From Ceratodon purpureus (lineage: Eukaryota > Streptophyta > Bryopsida > Pseudoditrichales > Ditrichaceae): 64,000 bases of DNA. The notes beneath the pieces were generated by a model that did not search any database, was not told the DNA's origin, and worked only from the letters and a program-made list of their open reading frames with translations. Of the stretch, positions 1 to 64,000 are shown one piece after another (positions within the stretch are counted from its first letter, which is position 1; every line of letters starts with the position of its first letter). The translations under genes and the position numbers were made by a program. Location: positions 15,446,930 through 15,510,929 of the forward strand of contig CM026427.1 in the NCBI GenBank assembly GCA_014871385.1, given 5' to 3'.

Positions 1-429
1 ACATTAAGTGATTTTAGTCTCGTGGACCGGAACTTTGTGCCATGGAATTGCCATGGAATTGGTGCCTTGGTTGTCAATGTATGGCAGGCACATGAAGCTG
101 GCAATGTTTTGGAAGTAGCAGATTCAAAACTCGGTACATTTCCAGTTTCTGAAGCAAGTTCAGTGCCTTGCATTTGATTGGAAGGGGTCACGTTTTCCAA
201 TTCATATTCGTGATGCTGCGATCGAAGACAAGAAGATGATAACGATTCTTCTGTGCTTGGGGCTCTTGTACTGCAACCAAAATCCGATAATGATTGGCCA
301 TCCACTCGATTGGTGCCGCAATTGCTGTCACAGCTTGTGGAGGATGTGGAGATGTCCATGCCTCCTTTGTCAAACTGCAAGCCTCTGACCCGGTTCAATA
401 TCCCAGGATTCTCTTATACATTAAGGTAG
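1..429 (+). pseudogene. C-terminal fragment of a receptor-like protein kinase, frame-disrupted
   Basis: Reading frame 1 is open from base 1 to a TGA at 172-174 and contains VWQAHEAGNVLEVADSKLG, which matches the subdomain X region of plant lectin/cysteine-rich receptor kinases (usually VWxLHEAGxLLEVVDPKL). After the stop, the expected subdomain XI stretch appears in two different frames: ITILLCLGLLYCNQNP in one, then WPSTRLVPQLLSQLVED in another, as in the family's 'GLLCxxxNPxxRPSMRxVVQxLE'. The kinase catalytic core would lie left of the window. The last in-frame stop (427-429) falls inside an inverted-repeat element that begins at about 421, so the gene end is not its own. I infer a decayed copy; a real intron between the two parts is possible but does not cure the frame change near base 290. 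Confidence 0.5.
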
Positions 430-815
430 AGAGGCCCATTCCCGACCGGGCACCCACAACCGATCAGTAGTCTTCTCCAATTCCAACCTTCTGTGAGATC
501 TAAAACCTAGAGGGATCTAGAAGAAAGTATCAAGCATGATTGGTAGAAAGGGAATCATATGGAAATATTCTGGTGATCAAGTTTTGGTGTCATGGTGGTC
601 GGTTTTAGGTGGGCCTACATATTAGTTATGGGTGGTTTTCAACTTTTCACTTAAAAAATTTGTAACTATTTCAATATTGGGTGTAAAATTCCAAATTCTT
701 TTGCATTCAAGAATAAGCTTATGTCTCCATAGGGGAAAAATCCTCATCAATTTTCTTGCCTCAAAAACCCATGCTCAAAAGCTTAACTGGTCGGTTTTAG
801 CCCTCTCTACCTTAG
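421..815. mobile_element. MITE-like element with CTAAGGTA-type inverted ends (copy 1)
   Basis: The left end reads TTAAGGTAGAGAGGCCCATT and the right end, read inward, CTAAGGTAGAGAGGGCTAAA, continuing with CCGACC on both sides, giving imperfect terminal inverted repeats of about 27 bp. The element is 395 bp and has no coding capacity. The middle contains GGGCCTACATATTAGTTATG, matching the middle of a 393-bp element at 54150-54542 that has the same terminal CTAAGGTA. I see no clear target-site duplication. It sits directly on the end of the kinase fragment. Confidence 0.5.
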
Positions 816-1794
816 GCGTGGTGCCGTTGTCAGATGCTTCGGCGGATGATTCTAATGGCAATGAAGTTGGGCACGAAATATCCCAATCCATAGCACCCTT
901 TTCTGTTTGCCAAATGGAATGTCTACAGCCAACATTTACACAACATTTGTGTATTCATTGGCATTCTTTTCAGGTCGCTGAGTGCAATGAATCGTAGATC
1001 TAAATTTTGTTTTTGGTGGGAATAGGCATGTGGTGGTAGGCATAATAATACAATGAGATGATAAATTCAAATTTCACCGGTTTAGGGTTGCAACTATTCG
1101 GTTGATATAAACCAGTTCGTTACTACGATCGTAACGCTCGCTGCGAAGGCGATTGGCGACTATACCAGCTGCAGTAACATCCCAATCCGTAAACATGAAA
1201 GCATACGGGAGCATGTTCAGATTTGGAGCTCTTCGCCATGAAGCAGGTAGTAATTCACTACAAACACTGTCTCGGGAAGATAGCAAGTGACTCACATGTG
1301 TGTTTCAGCGTATGGAACAGATGCTTGAACTTTAGAGATAAAAGACATGATCAGCGGACGGTTTTCTCCTGGATAGCGGGGCCTGGGCACAATGGAAATC
1401 CTTTATTGAATACAGTAGTTGTACTCTGGGATAATGTGCAGTGCTCGTGCAGGGATAATTCCGTTTTTTCCTTTCTTTTCTTTCCTTCTTGACACGAATC
1501 ATTGTATCCGTACAATTGCAAGGAGAGGAAAAATCCATGTCAACTTTGTGCCGCGTTCATGCGATCCTTCAGGCACGTCAGTTCAAACTTGCTCCAATTT
1601 GGCATCGTGACACTCATGACACTCCCACCTACGATTGCGTTGCGGTAGCGTCATCTGAGATGTGGGCAGAAGATGAGGCAGATCTCACTTCGCATTCCGT
1701 TGGTGGTCAAAAGCTCCCCGTCTGTTAACGTATCATAACTTTCTTCACCACTCTTTTGACCAGTGCACACGGACCTAACCCATCGCTCTAGACT

Positions 1795-1881
1795 GTCCAT
1801 CCTACCGAAAGGCATTGTTTAGAACACCCATCGCTCTACACTGTGCAGATGTTCTAAACAATGCCTTTCGGTAGGATGGAC
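1795..1881. repeat. Perfect 32-bp inverted repeat with 23-nt loop
   Basis: The arms at 1795-1826 and 1850-1881 are exact reverse complements (core TACCGAAAGGCATTGTTTAG / CTAAACAATGCCTTTCGGTA). A partial direct repeat (CCCATCGCTCTAxACTGT) begins before the left arm at 1780 and recurs inside the loop at 1828, and a degraded third piece (ATCGGTAGGAT) follows at about 1914. Transcribed, this would form a fully paired 32-bp hairpin, the size range of a small pri-miRNA or siRNA-producing stem. It could also be the remnant of a short inverted-repeat transposon. Confidence 0.8.
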
Positions 1882-1950
1882 TTCAAAGTCTGCAGATGTA
1901 CTCCACAAGAACTATCGGTAGGATAATCTTTTAAGTATGCAGCTGTAATG

Positions 1951-1968
1951 TACAATAACGTTATTGTA
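1951..1968. repeat. 18-bp perfect palindrome
   Basis: TACAATAACGTTATTGTA is its own reverse complement. It lies 70 bp from the long hairpin. Function unknown; it may be chance or the site of a dimeric binding protein. Confidence 0.5.
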
Positions 1969-2276
1969 TAGGGGATGTACTATACATTAACGTTCAAATT
2001 TACACCCTCCCGCCAATGTTACACATGTGCATCTTGCTACGGCCGCAAATCTTGGGCTTAGCACCTACATCTCAGTACACTACGAGATTTACAGGCTATC
2101 ACGAAAGGGAACCAGTGCAAAGAGTGCTCGATGGTCGAGCATTCTAGGTAATGAGTCTTGGATTCGGCGGCCAAATCCTCACGATGCAATTCTCTCCCAT
2201 CGGCTGCTGCTAAAAGGATCCAGTAAACTAGTCACCAACTCCAGATCTCTTTGCTCATGCTGAAAAAAGGAACTTG

Positions 2277-5200
2277 CTACCGAACAGCTTGAGCGACAGT
2301 AGTCCATGGGTCAGCCACCGTGACACACATATCACGCAGTTTGATAAATCTGTAGGCACATTTGCTGCGAACGCTATTGATGGTCTGGACAGCCAAGTCG
2401 GTAGCAGCGCGCACAGGGGCCAGCTTCTGCTCAGCAGCCATTCTCTCCCCAACGTCCGCAATCTGAATCCCTTGGTATCAGCTTTTATGTGAAATTCCGC
2501 GTAACCCATAAGACGAGAAAGCAGATGCTAACAAAATAGAATGACTTCAGAAATTGGAGACGTGATGGGTTTCCATATCTTCTAATGTACAGACACGAAT
2601 TTGGAAAACATCTGGCATTTAGAGAGGAAGCGAAATTACCTTTTCAAGAACCCGTGAAGCATCTAATAGCCGATAGAATTGAGTCAGCTGATTATATAGA
2701 TGAGCTTCCGTATACTGTACAAGCCAGACCAAATCATGACGAATCAATAACACGACCTACTAAAAATATTTAATAATCCAAAGCTCAGGCCAGGAGAGTT
2801 AAGTGTATTGCTGTTCAAACATTGGTGAATGTTTACAATCAGCAACTCTATATTCAACACCAAGAGAGACCATCGGAAAGTTCTTACCTGACGATGTAGT
2901 CGACCAGTACACCGAGGATAGAGAGGACAGACGGTTCCCTTTTCAGCATCTCCCACACGTTGTAACGTGATATTCCGGGTTATGTGGCCACACATCTCAT
3001 CATCGCACTGCAGGCCACGCCATAGGAGGTCAATACACAAATTACACGCAGACTAGCTAATGCTGAGTCGTTTGACGTCAACAGCAATAAGAGGTAAAAT
3101 CGTGAGTCCATTTGATCTGCAATTCGACATCGAGGAGATATCTAGGAACCACTACCTAATTCCTTTAGTAATACTGGGCGCATTGTGATCCTGTCCAAGA
3201 AAACATCTTGACCAGGAAGAAGCGAACGACTGAAACGAAGAGACGCAGATGTTGGTAGAATCTCGGACTGCGTTGGTAACGAAGAATGAAGAAAACAAAT
3301 CTCAGTTCGGGACGTTACATATACAACTCCACTAGAGATACTTTTGAAATCTTAAACCATCCATGCACAATCTTACCATCATCCAGCACTCGTAGTAACG
3401 TTTGATGAATTCATCGGCTCGCAGTTTAACCTGTACAATGTCAATTTTTCACAAGCTCAATGACGGCCTACTTGGTTCCAGATTCACAAACGTTCTCCAC
3501 CCCCCATTTTCAAAGTTCGTCGAAAAGGTGCAACACGTTCTCTGAAATTTACGTATATTCCCATTCACGCAATTTCCAGACCTAATAGGTGTTAAAGAAG
3601 TAAATAGGAAAAAAATATTTATAAACAGAAAAATGATCTTGAAATGTCGAGAGATGGCTGTTGAAGGTATCGACCTGATTAGCAAGCATGGCCGGAGACA
3701 TCCGATTTAATCCACCAGATCGGTTACATTCGGTACACATCAATGGGTCAGGACATGCTGCACTTGTGCTCGGGGTCTCATTTGAAGTTGCACGTGCTGC
3801 TAGGATTTCACTTATACCTGCAAACGCATACTTCTTGTAGCATTGTGCACAAACCAACTCCAGTGGCTCACAGAGCTTATACCTGATGAGCAGCAGCAAA
3901 TAGAACACGATAAGGAGACTAAAACTATAACCAAGCTATCTCCAGCTTCATTGAGTTCAGAAAGAGTAATGTTCCTTATCCAACAAAATATTTCAAGCAT
4001 CCATAATCAGAAATAGATGCTCATGCAATAAATATTGTACCGGTCATCGTCTTCAAGCATAGAAGCTGAGGTGAGACGAGCAGAATCTGTGTCAATGGTG
4101 GTTGCCGATTGTCGTTGGAGAAACTGAAGCACGAATGTAAAGATAGCCGAGTTAGAGACGATAAGAAATCACACAAACATCTATAGGCACTCTCGTGAAA
4201 GGAAGCCAAATTATTGGACAAGATTTAATGGATTAGACGTACCTTAGAGGAGTCTAATCCCAGACAGTCAGCAATATGACCAGCATCGGTACCCTCAATA
4301 GGTGCACAGAGCCTGGATACCACAGGATGTATCTGCAATCCATGAAATTCAAGTTAAGATCTGGACCATGAAGTTAACCAATATTACTATCCAGCAGCTT
4401 GTACATAACGGGCAAACACAAGGTCTAGGGCAAAGTATGTGCTTTGGATGCTTCACCTGGTGACAGATGTAGTACTCAACATCAATCAACCAATTAGAAT
4501 TTTCTTCCTTCAGTTCATCTGGATGTCTCGCTCTGTCTGCTATTCCTCCAGATTGAGGTCCCTCTGAGCCCTGCAGATAAGGCGATATATTGCAATGAGC
4601 AATAATTGAAAAATACTGCTTCTTGCTTAAAGTTAAACAAAATGTTCCATTACTATAATCTCCCGTCATTGCTTACATACAACTACAATACTATTCGATT
4701 GTCAACTATTTGAAGGTGAAAAAGCAGATGATAATAAATCTTATAACCAACTTGAATGGGACAAGAGGTCTATGACCTTTTCAATACAGATGATGTAGGG
4801 CACAGTATCGCTTGGAGAAATTCGATGCCCATTCTGCTTCCGCCTCAGAGCCACCTGACAGTACAAAATATGTGAAGGGTTAATTTCACAGAATGAAGCT
4901 CTATTAGAAGTTCAATTAGCAAGACGTTGACCTGCACAAAGATACAAAATAAACAAGAAACTAGAGAATAGTCAGAAAACAAATTCTTGTTCATGCAGCG
5001 GAGAAAGCACAAGACAAGACCTGAACGTGAGGCTGGTTTTTGGCATCTGGATAGTCCTCAGGTTGTTTAGTAAGAGACTTGGTAATAATGTACTTATCCA
5101 GTTCAATATCCCCTTTCCTCATCTCTTCTTGTAGCTGCAGGACAAGTCCATGATACCTTCTCAATTCAAAAGTTATCGAATCCAAAAGCTTCAGAGTGTT

Positions 5201-8200
5201 ATCTCAGAAATATTGTCTATCAAGTAAAACAAATGTTCCTCACTGTCAGGACATTTTCTTGCAAAGAGACACTATTATAACGCAGGCTCACCTTCCGTAA
5301 TTGCGCATGGATAGCATCCACCACTTCCTCGCGAGACCTGAGAAAATAACGAAGTGATTGGTACACGATGCGGAAGAACACACCTTATATTTCGTAGTTC
5401 TTCGTATTAAAAACGAAAACCAAAATTGAAATATCAGAAAACCAAAATATCCTTATCAGAAGAGCGATGAGAAGTATTGGGAAGGACATAGTTACCCGCC
5501 GGACAAGATTTGTTCAAGGCAATAGTTGCCTATCTCTTTAGAAAGTGAACTCCAGTCACGTCGTACAATATCAAGTCCTTTTTGCTCTATAACCTGATAC
5601 CATAATGTAGACATTAGCAGCTTCCTTATCATAAGCACAGCATTGTTGCAGATTGAAGTTGTCTATAAGTGCTTACGATGAAATAAGAAACCCGATATAC
5701 GAACACTTGGATAAAAGAATTGTATTCGCTTCTTACAGAAAATAAAAGACAGTACTGATGATCTTACACACCTCTGTGACACTGCCATCGCTATTCGATT
5801 GCACCTTGACAGCAGCGTATTTTTTCTTTTTGAGCAACAACATCCGCTTGTAAACTCCATCCAGGTCAATCTCCAGGAGCCTGTACTTCTTATTCACCTG
5901 CGGCCGCAGATTGTATCAGGTAACATGTTTGACGAGCATGCCCAATACATTATCTCTACCCCTTAAGACACCATCACCCAAAAAACCTTTTAAGTGAATG
6001 AAGCTGCGTACCTCTTTGATGACCTTCACTGCTATGGCCTTTGCAGCCGCAAGATCCTCGAGTCCAGAATGAATCATAATAGAATCGGTGTCTCCATATA
6101 TAACCTGTCAAAGAATCACCCATAATGTCATTACAATGAGAACATGCATCACGGAAGGTCACGATGTGCAGAGTAGCTGAAGCGCAAATTCACCCCTCTT
6201 CTGTCGGACAGGGAGTCACAATTCTTATCTCTGCGAACCATTTAATTACACTCGGAAGTTCAGGGATGGGTTAAGTTATCTCAGTCTAGCATAATTGTGC
6301 GTGTATCGCCATTACAGACAGGATTGCAGACAACCATTGAACCCAAGAAAGTAACTACAGAAACCACAACTGCATTTAAGGAGCTAAACATCCAATTCTT
6401 TTAGTTTTTTCCCGATTCAAGTATACTGCAATTAATTATTACGAAGGTAGCAAACATGAATCAATAATGAATAGCTAAACAGAGGTAGAATTTGAAAGTC
6501 ATAAGAATTGAAGGCAGACCTCAAGATTCAAAGAGTTTTGCACCAGATCCACTGTGCTTTGTAGAATCTCACGACCCTAAGTTCAGACATTTCAACAGTA
6601 CAAACAGTCAGAGAAAAATGAATTTTCGAGGAAACGATGAATTTCTGATAAGTGGCTCAAAATATGTTATAATAACCAATCTGCAGATGAATAGACATAC
6701 CTGTGCAGTAATAAGCTCAGCAATAGGCTTGGCGTAGAATCGTGAATTTGTAAACCCAAGACATCCATACATACTGCGGAGTAAACATAGAACTGCTCAA
6801 TTATAACAGGAAACAATCGAAATACCCAAGCTTAAAGGAAAAATGGAAGAGTATGCACGACTACGCGTAATTAAGGTTATGCTGGTCATCAAGGACATTC
6901 AGACTTACGAGGTACATGACCGAATGTCCGAATGTACCTCGGGACTTTAATGTGTCAGGTACCTGTTGGCAGTAAGTTTAAGGGCTTGCTGCTGGATATC
7001 GAATTGCTGATACTTCAAAATATCAGTTGTCCTCTTGAGCCAACCTTTCACTTGTTTCCTTCGCTCTACAAGCCCCTTTAACACCTGTCCATACGCAGTA
7101 TTCTTAAAATCAGCGATGCTAGCAGAGAACTTGGTGAATCATAAAAGTATCCCAGAAATTGTTGTATATCTTGCATTAAATAAACTAATGACAAGCACTC
7201 GTGTAAAACATTAAGTCCATAACCGAAAACCAAAGAGTTGAGAAGCTAAGAGCAGAAATAGCAGTGTACCTGAGGAAGTACACCTGGAACTTCACTTGAA
7301 GGAATAGAAGGTATTGAACCAGTAGCAGCTTTCTCCACGGTCGTAAAACAGATATTGTACTCCTGAAGGATGAACCATCAAAATTTATTCGTCAATGTAC
7401 CTCAACTGCAAGAAAGAAGATAGCTCACAGATTTTGGATGTCTACAGTCTGAACTCGTACGGCAATTTATTGAGATTTGACACAGGAAATTCCGAATAAG
7501 CAAGCGAGGACTCGATGATTCTAAATTGAACAATCGGAAAGATCGATAGGACTTAAAGCTTGTCGGATGAACCTGTATGATAGAGGGATACAAACTGTTG
7601 AAGTCAAGTAGCAAGATGTATTTATCATAGAGGCCCTTCTTCGGTTCCAAGACCAAGCCTCCAAGATAAGCAGGTCCTTTCTTCCCCTTCTTGCCATTGA
7701 CATTGTCGGAAGCAATTTCACGATTATCACCGTCTTCACCATCTGCTTGTAGATCAGTGTCTGCTAGAACTGGAGCTTTTCTCTTACCAGCCTCCTTCTC
7801 TTTCTCCTTTTGAGAAAGCTTGTCAGGAAGAATAAATTTCCGCAAATGGAACTCGTGTAGAAGGAGGTATTCCACCCGCTGAGCCCGGTTACCCTGCAAG
7901 ACAACAATATCCCCACGCTCTTCAATAAGGATTCTTGGCTGCTGCATGTCAAGTACTTGAAGATGTGTAAACGATCCTTATTTCAAAGTGCAATATCATA
8001 TTTAAATTCTGCAAAAACCCAGTACCTGCAACGTCTTACTCCACAAATTGCCACTGATGTTTGTGAGTTGCCGGGTCAATGGCAACACACTAAGGTGAAA
8101 CATGAGACCTAAGGAAAGCCATGCGTCCGTCTCTCCAGATTCAATCTGCAAGCAACACCTCAGAAACTTGTAAATTTTCCACACGGGATAAATAAGATAA

Positions 8201-11200
8201 AAACCCAGGCGAAGAAAATAAGTGTCACGGAGCCTCACAATGCAGGAACTAAAATCCATTTACCTAGAGTTTGTTGCTTGAGGCACGGTGCTTCAAACCA
8301 ATTGGTAAGAAAGTACGGTATCAGAGGATCTATCATTATTAGGGTATAAAACAGCAAATCCCACAGAGCTGATTCTATCAAATCTAGGTGCAAACCATCT
8401 TCATTGTCAAATTTCGATTAGACAAGGTAACCGAACACTTAGACGATAAAAGGAAGTCCAAAGGTTAATCAGAAAACCTTAAGATACGAGGAAACTACCT
8501 CTTTTCAAAGTGAATTCCCTAATACCTAAGAAATTACTCCCAAAGTACACTAGGAACAGATGAACTTCAGTCACCAAGTTGATTTGAAGAGAAGTGAACT
8601 CACCAGTTCGAGCAAGGAGGAAGAATTCCCATACATTCCCGGAATTTGTGAGGGCATCAACTCCTTCCTCTCTCGACCCAGTTGGCTCTTTGCTAGCTGA
8701 GTCAAAGAATAGCTGACCTATACACCATGACAAGGTTATAATAATAAGTGAGAAACTGTAGCGACACAATGCTTGAGTTTACAAGAAGAGGGCCAATGTA
8801 CATTCGAACAGACTCTAAATGCTGATCCAGGGACTAGCATGTTTAGTTAGGAAGCGAGCAAACAAGAACAAAACCATTTATCGACCAATCTCATGTCATA
8901 GGATGAATGTAACGTTTAGAAGGTTACCTCTCGCAGAAGTTCTCGAGAAGACAAGTACGTGTCACAAAGGAGCCGACCAGCTAAGCATGTTAAGGCTCCT
9001 GGACTTGCACCAGACCCAAAGGTTGAACCCCCTCCGTTGAGTCGAGGCATTACGGAGCGTTTCAGTCTTCCAATTTTCGACCACTGGTTGCTTGAAACTT
9101 TGTTAGCCTGTCAAATTAAAACCACTACCACACTTCAGAGATTGCTCTGAGATTAATTCCGTTAATGGTACTTATGAATCTTGTCAAACAATTTACAAAC
9201 GAAACGGGTGTGGTCGTGAGAGATGGAACCTGCAGCCGATGGAGAAGAATATCAAGGTCAAACCCAGAAATGTTATGCCCCACAAGCACATCCGCGTCAA
9301 GCTGATGCAACTTGACCATCAACAGGTTCAACAAAGCCCTCTCACTGCAAGTGCCCCCGCAACCCAGCTTATTGTCAGACTCATTGTCATGATATCATCT
9401 CCGTTTATCGGACACAATTAATAGATCAAAAGATGAAACTACAGATTAGAACTGTCTCATACAAGCATGGTTTGCAAGGGCTTATAAAACTCTTCAAACT
9501 TGACAAAACCGGACTGAAAACCAGTTGAAGTCAGCACAAAACGATTTTACAGCTGAATTACCCTTTCATTGCCATAAATAGAGGTTGAACTTCTGCAACA
9601 ACCAACAAAAAGTGGCTACTCTACCTGCTCTCTGCATTGAGAGTATTTGGAGTATTGGTGTTGATTTTTGCGACCTCGGATACGAAACCCATAGGATATA
9701 TGCCACCATCCAACTTTCGCACAATACTGAAATGGTTTAGCATATCCCGGTTGTTCCATTCAGCAAGGGGCATGGGTGCGTCAACCTAATTTGGCCCAAA
9801 CCACAATGTCAGTGTCATCTCAAACCATTGATTCCAGAAGAAATGTAACCAGAAAAAGAGCTCCTATAAACTTTGCAATTGAACACACAAGCAAGCGACT
9901 TCATCTCGATATGTCTTAAAACCATCAACTGCATCAGGGTGCATACCTTGACTCGTTTGCAGTATACTACGGAGACAGAGGCAATCTCACTGACATTTTG
10001 CTTGTGATTAATGACAGTTTTGAGGTTGAGAGAGGCCACAGTTAGTGGTGGAATGCCTGATGGCCCCTTCCCTGAAGCGGCAACCATGAAATCTTTGGGG
10101 TCCTCTACATTCACTTCCATCTTGCACCAGCTTATCTGAAGCAATGAATACACATCCCACATAAACCATGAAAATGTTGTGACGGCTCAAATTGAAATAC
10201 AAACAAGATACTAACAGGACGATGAGCCGAATGCCTTGAACTTTACAACTCAAGGCAAACATGTGATAAAAAGGGTTCACACGCCGAGGTATACCTGCGA
10301 GGAGCTTGTAACACGCTGAGGTTGAGCAATAGAAAGCCAGCAGGGTCCTTTGATTCTCTTCTTAATCAGCATGAGTTCCAGTGCACTGAATCCAACCCAC
10401 AATTACACGACGAGTCATTTCGCAGTGTAGGCCTCAAAAATAAGTATAACGGAGAACGCATGAATGTAAACATCTTTACAATGATGGTGATGATCATAAT
10501 CTCGCTAGCAGTGTGCATTTGTTCATTAAATCCTTATACAGCATGATAATTCATACGCGGTAGACTCAAACAACTAATGCCTCCTATGCAATTCGTAATT
10601 AAGAAATGGTTAAATATTCCTCAGGACAAAGTAGATCAAAGTTAAATACCAAGATTAAAGTCAACAAACTGCACAATAATTATGCACGTTCAGATTTCCT
10701 AACAAAATGAAGTCAAGCAATGAGCCCGGTTTTCTGGTGGTACCTTGTGTGTGTCCCAAGGACCTTCACAAAATTTCTCCCCTTCAAATCCGACGGAAGA
10801 GGAGGATTCTGCAATACATTGACAGTTTCAATTCACAACGCATCACGATGCATCCTTAAACCATCTAATTGCATTCCTCGCTACCTGTAACTGAGGAGCA
10901 CCTTCACTACTATCAACTATGAAGCTTCAAGAAGAGCCAGGCTGGTAGCATCGCGTTAGTAATAAATAGTAGGGTACAGAGGAAGACGATCAAACCTGAA
11001 AAGAATAAGTGAGTTTCATGGCATAATTCTCTCCAGTTGGCACTTCTGGACACTCAAATGCATATGAGCGCTGTCAACATCGGAGCGTAAGAGCGTTAGA
11101 GTGCAATCTAGATTTCATCACCGAGTTCAACATAAATGAGTCATGTTTCTTCAATGAATTATTCAAATGCATTTATTCATATGTAATGCTAGGGTACCCG

Positions 11201-13563
11201 ATAGAGTGTACTATCAGGCTAAAAGCTCCACAATTACATAGTCAATGTTCCAGGCGATTACAACTACAGGAAGGAGAATACAATCGAGGTCCAAAAGTCC
11301 ACCAAAAACGAGCAAGTATACCTTGACGGGATACATTGTGAATTTAACAACATCCAAGTCGACAAGCTTTTCAGCTAATTCCTGCTTCAAATCAGTTGCC
11401 AATTCCTGCAAAGACATGACTAATCTGTGAGCAACAAGAGTGCGGCATTTCAGTTCTTTACTCCAAAATGCTTTTCAGTCACCACTCCTTGAAATTTGCG
11501 TAAAAATTCTGCGCACCTGAAGCTTCACTCTAAATATTGCCTTCTCTTCAGGCTGATCCGAGGATACCAGTTGCTCAAGCTCTGCAATAATATTCGGGGG
11601 GAAAACGCTGGGGTTGGGCACTGCATACACACAGCGTTGCATGTTCCGTACTACCACACAGCAGCTCTCATACCTTCCACCGACTGGCACCTGCAATGTC
11701 AAAATATAGCAGAAATAAGATCCATAGTCAGGGGTAGTATTGTTTTTGGCGGTATTTGTGGCACAGCATGCATTTCTCTAGTGCCGTGTGAGAAAAAAAA
11801 CACGTTTGAATCCAAGCGTTTCAAGTGTAGGTACATACCTTTCCGAACATGTAAATAGTGCCAGGATTGGCCCCGTATGGTTCTTCGTGGGCATCAATTA
11901 AGAAGAAAGGGAGGCGACCTTCTGCATCTATTGGTAAACTAGTGCCATCACATAGAATTCTATCATTCAAGTCTTCTTCTTTCTTTATCACCGCAGTCGC
12001 ACTATTTTCTGTCACACCCTTGCTAATTGCATGCCATGCTGCTGTTGCTCCTTTCCCTGTGTCTTCGACTTTGGATATCTTAGCATTCAGGACGATAGGT
12101 GCTGCATCCTTCTCCAGTTTCAGCCTAGCAGACATATCGTCCGACACTTTCTTATCAAGCTCTTCCCGTCCAACTTCCTTCGCTTGAACTGTTTGAACAG
12201 TATTTCCTAAGGGGTCCTGGTCATGTCCTGGGACAGTGGTTACAACAGGTGGGTCATCTGATACATCTGCGTCTTCGAGATGGTCGCTCACTGGAATATC
12301 CATAATCGGGTGGGATGAATGAACATTCTGGCTTTCCTGCATAATTACCAGGATCCGAATTTATCAAGGCCGACGTCATCCCCAAGTTCATGTGGTCAGA
12401 GCCAAAAATTCTTTCGAAACAAGTGAAGTTAAACTTACGAATGTGGATTTCACGACATTATCCAGAGTCAGCCTCTCCGGCGCTGGTTGAAACACCACAT
12501 CCTGTCCAGCTGTTGAAGTGCGGATATCTGCAAACTCAACCAATGTTGTCCCTTGAGAGTAAGAAATAGAAGATCCAAAGAGGTCCGAGAGTTGAAAACC
12601 ACTCCGTAATCAACACACTAGGTGGCAAGCCTCTTAAATGGCCTCAGGCCTGAGCTTATGAGTCAAAAATATGTCTGAAACCAGGAAAGAGTTAAGATCA
12701 ACTGCTTAACAAGGATCCAATTTCGTGCTGGACTACTGGTATTCAGGTACATCAATTCACCAAACAAACATAAACTCACTCGCACGTCGTCGCCGCTTCT
12801 CTCTTTCGCGATCGAAATCGTCAGCGGAAATGTCAGCAAGCACATCATCCAGGATAGATTCTGTATTGACTCCTTTATCGTCCCGCATTCGCCGTCCCAG
12901 AGAAGGAATTCCTGACGCAGAGGTGAACATGCTTGCTAGGCGTTGCTTTCCTATCAGGGATGCAGCAGCTGACAATGCAGCTGCCTTCCTATTTGGCACA
13001 TCTTTCTTGACCTCTGCTAAATTGAAAATAACCTCGTCAGACCAACTCCTGCTGGAACATTACCTAGGAACAAATGAAGACCTAAACGCAACATACTGTC
13101 GCAAAATGTAGCCCTCGGGGCAGCATCCGCACACAACATAACAAGAAAGAACGACTATGCTCTAAATTTAAACCACTCGGATTGCACAGAGGAGCGAAGA
13201 CATTTCCACCATCTCACCATCGCCATTCTTCTTCTTTTTCTTGCCACCGCCACCATCCTCATCGCCGCTCTCATCGCTATACTGATCCACATTCCAGTCC
13301 TCCTCCTCTCCAATATCCGCATACCCTAAGCCATCGTCAGCAACCACGAAATTCTTCACCTCCTCTCGTCTCTTCTGAACGAGAAGATTATAATCCGCCT
13401 CCGACAGAGAATCGTAAATCTTCTCCTCCTCCCGAACCTGGAAAGTGTCCACCCGCCGTCCGCCCTTATCCTTCAAGTTCTTCAGCTCCAAAAGCGCGGC
13501 AGCCCGAGCGGAAACCTCCGGAACCACACCTCTGGTCCTCCTCCCTCCTCCACTCGTCGCCAT
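2277..13563 (-). CDS. POLA1: DNA polymerase alpha catalytic subunit
   Basis: Catalytic subunit of the nuclear DNA polymerase alpha-primase complex, which extends RNA primers at origins and on the lagging strand. Thirty-four exons join in phase to about 1579 residues (Arabidopsis ICU2 is about 1.5k). The N-terminus, start ATG at 13563, has the family [10 protein letters not shown] and [13 protein letters not shown] acidic segment; the B-family core has the inactive exonuclease region ([15 protein letters not shown], about 9270), motif [12 protein letters not shown] (7573 end), motif [14 protein letters not shown] (6963/6773) and motif [10 protein letters not shown] (6104). The C-terminal zinc modules are CAQCYKKY...[10 protein letters not shown] and CDDEMC...CPLYPRC. 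Exons: 13218-13563, 12780-13013, 12439-12527, 11839-12336, 11517-11690, 11322-11405, 10996-11070, 10744-10808, 10295-10385, 9947-10135, 9625-9785, 9230-9344, 8928-9107, 8604-8717, 8026-8145, 7573-7893, 7270-7362, 6963-7084, 6701-6773, 6520-6576, 6012-6104, 5773-5897, 5496-5593, 5292-5337, 5021-5188, 4777-4854, 4457-4570, 4243-4332, 4041-4123, 3675-3882, 3377-3430, 2888-3007, 2640-2714, 2277-2462. An in-frame TTG six codons upstream is not the start. No break seen. Confidence 0.96.
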
Positions 13564-14510
13564 TGCGCACCACCACTCCAATCACACACAACAGTGATCT
13601 ACTAAACCCCGTAGAAGCTCCTGAACACTCCTTAACATCTGATAAACCAGTCACTGACGCAGCCACTCCACCGAACGAAGCTCTCGCATCGCACTCCGCT
13701 GCAACAAACAGAGCAAAACAGAGGAAAAGAGTGAAGCTCGCATTCTGGAGATGGGGCAAGCATTCGAACCCCCGCGAAGACGATGCGGGAGATGGGCCAC
13801 GTCAGAAGCGCGGGAAAAAAACCGAGGGAACTTCGCAACGGCGTGAGGATTTGGGCGATGAAGGTGGATGAGTATAGGATAAATGTGTGATGAATGTGGA
13901 GGATGGGAGCAACGGACACAGGCTGTAGAGGGGGTGGGCCCTGGGGTTTGATTGTGTCAGGAAGTGTCAGAGTTTTTTTGGTTATTAACGGTAGTCTTTG
14001 TTGATTTGTATTTTGTTCTTCGCCGGGATGTTCGGGTGTGCTCTCTTGAGAGTTACTTGTCTCTTACAATTTGGTTGCCAATTGGAAAATTGGGCTGTGG
14101 TTGTTTTGTTTTTGTGGGTTCGTGAAGTGTTGTTGGTAGTAGTAGACTAGAAGTTGAGGTTGAGTTTTGGGGAGTGGTTAGAGGAAAGTCATTGTAGTAA
14201 GTTATTTTGATGAAGGTATATCATTGATTTAAATTTATCATATTATGTATATATATATATATATAGTTAATTAGTTTGCAATTTTGAATTTTTTTTTAAA
14301 ATCGATTCTACATTAATGTTTCTACTTTCTCCATTTCTCTCACTACAAAAATATACTATTGTATTGAGGTCTATGATGTTTTTGTTTTGCCTCCAAAAGT
14401 GAGTCGTATTATGTAGAGTCCTTCGCAAGTGCATTTACTATCCAACGCGGCCAAATTCATCATTCTCATGAAAGGCTTGACAAATATTGTTGGAAGAGCT
14501 ATTTGAAGTG
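13564..14510. other. Intergenic, POLA1 promoter and 5' region
   Basis: Contains the E2F-type site and, further out, a (TA)n microsatellite at about 14247-14264 with AT-rich flanks. No additional gene: the long plus-strand frame over 13182-13871 is antisense to POLA1 exon 1 and its leader. Confidence 0.5.
13810..13817 (-). promoter_or_regulatory. E2F-type binding site upstream of POLA1
   Basis: The minus strand reads TTTCCCGC within a TTTTTTTCCCGCGC context, the canonical E2F/DP site (TTTSSCGC), about 250 bp upstream of the POLA1 ATG. E2F sites are known in promoters of S-phase genes including polymerase alpha, so location and orientation support function; binding itself is inferred. Confidence 0.55.
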
Positions 14511-15323
14511 TCAACAGAACTTGTCCATGTGATCTTCATCGCTTAAAGATATATCATCTTCATCGCTTAAAGATATATCATCTTCATCGCTGATATCAAT
14601 GATTGAAATCCCGCTCTGATTTGTGCATATATTGGGTAATCTAAGGTATTCAATATCTTTATCGCTGATATCACTGATTGAAGTCTCGCTCTGATTTGTG
14701 CATATATTAGGCAATCCAAGGTATTCAATATCTTCATCGTTGATATCAGTGATTGAAATATTTCTCTGATTTGTGCATATTATAGAGCAATCCATGTCGT
14801 CGTCAGAATCATCGATGGTGATGATTTCGGGATGCAACATATTAGGGCTTACGGAATTGGTGATTGAAGTCTCGCTTTGAGTTGTAGATATTACCATTGC
14901 GCCCTCTAAGGAGTCGTCGTCAGAATCATCAATCGTGATGATTTCAGGATGCCACGTATTTGAGCTAAATGCAGAACTCGTGATAGAACTCTCGCTTTGA
15001 GCTGTGGATATTGCCTCTACACAATCTAAGTCGTCGTCAGAATCATCAATGTTAATAATATCAGGTTGCAGCATATTAGAGCCTGTGGAACTAATGCTTG
15101 AAATCTCGTCTTGATTTCTGGATACTGCAGTACAATCCAAATCGCCGTCAAAATCATCGACGTTGAAACAATCCAAATCGTGGTCAACACTGAAACCATC
15201 CAAATCGTGGTCAGAATCATCAACGATGATATAATCGATGTCGATGAAGCCATCAAAATGCGGCATATTGGGACTTGGTGCAAGGTTCATTACATGTGTC
15301 TTTGGCACTGCCTTCGGTGGCAT
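14511..15323 (-). CDS. Acidic protein with tandem SUMO-interacting-motif-like repeats
   Basis: I do not recognise this gene. It is an uninterrupted 270-codon frame from the ATG at 15323 to a TAG. The protein is very acidic and repetitive. Four near-identical cores of the form h-I-h-x-h-DDSDxD occur at residues 31-40 (YIIVDDSDHD), 88-98 (DIINIDDSDDD), 127-137 and 166-176 (both EIITIDDSDDD), and a related ISIIDISDEDD at 239-249. A short hydrophobic I/V patch followed by D/S/E is the pattern of phospho-regulated SUMO-interacting motifs, and DDSDDD also suits casein kinase 2. Between cores are repeated Ser/Thr linkers (TQSETSIT) and NICTNQS units; the tail repeats DDISLSDE. No catalytic domain or RING is visible. 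An upstream exon is possible because CTGAG|GTGAGC precedes the ATG. Poly-SUMO binding is inference from motif shape only. Confidence 0.55.
   Translation of the reverse strand: MPPKAVPKTHVMNLAPSPNMPHFDGFIDIDYIIVDDSDHDLDGFSVDHDLDCFNVDDFDGDLDCTAVSRNQDEISSISSTGSNMLQPDIINIDDSDDDLDCVEAISTAQSESSITSSAFSSNTWHPEIITIDDSDDDSLEGAMVISTTQSETSITNSVSPNMLHPEIITIDDSDDDMDCSIICTNQRNISITDINDEDIEYLGLPNICTNQSETSISDISDKDIEYLRLPNICTNQSGISIIDISDEDDISLSDEDDISLSDEDHMDKFC
14533..14598. repeat. 24-bp tandem repeat in the acidic gene
   Basis: The unit TCTTCATCGCTTAAAGATAT plus ATCA is present twice exactly (14533-14556, 14557-14580) and partly a third time. On the minus strand each unit encodes DDISLSDE. A larger, about 75-bp duplication containing CTCTGATTTGTGCATAT recurs at about 14610, 14690 and 14763, so the gene has grown by repeat expansion. 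Confidence 0.85.
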
Positions 15324-16643
15324 CTTGCTCACCTCAGGAATTTTGGCAGCTTGGACGGTTCTTGCTCACAATGCTGCCTTAGGTCGATGGTTTACCTCCT
15401 TTTTGCTCTACTTTTTTGTGGCAGATGGGGGAATAAGTTTTGTCCGTCACATGAAATTGGTGCTAATTTGTGATTGTGATTGTACGGTCCTGCTTGTCAC
15501 AGCAGGCAACCTCCAGACAACGGTGCTACATCAGCGCCTTTGCCCCATCATCGACATGCACATGAACTGTTGATGGTGAACAAGTAAGCAAAGCTACCCT
15601 AAACAGGTTAGAGATTGATGACGGGGTTGGGTACAACTCTGAACATATATGAATAGTAAACGAGTGTTTGTTGAATCTTTATATATTACTTCATACTCAA
15701 GTGACACCAGTTATGGCCCTGCTAGAGAATTTAAGCTCTCTGTTCCTTGGTTCTCAATGTGGGAAATATCAAAAGTAAAAGTAAAAGTCTTTTGAATTTT
15801 ACTTTAAGGCTTTTAACTATTCAATTTGGGAAATATAAAAATTATAGGCTTTGAAGTAGAGATCTATTTCGAGCATCAATATCACAGCCAAGCTCAGTAC
15901 TAACGGGATATAACAACAGAATCTCCGTAGCCACTGCAGCTCCACCTACATGAGCTTACTGGATGGCTCTGAATCCTCAGGTGCAGCAATATATAAAAAC
16001 TTTCAATACTTGAATGGATGTCAGCTACGACATCTACTAGCCTCAAACTTCACAAACTGATCATCTCAAGAAACACAAACCTCAACGGTCAAAGGAGGGG
16101 TAACTGATCTGTTGGCTCTTTCGCATCTTGGCGCAAAGAGTTTCAATTCAAGGGCTTGCGTCCCACCATAGCCATCTGGCCAAAATCGGCGCCGTAACCA
16201 AACGCAGTTGGGCAGTCGGTATGCTTCCAGAGACATCACTAAAGTAGTTATGGCTTCGAGTTGTTCGACATCTTCCAGCCGATTCCAATTGTCTTCTCGA
16301 CTCTCGTTCAGGGCCTCAGGAAGAGCTACGGCATCTTGGAAATTGTGTCGACATTCCTGGAATAGTACTTGGTCCATATCACGAACAATTTGCGAACTTT
16401 CAAAGTATGGCCAAACACTGCCTGCTTTCGATTAGTCCTCTTGGTATTCCTCTCCAGCGCAAAAAATACTAGAGCCTCCAGGATGAAGAGGGATCCGAGT
16501 GAAAACAAGCAAGCTTAAGCTCATTCGTCTGCAATCGCCATGGCTGTGGGAGCCAATGTACCCACAATCTTCAGAAAGCGAGGCATTATTGAAGCGTGTA
16601 GAACCAACGAGAGGCCAACAACAAAGTGCACGGTGTCTCAAAT
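15324..16643. other. Intergenic between acidic gene and EAPP 3' end
   Basis: Mostly unremarkable; AAAAGTAAAAGTAAAAGT microrepeat near 15772. The right part is the probable EAPP 3' UTR. A minus-strand frame at 16066-16377 (103 codons, with YRLPNCVWLRRRFWPDGYGG) has no recognisable relatives or splice support and is left unannotated. Confidence 0.4.
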
Positions 16644-17883
16644 CTATGAAAACGTAGGAATTGCGTCAAAGAAATGGTACACTTCGTCACTATCTAAGAC
16701 TGCAACTTCTGCCCCACATTCAGCGCATTTGACGGGCTTGAATACTTCTTCACCAACTCGTACATCCTTGGGATCTATTCTAATCATCCCAGGACCTCCT
16801 ACTGGAATATCTTCCTCCTGAACTCGACTCTTACGCCTTGCATTCCGTTTCCTCTTCTTGCTATCAGAATAACGAAGTCTCTCTGTCTCCACAATTGTAC
16901 AATTCCGTACAAACATAGCTCGGTACTGGTTCACGTACAATTCGTGCCTGCAATAAAAAGGGGAAACCAGGATGCATGAGAAACAGTCGCAGCACTGGCG
17001 AACGTGGAAATTTGAAAGAGGGCGTAAGTATAGCACCTTTGACAATCGATGCAGAGAGTGTTCAAGCAAGCGGGGCACGTAAGAACAGCATCAGACTTGC
17101 GACCTTGGCGTTGCTTCAGGGCCCACTCCTCATTCTTGTCGTCATCAATAGGATCGTAAAAAGGTGCCAGCGAGGGTTGGACAGTAGGTTGAACAGTGGG
17201 CTGGTCAGCAGGTTCGGCAATTGCAGTTGGCAATTCTGCAAAAATTTCACACGAAGTTGAATCTTCAACAAGTCTTAAAAAAACAAAGGAACGTTTATAA
17301 AAAAACAAAGTCACAAGAAGAGAATCAGAGGATGGTTAGCCTCCGAGGCATCGTACTCATACTAATTTCTGCCAATGCTGCAGTTTGACAATCTCAGAAC
17401 CAGAATTACACGGTATCAGAAATTATATCCAAGAAACAAGCACATAAACTATCCAAAACTGAAAGAAAATCTCAATTCACCCTATACACAGATCCAAATA
17501 CACTAACATTTCAACGCCCATACCAAGCAAAACCCTAAAACCCTAAACCCCAAACCTCAACCCAACAAAAACAACACTAAGCTAAACAAGTCGAAGCTCC
17601 AAAGAAAACCTAGTCGCAGGAAAATGAAGGAAACAAGGACAGCAAAGGAGCGGAATGGACGCTGTACCAGACCCCTATGCAAAAACCGAATGCAAAAACC
17701 CCAAACCCCTATCCGAAACCCCTACCACTTAATCCAACAATACGACACCAAATTCCGAAAATCAAAAGCTCCGGAGTCCGCAGAGATTGGTGGGTTGGAA
17801 GAGCGGTACATACGATCAGAGGCGGTGTCCGTGGCCATAGCTTCCCCTGCTTCTGCGACGCTGTCCTCCGTGCGAGACTCCAT
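16644..17883 (-). CDS. EAPP: E2F-associated phosphoprotein (EAPP) homologue
   Basis: Nuclear protein that in animals binds E2F factors and modulates E2F-driven transcription and p21; the plant role is not established. Three exons (17814-17883, 17037-17235, 16644-16947) join in phase to 190 residues, starting at the ATG at 17883. The family's C-terminal domain is intact: CPACLNTLCIDCQRHELY, then QYRAMFVRNC, a basic KKRKRNARRKSR tract, and KCAECGAEVAVLDSDEVYHFF, giving two Cys pairs that may bind metal. The N-terminal part is acidic and proline-rich (QPTVQPTVQPS), with family DPxxDDxNE. It is shorter than human EAPP (about 285) mainly in the N-terminal half. Intron 1 carries telo-box repeats. 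It sits 3 kb upstream of POLA1 on the same strand. Confidence 0.88.
17530..17551 (+). promoter_or_regulatory. Telo-box cluster in EAPP intron 1
   Basis: AAACCCTAAAACCCTAAACC contains two overlapping AAACCCTAA telo-boxes, a known plant cis element in promoters and 5' introns of genes active in cycling cells. Too short to be an interstitial telomere. It lies in the first intron, about 330 bp downstream of the EAPP ATG on the transcribed strand. Confidence 0.5.
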
Positions 17884-18180
17884 TTCCTGTCCGCAAACCC
17901 TGATCGGAAACCAAGCTGTTGAGAGAAATCCTTCTTTTCGTGAAATTGGTTTGGACTGTGACTGAATTTGCAGACTGTGAGTGAATTTGCGGAGTGTGTC
18001 TGTGAATCTGGCCTGCGGAATGCGGCCAGCGGCTCTATATCTGTTTGCAGGTTGCAATCCGGTAGTGGTGCAGAAATCCACCACCTCCAATTTCCGACAC
18101 CTGGTGTGGGGATAGGGGGCTGGGTTTCAAAGAGTTCCCAAGACCGTTCATAACTATTCATTGCTTGAGTGCTTCTGATC

Positions 18181-18501
18181 CCTGGTGATAAACCTCACCC
18201 TCGTCTTAATGACGAGGACTCCAACCAGGGCTCCATTGGAGAGGGCAAAAAGCCTCCTATATTTTGCATGTTAATAGGAAGAAAAATTTAAAAAATAAAA
18301 TTAAAATAATAATATATAAACTATCTAAAAATAATTAAGTGGGTCCTCTGAATGATTTAGAGTTAAATTCCACTAAAAATATAAATTTACTAAAAATGGC
18401 CATAGGCTCCTTAAAATTATAATCAGGGAGGGGAGGAGAAAGGTGAAGAGGAGGGGAGGGCCCACTTCGTCATTAAGACGAGGGCGAGGTTTATTGTCCG
18501 G
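18181..18501. mobile_element. Mutator-like MITE, 321 bp
   Basis: Terminal inverted repeats of 35 bp (18181-18215 and 18467-18501) share AAACCTC, CCCTCGTCTTAATGACGA with few mismatches near the tips (CCTGGTGATA versus CCGGACAATA). It is flanked by an exact 10-bp direct repeat GCTTCTGATC at 18171-18180 and 18502-18511. TIR length, 9-10-bp target duplication and lack of coding capacity are typical of non-autonomous Mutator-like elements. The exact target duplication implies a recent insertion. The interior is AT-rich, then G-rich. Confidence 0.85.
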
Positions 18502-18511
18502 GCTTCTGATC

Positions 18512-20270
18512 AATGCAGTAAGCGCAACATTTTCAGAATTTTTACTCTCAAGAAAGTCAAGACCTTCAATGGGCGGTTTATGGCCATTGCTTTCAAGCTT
18601 AGAAATTGTATAGATTCATTTCTAGTGACACTAGGTATAGGAGGAAAGCCAAACAATAATAAAATAAAAAGCATTCAAATTCATATTGTATTTTGCTCTT
18701 TAAGAAAGCTGATGTATGAACACCAAATGCATTTGAGATTTGAAATGATTGAGACATTATCAAAAATTTCTAATTCTATATGATTTTGGGAGCAATTGAT
18801 TACTCTTCACTTAAACAATGAGAGTTAGTAGAACAATTTTATTTTATTCTTGAAATCAAATAAATTTTAGAATGATACTTTCATTATGATGAAGTGATGT
18901 TGGTACTAAATGCCCTAAGAAAGCAAGAAGAGACGATGCTCGCACGACAAACCTCGCCTTAGAATACTTGCAAGGGCACTCAAAGTGGGCAAATATTAGT
19001 AATGCCAAGAAGCCCTCTATAATTAATCTTAGACTAAGAAAAACATCAAAATTTTCTAAACTGAGCCACAGGGCCCCTTTTCTAAAGAAATAGAAGAGGA
19101 AAGAGGTGGTAAAACTTGGCTAGACATTCAGACGAGGATAGGATATATTGTCAAGGTATTCTACGCCGATCGTTCCACAAAATAAGCATATGCAATTGTT
19201 CTAACAAGTCAATTTAGCAAGCTGAATCCAAGATGGTGATGAAAGCCCAATGACAGTGCCAGGCGGCAATCAACCTGCCTGGATGTACTCAAGGCCTGTC
19301 ACTGCATGTCCCACAACACAGTATCTCTTGAATGTGCTTTTCTGGAGGATCTCCGTTTTTGCTCTCTTGCACAAACCTCCGTTTTTGGACGACCACATTG
19401 AATGCTTTGTGCAGCTCATAATTAACGTCGTCCTGTGAGCAATCGCGAAGACAACTGCGAACATTTAATTACACCAATTGGGATTTCCACCAGTTGAGCA
19501 CCCATCTCTTTGGTATTACCTCCCACACCGCTCCGATCATCAGGTGTTTCAAAGACGTTTCGCACTACATCATGGATTTTAGTCTACAGGTTCATCAAAT
19601 CTAGAGGCTTTTCTTGCCACTAAAGACATTCGAGAATGCTCAAATGGTAACAGAATTGTTATTCTATTGTGTGGCTGCTTAGCTTCTGAGAAGGCATAGC
19701 AGTCAGGAGTCACGTCCAACCCTCACAATACCACGGACATACCTCACACTATCATTACATACCTCCACACCGCATATTTTACTATATTTTCCGAAAGACC
19801 AGTTCACTTCATTATCAAGCAGGCTCATTCCGATCAGAGCAATCACAACACGTTGACACTGTAAAAACGATATAGGTACGTAGAGGCAAATAATATCGTA
19901 TTTAGTAATATGATTTAAAAAAATGTTGGAGGGCGAAAGTGACCACATACACTCTCATGATCAGTGGTCCGACCCAACAATACTCTTGGAGGGAAATTTT
20001 CACCTCCAGTGCTAAACAAATTTCTCATCACCGAGACGCCTCCAAATGAACTGGCCTAGTTTGAATCAAGCAGACAACTCCACGCATCCGCTGCTATATC
20101 CCTTCCAAAACCGATACTCGCTTTATAACAGCATTCAATCAGCTGTTCTAAATACTAACGATTACTAAGAATGGGCTAACAAAATTGGAGATACTCTTCG
20201 GCAAGGCAATGGTGCCTGCTGCAAGACAACTCAATTTCTATGCGTAGATTGGACATCGTAATATGATGTA
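18512..20270. other. Intergenic, no gene seen
   Basis: Apart from the diverged MITE copy, only short unsupported frames. No RNA gene or repeat array seen. Confidence 0.4.
18944..19153. mobile_element. Diverged relative of the 18181 MITE
   Basis: The left end has ACGACAAACCTCGCC and the right end AGACGAGGATAGGATATATTGTC, matching the inner TIR of the intact element in opposite orientations; interior similarities include GGGCAAA and a GGCCCC/GGAAAG region at corresponding places. No target duplication is visible, so boundaries are approximate. Confidence 0.35.
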
Positions 20271-20337
20271 GAGCCTTGAGTGTCGATGCTGGAGCTGAAT
20301 CATTCTCATCGGTTCAAGCTGGTCTCCGCTCCATTAC

Positions 20338-20655
20338 TTGCAAACCTTGCAGTATCCATGGCCTCCATTCCCCTGGCCACCTTCTCAACTACTCCTTGCC
20401 TCCTTCGTCAACACTTTGGTTGACAGAGCAAGACTCATGCTACTCAATAATCCTCATGGATCAGGTTCTACCAAACCATGTCACAATGCATCCATCCTCA
20501 AAGCTCCAAGGCTGATTCCAGGATCCATAACCTCAATTCTCAACCTTGTCCTTGCCTTCTTCATCAACACTTTTGTTGACGAGGCAGGCATGCTTGTCCG
20601 TGATGCTCATAAATCAGGTTCTATCAGATCATGTCACGATGAACCCACCTCTTAG
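20338..20655 (+). CDS. Small open frame with an internal duplication, hypothetical
   Basis: Unrecognised 105-codon frame. Two diverged copies of a segment of about 45 residues follow each other: LLLASFVNTLVDRARLML... GSGSTKPCHN and LVLAFFINTFVDEAGMLV... KSGSIRSCHDE, separated by a linker. The duplication is clear in DNA (from about 20380 and 20530, for example TCATCAACACTTT and ATCAGGTTCTA). Conservation of frame between copies favours past coding use, but there is no splice or family support. It could be a decayed fragment just downstream of the WD40 gene's 3' end on the other strand. Confidence 0.25.
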   Translation: MQTLQYPWPPFPWPPSQLLLASFVNTLVDRARLMLLNNPHGSGSTKPCHNASILKAPRLIPGSITSILNLVLAFFINTFVDEAGMLVRDAHKSGSIRSCHDEPTS

Positions 20656-20812
20656 GCGCCGAGGCGGATGGGTTGGGAAATCTTCAAGAAGGGCTCTGCG
20701 ATCAGATCTGGCTTAAACCCTACAGACGTGCAGGTGAGGTCAGTGGTTGCCAATGAAGAACGATGCCCTTAATTGGCAGAAAGTTACGGTACGCGAGAAC
20801 GTGATCCTCTTC

Positions 20813-22190
20813 TCAATCAGATCTCCAGTTCAAGACTACAGGGCCATCGGAGAATCCCTCGTCCGAAGACAAACAATCCCGCTCATCCTCAGGAAGCCAC
20901 CAGATGCGGACATCGCCGTCCATCGACCCGCTGTACACCATCGCCCCCATGGCCATATCCGACAACACCCACAGCGACTTCACGGGCCCAGAGTGCCCAG
21001 CCATCACGGCCACGCAGCTGTGCGCACCATCCTCGCCGCGTCGCCACACCCGGATGGTCTTGTCCGCCGATCCGCTCACCACTAGACCGTTTCCGAAAGC
21101 TCTCAAGCACAGAACCGAGAGGCGGTGGCCTCGCAAGAAGCCCACAGTGCTCCATTCACGCTTCCCATCCTCGTTGCTACCCATCTTCCAGACCGTGACG
21201 GTTCTGTCACTTTGACCCGAGTACAGGAAGGAGCCATCTGCACTGAGCGCGAGCGCGTTCACGGGCGACTTCGCGTTCAAAGTGGCCACGAGCGCGTGTC
21301 GTGGTAGTGGGTGCTTGTCATCAGGAGAGTCTGGTAGTTTCTGGAACACCTTGATGGTTGTGTCGCCAGAGCCGCTGTAGAGGAGGTCGTTGTGTTTGTC
21401 CACCGCGAGCGCGTTCACCGCGTCCATGTGCTCATCAAGCGACTCGACGCATCTGAAGTCTGAAAGACGCCACACCTTGATGGACTTGTCCCAGGAGCCG
21501 GAGTAGAGGACGCCATTGCCGACGGCAAGCGAGGAAATACTATCGCGGTGGTCGCCGTTCCATAAACTTTGGTGTTGTTGTCTTACCTGCAAGACAGGAT
21601 GAAAGAATCTCAGAGAAACGTCCGGCAAAACTAACTTCAGACCAAATGCAAACGAAGTCGAGAAAGAGTAAAATGCTAGCTCGTTTCAAATTTTGCCCTG
21701 CACCATAATTGTGAGAAAAGGAAATCGATTGTACCGGACTGAAGCTCTTCGTAGGCACGAGATTTGGGATGAGATCTTTGGAGGGCAATATTTTCACGAG
21801 ACGGTGCTCTTGCGGGTGGCTCTTGGACGGGCGCCACACACGGATTTTATGGTCCTGGTGGGCGCTAATCACTTTGTTGCCTACTACAACCAAGCACTTC
21901 ACGGCGCCTTCACCGCCTCCGAATTTCGTCCCCTCTTGCATCGCCGGGTGACCCCACGCTCGGATCTCGCCATGGTCAGATCCTGCGTACAGGAAGCCGC
22001 GACTAAGCGCCAGAGCCGTTACGTTCAGGTCGCCTTGACCGTGCAAAATTGCTAGACATTTGTGGGCGCCTTGGCTGTTCGAAGCGCACCGCTCCTTCGA
22101 ATACCGGTAACTCGTACTCGTTTCCTCCAAACTACTCCTACTCGTTTGCGAATCTAGACTCTCTTGCTTCTGGAGGTGTAAAAATCCCAT
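20813..22190 (-). CDS. WD40-repeat protein, JINGUBANG-like
   Basis: Two exons (21735-22190, 20813-21586) join in phase to 409 residues, start ATG at 22190. Seven WD40 blades are visible as a single beta-propeller: AGSDHGEIRAWG, SAHQDHKIRVWR, YSGSWDKSIKVWR, YSGSGDTTIKVFQ, YSGQSDRTVTVWK, VSGSADKTIRVWR, YSGSMDGDVRIWW. The intron falls in the RRQQHQSLW-like segment (SPVRQQHQSLWNGDHRDSIS) typical of the plant JINGUBANG/At3g50390 family, whose founding member negatively regulates pollen germination and jasmonate synthesis through TCP4. Family membership is clear; the moss role is not. It is more GC-rich than its flanks and has only one intron, unlike most genes here. Confidence 0.88.
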
Positions 22191-23432
22191 CGTTACAACC
22201 AACTGAACTCGCCAAAGCCGTCAAGCTCTGAAATGGCGCCGCGGCGACTCCAGTAGACGCTCTTCTGCCTTCGCGACAGAAAGCTCTTGCAAAGAATCCC
22301 AGAAGAATGGGCTTCGAAGCATTTATAAGTGCTCAGCGAAGGTTTGCAACTTGACACCGAAGTCCCGTTCAAGCCCAGGCTCCACAACCAGCCGACACGC
22401 GGTATATTCACCCAACGTCACAATATTCATTTCAACACAGCATTCAAGATAGGAATGCACCGCCCCAACCCGCGTGGCAGGACCGTCATTCCTTGAACAA
22501 AAAATCTCCGTAAAACTCAATCAAATAAGCATATTCTCAGACCCACTGAATCACTGACTCATGTCCATCAGCAACGCATCATATTCACAATAAATCAACA
22601 ACCGCACTGACAAACACCTCCTTCAATAAAATCTCTTCCACGACCTTCGATCAGACTCGCGACTCGGCAACCCGTCAGCGCTACAGTGCCACCGCATGAG
22701 CAGTACAAAATCTCCCCAGATTCAATCACTAACAAAATAAACATACAATATTCTCAGCCCAACTGAGTCATGAACAACCTACACTATTTCAATGATCAAC
22801 AACCCACACTAAATTACTCATCACCAAACTGTCCCACTTCTACACTTCCAAACACCGAGTCAGTAACCGACTTCTTCCACTGTCGTCGATCACGAGGTCT
22901 AGCACTTGTGCAGAAAACTGGTCACCGGTGTTTGCATCTGTAGGAAACCGAACCACACTAAAAAGTTGCAGTATTGACTCTCGATCATGGGGTGGTTACA
23001 CTGTACAGTCCATGGGGGCCCAAAGTTGGTATGGATAGAAAGAAGAATGTATGGTTATACGTGTGGATGTGAAGCCATTGGAGCAATTAAAAAAACACCA
23101 AAATTAATACAAAAGCACTGTAGATCGACACAGTCTACGGACACGATGACTGCCATTTGCGCTCTTTAGCACGCGAATGCAGGGCCCAATAGTGGTCCAC
23201 AGCTGTTTTGTGCTTCCGGACACACTGGCCAATGCAATGCTCTGGCCAATTCTGGGCCGTTATGGAAAGCCCGAAACTAACAAAAGTGTGCACATGGCTT
23301 TATGATTTTATCGCATTCTGTGCAATGGGAGCCGGATCACATGGTCTACAGCGCCATGAATGATGAAGTGTTTTCACTGTAGCGGTAAAGATCGACCAGC
23401 GCGTGGAAGTGTGGAACTCGTTTCGTTAATTT
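22191..23432. other. Intergenic, WD40 promoter side
   Basis: No gene. A loosely duplicated AC-rich block (about 22530-22670 and 22735-22905, sharing ATATTCTCAGxCCxACTGA and CAACAACCxCACT) suggests an old tandem duplication. Confidence 0.35.
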
Positions 23433-23443
23433 TTTTGCACCGG

Positions 23444-23518
23444 CGAAGAGGGTCTGTACTCTATTTTCCTGCAATGAATCTCCTTTTGTTGCTTCAAAAA
23501 AAAAAAAAAAAAAAAAAA
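23444..23518 (+). mobile_element. Minimal poly(A) retroposon, 75 bp
   Basis: A 52-bp sequence ending in a run of 23 A (23496-23518) is bracketed by an 11-bp direct repeat TTTTGCACCGG at 23433-23443 and 23519-23529. A target-site duplication around a 3' poly(A) is the signature of LINE-type reverse transcription of an RNA. The body is too short to identify; it may be a severely 5'-truncated LINE/SINE or mRNA end. Confidence 0.7.
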
Positions 23519-24734
23519 TTTTGCACCGGGGGTGGATGCATCGGTGTGTTGAGAATCTCTTTGACATGATTCTGGAGCCAACGCAGCAGATTCGGAGTGG
23601 CGATTCATGCTGGGCCTCAGATTCTGTGAGTCCTCCGAGATTAGGCCGTTGAAGGTGAGTGCCCAGGTTTTGTTTTTTCTTTTTTGGTGCAATGAAGAGG
23701 AGCTTTCACTGTTGTGTCGAAAATAGATGAATGCCCAGGTTTTTGGGTGGAAGAAAACGTTGTGATGTTGCGTTGTTTTTAGAGTGAGCTTGGAGCACTT
23801 TTGTGGAACAGGTGGTCATGGTGTGTCATTGGTGAGTGGGCTAATTTCCATGAGTTGAATGTTTATGAAGCCAGATAAAATTGAAATGGTTAAATTAAAA
23901 TAAATAGTCATTTAAAGATTAAAAAAATTAAAAAATTATGGGGAATTCTTTTAAAAAAAGATGTCATTATGGGATGATTTGCTATTTTTGAGCCATCCAA
24001 GATCATGTTAATAAATATTCACTCAATAGGTGGTGACCCTACTAAAGTGCTATAGTAATTTTCAAGAGTCTAATGTATAACATATCCAATATATGAAATT
24101 GAATGAAAAACTCGAGGAATAAGAGATGGCATATATTTTCATAACTTTTTGGACACCGTATAATTATTAATAAATATTAAGAAGAAGCTTCAAACAAAAT
24201 AGTAAAAAATATTATTTTCGAAAAATTTGTAAACTAATACAGTTCCTATACCAAAGGATATAAGTAGTAATCAACAAGAAATAAACTTATGAATCACTTA
24301 TCAATATATTTTTTTTAGAAAACATATTGAAAGGAAAATTCTAATGATTGAAAATAAAAAATAATATAAAATTTGAGGTGTTATTTGACTATTGCCAATA
24401 AAATGAAATTATTTTTAAATTTTACCTATGAAAAGATAAATTAATAACATCGCTTTATGAGAAATGGACCTTATTTATTAAAAGAAATAAATATTCATTT
24501 GGATGAGCACGAAATAACTATAGTGCTACTATATCTATGAGTTCTGGAAGATGGCTTCTCTGAACAAAGAGTTTCAAAGTGGTTATAATCATTTTCAAAT
24601 TCTTGAGGTTTTTTTTATCTTACTTGTGTAAAAAGAACTTGAACAATATATAGACACACGTACTCAAACGCCTAATAGACATGCATTAATCACTAGTAGT
24701 AGACATGACTAATTTAGATGTTTCACTTGCAGTT

Positions 24735-24915
24735 GCGATGCATGATAAGTGGCTGCATGCTCCCACGCCTAGATTTATGTGCTGCTCATCTAATTGGCCA
24801 TTCCATGCAATATTATGCTCTGAAAGTTTTCGGCATTATAGATATTGATTCGCCTAGAAATGGCCTTTTAGTTGTCAAGCCCAATGAAGAGGCATTTGAT
24901 GATAGTCGTTTATAA
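24735..24915 (+). pseudogene. HNH-endonuclease-like (HNH_2) fragment
   Basis: After an acceptor-like TTCACTTGCAG the frame reads AAHLIGHSMQ, then DIDSPRNGLLVVKPNEEAFD and DSRL, ending in TAA. This resembles the HNH_2-type core, with an early AAHxxxxS, then xRNGLLL and xxFD. No start, no upstream partner and no downstream continuation are visible, and the surroundings are AT-rich debris, so I treat it as a gene fragment. Assignment is by motif shape only. Confidence 0.35.
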
Positions 24916-26463
24916 TTACTAGAAGCATAGCTTCAAAATAATTTTATAATGCTTCCGCATATTCCCCTTCAGATTGAGCGGACATTTGTTGCGATCGTTT
25001 GTATAATAAAAAACTAATAAACTTTGTTTAAAAATTGATCATGAAAGTTTCACTTCATAAGACTTCTCTTCTATAATATATAAGAAAAGGATTAATCTAT
25101 AAAAAAATTAGAAAAAAAAATAATTCCAAAAGTATTTATCTAATATAATAAACTACCAAGGGCTAGTTTTCTTTAAAAATTAGCTAGCCATCCTTCTTAT
25201 AAAAATTATCTTTCATTTAATTTTTATAGATTTTTTAAGATTAATTTTTTAATTTTTTTCTTTTTCTTTACACTTTCTTTTTTGAAGGATTAGCTTTATG
25301 ACAATCTCCGATGGTTCTATGAGTATCCAATTTACAAATGAGATAGATTTTTGTTTTTCTAAACGAAAATTTATTGTAAAAGTATTTTTACTACTAATTC
25401 TAAAACATTTTTTTTAATTTTATGAAGTTTTTGTGTTGTCAATTTCTACATGTAATGCTTTTTCCAACTATGTATACTCATTTAAAAATTAAATTTTTCA
25501 AAAAAAATTTAAAAATTGAAATAAAATTATAGCTTTAACCTTTAGCTTAATACTTGAATTTTTAATAAATTAAAGCATTTAAGGCTACATCAATTTAATG
25601 AAACTTAATTTTTAGCAAGAACTCTATAAAGATCTATTATTGAAATATTGATCTGCTACCAAAAAGACGTTTATAAAAATAAAATCACTTCTATTATAAA
25701 GATGATTTAATTAACTATTTAACATTGGTGTAGTCTTAAATCCTAAATAGTTTCAATATTTTTGATGAATTAATAATTAAATACTAACTATGTTCATATT
25801 TAATTGAAAAAATGAAATACATTTTTCTATTGCTATTTTTCTTTAGTAATTTGAATTTTTAGTAAAATAAATTAATGCAATAATTTTTTAATTTAAATGT
25901 TTAGAAAAATTTGAAGTTTTTTCTTTTTTTGTTACTTTTATCTCTTCTTTTACTAGAAAAAAGAGTTTTTTATAGTAACTATCGTATTTTAGTTAAAACT
26001 TTGCTTTCTACCATGAATCAAATTCTTGCACCCCCTCTCTAAGGAGAAAGGAAGAACTATCAAAATCAAAGAAATTCTTGGACAAGTTATATTAAAAATA
26101 AAAGCAAAGAACAAGTAAAGAATTTTGTTTAGATTGTTAGATACTCAAAAAGGATCGAATAGAAAATGCTATTGAAGAACGTGAAGCAAAGAATGAGTGA
26201 AGAATTTTGTTTAGATTGACAAACTTTATGAGTATTTTGAGGTTACGTAGGCCCTGGATGGTGAAGTTATATCATCATCAGATTCACTAGCAAAAGAAGG
26301 GCTAGCATCATTATCAAATTTACAGGTGAAAGAATCATCATCACATTCACAGGTGAAAGCTTTATGGATGGATTGTTATCACAATTGGAATATTTATCAG
26401 CAAGGTTCTTGTTGCGGGTGATGTATTGAAGAGCATGTAGTTGCGGTTGACATACTTTTTGCA

Positions 26464-26719
26464 GTCTAAAGAGGATTCTAAGCTAGTGACTATGAAGTGG
26501 TCCCCATTTGAGCACGGTATTGGACAAGTGTCATATGCCAAGTTAATTTGGCATCATTTTTGCAAAGAAAAGGATAATAGTTGGATAGAGAGTGCTTTTG
26601 AAAATGATTGGATTGAATTTTATTTGAACTACTCAGAAATAGGGTACATTCGGGATTTAGAGTCTAAGGAATCTGTTATGGATATGGTTGATGAAACAAC
26701 AGAAGCATTTGACATTTGA
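26464..26719 (+). pseudogene. Exon-like open frame, unrecognised
   Basis: A clean acceptor (CTTTTTGCAG) leads into 84 codons ending in TGA, including VSYAKLIWHHFCKEKDN and SAFENDWIEFYLNY, with balanced amino-acid composition unlike the AT-rich background. Upstream (26255-26370) is a duplicated Ser-rich segment (TCATCATCA...TTCAC). I know no family for it. It may belong with the HNH-like fragment or be a separate relic. Confidence 0.25.
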
Positions 26720-29100
26720 GGAGAGATGGTTTGATATGTAAGAGTTTTGAAACAAGTCAAAAATGTTGTTGTTTTTATGTTTTGTTCAATCATACGGCAT
26801 AGGACAACTTAAGGTGAGCAATCGTGACCTAAAGTACGGGCTTTACTGGACACACTTGTTCCTGAACAGCCTTCTGACACGCAAGGAAACCTTCTTCGAA
26901 TGACACAAGATTCGAAGGACCCCCCCTTGAAGTCTTTCAGGATTTGAAATTTTGTTTCAAAATGCAATTCTAATTCCTTCAAAATGTCTTAAAGAATTAT
27001 GCAAGTTTTGAATCACTACATCATGGCACTTCTGCTATGTCTCAATATAATCCTCCTCCTCCAGAGTTTCCAAAACACAAATGAAATGAAGTAAGTTACT
27101 TCCATTATTTCTACTTTCATTGCTCTTTTCTTTTCTTCACAACTTGATTTAGTCTAAATAAACAATCAATATATTTTAATGTGTTTTAAAAATACATATT
27201 TCAACAATCTGATTAAGAATTATTTTAATCAAAATTTATAATTTTATTTTTTTAATAATCAAATACTTAAATCTTGATCATTTTAGGAAAAGAAATTCAC
27301 AATTTTTATCAAGAACTTTCATGGTATTAAACATAATAAAGAACAAAAAAAACATTATTTATTAATATTTTAAAATTTTAATTAGACAACAAAAAATTAT
27401 TTAAAAAATTATATATTTATTTATGATTTTATTTTTTTGGGAACAGTTCCGTCTTTCCATGATTTAAACACTACCATAAGAGCTTCCGTATATCTTCTTT
27501 TATATATTCAGAGTTTTCAGGATTTAAATCATGTGCAATATCCACGACCCAAGCAATAACAAACAAACCACAAGACATTACATATTTTTGTTGTTTTACT
27601 TTAGCAAACTGTCATAAACTATACAATGATGATCATTGCCGTGTTGTGGACGGAAAGGGATAAGCATCCACTGCATACCATCTAAATGAGGAATTTTTTT
27701 TAAACAAGGTGATGTCACAACTGATATAAAATTTTCTCAAAGATTTACACGTGCCACATGTACTTGTAATCAAAGACCATACATGCCATACTAATATGAT
27801 GTTAATATGAAAAGAACATCTTTTCATAATTTTATAATTTAGTCTTTAGTTAAATACTATTGTATAAACCTTAGACAACATGATATTATCAATATTAATA
27901 TTTACATATGATTCAAAATTTAATTTTTTATTTTTTAAAAAAAAATCATTTGAAAAAAATGTGTGTTTTTTGGAATGCTAATTACCCATTTGATTGTTTC
28001 CAAAAATACTTAAATTTAAGTTGTTAAAGTGACAAACCATATGATTTCGTGTAGAAAAAATTGAAGATTTGGAAAATAGTTATAAGGTACAATTTTTTTT
28101 TTTTAGGATACAAATAAAGACTTAAATATTTTTATTCTCTAAAGCTGCTATAGAAGATTGACTACATTAATAAAGGAAAATACAAATATTATTTGTTGAT
28201 GGATCAAACACTGGTTTGGGGCACAATTTATTCTTAGAATTATGTAGAGAAAACATCAGTTACATTTACTATGTTAATCATTGAATGGAATTAGAAAAAA
28301 TCATGAACTTATATAAGAGAGTGATTCATTGCTTGTGCACCCTTCGTATGAATGGGATGCTTCATCATTTTTCTATGCTTCATTTAATGTTGAAGTGATT
28401 CATCAAAAAAATTCAAAATCTTAATTCAAATTTGTCATTGCATAAATGAGCTCATGTATTTAACCTCAAAGGCTTTTTGAAGATCAATATGATTTGTGAC
28501 ACTAATTTTTATCTAGATTTTTAGAATTCAAAAAAATAAAAATAAAATTGGCCTATTTATTATTAATGTGAATATATTTTAATTAAATTGTTTCAAAACA
28601 AGATCACTATGGTTAAGTTTTAATTATGTAGAAACAATAAAATTAGTTTATATCTTTTTAATATTAAAAAACTTATTATTTTATGCACTCGGTAAATTTT
28701 TAAAGGTAAATGACATTTATATTATTTTCAAAGGAAAAAAATATGGTTTTTGAACTTCTAACTATATGGATAATTTTTAATCAACATGATTCATATCTTC
28801 TTTTTTGAAACAAAATCCACCCAAATTTTGGAAGTAGCATATTATAATACATCTAAGGTTTGTCAAATATGTTGTATTCTTTAGTGCTTCACATGCATGT
28901 TTCATCAAAAAGAATTTAAAATAAAAAATAAAAAAACTTACTACACTCATGATACTATATAAAAACATAACAAACTTGAATAAACCATATGAATAAGCCA
29001 TCTGATATACCGTTAAAAAATTAACAAACTTGAAGAAACCTTATTAATAAAATTGAATATAAATTTGATATTCAGAAATCAACAAACTCGAATGGCCACC

Positions 29101-30034
29101 AAATTTACTTGACTATGGCAGTGTGATAAGTTGTGGTGTAGGATGACATGAAAGTTATCAATCGGCGCATGCGGTATGTAAATGAAAACTCTATGCAAGT
29201 GCATGTAGAAACACTCTCAGCAGCCACAACTCAGGGCGCCAATAGAATTGTAAACGAGCTATGAGAGTGAGAGTGAGAAAGAGAGCTAATCACGAAAGTT
29301 AAGATTGAGGTACCTAAAACTACCAACTTGAGGATTTTGAGCCTTTTTTTTCAAGGTTATTATTGGAGTGTATTTTTCACGTGTAGAAAAGAAATTTTCT
29401 TGTAAAATAGAGTTTCTTCAATTTTTTTTTCCAATATACAAATAGATACAAATTTCTAAACACAAAAATACCTAGTGACCCAAAACTGATTTGTAGACTT
29501 TTCCATTGTCACAACCTAGATGGTACTAATTTTCACTTATGATCCAATCCAAAACCACCAGCTTTTTGAGTATTTTGATTGGTCAGTTTGAATTGAATGT
29601 TCTGACAGTGCTAGTTCAGCAGAGTTGCGGTTATGGGGAGACCTCCATGTCGGTTATGAGGTGAGTGGTGGTTCTAGGACAGTCGACCCTAGTGTGTTAT
29701 GGTGAGAGCTTTACTAAATTGGCAATTAATGCGTTGGCGCTGATCGATTGATACTGGTACCCTCTCTGCCCTTCCCTTTCCTATACCCTGATGGCCGGCG
29801 GGTATCTGCCATGGTGTATCGCGCCTTTACCTGTGTGATACAATGTCGAATTTACTTTGTTTCGTTGGACATGTTGCAACACAATCTCGTCAACATTCGG
29901 TTTAAGATTGTCCAGTTTCCGGGACTGGAAGTGTGCACATAAATTGTCAAGGACTTGTCACTTTACTGGTGGTCTTAGCAACGTCTGCAAAACCCTAATT
30001 GCAGGTTCTAAACTCTGCAGTGTCATGTAGAGAG
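29101..30034. other. Intergenic, no gene seen
   Basis: GC content recovers but only short unsupported frames occur (for example 29748-29942). Probably part of the same decayed region as the F-box-like remnant. Confidence 0.3.
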
Positions 30035-30483
30035 TCATTGAGGGCCATTTCTCCTCTGTTGCAAGCGTTCCCACATTTGTGGGGATGCAATGGCAAACCC
30101 AGGACCGACATTAAGAACTTCAAGAGCTCCACACTTGTGTAATCTGCTGACATTCGGTAGCATCCTTCAGACACTTAAAAATCTTCCATCCTTTCCAAGT
30201 GCCATACAAGGAATATCCACTGAACATATCTTGTTCAAACCCGGGTTCAAGTCAACAAGATTTGAGAGTGCTATGAAGCTAGAGGCTCCTGTAATCCAGC
30301 CATACATTTGAGCTCCACCTTTGAGGGTTCCATAACTTCTAGATTGAAGGCAACATACTTCAGAATACATGCATTGATGATGAGCTTCTGAGGGGACTGC
30401 ATTTTCAACTCGAACTTCTCAAGCTTGGGAAGGTTCATTTCAATATCCTTAGCTGGAGTGGAGAGTCCCGCCAATTGTGTCAA
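30035..30483 (-). pseudogene. F-box/LRR-like pseudogene
   Basis: Three reading frames on the minus strand continue one another: NLPKLEKFELKMQSPQKLII and ILKYVAFNLEVMEPSKVELK (to about 30271), then LSNLVDLNPGLNKICSVDIP and GKDGRFLSV (to 30167), then LPNVSRLHKCGALEVLNVGP ending in TGA at 30035. The LxxLxxLxL spacing is that of leucine-rich repeats following plant F-box domains. Two frame changes and no F-box in view indicate a decayed copy. Family call is tentative. Confidence 0.35.
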
Positions 30484-32089
30484 CGAGACGTTTATAAATT
30501 GACATAATTTTATGGATTTCTGAAATTTTTCTTCTTACGCGATCTTCTGAACGGAATGTAGAAGAAGACTGTGCTAAATCATTTTTGGAAGCTATGGAGT
30601 ATCTCACCTTCTCAGACTTGATTTCAATCTTTACGAATACTAGATACTCCTATTTCAACTAATACAAGACTATGAACAAAACAACAATAATACCAAAGTG
30701 AATTGAGGTTATAAGATTGTTAAATGGAAGTGGCCTCAGTAATATAGAAATTTCTTTGAATGCATATTCATATTTAAGATTGATGTCAAGTCAAACATAT
30801 TATAATATAAAACCACCTAAAATATAAAAGTTGGAATGTTAAATTTAAATAAAATAAATTTAAATTGGAAAATCCACAATAACATATATTATATAACATG
30901 TTAAAACTATAGATCAAACTACTATTCTTAGTATTGATGTACAAAATTACTCAGTCCCTATAGATGTTGAAAATAGTTTAGTTACTTTTTTTGTAATTTT
31001 CTATTAGAATCTCATTTTGGGAAAATGAACTCTACATTCAGCCAAAATAAAATACGAAACGTTACCACAGTAATCTTAATTTTTCAAATAAAATTAAAAA
31101 TCATAGACAAATTCCCAAAAACTGTTTTGACTACTTTGGATTTTACAATCATGTGACTAAGCAGTACCCGATCATTCCACAACAGCAGCAGCGCACACTT
31201 CTATGATTCTCAAGCGCCAAACTTCAAACTCATGCGCCATACTACTAGGAAAACAAGAGGAAACGAGTTATGGCAACAGAGGATATAATACAGGAAAGAT
31301 GGATACACATGTTGAACACTACACTGTTCAGTTGTGATTCTGCTTGACTACTTCTCACAAGAAAAGCTCCGGAGCACTACCAACTTCAGTATAACCTGGA
31401 CTAATTTAAGCACCTATGTTGATGAAAATTGTTCCACATTGCCAACACGCAGGCAAATCTGGGTGGGTATGGTTGGGGTAGCATAGAACAGGGTCTAAAC
31501 TGCATAACAAGGTTCTAATTAGAAACAAAAATGTTCAGAGCGTCTGAAAATTTGCCAGTTAAGGTAAATATAAGAAAGACAGCCCTACTTCAACCACTGA
31601 GGACATATGATGAGACCATGGTGCTGGACAGATTTTGATCGAGCCTACCAGCCTGAACCAGCACCAAAGCTCGCTCAAAAAATCATTCTACCCAGAGGCA
31701 TCACAAGTAGGATGTGGCTGACTCCAAGTAAGAATCACGATCTCTACAATTCTCTGGACAGTACAATAATCTCGACTGTGGCTGAAAGTGCAATAGTTAC
31801 ACCTGATTACAGTCTGCTCTCTTCTAGCCTAGTGTAATATTGGAACTTTGAATCTGGCCAGAATCATCCTTCACTTCTTGACATGTCACCATGCGCAAGT
31901 CGAATTCTGAGATCACACGGGCCAACCATGCTCAAAACTGCACTGCCTCGAAAGACTCTCTAGTGCGATCAAAGCTCCATGCTGGAAAGCTTGAGGTCGA
32001 AACTGAAGCATTAGTGCTGAATCGGTGTTTCTAAGGGGAAACTGAACGAGAACTTGAATCTGAATTTTCCGGAAAATTGCGGCATGTGC
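30484..32089. other. Intergenic and XPO1 3' UTR side
   Basis: 30.5-31.15 kb is AT-rich without frames. From about 31.15 kb composition becomes normal; this part is the probable 3' UTR of the exportin gene on the minus strand. No other feature seen. Confidence 0.35.
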
Positions 32090-35000
32090 CTAAGAATCAA
32101 CCATGTCATCTTGAAGTTCACTTGGAGCTATCAGTCCGGGGATGCTCAACATACGCCTCCTTTCAGCCTCTCTTTGTGCAGCAGCTTCTTCAGCATACAG
32201 GTCCTTGTTATCCTGCATGACAAACTCTCCACCATGAATGACTGCCATTTACAGCATAAGAATGCCTAATACATTATCACTAAAAATGAAGTCGTTATAA
32301 ATATTCATAAACAAATCTTAATGATCCATAAACAGAACAAATAAAAGAGAAAAAAGGAGCCAGTTCTTATGATTCGACAATGTAAACAAATGAAAGTTTT
32401 ACAATTAATCAGCCAAAGAATTCTCAAACATACAACCCACCAAGTCACCTCTTCCAGTTACACAACAAAACGTCATGGAATTAACATATTTTATCCAAAC
32501 AGGAGGTTTGATACCTGAGCAGAAAACTCCTTGGATTGAATCAAAAAATCACGAATTTGGTTCTTAAAAGCCCCCAACTCATTTCGGGTCTCAAATAGTC
32601 CATTTACAAATGTTGACACCTGTACACACATCCATAACCCCGGATAAGAAAATTTTCCACATCACCAAAAGAATCGTCAAAAACTATCCTGCAAGTCCGA
32701 CCATTCCAACAACCTGTGACTCCAACTGCCCCAAATGGCCAGGATCGACGAGTCCCTGCATGCTCAAGACCTAACATCACGTTTCCATTCCCAGCCTCTC
32801 TTGCAGAACACCGTCAGAAAACAGAAATTCCACCCAATAAAGAACGATATCTACCCCACATCCAAAACAAAGTGCTTGTTAAAACTCAGTGACGTGCCTC
32901 AACAGCAGTCATGTTTGGAAATGACGTTCCCAAAAGCTTGATGGAGTAGTCCCGAACAAACTCCATGTTGTTTGGAAATGCTGTTGGTCCCAGTGTTGCT
33001 ACATCCCAAAGCGGTTGCGTCAACGCCCCTGAATCCCCCTGAAGCGAGTACGGGCTGTATTAGAACTGCACAACAACTCCATGCCTGCAACTCTCGCTCA
33101 AGACGAGCAGCACAGGAAGTATGCAAATCACAACACAAATCACGAAGCAAAGAACACGTTCATGCCAAGCCAAGATCATACCAAGTAGAATAAGTGCTGA
33201 AGAATCAGCACGTGCAATTTGAATCCTGGCTTGTGGAAAGTATCCGTCAACACTGCAAATATCTCCTGCTCGATGGTCAGAAAATATGTCTGATGGAACT
33301 GGTTGCAGAACTCCGACGACTGCGCCACATGATAAAATCATCACAAGGTGAGCTAATTGCAATTGAACATATACTCCAATCTCCCAAAATGCAATAGTAA
33401 CTCAACAACCCACGAGGCACAAGGCAAAGCATTACTTCGAAGCTCGTCAGCATTTCCAGGAGCAGGTTCAGTCCAGTCTCTGCAACGTTGCGCTCTGTGT
33501 GACGTAATGCCCAGATTATCGAGTCCATCACCAGCTTCAGTTGCTGCCAAAGCCCACAAACACATCACATGCACAAATCAAAACTTCGAAACTGAAAGAG
33601 CCCCGAAAGAAACATCCCACTCAACTACCAATAGTGTCAAGATCAGATTGAAACGAAACAAAACCTCCAGAACCACGGTTGCGTTGACTGCCCCAGGTGT
33701 GGACTTTACCTGACTTGATAGAGTGAAAAGGGCACGGAAGCAATGGCTAGCAATTGCCCGCAACAGCGAGAAGAACTTCAGACGGTGCTCCGGATAGTCC
33801 TCAAAGTTCTTCGTAATCATCTGTCCAAACACACAAACTGCTGTGAGAAGCGAAGCGCGAACAACTTCATCACGCCTCCACAAGGTCTCATTCACTGAAC
33901 CGCCTCATCACAGACGTATCACTCCCGGCACGAGCATACCTCAAGAGTGCATGCAAATACAGCTTCAAATATTCGGGGGACATCCTCCAACATCGCGCTC
34001 TTTAACCTGCACAATGCTTGCAACGATCAATCTACTCCCCCGCAACATGCTCCACACATCAACTCAAAACGCAAAATGCATGCCCAGCCATCACCTCTTA
34101 CTAATCGACTACTTAGCCTTCCAGGTCACATGTCTACCATTCACATATATGCCTCCGCAAACCCGGGAAAACATCCACAGCCACATCCAAAGAACACGCA
34201 GCCCACATAGATGAATAGCTAAAGCAGTCATACGCACTTGTTGATGATAGTCGCAAACAGAGACAACACTTCCGACTCACGTGCGTCGGAAACATTGCGG
34301 GCATAGTCGCCCAGGATGGGATCCATCATAGCTGGAACGAAATTCTTCGCAATCAGTTCCGCATCTTCAGCTTTGTCCACAAATGTCTCTATCAGCTTCA
34401 GAGTCTCCCGCTTCACCGACCTGCCGGATGAATAAACAGACGCTCGTTCAGGGCCTAATTATTCAACCTTCAACTTGTCATCGATATACATTACGTGAAC
34501 TCTACAGAACAGAACGAAAAGAGAAACCAGGTACCCCAGAAAGGAATCTCAATATCATGCCTTAAGCAACCGGAATCACTACCTTAGCAACTTCACAAAT
34601 GACGACCTCGATGCATATTGTCCGCCTTCAGCAATGCTACTTGATATCACCTCGCTGTACATTCTGCATTCATCGCAAACAACCCTTGTGAAATGGCCTG
34701 TAGGAATGGGGAAACCTTTGATTTCACACATAAAGGAGCCAGATTAATCAAGGATCACGTTAGTAAACAGCTACAAACATTTGGATACAGCTTTAGCACT
34801 TCCAAACCGCAAAAAATAAGTTACGACCAATCCAACAATCAACAACCAAGGCTTCCTCCAATCTCGAATCCTCACCTATATAAATTCAGCATGTCCAAGT
34901 AGATCAATGATATCTGAGACAGGAACGCCTGCCCAAGGGCGCTTGCAACACTCGTATTCAACTGTAGACAACCACATGCCAAACGCGTCAAGACAGTGTC

Positions 35001-38000
35001 ACAAAATCCAACCACTTCTCGCCTACAAAGATTCCACATCTATCAAATCATAACGAAGATCCCCAAACACGATTTCACATATCTCCAAACCTCAGCCACA
35101 CACTCTACCACTACTAAGCTTCCGCGATACACACCTGAAGGATGTTAAGTACAGCTCGTACAACTTGTGATTTCACATACTCGACACTTTGACGAGCTTG
35201 GTTGATGATTTCCACCCATCTCTACACAATCGCCACAGCTTTAAAAACAAACTATAACAAGATAGACCCATACTACTTCCGGTCCTTCCACATTGTCTAC
35301 CAGCTATAGAAGGTTCAAAGACAGAACAGTAAACCAAACGTAACCATAAGCTCAACCATAAAAACCTATACCAAGCAACCCCTCAGGTATCCTTCTACTA
35401 CCTTAAAAATGCACATTCCAAGCACATGCAAAATACCATAACATCAACAAGTACACCTCAACAACAGCCAACCTGGTTTGGAAGCTCCATCAGCTTCTGC
35501 AGGTACTCATCCCGCCTCTGAGGGTCCGATTCAGCTTGAATCATGAATCCAACCTGTATCCGCATTGGGTGTTAGTCTCAGCCACACCATAATCGATGTC
35601 ACTAGCTTTCATCGTAGTAGTCTACGTGGGACTGACAAAATTCAATCACTAGGAATGCAAATTATTCACGTACTGCTTCGTAGAATGTATGTATTTGATG
35701 GGCCTCCAGATCCAGAATAGTTGTAGGCAAACCCTTCAGAAGCTCACATACAAAAGGTTCCGTCTCTCCGACCTGAAATGCAAAACATGTGAACTTTTAG
35801 TGTAAAGGAAACATGCCACTTACGAGCATGAAACTATTCCAACTGTATTCTGTACACTCCAGTCTGGACAAACCAGATATATCCAGTGCACGTTCCTCCT
35901 TACAAAGGCCGAACAGAAGGTGTAAAGTGTGAAATGTACCTGAAGAATAACGAACTTTCTCTTACACTTCTGAACTATCTTCAGAAACGTGTCGCATGCC
36001 ATATCCTGTAAGTTGCAATTAATGATATTAACAGAGGTACAGAATCTCCCTTAATTGTACGTAGTTATCACATGTCGAACATTCTTGGTAGTTATTGTCT
36101 AATAAAAAGGAACTAAATGAACATGAAGACATGTGACATCTATCTAAAATACAGAAACAAGGATGGCAGCAAAAACATTCATGAGCCAGCTCATCTCTGA
36201 TCAAACTCCCATCCGAAAGGCAAGATAGGGTACCTGAACACCAGGATGTGTTTCGTGCATGAACTCGAACAGCTTATTCACTACTGTCTTCAAAAACTTC
36301 CAATGAGCTCTCAAAAATCGAGGATACTGGCCCACAACGTACCTGAGACCATTCAAGCAAATACGTTCAAAACAGAACAAGCCTGCCGCAGGAGATTGTG
36401 AAAATAACAGGAGATAGAGAACTAGAACAGCCTTATTAATGATGCTATCACTGGAACGACTTATCTGCCATGAACATCTTGCCTACAATCCAGAAACACG
36501 TCAAGAGCAAGTCCTCTAAACGAAAATGGACACGAATGCATAGAACATGACATGAGTATTGGTATGTACATGATATTGCTGGCAATCACCGCCTTATTAT
36601 CCTTGCCCTTCGTAATTTCACATAGATTCAGCAGGTCACGAATCACCGTCACAAGAAAACGATTCTCCTGCTCCTCCCAACAAACATCTATGCATATTAG
36701 AAACTTCCAAAACGTGCTCACTGAAGAGGACCACCACGGGTGTGACAAAACCCCAAACGACTCCAAAATACATTCAGAGAAAGTCCAAGAATTATACTGG
36801 GAAGTAAGCGCTCACAGACTGAGGGAATTCCTTGTCAAGGACAGGATCGATATATTTTACAAATATGTTCTTCCTTCCAATTTCACAAGAAACTCGTACA
36901 ACATCAGCTGCTAGTAAATTTACCTGATCTTCAACCATGGAGCCTGAAATGGAGCCAATGGCCCAGCAGAGTGTGTTCAGATTGTTCCAGGCCCATTCCT
37001 CACCATTCAATTGCTTGCTTAGCTTCCTTAGCATCTGCAGAACTCACAACACCGGATCCAATATGTTAAAGATCATTTTAAGCAAACAACGAGAGCCAGA
37101 AACTTTGATATCACTTTAGGTGTATATGCATAACAAAGAAAACCTGACACTGCAGAAACGACAACAATATCACACAACTCGCCACATCCAGCTCTAATTA
37201 CCTGTTGCTCTGTGTCTTCGTGATCCAGATGGGACAGATAAATCAGTGTCTCCCTCATAATCTGCAAAATAACACCGCATCCAGTCACAGAAAATGTCAG
37301 ACATACATCTACATAACTCGAGTGGAGGCCATTAAGAAAGGGAAGTCATCATACACATACACTATATTATCAGTGAAATAAAGTCCAGACCAGCGCTGGT
37401 CAAAAACCAAACAGCAGACCGACTAGGAGGTTAATCAAAATATGAGATGACACGAACATTAACGACTATTCAAATCGTCATTCAGGCATGCACAGGAAGG
37501 AAGCCAGAAGCAAGGCACCTTATACTGGACAAGAACATCATTGTCTTTCATGGTCTCACGTACGATGTTGCCATTCTCATCTTCTACTATCAAGACTTCC
37601 TCTGGCTTAGCCATGCGACTGATCATAAGCAACCTCAACTTCGATAAAGGCCCCGAGTACAACTGCTTCCGAAGAGAAGGGTGCGAACCAATTCCATTCG
37701 ACATTCCTCCTCCCTATGAACTCATAAAATAATGAAAACATCTTATAAGTTCATATTTGTCTCATTTGATAAGGCATACCACGTGACGGAAAGTGAGCAA
37801 CACTTACAGGTAAAAATACCAAATAAGAGGCTTGAAATGAATTAAGTTGGCTACATGTTCATCAGGTAGGAAAAGAATTCATGTAGTAAGTTTGCTGTCT
37901 CGTGGTATGTCAGGGTAAGACAGAAAGCGGCGCACATAGCAGAATTAGAAAATCCTTTGAAAAACATAGTAAATTGTTTCTTTTATATGTTTCTCACCTC

Positions 38001-41000
38001 TGGAACAGGATAAACTGAAATCCTCTTGGATAAAAAACGGTATTACTTAAAAAATTCGATAGTGAAAGAATCTGCTAACTGAGTTTCAAAACGTTCTTTT
38101 TCAACCCTTAAGCTCTACTCAACAGCACACTGGCCTGACATTTGAGAACATACATTCCGAGTAGAGAACGCACTAATGTGAGAGAAGGCCTTCTTACCTG
38201 GAGACCCAACGGACTAGGTGAAGCATGAGTTTCCGTGTTGCACTCAGACTGGAAGAGATCACAAACCAGTGTATTCCAGTAATCCAAGCAAACCTGCAGA
38301 AGCTCAACACAACCACTCCATTATTAATAACAACACTCTGGCGTCACTGAGTGCAAAGATTCATTTAATACCATCATTGCGACCACGAGAAAAAGTAATT
38401 CGGACAATTATTGCACGACAAGTAAATTACGGTTACAAACCTGTTAATTTGGAGAAACAAATATATGATTACTCATTCAAAATATTTGCTTCATACACAA
38501 ATGATGATTGCTTTCTGAATTGGCTCTTCATCAGAAAGCAAGAGAGCGCATAGTAATCAGATTTGTCATCCAGCATCAATTCCTCTTTTGTAACTAGTGA
38601 AAGAAAATCACTAAACCAAGATCACATCGAAGCAAGCCAGTAGTTCTATCCTTCCTTTCCAAAGAAAAGAAACTAATGATATTGTGAACATTTGTACCTT
38701 GAAAACCTCTGTATCATCAACATAGGAAACACCGATCAAGTATTCCAGCCCCATCAACAAAGCGGTTTGATTCTCTATTGTTTTCTCCAGCACCCCAATG
38801 TTTGACTGCAAGCCCAATCATCTCGCAGATTAGTGTACACTACAGACAAGGTGCCAAAACCTCGCATTCAGTACTGTCTAAAATCCTTAGGGAAATAATA
38901 AAAGAAAATGCAAAAATTAGCAAAAGTTGATATTGACGCCTCATAGGCAGCAAACTTTCGAAAAATTATGTCACAGTGAAAACTCATAAACAAGTGCAGT
39001 GAGTCGGAATGAAAACTGCATAATAGAGAAAACCTTGAAGAATGAAGTGAAGAAAATTGCAAGATTTTGGATAAACGCCTGCAAAACCGAAGGTATACTC
39101 CATCAAAACTCCATAATGGGTTGCAAAATAAGGACCAATGCTTAAACGATAGTTACGTATTGCAAACAGTATCTACAAATACTCTCAACTCGTTAATCAT
39201 TAAACACCACAGATACAAACCTTTCGCAAGAACGAAGTGATGATAACTCGAAACAATAGTTTTGAGTAACCAAATAAGAAATAAGGACAAATAGACATAC
39301 ATACATATATACAGAAACCTGAGGAATGTCGTCAAGGATTCAAATTACAGAAGCGTCTCCAAACAAAGGTACCTGATCCTCATCTGAGCCGTTTCCATAC
39401 GCCTCTGGGACATTGGTGCCTGGCGGTAGTATAACCTGCGGCAATTTCGAGCAAGTATCAACTTTCAAGACTGTGCCTGGACTAAATGACGTAGAAAATC
39501 ACACTGCCTCAAGATAATTGAGCTGTCGATCTAACACACTTCTACTATGATTGATCCACCAAATATGTCTTATGCGCAACCCGCAAAGATGATAAATTCA
39601 ATGAATTCTAGAAAGCAAATATCTCCAGGACTCTGTACCTGGAGCTGAACCATGAAAATGGTGTACAATTTCACAAATTGCGCATTGTAGTAGTCTCCAC
39701 AAGTGAGAACAGCCACCTGCACAACCCTTAATTCCTCAGCCCATAATCAACCAGTGCATTGCCCACAATACTTCTGATTCCAATACACAGTGGAACAGAT
39801 CACGTAAAATTGGGATAGTTGAAATTTAAGCTGAAAAGTTACCTCAGACAGACATTGTAGTGTCAAGTTGCGGTAGCTGGCAACAGGAAACAGCTTCAGT
39901 AACGACTCAAGCTGCAAGTGTAAACCAAAGAACACGAATGATTACGACTCCATCACTCTACGATACCAGGGATTACAGTAGTACAGAAAAAGAGGACGAC
40001 AATTGCACGCACTCACAATGGTTCCCAACACCAATTCTTCATCGATCTAATGTACACATCAAGTGCAAAGCCAGGGATCAATCTTCAGCAAGAAGACACT
40101 CACCAGTGCTGATTCAAAAATGTAACCGAGAGGAATCCATGATAGAAAAGCATGTAAAGTGGCCAGTGTCGCTCGGATCAGTTCAGGACGCTGAGACATT
40201 GACAATACATATTGGCACAACTCGTGAATGAGCTGGAATTCACTGTTCGACAATCCCGCCATCACAAATGCACCATCTCAGTACAAAACTACAGTGGCTA
40301 ACGTGGCATTCACAAAAGAAAAATGCAACACTCCTCACCCAGTTCAAGCGATTTTCGCTTGGGATCGAACATCTTCAAAAGCACGCTTCTCAGATACAAA
40401 CAACAAGTAACGCCCCCTCCTCCTGCACAAAGGCTGAGGAAGTATCACGTACCTGTTCAAAGAGTTCTTCAACTCCTTGATCTTACTCTGAGTCAACTCC
40501 CCTCGCGAGAAATCAAACACCTCCTCGCTGAGCAACTGCGTTTCACCACTCTGAGTTAGACTCTTCAAGATACCCCCACACCAGAATGGACAAAGCTGGT
40601 TGTTTCAGCTACAGGAGATGACCAACAACAATCCCAAGGTAGCCTGTAACTCCTACCTTCAATATAACCATGCAGTTTTCGCAAAGCGTCTCACTACTTT
40701 TCGCGGCTGAGACCAGATCTGGTATGAACCTGGGCCATCGGGCGGGCCATTCGTGCTTCAAAACCTGCACCAAACTCGTACAAATCCTACTCAATCCCAG
40801 CATGTCATCCATAGACCGAAGCCTGAGCCCACCGTTACATGACTTGCATACATAAGCATTGTAGAACCCATTGGGATTAGAAGCCAGCAGTTCAAAGTAT
40901 AATATCCATACTACTTAAAGTGCTTGTGTCTGTAAATGAGGAAGTTTTGAAAACCATAAAATCCTTCATCAAAGCACCAACCTACTCTATCATATCAGAT

Positions 41001-43084
41001 TCAGCACACAACAGCATGTACTTGCTTACGACCGTACCTGGACAAGAATGATGTTCAGCTTGTTCACATACAATTTTTCCACCCGAAATGTCGCTTCATT
41101 GCTTGAAAGCTGTAATTGCACAAATGGCAGAGAGAGGGACATAGGAAAACAACGATGATGAGTAGTGAGAACCCAGTTCTAGTATAAGGTAAGATAGACC
41201 TTTCAAACACCAAAATGACAAGTGTGGCAGAGTAGAGAGTCGCAGGTCAATCAACCAACCTGCACAATAAGGTCTGATATGTAATTCTTGATGCCGTCGC
41301 GCTGCTCAACAGGCAGCGCGTTCCATCGATACTTGATCACTCCCTCCAGCACCTTCATCACGTGCACAGAATCGTCATTTCAAATGTGGTTCAAGAAATA
41401 GAACCACCTCAACGAGTTAGCTTCAATTTGAAACGTGGCCTATCTCTTATTGCAGCCGAAGTGATTCTAATCAACTTCAAGGTTTAACGCGTATTAACGC
41501 CACATAACCATGCAACTACAGCCTTACCTGGAGTGCATAGAACTTGGTGTTTGCAATAGTAGAATTCTGGAGGATTGTGACCACTCGGGTCCATGTATCT
41601 GGATGCTCTTGCAACTGCCTCAACACCCTTTCAGCACCAGCTCTCTGCATAAAATCGGAGCAAGTCAGAAAAACGTCATTTTAATGCCCGAAGACTTCGG
41701 ACTACGCCATTAATTCTGATTCCATCATATTTGCTAGTTTGGAAGTGCATAACACCACGAAAGAACAGCAAAACGCGCTCACCAGTAACAGAGAAATATG
41801 ACTGTAACCAGGACAGCGACCAGCTACAATGCTCACGATGGATGGATACAAGCTGAGGCTAATAATGACACTTACTAGCACTAAACCTTGAAGATAATAC
41901 AGCAGAACTTCTCCTTTACCGGCAGGGCTAACAATCCTACAAGGACGACTGAGACAGCAAAAGTTCCATCAAAGCACAGGGGCGAAATTGAGGCAGATCA
42001 TTAAACTTGAGGATTTGAGTATTAGACGGTATCCACAGACGCATCTACTTACGCATGAGAAACCGCGCTGAAACCGATTGGTTGATTCAGGATCAGCACA
42101 ATGTGGAGCTACTTGGTATAAGTTGTGAAACGGGAAACTTCATCGATTCCTAACATCCTCTCGTCATAATATTTTTTACTGATCGGAAAGGCTCTCACAA
42201 GAGCACACCTGTAGTGCAATACAAAAAAGGAAGAGCTGCGAAGGACACGTGAATCACTATTGATCTCACCACTGATGCAGGGCAGATTGGCTGTATTTTA
42301 TTTCAGTGAAAGCTGAAAATGCTAGAGTAGGAATAAGACGACTTTGCTCTGCTGAATCAAAGCAACATCCCCTCTCTCAGTTTACACACTACAATGCGCT
42401 TAAACACGAAGGATTACCTAAAGCCAATCACGGACGATTCCAATATTTTCACACGAATCGCGTTCGCTTCCAGCACTACCTGCTACCGGTACCTCTCCAA
42501 TTGGACCAGTTCCTGATCTAAGATTTCACTTTCCGACTCGTTTGCGACAGTATCTTTACCACCAAGAAGACCTTCTGCAATGAAGTCTATGCTCGTCGTC
42601 GTCATTATTTAAACCGGACAGGGTCTTCGCGACAAGCACTAATTGAGAAATTAAAGAAACGCATCCTCATCATCCAAAACTTAAGAGAGCACTCTGGAAA
42701 TTGATTGAAACTCCCACACCTCGGGCCGCAATCGTATTGACGATAGTTCCGAAGCTTGATCATAAAAACGAATAGTCCGTTTGCCATTCTATTGGGGCAC
42801 GTGAAGGTAATTTATGCAATTATGCGCCCGAAATCAGCTACAGAGCTCTAAACGAGCAGGAGACGACCACCTCCTCATTGCTAATTCTGAAAGTCTACAA
42901 CAACAGCCACGTCCAGAGCCCGCGCTCACTACCACAGCCTCGAGAATCGTCCAAGCCTTCGGAGCTCAACACTGAACCAGAAATGTACCTCATCTTTCGA
43001 CCCGGTGCCGTAAAAAGCCGCCACAGTAGCATCAAGAAGGCCGACGTCGAAAGGCTGCGTAAAATCCAGCAGCTTCTCCGCCAT
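32090..43084 (-). CDS. XPO1: Exportin-1 (CRM1), nuclear export receptor
   Basis: Karyopherin-beta that binds leucine-rich nuclear export signals together with Ran-GTP and carries proteins and RNPs through nuclear pores. About 32 exons encode roughly 1075 residues, closely following plant XPO1A throughout. Start ATG at 43084 ([20 protein letters not shown]; exon 1 42989-43084), then a 1.34-kb first intron, exon 2 41528-41644. Landmarks in order: [20 protein letters not shown] (about 40740), [12 protein letters not shown] (40130), [15 protein letters not shown] (38720), [20 protein letters not shown] (37570), [20 protein letters not shown] (36960), [20 protein letters not shown] (36610; the Cys is the leptomycin-B target of the human protein), [15 protein letters not shown] (33780), and the C-terminal helix region ending [10 protein letters not shown]...DDMVDS at 32090. 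Final exon 32090-32212. One intron starts with GC rather than GT. No break seen. Confidence 0.96.
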
Positions 43085-43240
43085 GGCTCCCAAAGCTCCC
43101 CGCGCAATGTCACCGCCCCGAGCTCCTCCTTCGCCACCCGCGCTCCACCTCCCTGGCCGACAATAAATTACCTCCTCCGACGAGCTCCGCCTCCGCAATC
43201 CTCCACTGCAAGAAAAGCCCCCCGTAACGCCAGCAAGAAG

Positions 43241-43292
43241 CTCTCCCTCTCTCTCCCTCTCTCTCTCTCTCCCTCTCTCTCTCCCTCTCTCC
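43241..43292 (+). repeat. (CT)n microsatellite in XPO1 5' leader
   Basis: Interrupted CTCTCCCTCT repeats about 160 bp upstream of the XPO1 ATG; on the transcribed strand it is a GA tract. CT/GA tracts are common in plant 5' UTRs and core promoters. Confidence 0.8.
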
Positions 43293-44741
43293 ACCTCTTC
43301 CACAATCCACACAAAAACCGAGCACCGGGCAGCGGGCCAGAAATTGGACAGCGCTTCTCGTGAGTTCAATCCTGTATTTCTTCAGACGGCCACTCCGGGC
43401 ACCTTAAGATTGGATTAAATGTTTTGCGAGCAATGGCAGCGAGCGCCTGCCGGGCAGCGGATCACCTTAAACCCTAGGCACAGACACACCTCCCTGCACA
43501 GGCGAGTAATTTCTCCACCTTCAGATCAATCCTCATTTCCATCACCACTCCCGGGGCGTGTCCGCAGACCGCCTTCCTCCAATCAAAGATTCTAGAACCA
43601 CTGCAGACAACTTCAGTTAGGCTCACAGCGAGTGCGCGAGTAAATGCGTGTTTGATTTCGTGTTAGAAAAACTGTAGCAATCCGTTTTACGTTGCCTTTC
43701 ACTGTTTCGAAGACAAATCGATGAGTAGAACTCTTTCTGTGTGTGTGTCTGAGATCCTGCACTTGTGTGAAGATGCAAGTCATGGATTGTAACTTAGACC
43801 GAACTTCGGTGCACGCAATGTCCGGGGCTGGGACTTGGTACTTAGTTGGCGATCGATGCCTCGTCAAGTGGCGATGGCGATGATGATGATGATGATGATA
43901 AGACACTGACTGCGAAGTCCGGCGTCCTTGCGAAGTGCCAGCTTGAGTTCCAGCGGAGTCGAGTCTGCGAAGATCGACGGCGCACCTGAATCGGAACACA
44001 TGAAGTCCACCCACTTCTCAGTTGATACCTGCACAATACACAGGTAATACTTCTCCGATACACATGTGATACCCTAATCATACTCAGGCGCCGGGTCATG
44101 AAACAGTCAAGAATACTCACTAACATCGGAAACATGCGAGAGCTGCGTATCGAAAGTGGTGGAATCCATTCAAGGTCGCGGACTTCCTACGCGACTTCCA
44201 CCGGGAGGCGTTCCCCGATGTTCTCATGGCGTGGTTCCCATGGACGTTCCCGACGGGGAGGCGGACGTGGGTTTTCCCGCCATTTAGGATCTCGTCACTG
44301 CACTTTTTGGCGAAAGTAAAAGTCCCACCCGGATTGTACTTTTTGGGAGATCTACCAATCTTGTGTAGATCCACCGCCAGGTGTACGATCTACCATTCAT
44401 GTAGATATCATCTACGTTTCGCCGAATTGGGGTGCATAGGCACGTGTCCGTGGAGAGGATGCTTAAGATATGAGCATAAGGAAATGAGCATAAAACGATG
44501 GGAATATTTGAGTTTTGGATTTTACACGAGATTGCATGCCCAAGGTTTTGCGTTTGTGTTTTTGATAAAATTGGTGATCAATTTTTGTTTTTAGTTGGGA
44601 AGATTACAGGAAATATCAACAGTTAAGTTTGTGAGTACTGTCCTAGAAAAAACTCAAGGAGCGGTAAGAGCACTGCTTTGATCATGTTTGCTTTCTCACA
44701 CTTGAGCTTCCAGAAGTTCAGAATTGCAGGAGATATTGTTG
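43293..44741. other. XPO1 promoter side and CYP18-1 3' flank
   Basis: Contains an AAACCCTAGG telo-box-like motif at about 43469 and a (GAT)n microsatellite at about 43879-43899. Minus-strand frames at 43613-44014 (with a His run from GAT repeats) and 43842-44135 lack support; 44.1-44.5 kb has short CGTGGGTTTTCCCG-type repeats. No gene recognised. Confidence 0.4.
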
Positions 44742-46390
44742 TCAACCAGCTAGAGGATTAGCGTGTATGGTGACCCGGTTTAGGCGAATCTCTGCAAGTG
44801 GCCTGTCAGCTGCTCCGGTTGGTGTCTGCAAATTACAGAACACAGGATTATGAATCACAAGGATCGAGGTTGTATGTCACTGAGATGGGATACTGATGTT
44901 CAGTGGTGTTGTTAACTCTGTAGGTCGAGTTCTATGATTTGTTATCACAGAGGGAAGTGGATTCAGCATGCTTGACATGGAGTTATAATTACAAGATGGA
45001 ATGAAGGGTCATGTTGATTGCATTAGCTGCAGGTAATGAAGGTTTTGGTTTGCCATACCTTTTCCATCACGTCGAGGACTTCGAAGCCGTGAATCACCCG
45101 GCCGAAAATTGTGTAGAGTCCGTTGAGATGGGGTTGCTTTCCATAGGACATGAAGAACTGGCTCCCATTTGTGTTTGGCCCACTGTTGGCCATGGACAGA
45201 ACTCCTCTTGAATTATGCTGCAACGAAGGAAGAAAACCTCAGCAAGTTTTAACTCCTTCTCACAACCGGGAGGAACACCCAGTAGAGGTGAGCAGATTCA
45301 CTTGCACGAACTCGAACTCATCGTGATGTCAGACTGTGAAACCTAACATCTCAGATTAAGTGTGTCATGTTGACGCCGGAACGATAAGAACAGTAAACAT
45401 TACATGTTCATTTCAATGAACCTAAGCAAAGGCAGAGACACAATCGTTAAAGGACAACTCGCATCACGGATTGGAACAACCTATGAGGTGAAACGATAGT
45501 GGATGCTCACTTTCAAGGACTCCCGGATTTCGTCGTTAAACTTACGCCCCCATATACTGGTGCCGCCTCTCCCAGTCCCTGTAGGATCTCCACCTTGAAT
45601 CATAAACCCCTTGATGTTCCTGTGAAAGATTGTGCTATCATAATATCCGCTTGCACATAGCGCGAGAAAGTTCTGTGCACACAACAAAGTATGTTCATGT
45701 CATTGTAGCCCCTCCGCCACAAATTATCCGACGATGATCTCGAAAGAAACGCGACAATTTGTGAGTTCGCTTCATGCACACCACGGTTAGTCAGACTGCC
45801 GATTGTATGACGAGGGTATGAAACAAACATTCGAGAGGTTTACAGCGACCTAATAAATGCTCAGCACTACGTTTTCCCGCAAAGCACATTTTTCAACTCA
45901 TTCACGAACAGAAAAGAAACTGCTCCTTCAGGTTTCCAGCAACACGCATAGGTACAGATACTAACGCAGAGCATAACAGCTGAACCACCGGAGTATCTTG
46001 AGAGTTGTGAAGAAACTACCCTCACGATCGATGCCAAGAAATATTACCCCTCATTCCGACACAACAGAACAAAAGCATGCATTTAAATCTGCATAACAAG
46101 ACAGAGGGCAACCAGGAGGCATACAAGAGACTGACATAAATTTGAATGGAAGGCCGCCCAAACCTCAGCAGCTTTCGGCACTTCGTCGCAGAAGATCTCA
46201 CACTTGATCTCCCCCACATTCGTGTGCAATGTCACCGACTGCAAGCGCCAGGAAAAATCCCATCACAATCCATCACAAGCACAGAGACATTCCGATCCCA
46301 ACTTTACACAACAAAACCCGCTACACGTCTCAACGGCTCAACTCTGCAATTAGCTCTCGTACAGCATGAGGAGAGTAAGAGAATCACCAT
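44742..46390 (-). CDS. CYP18-1: Single-domain cyclophilin, CYP18-1/PPIL3 type
   Basis: Peptidyl-prolyl cis-trans isomerase of the PPIL3 class, nuclear and spliceosome-associated in other eukaryotes. Five exons (46388-46390 start codon, 46164-46238, 45511-45672, 45059-45217, 44742-44825) join in phase to 160 residues, exactly the Arabidopsis CYP18-1 length. Motifs: [34 protein letters not shown] (catalytic Arg in FHR), [15 protein letters not shown] (catalytic Gln-Phe), and [20 protein letters not shown], in which the cyclosporin-contact Trp of CypA is replaced by His, as in PPIL3. The protein ends [12 protein letters not shown]. The ATG is immediately followed by the GT of intron 1, so the start codon stands at the very end of exon 1; chosen because exon 2 begins at codon 2 (SVTLHTN) and matches family length. 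Confidence 0.93.
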
Positions 46391-46593
46391 GGTGAACACG
46401 ATCAATCCTCAATGTCTCAATGCTCAGTGTCTACAGCTTCAGAGTCTAAGGGTTTCTGATTCGAGTTCGAACTCCGAAGCTGCAATCCTCGTGTCAACAC
46501 CGACAGGGTTAATGGAAACCACGAATGCACGAAGGGAAAGCTAACAAAATGAGGTTTGACAACGTTTTGCTCGAACCCATCAACCGGTGAAGT

Positions 46594-46606
46594 AGGGTTA
46601 GGGTTT
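46594..46606. promoter_or_regulatory. Telo-box between CYP18-1 and HISN7
   Basis: AGGGTTAGGGTTT (minus strand AAACCCTAACCCT) lies in the 483-bp interval between the divergent start codons, 204 bp from the CYP18-1 ATG. It may serve either gene; telo-boxes are known enhancers of expression in dividing plant cells. Confidence 0.5.
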
Positions 46607-46873
46607 ATGTCGGGGTTAAGTGTCTAGAAGAAGGGTGGCATTTTTATTCCCGCATTGAAGTCGAAGAGTTTGATTCCACTTCTGAGTACTTCACAGCTTT
46701 TGGGCTTGATTCGTTTGACAGGAATTACTATCCATTCTGTTCCATTAGTGGGGTGGGGCTAAGATACCCGAAGAGCAACCAGGAGGCAGTGGTTTGGCAT
46801 TCCTGCAGCTTGAGAGAAGTCCCTGACAAATTTGGATGTGAATTAGGGACACCTTGATCATATTTCTGGAACA

Positions 46874-49378
46874 ATGTCGTCTGTTTCCACGATCGCCAAT
46901 TCCTGTTCACGGGGGAATTCTATTGTTTTTGTAGCAGATAAGCAAACATGTAGAAGCAAGCTTTGCACTTCGTCGCTGTCATTCAAGCCCAAGTTTCGCA
47001 GTTTAGGTCTAGAGGCTGAGTTGTCGTCATCAGGATTGGTATCTATGTGTTCGGGTTGCTTGAGAGGAAGGTTTGGTAGTGAGAGGTGTTTTCATTCTGG
47101 GGATGGAGTTGGGCGGCATTCAGCTATAGGCATTGGTTGCAGAGACGCTAGACAGCGTCACATTTGCGCGAGCAGTGAACAATTGGGTGGGATGGCAGTC
47201 GAGGAAAGTGTATGTGATGAGAGTATGGACAGGTTTGTGGAGGTGGTGCACAAGCTTGCGGATGCCGCCCGCGTGATTACCTTGAAGTACTTCAGGTCCA
47301 AGTTTCAGATTATTGACAAGGCCGATCTGAGTGAGTACTCTTGAGCAGCTACTTTTCTGAAGAGTACTGCCGGTATTTGAAGGAATGATACTTTGAAGCA
47401 AGACATAGAGATGATTTTTTTTGTCTGAACCGATTACTTGTGTGGTATGCAGGCCCTGTTACAATTGCTGATCGAAGCGCGGAGCTGGCAATGCGTGAAT
47501 TGCTGGCCGAGCATTGCCCGTCCCATTCGATGTAAGAAATTCGCACAATTCAGTATATGGTTTACTCGGCCATACTTGAAATTATGATTTGCATTTTCCG
47601 CAGTTGAATGCACATGCTGTGTTGCTGTGGTTCCTTTGTATGCTAATGCAACAGTTCTCTGCAGATACGGAGAGGAATGGGGCTTGACAGAGCCTGAAGG
47701 AGGTTCTGACTATGTTTGGGTGTTGGACCCCATCGACGGCACCAAGAGCTTCATCACTGGTATGTGGTGTGGTGCATGGTAGAGAGGCTGGGTTTTACAA
47801 TTTGTGTACTTTGATGGAATTTTAGGAAATGGAGCCCGAATTTTCAAGGTTGTATTTGCAAAGCTATTTTTTTTTGGAATATTGATTTGCAAGAGCTTGA
47901 TGGGAAGGGGTTTGTCCTGTAAACTCACTTCCTGTAAGTGTTCCAAGTGCAGGGAAACCGGTCTTCGGCACTCTCATTGCCTTGATGCACAAGGGTGTTC
48001 CAGTAAGATTCAACCTTCTTATAATCTTGTATCAAATACTGCATTCTCTCGTGATTATCAGATATTATGCTAATTCATACGTTCCACCACCGTAGTATTG
48101 AAGTGACTAAAGCTGTTAGCTGTGACGGTGACTCAACTTGGTACATTCGCTATCCGTATGTGTAATTGCTTGTACTTGAGGATATGCATTGTTCATTTGG
48201 GATTGATTGCCAGGGCTTTGCAGGTCCTTGGCGTCATTGATCAACCAGTGCTGCAAGAGCGGTGGCTGGGAATTCAGGGCAGGGTCACCACTTTGAATGG
48301 GGTCGAGATTCAAACACGTGCAACCACCTTGCTCAAGGATTCTTATTTGTATGAATCTAAACTGTTATCCCATTATTATCATGTAAAATTTAAACTACAA
48401 CTCTCGCAGCTAATACCCCTAGCGCCCCTGAGAGAAGTTGTTCATATTACTCTTCAAGTCGAATTGTGTAGGTTCCCTTCTTTCGTCTTCCTTGGTTTTT
48501 GGATAAATGCATTGGTACCCGGAAGATAGTTGCTACGCTCTGGTCGTCTAGGCTTCAAACTTCAATAGAAGTCATGAAATAACACGCTTGTCTTCTTACC
48601 TTCGAAAAACCATTGCTGTTTGTGGACCCAGGTATACTACCAGCCCTCATCTATTTGCCGGTGATGCAGAAAAGGCTTTCATTCGAGTCCGTAATGAGGT
48701 AAACATATTCTCCATATTAAACTAGAAAACTAGTGAGCACTGTGCTTATTCATTCAGAAGTTGGAACTTGACAGTGCCTAAGTACATGCCAGAAGAACCT
48801 TGCCTGGTCAATTTGCACTCCATCTCACATTATTGGCAATTTTGCAGGTGAAAGTTCCTCTGTACGGCTGCGACTGTTATGCTTATGGACTGTTGGCAGC
48901 CGGCCACGTTGATCTAGTTGTGGAGTCAGAACTGAAGGTACTATACACATTTCACATTACCATGGCATTTGATTGATTAGGTTCGTAATATTGTCTGGAT
49001 TTTGACCGTTGTCTGTTTTCTGTTTGTGAGGTAGCCATACGATTATCTGGCGTTAGTTCCGGTGGTGGAAGGAGCAGGGGGTGTAATCACCAACTGGAGT
49101 GGTCAGAAACTTCGCTGGCTCCCTGAAGTCGGTACGATCACTTCACTTTTGATCTCAGTTTCTGATGTGCATTGTACATCGAATGACCCTCCCTTTGGCT
49201 TGTTGTGAATGTGTACAGTCCCTGTCTTGGAGATTATTTTCCAAGTCTGATTAGTTCTGGCTATTATTGTGCAGGTGAGGTTGGGATTGAAGTGATCGCA
49301 GCTGGAAACGCAAGTGTGCATGAGGCTGCCCTTCAATCACTTGCTTGGAACGAGAAAACCACACGAGCTAAAATATGA
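46874..49378 (+). CDS. HISN7: Histidinol-phosphate phosphatase, IMPL2 type, plastid
   Basis: Removes phosphate from histidinol-1-phosphate, the penultimate conversion of histidine synthesis, in plastids. Nine exons (46874-47330, 47453-47531, 47665-47759, 47953-48002, 48224-48348, 48632-48698, 48848-48937, 49035-49131, 49275-49378) join in phase to 387 residues. The first about 110 residues are Ser/Arg-rich, low in acids, and look like a chloroplast transit peptide. The inositol-monophosphatase fold follows: TIADRSAE, GEEWGL (metal-binding Glu), VWVLDPIDGTKSFITG (metal-binding DPIDGT), VFGTLIAL, GVIDQPVLQERWLG, and PYDYLALVPVVEGAGGVITN (final metal-binding Asp). Close agreement with IMPL2 rather than inositol-specific IMPL1. 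The start is the first ATG giving a transit peptide. Confidence 0.94.
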
Positions 49379-51565
49379 TCTTAGTTCTCAGAGATTATGT
49401 TAAATCATTTTCTGATAAAAGTTTCTTCTCGGGATGCTTTGATGATGTGGCTCATAGGCTTGCATGCCATGAAATCTTGTATTGTTTCAATGAGCCTTGG
49501 TCCACATCTGGGAACTATCAGACAATGACGCTGTCTTTGTTCTGTAATGTCCATGTGCCAATGAAACATGTAGTACAATGTAGTCTTATTGAACTTCTTA
49601 GACTGAGATATACTAGTCTTTGGAATTGACTTGTAGGTGTGAATGCCTCCAAGGACTCCAGTACACAAACTGAGGAGAGTTTACTATAATCATGGCCCTC
49701 AGTAATTGCCTTGATTTGTGTAGATGCTACATTTCTCTAGAGAAGGGCTTTGTGAATTCCCGAATAATGGTTAGTCTCATTGGAAGAGATGCTCACCCCG
49801 CATCAAAGCGTATACCCAGCTTGAATGTCCCTAAACAACTTAGTGGCTCTTCTTGCAATATTTCTTTACTGTAAAATTTACTACTGTTCCATAAATTAGT
49901 TTAGAGCTCCTCCACCAGTTGCCATTATGAACTTGCCAAATGATATTTGAAGGGGCACTTTTCACTGTGCTAAGGGCAATCACTCCATTGTTAGAAGCTC
50001 ACGTATGTCAAATAATTTGAATTTTGTACCAAATTATATGTTTCTAAATTATATGCCATTTTATAAAAAGAAGCCACTAGCATCTAAGAATGAGGCTTAA
50101 ACCTATCTCTTCCAGCATTGAACTTTTCTAACAATATCATTAGTTGGAATTCAAAAATTATAACATGAGAAGTAGACTAATTTCCTAGTACAAGAAGGAT
50201 AGGAGAAGGTGAGTAGAAAGACAATAGATATAAAGCACATGGAACAAGTAGCTGAGATTGGACAAGCTATGGAGCACTCAAATGGGATTGGTGCCTACAT
50301 TGTCATATTTAGCTATTGTAACATAATTTTAGCATGGTCTAGGGGATATACCAAAACCATGTACAAAATAAATATGTAACTAATGACTTGTTAATTTGAG
50401 CTACTTCCATAGTGCCACTTTTTAATTTACACCACTCCCGGTCATTGGTGCACCTTTACTCAACAGTTGGTCCCCTCATCTTCCGAGTCATTGACAAGTA
50501 CACTAAAGAACTCTTCAGAGAAGCCTTGGTAGGCCTTAGCAAAACATTCCAACTTACAGGACATTGGTTCCACATTCTCTAGACGAGATTTCCTTAACTA
50601 AATGAGGGTCATAGAACCCAAATTTGACCCAAAAAAATTCTCAAAAAAGACTTCAGAACCTTGAATTTGTGATTTCAGGATTCTACATGGTCTTTAGAAA
50701 CAGTCTTCTACATTCTAAAAAAGGGTTCCCCTAAGAGTTCGATGGGTGTGCATCCAAAAAAACCAAAAACCAAAAATACAAAAAAAAAAAAAAAAAAAAA
50801 ACCTCTCCCCAGATCTGGAGCAATGAACAGGGAGTACCGACATTTAGTTACGACCTAGCCGGTTGAAATTGAGAATTGCTGAATTGATTTCAAAATCTTG
50901 GGAAAATATTTGATCATTTTTAGAGAAAATTGGAGAATATTCTCCATTTTCTAAAGGCTTAGCCGAATGTTTTTCCAAAATCCGGTTGGTTTCTAAAAGT
51001 TTAGGATAATATCCGGTTAAGCCAAAAAATACTCCCCGAGTGAGATCTGGAGAAAACAACCAGCAACTGTGACTGGAACTCCCAGCTCACGTGGACCATC
51101 CCAAAACAAACAACCCCACCAAAAGGACACAAACCAGAAACCAACGAGAATTCCAGAAAAAGGCCAACAAACTCCGAGGTGCCAATGGAATCAAAACAAA
51201 GCACCCCAATGGACGAGTAAAGGGAAGGAGGAAGGAGAGCATCCTTCCAAGGAAGCCCCCCAACCAAGACAACTTGGCTGCCAGTGGCGCCGTCGCACCT
51301 CCCCCATGGCTTCTGTACTTGGGCTCTCCTCGCCGTAACTTAGCTGCCACTTCTGTACTCCAATTCCGGAGAAGGCTCTGTTTTGCTCGAATTCCAAATC
51401 TGGGTCTTGGACCATCTGGGTCTCCGAAATTAGGGTTTGGAGCTGCTGGCGATGGCGGGGATGGGTGTGGAGGAATTTCGTTTCGGGGGCGCAGGGGCAC
51501 GGATTTGAGGAGGTGGGGGGTTGGGGTTGGCGTACTTGGGATTTGGGTTGGTGGGGGAGGCAGCC
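49379..51565. other. Intergenic and 5' region of DUF1664 gene
   Basis: No gene. A 24-A run lies near 50778-50800 without a matching target duplication. From about 51.05 kb composition becomes G/C-rich, the probable promoter and 5' UTR of the next gene; the long frames there on both strands are composition artefacts. Confidence 0.4.
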
Positions 51566-53181
51566 ATGGCGATGCAGGCGAGCCTCGGGGCCACCAAGTT
51601 CGTGATTCTCGTCGGGGCGGGTCTGATGGGATCGGTGCTGATTAAGAACAATAAGCTGACGGACTTTGTTGGGGATCTTTCCAAGGTATGTCTGTGTGTC
51701 GTGGGCGAATTCTGCCAGCTCTTGTTCTGCACGGGTTTGTTGCGATTCGGTGTTCGGTTTTGGGGTTTTTTTTGGAAAAAAATTTTGTGACGATTTTGTT
51801 TTTAGGGTTTTGGTTTGCGTGATTTTTTTTTTTTTATCCGTTTTGATTTGGAGTTATAGAAGCGGTCGTGGGAGGATTTGGGATGAGATGATGGCAGTTG
51901 TGTAGAGAGGTTTGAATTGGGTCAGTGAATGATACACACATTCGTTACCTGTTTTTCTGGGGTGATAGTTTTCGCCTTCTCTTTAGAGCTACCTGGACTT
52001 GCGAGGTAATACGTGTGGAGAATGTGGTGTGAGACCCGGAGGATGGACCATGTAGTTTGTTTTTTGTTCTTAGGGCAATTGGTGTAGTGGTCTTTCCATA
52101 CTTCTGGGGTTGAGCTTATTCTCAATTGCAGCATCAAGTGGGTTAGTATATGTGCCGTTGTTTTATGTAGCGATTGTGGTGAATTGGTTTTTGTGAGCAT
52201 CCCTTATTCACCACAGATTTTCCCTGACAGGTATTGTCGAAGCATTTGAAAGACGATGGACATAAAGGGGATGGAGGGGCAAATGATGCGGCTCTTACCT
52301 TACAGGTCCGGCGACTAACGCAAGAGCTTCATAACTTAGCATCATCTTCACGGACAGTGACTGTCGTGCAAACAGGTTCAGGCTCAGGAACTTCGATCAC
52401 GTCATTCATCTTGCCAGCTGCTGTTGTTGGGGGTGTGAGCTACGCTTACATGTGGTGGAAAGGGTGCTCGTTCAGTGATGTAATGTATGTCACGAGGAAA
52501 GGCATGAACAATGCTGTGGCAGGGGTGGGCAAGCAACTAGAGCATGTCTCGGCAGCTCTTGCATCCACAAGGAAGCATATGAATCAAAGGCTGGATACTG
52601 TGAGTAGCAAGCTGGATGACAGTGTTGTGATCACGGGGTTGATTAGGGATCAGGTCGAAGAAGTGAAAGGCTCAGTTGGGAGAAGCATTTACGAAATTGA
52701 GAACGTGAACCGCAAAATGGAAGGGTTGGGCTTGAAGATTGATGAGGTCCAGGAGAGTCAGAACTTCGCCAACCAGGGTATTTTCCTGTTGATTGAGTGG
52801 GTGCATCGCCTAAATCTCGCGGGTCCTGCTCAGAATCCTGAGCTTGCACAGAGCTTCAACTCATGGTATTTGAAAGCGAACAACCTGGAAAGATCCACAT
52901 CGTCTCCAGCTGCTATTACCCCTCCAGGCTTGAAGCAGTTTTTCTCTCAGGCTTTGGAGCCTCCACCCTTGGCGCCGTCCAATAGTGCGGAGAGGACGCC
53001 TTTGAGGAATACTGGAGAGTCGAGACCAGCTGGCCTGAACTTGCCCAGCCCCACTCTAGGATTGCAACACAGCAACTCCACTCCGACAAGGACTGTGTCT
53101 GCATCGATGGTACAGAGGTCTACTTTCAGTCGGTGGTCTTCTGGTCTTTCTGGATTTTCTGGAAATACAGGAATGTCCTGA
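51566..53181 (+). CDS. DUF1664 membrane-anchored coiled-coil protein
   Basis: Function unknown; plant-specific DUF1664 family. Two exons (51566-51685, 52231-53181) join in phase to 356 residues, starting at MAMQASLGATKF as in relatives. Two hydrophobic segments are present, residues about 10-25 (FVILVGAGLMGSVLI) and about 90-110 (ILPAAVVGGVSYAYMWW), the latter followed by WKG and VMYVTRKGMNNAV. After them is a long heptad-rich region (KQLEHVSAALASTRKHMNQR; DTVSSKLDD; EIENVNRKMEGLGLKI) and a Ser/Pro/Thr-rich tail. Topology suggests an organelle or endomembrane anchor with a coiled-coil domain. The upstream in-frame TTG at 51521 is not a start. Confidence 0.85.
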
Positions 53182-54149
53182 TATACTACACAGTTTGAGG
53201 TGATGTATATCTCGAACTTTAGATCAAAGATTCTTTTTCCCGTGACTCCAGATTTTGCAGGATAGTTATGGCTCTTTCTCTTTTTTCTGCTTTCTGGTTC
53301 ATAACAGAAACTAAAAAGAAACAATTACATAGGTTAGCCAGATAGAAGACAGTGTTTTTGACGGATCCAATCACCCTTTCTGGCTAATGTTCATAGAGAA
53401 CCCGAAAGTAGATGCCATGCTCCTTGGTGCATGCAGTGCTTACATACCAGATATAGGTTAGGCTCCTTTTATCTGATTGCTGAGTTTTTCCTAAGTAGCA
53501 TCGATAGAACGATATTAATTGAAACAAGTGTGACCATCATGCTCCCCGCAGGACATCTGGGAGTTTTGACCTTCTCGTGCAGTGCCTCTACACTCATAGG
53601 ATTGAGTTTTGTAGTATGTACAATTACGAAGTTGTGAAAAGTTCATGTTGCAGTTTCTGGATCTGCACAGTACGCTTCACTTTGTATTAACCATGCGGCG
53701 AGTGCCTGAACTGCTGATTCTGAGTTTGGACTGCCGCTGTGATATGAATGATGAACAATAAACTGGTCAATATATGATGTAAATCAAGTTAACAAGGGAT
53801 CTCCGCATCATTCTATCTGGGGAGCCACACCAGCTTGCAGTGGGTGCTCTTTCCATGATTATGCGTTTTTGTGTCCATAACTGAAAAAATAACATTAATA
53901 AGTTTTTTCTCTATAAAAATTCAAAATTGATGGTAGGAGACAACTAAAATCACCTAGAATATGTAAGCTAGCGCTGTGTGATGTGTACGCACAAAGCTTA
54001 AGTTTACGCGTATCAAACTTGCTGCAATTGTTGGTCCATTTCAATAGTTTCTTCGCTCAGTTGAGGGTAGTGCTGCCATAAATTCAGGATTGCATAAGAA
54101 ACTTAAACTCTTCTGCTCCGTCTTCCTCATCTGTTTGCGAGTTTCGCCC
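53182..54149. other. 3' flank of DUF1664 gene
   Basis: Probable 3' UTR up to about 53.8 kb; nothing else recognised. Confidence 0.35.
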
Positions 54150-54542
54150 CTAAGGTATACACACCCATGATCGATAATGCACCCATGACTGATATGTAGG
54201 CTTCCCATGACAGATAAGTAGCTGAAAATTTGTTGAACAGTAGATTTAGGATGCATCCTCCGATAGAATGCCTCTATGAGTGACGGAAATAAGTAGTCAT
54301 ATGTTTGTTCACTACTCTTGTTGTTGTCGGTCATGGGTAAACCTACATGTTAGTCATGGGTTTGGGCCACTTTTGAACAAAATATTTTGTAGTAATTTTA
54401 ATTTTACTCAATTAATTTTGAAAAAATGCTCATTCTTCATGAACCTTATGATACTACGTACAAAAAATCACTCTTTATTGAAAATCCAAGATTTACTATG
54501 TTGAAATGCTTAAGTTATCGGTCATAGGAGTGTATACCTTAG
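54150..54542. mobile_element. MITE-like element with CTAAGGTA-type inverted ends (copy 2)
   Basis: Left end CTAAGGTATACACACCCATG..CGATAA, right end read inward CTAAGGTATACACTCCTATG..CGATAA: imperfect terminal inverted repeats of about 30 bp around a 393-bp AT-rich element. The middle (ACCTACATGTTAGTCATGGG) matches the middle of the 395-bp element at 421-815. No coding capacity and no clear target duplication. Confidence 0.55.
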
Positions 54543-55074
54543 TTGTGGCGCATTTGCAGGTACTAGTCTTCTTCAGTCAAGCTTTTATCTTTTATTGTGA
54601 AACTTAAAATTAATTTAAGAAAATCAGATTTTAAAAAAATTAAATTAAATCATTTTGTAAATACAACGTCTTAGTTAGCTACATTGTAAAAATAAAATAA
54701 AATTATATATTTATAAAAATAATTTTAATTTTGACTTTTAGCAATGAATCTAAAGTAAAAGTAAAAGTAAAAGATTGAATAATTTAAAATTATATATCAT
54801 TTGTAATTTATCTGACTCATTGAGTTATATATATTCATTCAATTCAAAGAAATCAAACTTTGAGGATATAAAGGTTATAATTATTTTGGTTACTGATTTT
54901 TTTTTAATAGGTTGCTTTTCCATTTGTTTAATTTGTCTTTATATTATTTTATACTATCTTTAATATGCATCATTTATATTTGAAATACCCCTTGTTATTA
55001 TCTAATAATTTTTATATTACAATTTTGACTAAAAATCATTTGTTTTGTATTACGTTGCAGGAAAATTTACAACA
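54543..55074. other. AT-rich 5' flank of ALG7-like gene
   Basis: Strongly AT-rich; AAAGTAAAAGTAAAAGTAAA microrepeat near 54755. It ends in TACGTTGCAG at 55060, a good splice acceptor 14 bases before the ATG, so a 5' UTR intron may occupy this stretch. Confidence 0.4.
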
Positions 55075-56139
55075 ATGGCTGGAAGTATGATTGTTACAAC
55101 ATTGATGACAGTCCCAAACTATCTTTTATTGACTTTTCTCCCTTTTGTTATAACAATTGTTTTCATTCCTATTGTTGCAAAAATACATCTACATTTCAAC
55201 ATAATTGGATATGATATTAACAAGAAAGGCCTCCCTTCTGGAAAAATCAAAGTACCTGAAGCACTTGGTATAGTTCCTGCTCTAGTCTACATGGCTATTA
55301 CTATTATATTCCACTATACCTTTGATGGAACACCAAATTCGTGGCAATTCTATTCTGGAATTTTTGCAATCGGATTTGCAATAATTATGGGATACATTGA
55401 CGACATTTATGAACTACGATGGAAGGCGAAGATATTTTTGTCAACATTTCCTGCTCTAGTATCCGCATCTATGTACAATGGAGGTTCTACAATTCTTATT
55501 CCCAGTTTATTACAACAAATATTGGGTATAGCAATATTGAATTTGGGATTCCTATACAAAATATGTTTGTTCCTACTTACCATGTTCTTTTCAAACTCCA
55601 TCAACATTCTCGCGGGCATCAATGGATTGGAAGTTGGACAAACATTAGTCATTACAATGGCCGTGATAGTAGATGGCATAATTCAAATCATGTGGTTCAA
55701 TTCCATGGAATATGTTTCTTCTATTTTCATGATGCTACCACTCTTTGGGGCATCTCTTGGTCTTTTGGTTTACAACCGATATCCATCCAAAGTATTTGTG
55801 GGCGATACATACCCATACTGTGCAGGAACAGTTTTAGCAATATCTGCTATCCAGGGCCATTATTGTGAAACATTGATATTTTTCTTCTCTCCTCAACTCT
55901 TTAACTTCATTTATTCTTTACCACAACTCTTCAAGATTGTACCTTGTCCGCGACATAGACTTCCCAAATTTGATAAAAGCACAGGCTTATTAACTGGTAG
56001 TGAAGATATGAATCTAGTAAATTTAGTGTTACGACTAGTAGGACCTTGTACAGAGAAAAACCTCACCAACATCATTTCATTGCTCCAAGCCTTATGTTGC
56101 ATATTGACACTTATTGTCAAATATGTCCTATTAGAATAA
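55075..56139 (+). CDS. ALG7: UDP-GlcNAc:dolichyl-phosphate GlcNAc-1-phosphate transferase, single exon
   Basis: Catalyses the first, tunicamycin-sensitive step of dolichol-linked oligosaccharide assembly for N-glycosylation, in the ER membrane. One uninterrupted exon, 354 residues, about 10 hydrophobic segments. Conserved signatures in order: GYDINKKG and KVPEALGIVPAL (N-terminal loop), MGYIDDIYELRWKAKI (Asp-Asp pair), NSINILAGINGLEVGQ, YPSKVFVGDTYPYCAGT (GDT loop with essential Asp), and IVPCPRHRLPKFDKSTG (CPRHR loop). All motifs are intact, so activity is plausible. It is slightly shorter than animal DPAGT1 (about 400), mainly in the CPRHR-to-C-terminus loop. Codon use is much more A/T-rich than its neighbours, and the lack of introns contrasts with the many-exon genes around it: a retrogene or a compositionally distinct origin are both possible. 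Confidence 0.9.
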   Translation: MAGSMIVTTLMTVPNYLLLTFLPFVITIVFIPIVAKIHLHFNIIGYDINKKGLPSGKIKVPEALGIVPALVYMAITIIFHYTFDGTPNSWQFYSGIFAIGFAIIMGYIDDIYELRWKAKIFLSTFPALVSASMYNGGSTILIPSLLQQILGIAILNLGFLYKICLFLLTMFFSNSINILAGINGLEVGQTLVITMAVIVDGIIQIMWFNSMEYVSSIFMMLPLFGASLGLLVYNRYPSKVFVGDTYPYCAGTVLAISAIQGHYCETLIFFFSPQLFNFIYSLPQLFKIVPCPRHRLPKFDKSTGLLTGSEDMNLVNLVLRLVGPCTEKNLTNIISLLQALCCILTLIVKYVLLE

Positions 56140-56449
56140 AATTTCTTAATTTATTTTCATCCACCCAAAAGATAGATGAAATGATTTTCTCAATGAAATT
56201 GTACAGTAAACTTGAAATTAGCAATACAATTGATCTTATGAGATAATGATGCTCCTCTCCTATGATCTGACGTAGCAGGCAGGATTTATCCTGTCAAATG
56301 CAATATGGAACCCAGTTTTAGTAACTTTTCCAAGTTCTTGAGGTCCCCTTGGATGAAGTTTCAATTTCGAAGGAATCATCCAATTATTATTTCTAAAATT
56401 AGTGTTTAATATTCTGGAATAATTATGGAGTGCAACACGTGCATTTCAT
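56140..56449. other. Short spacer between ALG7 and tRNA
   Basis: AT-rich ALG7 3' flank; nothing else seen. Confidence 0.4.
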
Positions 56450-56522
56450 GCTCCCGTGGCCTAATGGATAAGGCATCTGACTTCTAATCAGGGGATTGTG
56501 GGTTCGAGTCCCACCGGGAGTG
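56450..56522 (+). tRNA. tRNA-Arg (anticodon UCU)
   Basis: A 73-base cloverleaf: acceptor GCTCCCG pairs with CGGGAGT (one G-U), D arm GCCTAATGGATAAGGC, anticodon arm TCTGA-CTTCTAA-TCAGG with anticodon TCT, T arm GTGGG-TTCGAGT-CCCAC, discriminator G. No intron, no encoded CCA, and a T6 run right after (56525-56530) acts as RNA polymerase III terminator. Internal A box (TGGCCTAATGG) and B box (GGTTCGAGTCC) are intact. Nuclear plant tRNA-Arg type. Confidence 0.95.
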
Positions 56523-56730
56523 CTTTTTTGATGGTTCTCACTAATTGCAACTGTGCTCGCCAGAAACTATGTGTTAAACTGGTAGTTTCGAACTGAAACA
56601 TGGTGGTCCTCGTCCTTCTCGAAACGAGGATGATAGCCGTTTCTAGGATTGGCGAGTTAATGCTAAGAGTATGATAGATCATAGCTGTGGGGATTTGACG
56701 CAAGAATGTCATGTGCAGGAAATAATAATA

Positions 56731-56951
56731 CTCCCCCTCCGTCTCACTAAAAGACCATTGTTTGGTCAAAAAATCTGTCTCGAAATAAGATCGTTGTTTC
56801 TAAATTTGGCCTACATGTTTCTAAATTTGGCCTACATGTTTCTAAATTTGGCCTACATGTTTCTAAATTTGGCCTACATGTTTCTAAATTTAGAATTACA
56901 CTTAAATATGATATTATTAGCAACCCAAGGTCTTTAGTGAGACGGAGGGAT
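56731..56951. mobile_element. Stowaway-like MITE, 221 bp
   Basis: The ends read CTCCCCCTCCGTCTCACTAA on the left and, inward, ATCCCTCCGTCTCACTAAAG on the right, each flanked by TA. The CTCCCTCCGT tip with a TA target is the Tc1/mariner Stowaway signature. About 22 bp of inverted repeat can be paired. The interior contains four to five copies of a 21-bp tandem repeat. Confidence 0.8.
56796..56890. repeat. 21-bp tandem repeat inside the MITE
   Basis: A 21-bp unit (TTTCTAAATTTGGCCTACAT plus G) is repeated identically four times and begins a fifth time before diverging (TTTCTAAATTTAGAATT). Identity between copies points to recent expansion within the element. The plus frame would read NLAYMFL repeats, but nothing supports translation. 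Confidence 0.9.
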
Positions 56952-57969
56952 TATTATGTCTGAAAGCGTCTGTCCAAGCATGTCGTGTACTCCGTCCTGC
57001 AAATTATCTTCAGGGTTTCCCAAGTGCGACTAACGCTTGAGTGCTTCACTAGTAGAATATGTGGTTTTTTCTCTCCATTGTCGTAGTCCTTTTCCATTAT
57101 TTTTCCACGGAGAGTAGAAAGGTACCAAGCCATTCCGAGGGCCCGTTCTTTTCGACCAATCGGTGTAGTTCCCGCTCCGTGTCTCTCATCGTCTCTCGTC
57201 TCGTAGCGTTTCCTGGTATCAGGAGGCTTACTTTCACCTCCTTCACCATACCGTGGATTTACTGAGAGGAGGATAATGAGCTCTGCGACAAAATTCTGTA
57301 GCACATTTATCCTGGTCGGGTAAACAGTACTCGCCCCTTTCCCGCTCCAGCAGGCCCTTACTCTAACTCCGTAAATCCTCTACTTCATATTCTCGGAACT
57401 CTTCCGAGACTAATATTTTTACTCATCCCTCAACACATACTCATCTTCTCTACGGTCCTCCTACTCCGGATGCTTCTTCTACGGGCAGCGGTTCATTCAC
57501 GTCTGGTTCCCCCATTGACAGGGCAGCCCGTATACGCAGACGTCACTTTCTACGGAAATCACATACTGCACGAACAATCACATTTCCCTCTACCATACAC
57601 AGAGCTGCATACTTCAAACACAATACTGAAGAGGAATCGAAATTTATAACCCACTGCTGCGAAATTTGAACAAGCAAAAATGGCTCCGTTTAAAACCCCA
57701 CTGATGGTGACATGGAGACACCGCAGAAGTTTGTGGGCCAGTGGATAGTTTTAGGTCACTTCCCTGTACTAAGCTAAAACATGCTACATCCGATACTCTA
57801 CTGTAAGTCCTAACTGAATGCAAATGTCAACATTCAGTTACAGAGTAACTTAAAAAAGAAGGCATTCCTGAGTAGTTACATTCTACGTCTACTGCGGTTG
57901 AAATGATGTTGCTACTCTGTACACTTGTTCCTCTGAACGTTCTCTCTTACTTCGATGGACCCCCTACAT
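56952..57969. other. Intergenic, 3' flank of the orphan gene
   Basis: No gene recognised. Minus-strand frame 56954-57304 (basic, KRYETRDDERHG) lacks splice or family support. The right part is the probable 3' UTR of the gene ending at 57970. Confidence 0.35.
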
Positions 57970-60277
57970 TCACAGCTGTCGGTGACGGTCGTCTATCACA
58001 AAAGGGAAATCACAATTTGCATCGCTGCATTTGCAATCCAGCCCCGCCAACTGAAATGCCGACTCCTCGGTGATGTCTGGGCTCGTCAAGTGCCGAAATA
58101 AAGTCCTTGCGCGTCCAGTAGGACTCTCCACCCACACGCACATGATCCTCTCCAGAGTTATGATGTCGTCCTCTAACAGGCGGATATCGTTACGGGTGTT
58201 ACGGCTTCTGTTCGTCACCCTGGTCAGCGATTCAACTTCCGCTTCGACCTTCTTCCGGAGGTCCTCCACTTCGTCTACCGGGGAGTCCTCTTCGTATTCG
58301 CCCGATGTCGCAGTTGTATGGAAGTGTCTCCTGACTGCCCTCGCTAACTCGTACTCCTTCAAATCCTTCTCCACTTCAAGCTCCTGCATCTCCAACTTCC
58401 CCACGTCTACTTCTAATTCTCCGTAGAGTTTGACGAGGAGCTCCATCTTCTCAGCGTGAACCAGCATACCCCGTTTAATTTTGAGAGACACGTATTGGCG
58501 GCATGCTTGGACCGAAAGACCCTCCATGAAGACACATTCGGGTCCTGCACAAGCAAGACCAGAATTCAATCTCTATTTATCAATCCCTGTCTTTGTAGTT
58601 CCGATTTTGTGCATCTAGAACTCTATCAGCACAATGGCAAATACGATGTTCACAATACAAGGAACTTGAAGAAGCCATGGCCAATTTCAAGCCTTACCTG
58701 TGATTTTCTCGTCATCAGTAGAAACAGGGGTTCTGATCGTCGACCCTGTCAATGTCTTGCTCAGAAACGCTCTCTTCCACGCTGCCTCCGTGATGAACGC
58801 CACATGTCTTGCCACACCTGCTTCCGCTCCTTCCTTTTTTGGGCGATCATTATGCGCACATGGACTATCCATTGAAGGTGCATCGTTGTTCAATTCTGAC
58901 GCATGGGAGCCTGAGGCTATGTTGTCCTGGGGCGTCTCCGTCTTCACAACGACATTTGTGGGAATCGTGTGTACTGCAAAATATCAAATTGCCGCATCAG
59001 ATAAAGCGCGAATCAGATAGTGACCAAAAACATCTACTATAATCAGAGTATGTTACATCGAAAATAATTCACCGTGATCATATGACAAGAGGACACGGAA
59101 AACACCCACCTGGGCTTGCGCTTCCGGGGCTGTTGAGTTTTTCCTCGACCTTCACCGGCTCGAACCAAAGTTTCCGTCGTTTCATCCCGCATGTGCACTT
59201 CCCATGACGGTCCTCCACTGTTTCGTCTACTTCCTTCGGTGCTTCCGGGTTCTCATCGAGAATGCTCTCCGTAGCTGCCACGAAAAGTGATACATGTCAG
59301 AATGTACAGGAGGGATTACAACAAGGATTGCAATGCGTACATTGCCCCCACACACCATAGCCTACTACTCACATGTTTTCAATTACTTACCCTCCACTCT
59401 TTCTATGTACTATCTTTAATTCAGACAGAAAACAGGAGGTATACATGCGCGGTGTCTCCCAAATGTTACCTTGATTTCCCCTTGCCATCGGTACTCCACT
59501 CTCCCGCGCAGCACCACCGTCTTTGGCGACACTTGCATTGGGACCGAGTCGCACAACTCTATTCCCATCCGATGGGTCGGCCTTGAAGACGACATTGACA
59601 TCCCAGTCCAGCGGGCTACCCTCCTCATCGCCCGACTCGGATGCGGCTTCATTTTTCGGCCACATCTCCGGGCTTGTCTTCGTTCGCAGAGCCTCCATCG
59701 AAACGAACTCAAATACATCTCCCTTGCGTGTCAACTGTGAGGGTTGCTGGGCCTTTGCGAGAAGATGCGCTGTGTCCCCCGTCCCTCTGTGGGTCATTTT
59801 CCTGGCATAACCCGCCCAATTGATCGGATATCCTTTTTTCTCCGCGAGCAGGCCACGCCCAAAGTGGTACGGGATTGCGTCCGAGGCTCCGATGGGTCGC
59901 TGGAAACAACGTTGGTAGAGGAAACGGATTCGACGTACCATCCTGGGGGACACTCTCCTCTTGTAACGCCCGCCGTTGTGGTAGTTCTTCTGTCCCCAGA
60001 ATTGAACATACTCTTCCCGAGAGCAATGTTCGTCTCCGAGATTTGTCCCCGGGATGAAGCCGTAGCTGTTGAGACCCTCCTTCTCCGCAAACCACCATAT
60101 GGACCCGACGCTGCGATCTTCCGGGGGCTCCGCCAGTGCTGCGGTGAGAATCCTCCGCTGGGACCCCGTCCTCCGCGTGTTCTCCATCGGCAGTCCAAAG
60201 GTACGATCCTCCGGGCCCTCCGCAACTGCTGTCGCGACAGTTTTCTGCTCCAGGGTCATTCTCCGCGTGGTCACCAT
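57970..60277 (-). CDS. Unrecognised multi-exon gene, 607-residue protein
   Basis: I do not recognise this family. Four coding exons (59470-60277, 59110-59274, 58698-58973, 57970-58544) have consensus splice sites and join in phase to 607 residues, start ATG at 60277. N-terminus: a duplicated motif, TRRMTLEQKTVATAVAEGPE then TRRTGSQRRILTAALAEPPE, each followed by DRxxG. Next a tryptophan/tyrosine-rich block (SIWWFAEKEGLNSYGFIPG, EYVQFWGQKNYHNGGRYKRR, RMVRRIRFLYQRCFQRPIG, YPINWAGYARKMTHRG), which could be a nucleic-acid or protein-binding domain. An acidic middle has KCTCGMKRRKLWF; the C-terminal 190 residues include heptad-like helices (ELEVDVGKLEMQELEVEKDL; EDLRKKVEAEVESLTRV) and a Cys cluster CKCSDANCDF near the end. 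An upstream leader exon (60607 to about 60735) and TATA box fit the same strand. It may be a lineage-specific gene or a domesticated transposon protein; nothing decides. Confidence 0.65.
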
Positions 60278-60735
60278 AGCCGGTCCCGTTTCCGAAGGGC
60301 AGATGTCAATTCGGGTCCAGAACAGGTGCAAAACACACGACAACCTGTGGCAACGACAGATAGCAAATGCACAGTAAGGAATCGACTTCACAAGCAAACA
60401 TGAAGACAACCCACCCACAATTATGCGACAACCTGCTTCAATCAAACAAGGCTACCCTCAAAACGATGTTCCTCCTAATCCAGTACCTCACTACCCTGAC
60501 AATGTAGGGAAATCAGAGAGCGCTACAACTCACTGGAATACCGGACCTAAACCCCTACAATTCTCTACTTCCGGAGCTCTCTCGAAGTATCGCCATAGAC
60601 ACTCACCTCAATGCACAAAGTCCTAAACGCTCTCCAACGACAGTAGAGCTCGACTACACTCGTGTCGGGCAGGATCACATGGTGCACATGAACAGAACTC
60701 AGAAACGTATTTCTCGGAATTGCTGAGGAAAACAG
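60278..60735 (-). other. Probable 5' UTR exons and intron of the orphan gene
   Basis: A strong donor GAG|GTGAGT at 60606 ends an exon-like stretch starting near 60735, and an acceptor TGCCACAG at 60345 opens the exon that contains the ATG at 60277. The joined frame is closed upstream of the ATG (AATTGA), so I read it as leader rather than coding. Confidence 0.45.
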
Positions 60736-60761
60736 GCTCCTCTCCTTTCCAGGATGTGTCT

Positions 60762-60768
60762 TATATAC
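60762..60768 (-). promoter_or_regulatory. TATA box of the orphan gene
   Basis: The minus strand reads GAGTATATAAGACAC, a consensus TATA box about 30 bp upstream of the inferred leader start and 485 bp upstream of the ATG. Confidence 0.45.
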
Positions 60769-60882
60769 TCTACCAGGGAGCGTGATGGGGGAGCACTCGA
60801 TGATGGAGCCGCCACATGCTGTCACAAGCTCTCCCAGCAGCGCACCACCACCTGGGTGGAGACCCATTTCCTGAGTTATCAT

Positions 60883-62510
60883 ATCCGTTGCCGTTTACAT
60901 CATTGCATGCGCCATTGCTATGTCGAGGTCATATCACATCGGTGGCCTGCCTGGACATGAAATCTCCCAACGTCTCCCATCTGAGAAGACCCGCACTATA
61001 ATGGTTCTGAGCAGTGGGTAACACGTCCTCGTCCAGTCAGTTCATGTTGGGTAAATCACCGAGTAACATACATCACTTCACATCATATGGTCATAGTGAA
61101 AAGCATCATGGCCCATGTTTCCTACTCAGATGATTAGACCCTTCCCCACCCAATTCCACTATGTCCTTTCAAAAATCGCCTTTGCGCATACCGTGATGAA
61201 CCACGAAGTATATGACTGTCACACATTGTTTCCATTTCACACCCAGAGTATATCTCCCAAGTGATAGTAGTGTCCGACCAAACCATAACCTGCACTACGG
61301 GTTTGATGGACAGTAGCACGTCCCCTGGGCCATAATTACTCTGCATTGTTTGGCTAAACTTCAGGTAATACATGGGCGTGATAAGGTGACAGAGGCATCG
61401 AAATCTGCTACGAATCTAAGACATACCGACTAACCATAATTACAATGACATTGCTGAAGCGAGGTATCATCCACACCCTGCCAAAGTAGGAAGACATTTC
61501 TACCTTTCATTCATTACAAAAAAACGATACAAAAAGTTGACCCGTACTAGATACCGGGTACGGATTCAAAACAGTACCTGATTGTACTTTCGAGATCCAG
61601 GTAAGTTCCATTCCTCTTCAAGGTGCACATCCACAGAAGTGTTGAGCCATGTACACCTCGATTCCATCATAGTACTAACAGAATCTGAAACTTATTAACA
61701 TGGTATACATGTACAAAAACTCAGAGTCAACCGTATCAATGTTTATGAATCTTGAAAATTAACATTTAGAACACTTGAAATTAATCCTGATTGTAAATTA
61801 ATATTTTATCATAAATAAGACCCTTTTCACAGCGATTACAGATGAATGAAATTCGGTTAACCATAATTCTTTAAACCGTTCTGCCATTCCCAGGGGGACT
61901 TATCATTTACAAAAACAGATATGATTAATTAAAACACAAAGCGGTATTTAACATAAAATAGGACAGTCATTAATTACTCTAGTGCATTAAAATTTTAATA
62001 GACAAATCTTAATAAATAAATAAATGTCAGACTGTTTAGCTCACCCAAAAATGTAGGTACTCAAGGGAATTTTCGAATGCCTTCCGCCGACGTGACTGTG
62101 CGTCAGTCGTTTTGGGCTTCCACGAAGTAGGTCAAGCCAGTACCTGATACAGTACTCAGCACGAAATGTTAGTACACAGGATCGTAATAGAAGTCGTATA
62201 TACCTACCAACTCAGAGTCATAACACACCTACTGCAATTAAAAGCTCCGAACACCCTTCTGGTAGCAGACACATCAAACCTATCATAGAGTTCCCAGTTT
62301 AAACACATGATCCACACCACTTTCTATACCATTTCCGGGTGATATACTTCATTCCAAAATAACTCTTAATATTACCTTGAGTATACAAATTTTAGGGGAA
62401 TTTTCTGCATACTACATCTGTGAGTATTTCCATTCTAATTGCGCTGGGCATGTGCACGAGATCTGCCGGTATGAACCAACAAACCAGGGAGCATCTGTTG
62501 CATCAAGACA
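60883..62510. other. Intergenic, no gene recognised
   Basis: Short frames only (for example minus 61134-61373 with GDVLLSIKPVVQVMVWSD, unsupported). 61.7-62.05 kb is AT-rich. No repeat array or RNA gene seen. Confidence 0.35.
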
Positions 62511-63159
62511 CTAAGCATTCCTGAATGAAGACGTGAAGTCTATAAACCTATCCTCATCCGGTAAGTCTCCAGTAGGATTGCCTAATCCCAAGTCACATTC
62601 CTGAATGGACAGCCTAACTTTCCATCCTTTGCCAGAGACTACGCATTCGCAGTCGTAGAAAGTTGTTGTCTTGTGTCGAGGTAGATGTGGGCAACGTCTC
62701 CGTTTTAGCCTTACGCGAGCGTCCAATGGCAAGGCCATTGTTGCAGACGATAACCTGCACCTGCAGTGTGGCAAAATTACCCACCGGAAGGCAGTGCAGA
62801 ACAAACATCTGCAGTGGTTGCAGCAGTGGCGGTGATTTGGGCCGTTCCAAACAGAGGTGAGATCTCGCGGATATTGATACCTTTCAGGACCCCTCGTCAT
62901 GCCAGGTCGCTGAAAGGACTGCAACCAACATAATACATTCTCAATTAATCATTACTGTTGATGTTTCTATTTAAAAGTTGAAGTTGCGCAAACAAAATAT
63001 ATCATGAATTACAATTTCCACATAAGATGCCGTCTAACTGATAGTGTCTACATCGACTGCCAGTATTCATACCTGTCGTTGAACATTAACATTGCCTGAT
63101 TGTCCATAGGGCAGAGGAGTGCCCTCATCATCGAGAACTGAGACTGCGCAACCTGCCAT
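62511..63159 (-). CDS. Unrecognised two-exon, cysteine-rich open frame
   Basis: Exons 63073-63159 and 62511-62918 join in phase with good splice sites (CGACAG|GTATGA, GTTGCAG|TCC) to about 164 residues from an ATG at 63159. It contains AVSVLDDEGTPLPYGQSG, a Cys/His-dense segment (HRHCCNHCRCLFCTAF, HCRCRL) and a C-terminus CECVVSGKGWKVRLSIQECD. A competing frame over the middle (VIVCNNGLAIGRSRKAKTE) also looks protein-like, so a missed intron or a frameshift near 62700 is possible. ACATATAAAC at about 63228-63237 could be its TATA box. No family known to me. Confidence 0.35.
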
Positions 63160-63593
63160 TCTCTATGACAGGGGAAGACAACACGCTTTCAAGATGGCCC
63201 AAAGTTAATTACTGCTGTCTTCCTACGGGGTTTATATGTCCACTCAGATTATAGTACTGCTCATCGGTACCATACCTATGGGCACACTATAAGTCACCGT
63301 GATCGGAAATGGAAATACCGTCGCTGCAAGCTGTTTCGCCCAGTACGGGTGGAGGGATGGGATTTTCGACAGTTGGGACAACATACGCAGGGTCAGGAAA
63401 GTACACGTGGACCGGAGGGACCACTACACAACCTCGGTTGTGACTATACCTCCCCACTTAGCGGAATTTACTATACCTGCGTACTTAAGCTTCCCTCCCA
63501 CTTTTCTCGTCAACCAATTCGGTTTCATTTCGTGTCACAATCCCCGAACAGCCAAAGGATTCTTTCCCGATTGATCGGGCGATCTATCTAGTC

Positions 63594-64000
63594 CCCAGTT
63601 CTTTTCGGCGCTCCGCCGCCTGAGCATCCAACGCTTTTACAAATGAATGTAGTCCCCGTCGTCGCATCCCTGTCGCTTTTAGAAATGAATCTTGTCCCCA
63701 TCGGCGCAACCCTATCCAGTGGAACGATGAAAGGGAGATATAATAGTCGATCACGAACTGTGGCCCACACAGAATTCAAGGAGGAATGGCTGTGTACGAT
63801 ATAACCAGCACGTCATGAAAATAATTAATACATTACTTTGCAAAATCAAAACGTAGAAATAATGCACCTGCTTGGATGTGATATCCGATAGTGGCAACGA
63901 ACTTCCCCTCTGACCCATTGTGTTCTGGGATGTAAAATGTCCCGGTGGCATAGATAAAATAGCAGGCAGTTCTACGTCTCCCGCAAGTCTGCGTGGACCA
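63594..64000 (-). CDS. Partial unrecognised gene at right edge
   Basis: An open minus-strand stretch 63868-64000 reads CYFIYATGTFYIPEHNGSEG then KFVATIGYHIQA and ends at a donor CAAGCAG|GTGCAT; it continues beyond the window. A possible following exon (about 63595-63716) in matching phase reads RRWGQDSFLKATGMRRRG and VKALDAQAAERRKELGTR before a stop. Composition and splice signal support real coding; the family is unknown to me and the second exon is tentative. Confidence 0.3.
63628..63714. repeat. 40-bp tandem duplication
   Basis: Two adjacent diverged copies share CGCTTTTAxAAATGAAT, TxGTCCCC and TCGxCGCA. It gives the paired SFLKA/SFVKA segments of the possible edge exon. Confidence 0.6.

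Follow-up and report, generated by a model that had tools for sequence, protein, structure and literature searches.

A tandemly repeated acidic reading frame with SIM-like cores next to POLA1 in Ceratodon purpureus: a candidate for a natural stand-alone multi-SIM protein

The published form of the SUMO-interacting motif (SIM) is a hydrophobic hhXh stretch with an acidic or serine flank, and the SIM of Daxx, IIVLSDSD, is phosphorylated by CK2 (PMC8616421; this and the other papers are cited here from excerpts). In SIMC1, tandem SIMs in a disordered region are combined with an Nse5-like domain, and the protein binds SUMO2 polymers (PMC9708086). Mouse GCNA is predicted to be entirely disordered, acidic and repetitive and is a member of a SIM-bearing family; the protease and the zinc finger of human GCNA are missing in it, and upon its loss 10 of 11 males sired no offspring (PMC5098910). 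Among higher plants, YABBY proteins have been proposed as members of the GCNA family (PMC5098910). A bare SIM array has been engineered from repeats of the PIASX SIM, and it forms droplets with poly-SUMO (PMC8616421). Bryophytes possess SUMO as well as PIAL chain-forming ligases (PMC11371177). According to the initial annotation of the locus described here, the poly-SUMO readers with SIM arrays that were known to it all include a RING, helicase or ATPase domain; SIMC1 and mouse GCNA, as far as they are described in these excerpts (PMC9708086; PMC5098910), speak against this as a general rule. Since both are known, the stand-alone architecture is less unusual than was claimed.

The window, that is, the whole stretch of DNA that was analysed, comprises 64,000 nucleotides of contig CM026427.1 of Ceratodon purpureus. 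Its minus strand holds an ORF of 270 codons with no internal stops, which runs from an ATG at 15323 to the end of the stop codon at 14511 (14511..15323), just where the initial annotation had placed it, and which would encode an acidic repeat protein with SIM-like cores. Counted from stop to stop the frame spans 284 amino acids and opens at 15365, 14 codons upstream of the ATG. The downstream neighbour, likewise on the minus strand, is the start of the gene for DNA polymerase alpha (POLA1; PF12254, E 3.2e-18), whose start codon lies at 13563 by our own count, about 0.95 kb past the ORF stop. Upstream of the ORF are a decayed PP2A B56 fragment and then the EAPP gene (PF10238), both on the minus strand. 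Other neighbours recognised by Pfam in the window are a DUF1664 protein and a glycosyltransferase-4 family protein, which we take to be DPAGT1; the neighbourhood as a whole is in keeping with a land plant. Inspection by eye of the minus strand at 15380..15680 found a TATATAA-like site, some 350 bp ahead of the start codon, and several upstream ATGs or short upstream ORFs between the two, which would hinder translation of the ORF if the leader is unspliced; a donor-like string, GTGAGC, was also seen just ahead of the ATG.

Several observations concern the surroundings in their own right. The B56 (B') fragment (16150..16474, minus) is 68% identical in DNA, over 328 aligned positions, to a copy at 17.108 Mb on C7 of the same genome; its coding match is split over three frames, its Pfam match stays below the cut-off (E 0.0055), one frame has no B56 match, and two PDB searches with it found no match with an E value of 0.01 or less. 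Three B56 genes with an equal score for their first part (514.4 bits), one on the plus and two on the minus strand, lie within about 22 kb (G000:C2:3664706-3686207), which looks like a recent local duplication; a fourth B56 gene is on C7. Elsewhere in the window, a tRNA-Arg(TCT) gene at 56450-56523 is the lone Rfam match, called as the same tRNA by ARAGORN and uninformative on the ORF, and about 270 bp after it a 21-bp unit occurs in 4.6 perfect copies (56795..56891). A 352-aa ORF (59387..60445, minus), for which Pfam gives no family with an E value of 0.1 or less, is overlapped by a 219-aa ORF on the opposite strand.

Four near-identical cores and a related fifth, spaced by 35-55 residues, had been described in the ORF protein. 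Five cores are indeed present, all encoded on the minus strand, of which only three are near-identical (D/E-II-N/T-I-DDSDDD): core 2, DIINIDDSDDD (15030..15062, residues 88-98), core 3, EIITIDDSDDD (14913..14945, residues 127-137), and core 4, again EIITIDDSDDD (14796..14828, residues 166-176). The first core, YIIVDDSDHDLD (15198..15233, residues 31-42), is looser and reads YIIVDDSDHD over residues 31-40; core 5, ISIIDISDEDD (14577..14609, residues 239-249), contains IIDISDEDD. From start to start the cores measure about 58, 39, 39 and 74 residues apart, which replaces the spacing given before. The N-terminal part adds two degenerate copies, FSVDHDLDC and FNVDDFDGDLDC (15132..15194, minus; self-match offsets 27 and 63), and two weaker 75-bp units carry SITDINDED and SISDISDKD. 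The SIM-type pattern that had been noted is well founded, as Ile-Ile-x-Ile-Asp-Asp-Ser-Asp-Asp-Asp is hhXh with an acidic/serine flank in the published sense (PMC8616421, in part). Cores 2, 3, 4 and 5 have hhXh or hXhh beside acidic residues or a candidate phosphoserine, core 1 (YIIV) has it loosely, and the surroundings of the core serine are CK2-like, in the manner of the SIM of Daxx.

Controls matter here because a composition rich in D, S and I (51, 39 and 36 residues of the 270) makes SIM-like strings likely. The strict pattern, hhXh or hXhh with at least three D/E/S directly after it, matches four times against a shuffled mean of 0.18, and 0 of 5000 shuffles reach four; three of the four matches are mutual duplicates, and hence only about two independent origins are counted. 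When at least three of five flanking residues had to be D/E, there were 4 matches against 0.75 (P 0.008), and with four of five there were 4 against 0.10 (0 of 2000 shuffles). The permissive ELM SIM pattern (as quoted in an excerpt of PMC5098910) showed no enrichment, with 3 non-overlapping matches against 2.0 in shuffled sequences (P 0.32), and the loose flank rule of at least three D/E/S among five gave no significant one (4 against 2.04, P 0.13). Among eight other ORFs of the window that were tested, strict matches occur in one (a single match) and ELM matches in three, one of which has three. The core motif thus fits the SIM well, but such a fit is by itself weak evidence for SUMO binding.

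The evidence for selection comes from comparing synonymous with nonsynonymous change in cores and linkers, a comparison that the initial annotation had proposed. It was made on three linker-plus-core units, a, b and c (starting at about residues 66, 104 and 144; core of 11 codons, linker of 25), aligned by hand at the codon level over 36 of 38 columns, after removal of the two that contained gaps; the test excluded the 75-bp units, the degenerate N-terminal copies and the first core, since these cannot be aligned over a whole unit. Taking the three pairs together, core and linker have similar synonymous change per codon (0.68 and 0.76), whereas amino-acid change per codon in the core is a fifth of that in the linker: the nonsynonymous change amounts to 4.5 over the 11 codons of the core and to 51 over the 25 of the linker (random-column P 0.0018; here and below the counts are small and the three unit pairs are not independent). 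For the three pairs, dN/dS is 0.15, 0.08 and 0 in the core as against 0.92, 0.80 and 0.42 in the linker. As the core had been chosen for looking conserved, a scan correction was applied, in which any run of 11 permuted columns may be as conserved as the core (P 0.026); the core-linker contrast in total change has P 0.069 after this correction. The synonymous share of change is 0.62 in the core and 0.27 in the linker (P 0.0045), and amino-acid-changing columns are 2 of 11 against 18 of 25 (Fisher P 0.004), a difference that is no longer clear once invariant columns are set aside (2 of 5 against 18 of 22, P 0.091). This contrast speaks for a coding role and for selection acting on the cores. The view that cores are conserved while linkers drift therefore stands at the codon level for the three 117-bp-type units and fails for the 75-bp units, among which no purifying selection was found (dN/dS 0.95 and 2.1 for two pairs, and 4 nonsynonymous to 0 synonymous changes for the third). 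Within units a, b and c, the six DDSDDD codons show zero change, synonymous change included, and because of this part of the core sameness may come from recent homogenisation.

The explanation that we propose, to which we give about an even chance on what can be read from the DNA, is a young, single-copy orphan gene for a scaffold of the multivalent SUMO-reader type. The gene would be intronless over this ORF and expressed, and its disordered acidic product would carry four or five SIM-type motifs on flexible linkers. The Ile-rich strand of each core would dock in the groove of SUMO and the DDSDDD tail would lie along its basic rim, and CK2-type phosphorylation of the core serine could strengthen this docking. 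Several cores on one chain could hold several SUMOs simultaneously; with a core spacing of 39-74 residues, the bridging of several SUMO groups would be more natural than a tight zipper along adjacent SUMOs in a single chain. The protein may in this way gather or shield poly- or multi-SUMOylated nuclear proteins, with no enzymatic activity of its own. That the product is acidic and disordered is probable: in a charge-hydropathy comparison it lies on the disordered side, and a single-sequence AlphaFold model has a mean pLDDT of 37.5, which fits disorder but says little, as single sequences often model poorly. Strands are modelled at 89-93, 128-133, 167-172 and 239-244, at low confidence and besides ten other short strands. 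The wider claim, that of a natural poly-SIM protein which stands alone, is restricted to its lineage, consists of hardly anything but SUMO-docking motifs that tandem duplication has multiplied in frame, and serves a plant as non-enzymatic multivalent SUMO scaffold or sink, is put forward tentatively and would sooner prove wrong than right.

The ORF could also be coding and be valued for its acidic DDSDDD runs rather than for SUMO, as a disordered protein that binds histones or other basic proteins or is a CK2 substrate, on the model of the mouse GCNA histone chaperone; we regard this as rather unlikely. The protein has 65 D/E against 7 K/R, a pI of 4.05 and 16 CK2-like [ST]xx[DE] sites, mouse GCNA, itself acidic and disordered, has histone binding and chaperone activity (PMC10250205, in the part available), and it is the acidic half of the core that is unchanged. 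The 7 K/R in 270 residues leave no obvious basic nuclear signal, a point against the scaffold reading. A pure charge cluster, however, would not need the hydrophobic half, in which Ile-Ile-x-Ile is kept at the protein level despite synonymous codon differences (7.5 synonymous and 4.5 nonsynonymous changes, the latter all at the D/E and x positions).

A further possibility, to which we attach a similarly low probability, is a minisatellite that is open by chance, being untranslated or unselected. The DNA is strongly repetitive, as the initial annotation had recognised in proposing tandem duplication at the DNA level: Tandem Repeats Finder reports, all on the minus strand, a 117-bp array of linker-plus-core units (14788..15082, 75% matches), a younger 75-bp array without sign of constraint (14580..14794, 87% matches) and a 24-bp array of 2.5 identical copies (DISLSDED; 14532..14591, 100% matches), and the best self-match of the ORF DNA scores 95.8, where the highest value from 15 codon shuffles is 12.6. 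Such an origin would also agree with the upstream ATGs, with a codon usage that is only marginally like that of five ORFs or ORF parts of the window (P 0.054), and with the decayed B56 copy next door, which suggests an interval that collects debris. Likewise, the ORF has no relatives where they were sought. A paralogue search of its own genome (362.5 Mb, 151 contigs; 7 candidates scored) returned only the ORF itself as a single copy (E 9e-168), the second row (E 0.30) being unrelated by translation. Scans of IMG/VR (viral) and GTDB (prokaryote) contigs gave 29 and 67 pattern matches, none confirmed as a relative.

Against a minisatellite stand the core-linker contrast at equal synonymous change and the way in which the repeats respect the frame and the limits of the ORF. 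The periods of 24, 75 and 117/120 bp and the small N-terminal ones are all in frame, and offsets 117 and 120 reflect units that differ in length by exactly one codon. All 22 offsets above the maximum of the 15 codon shuffles are multiples of three, as are 37 of the 40 offsets listed; since they overlap, the independent periods behind them may number four or five, and by our own estimate the chance of frame-keeping by luck is then roughly 1 in 80 to 1 in 240. Elsewhere in the window, the periods of tandem arrays include 17, 19, 25, 27, 21 and 42, three of which are multiples of three. When 14000-16000 was compared with itself, the 15 strongest self-matches fell within 15243-14527, a block that starts 80 bp past the ATG and stops 16 bp short of the ORF end, and among the 25 self-matches listed three weaker ones reach outside the ORF (scores 17.4, 13.6 and 13.2; offsets 67, 1508 and 525).

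That the ORF forms a single exon within a larger gene, such as one for a SUMO-targeted ubiquitin ligase (STUbL) or another SIM-bearing enzyme, is improbable, for although the frame is open upstream of the ATG and has the donor-like string just before it, the ORF has its own stop well ahead of POLA1, and the B56 fragment and EAPP follow upstream. In addition, Pfam was applied to 15 of the 32 stretches that reach from stop to stop over 30 aa or more on the minus strand of 14000-17400, and it found no RING, helicase, ATPase or protease in these 15.

Taken as the scaffold proposed above, the ORF protein can be placed beside the known systems. It shares with STUbLs such as RNF4, RNF111, Degringolade and those of plants, which read poly-SUMO, the presence of several SIM-type motifs on one chain (PMC8616421; PMC7767294; both in part). 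STUbLs differ in carrying a RING, and STUbL identity was rejected, as Pfam found none in the ORF or in the flanking stretches submitted to it. The initial annotation had reported no other domain in the 270-residue protein, and Pfam agrees, with no family at E up to 1 (284-aa version, none at 0.1). A PDB sequence search with the ORF gave one row that was taken as chance (E 0.46), and no literature on this protein was found among the best-ranked results on SUMO and SIMs, poly-SIM, moss and plant, tandem-repeat and GCNA topics.

GCNA/ACRC, and mouse GCNA especially, is like the ORF protein in its acidic, repetitive and rapidly evolving disordered region and belongs to a SIM-bearing family (PMC5098910, in part). 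The ORF does have the long acidic, probably disordered region with SIM-type motifs that marks GCNA, a resemblance in kind rather than evidence of homology; the metalloprotease domain, the C2C2 zinc finger and the two-helix HMG box of a typical GCNA were not found in it by Pfam. Descent from GCNA is not supported, in view of the lack of these three in the ORF and of a weak negative, the absence of SprT-like matches (PF10263) at E up to 0.001 when the whole genome was searched exon by exon (3 candidates scored), a search in which introns could hide a match.

SIMC1 (C5orf25) is alike in its tandem SIMs and its disorder, and the excerpt names no RING or helicase in it (PMC9708086). It is unlike the ORF protein, in which no folded domain is visible, in that its folded Nse5-like domain binds SLF2 and localises SMC5/6 (PMC9708086). 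Judged by its sequence, the ORF is probably a new orphan case of the disordered multi-SIM proteins already known rather than a new kind. If real, it would be a compact plant tool to read multiple SUMO groups, a multivalent reader grown from one motif by in-frame duplication, and its copies of core and linker would offer an internal test of which residues matter. The closest parallel in form is the engineered poly-SIM, also a bare array of SIM-type motifs: that array is man-made, and the moss ORF would be its natural counterpart if its product binds SUMO.
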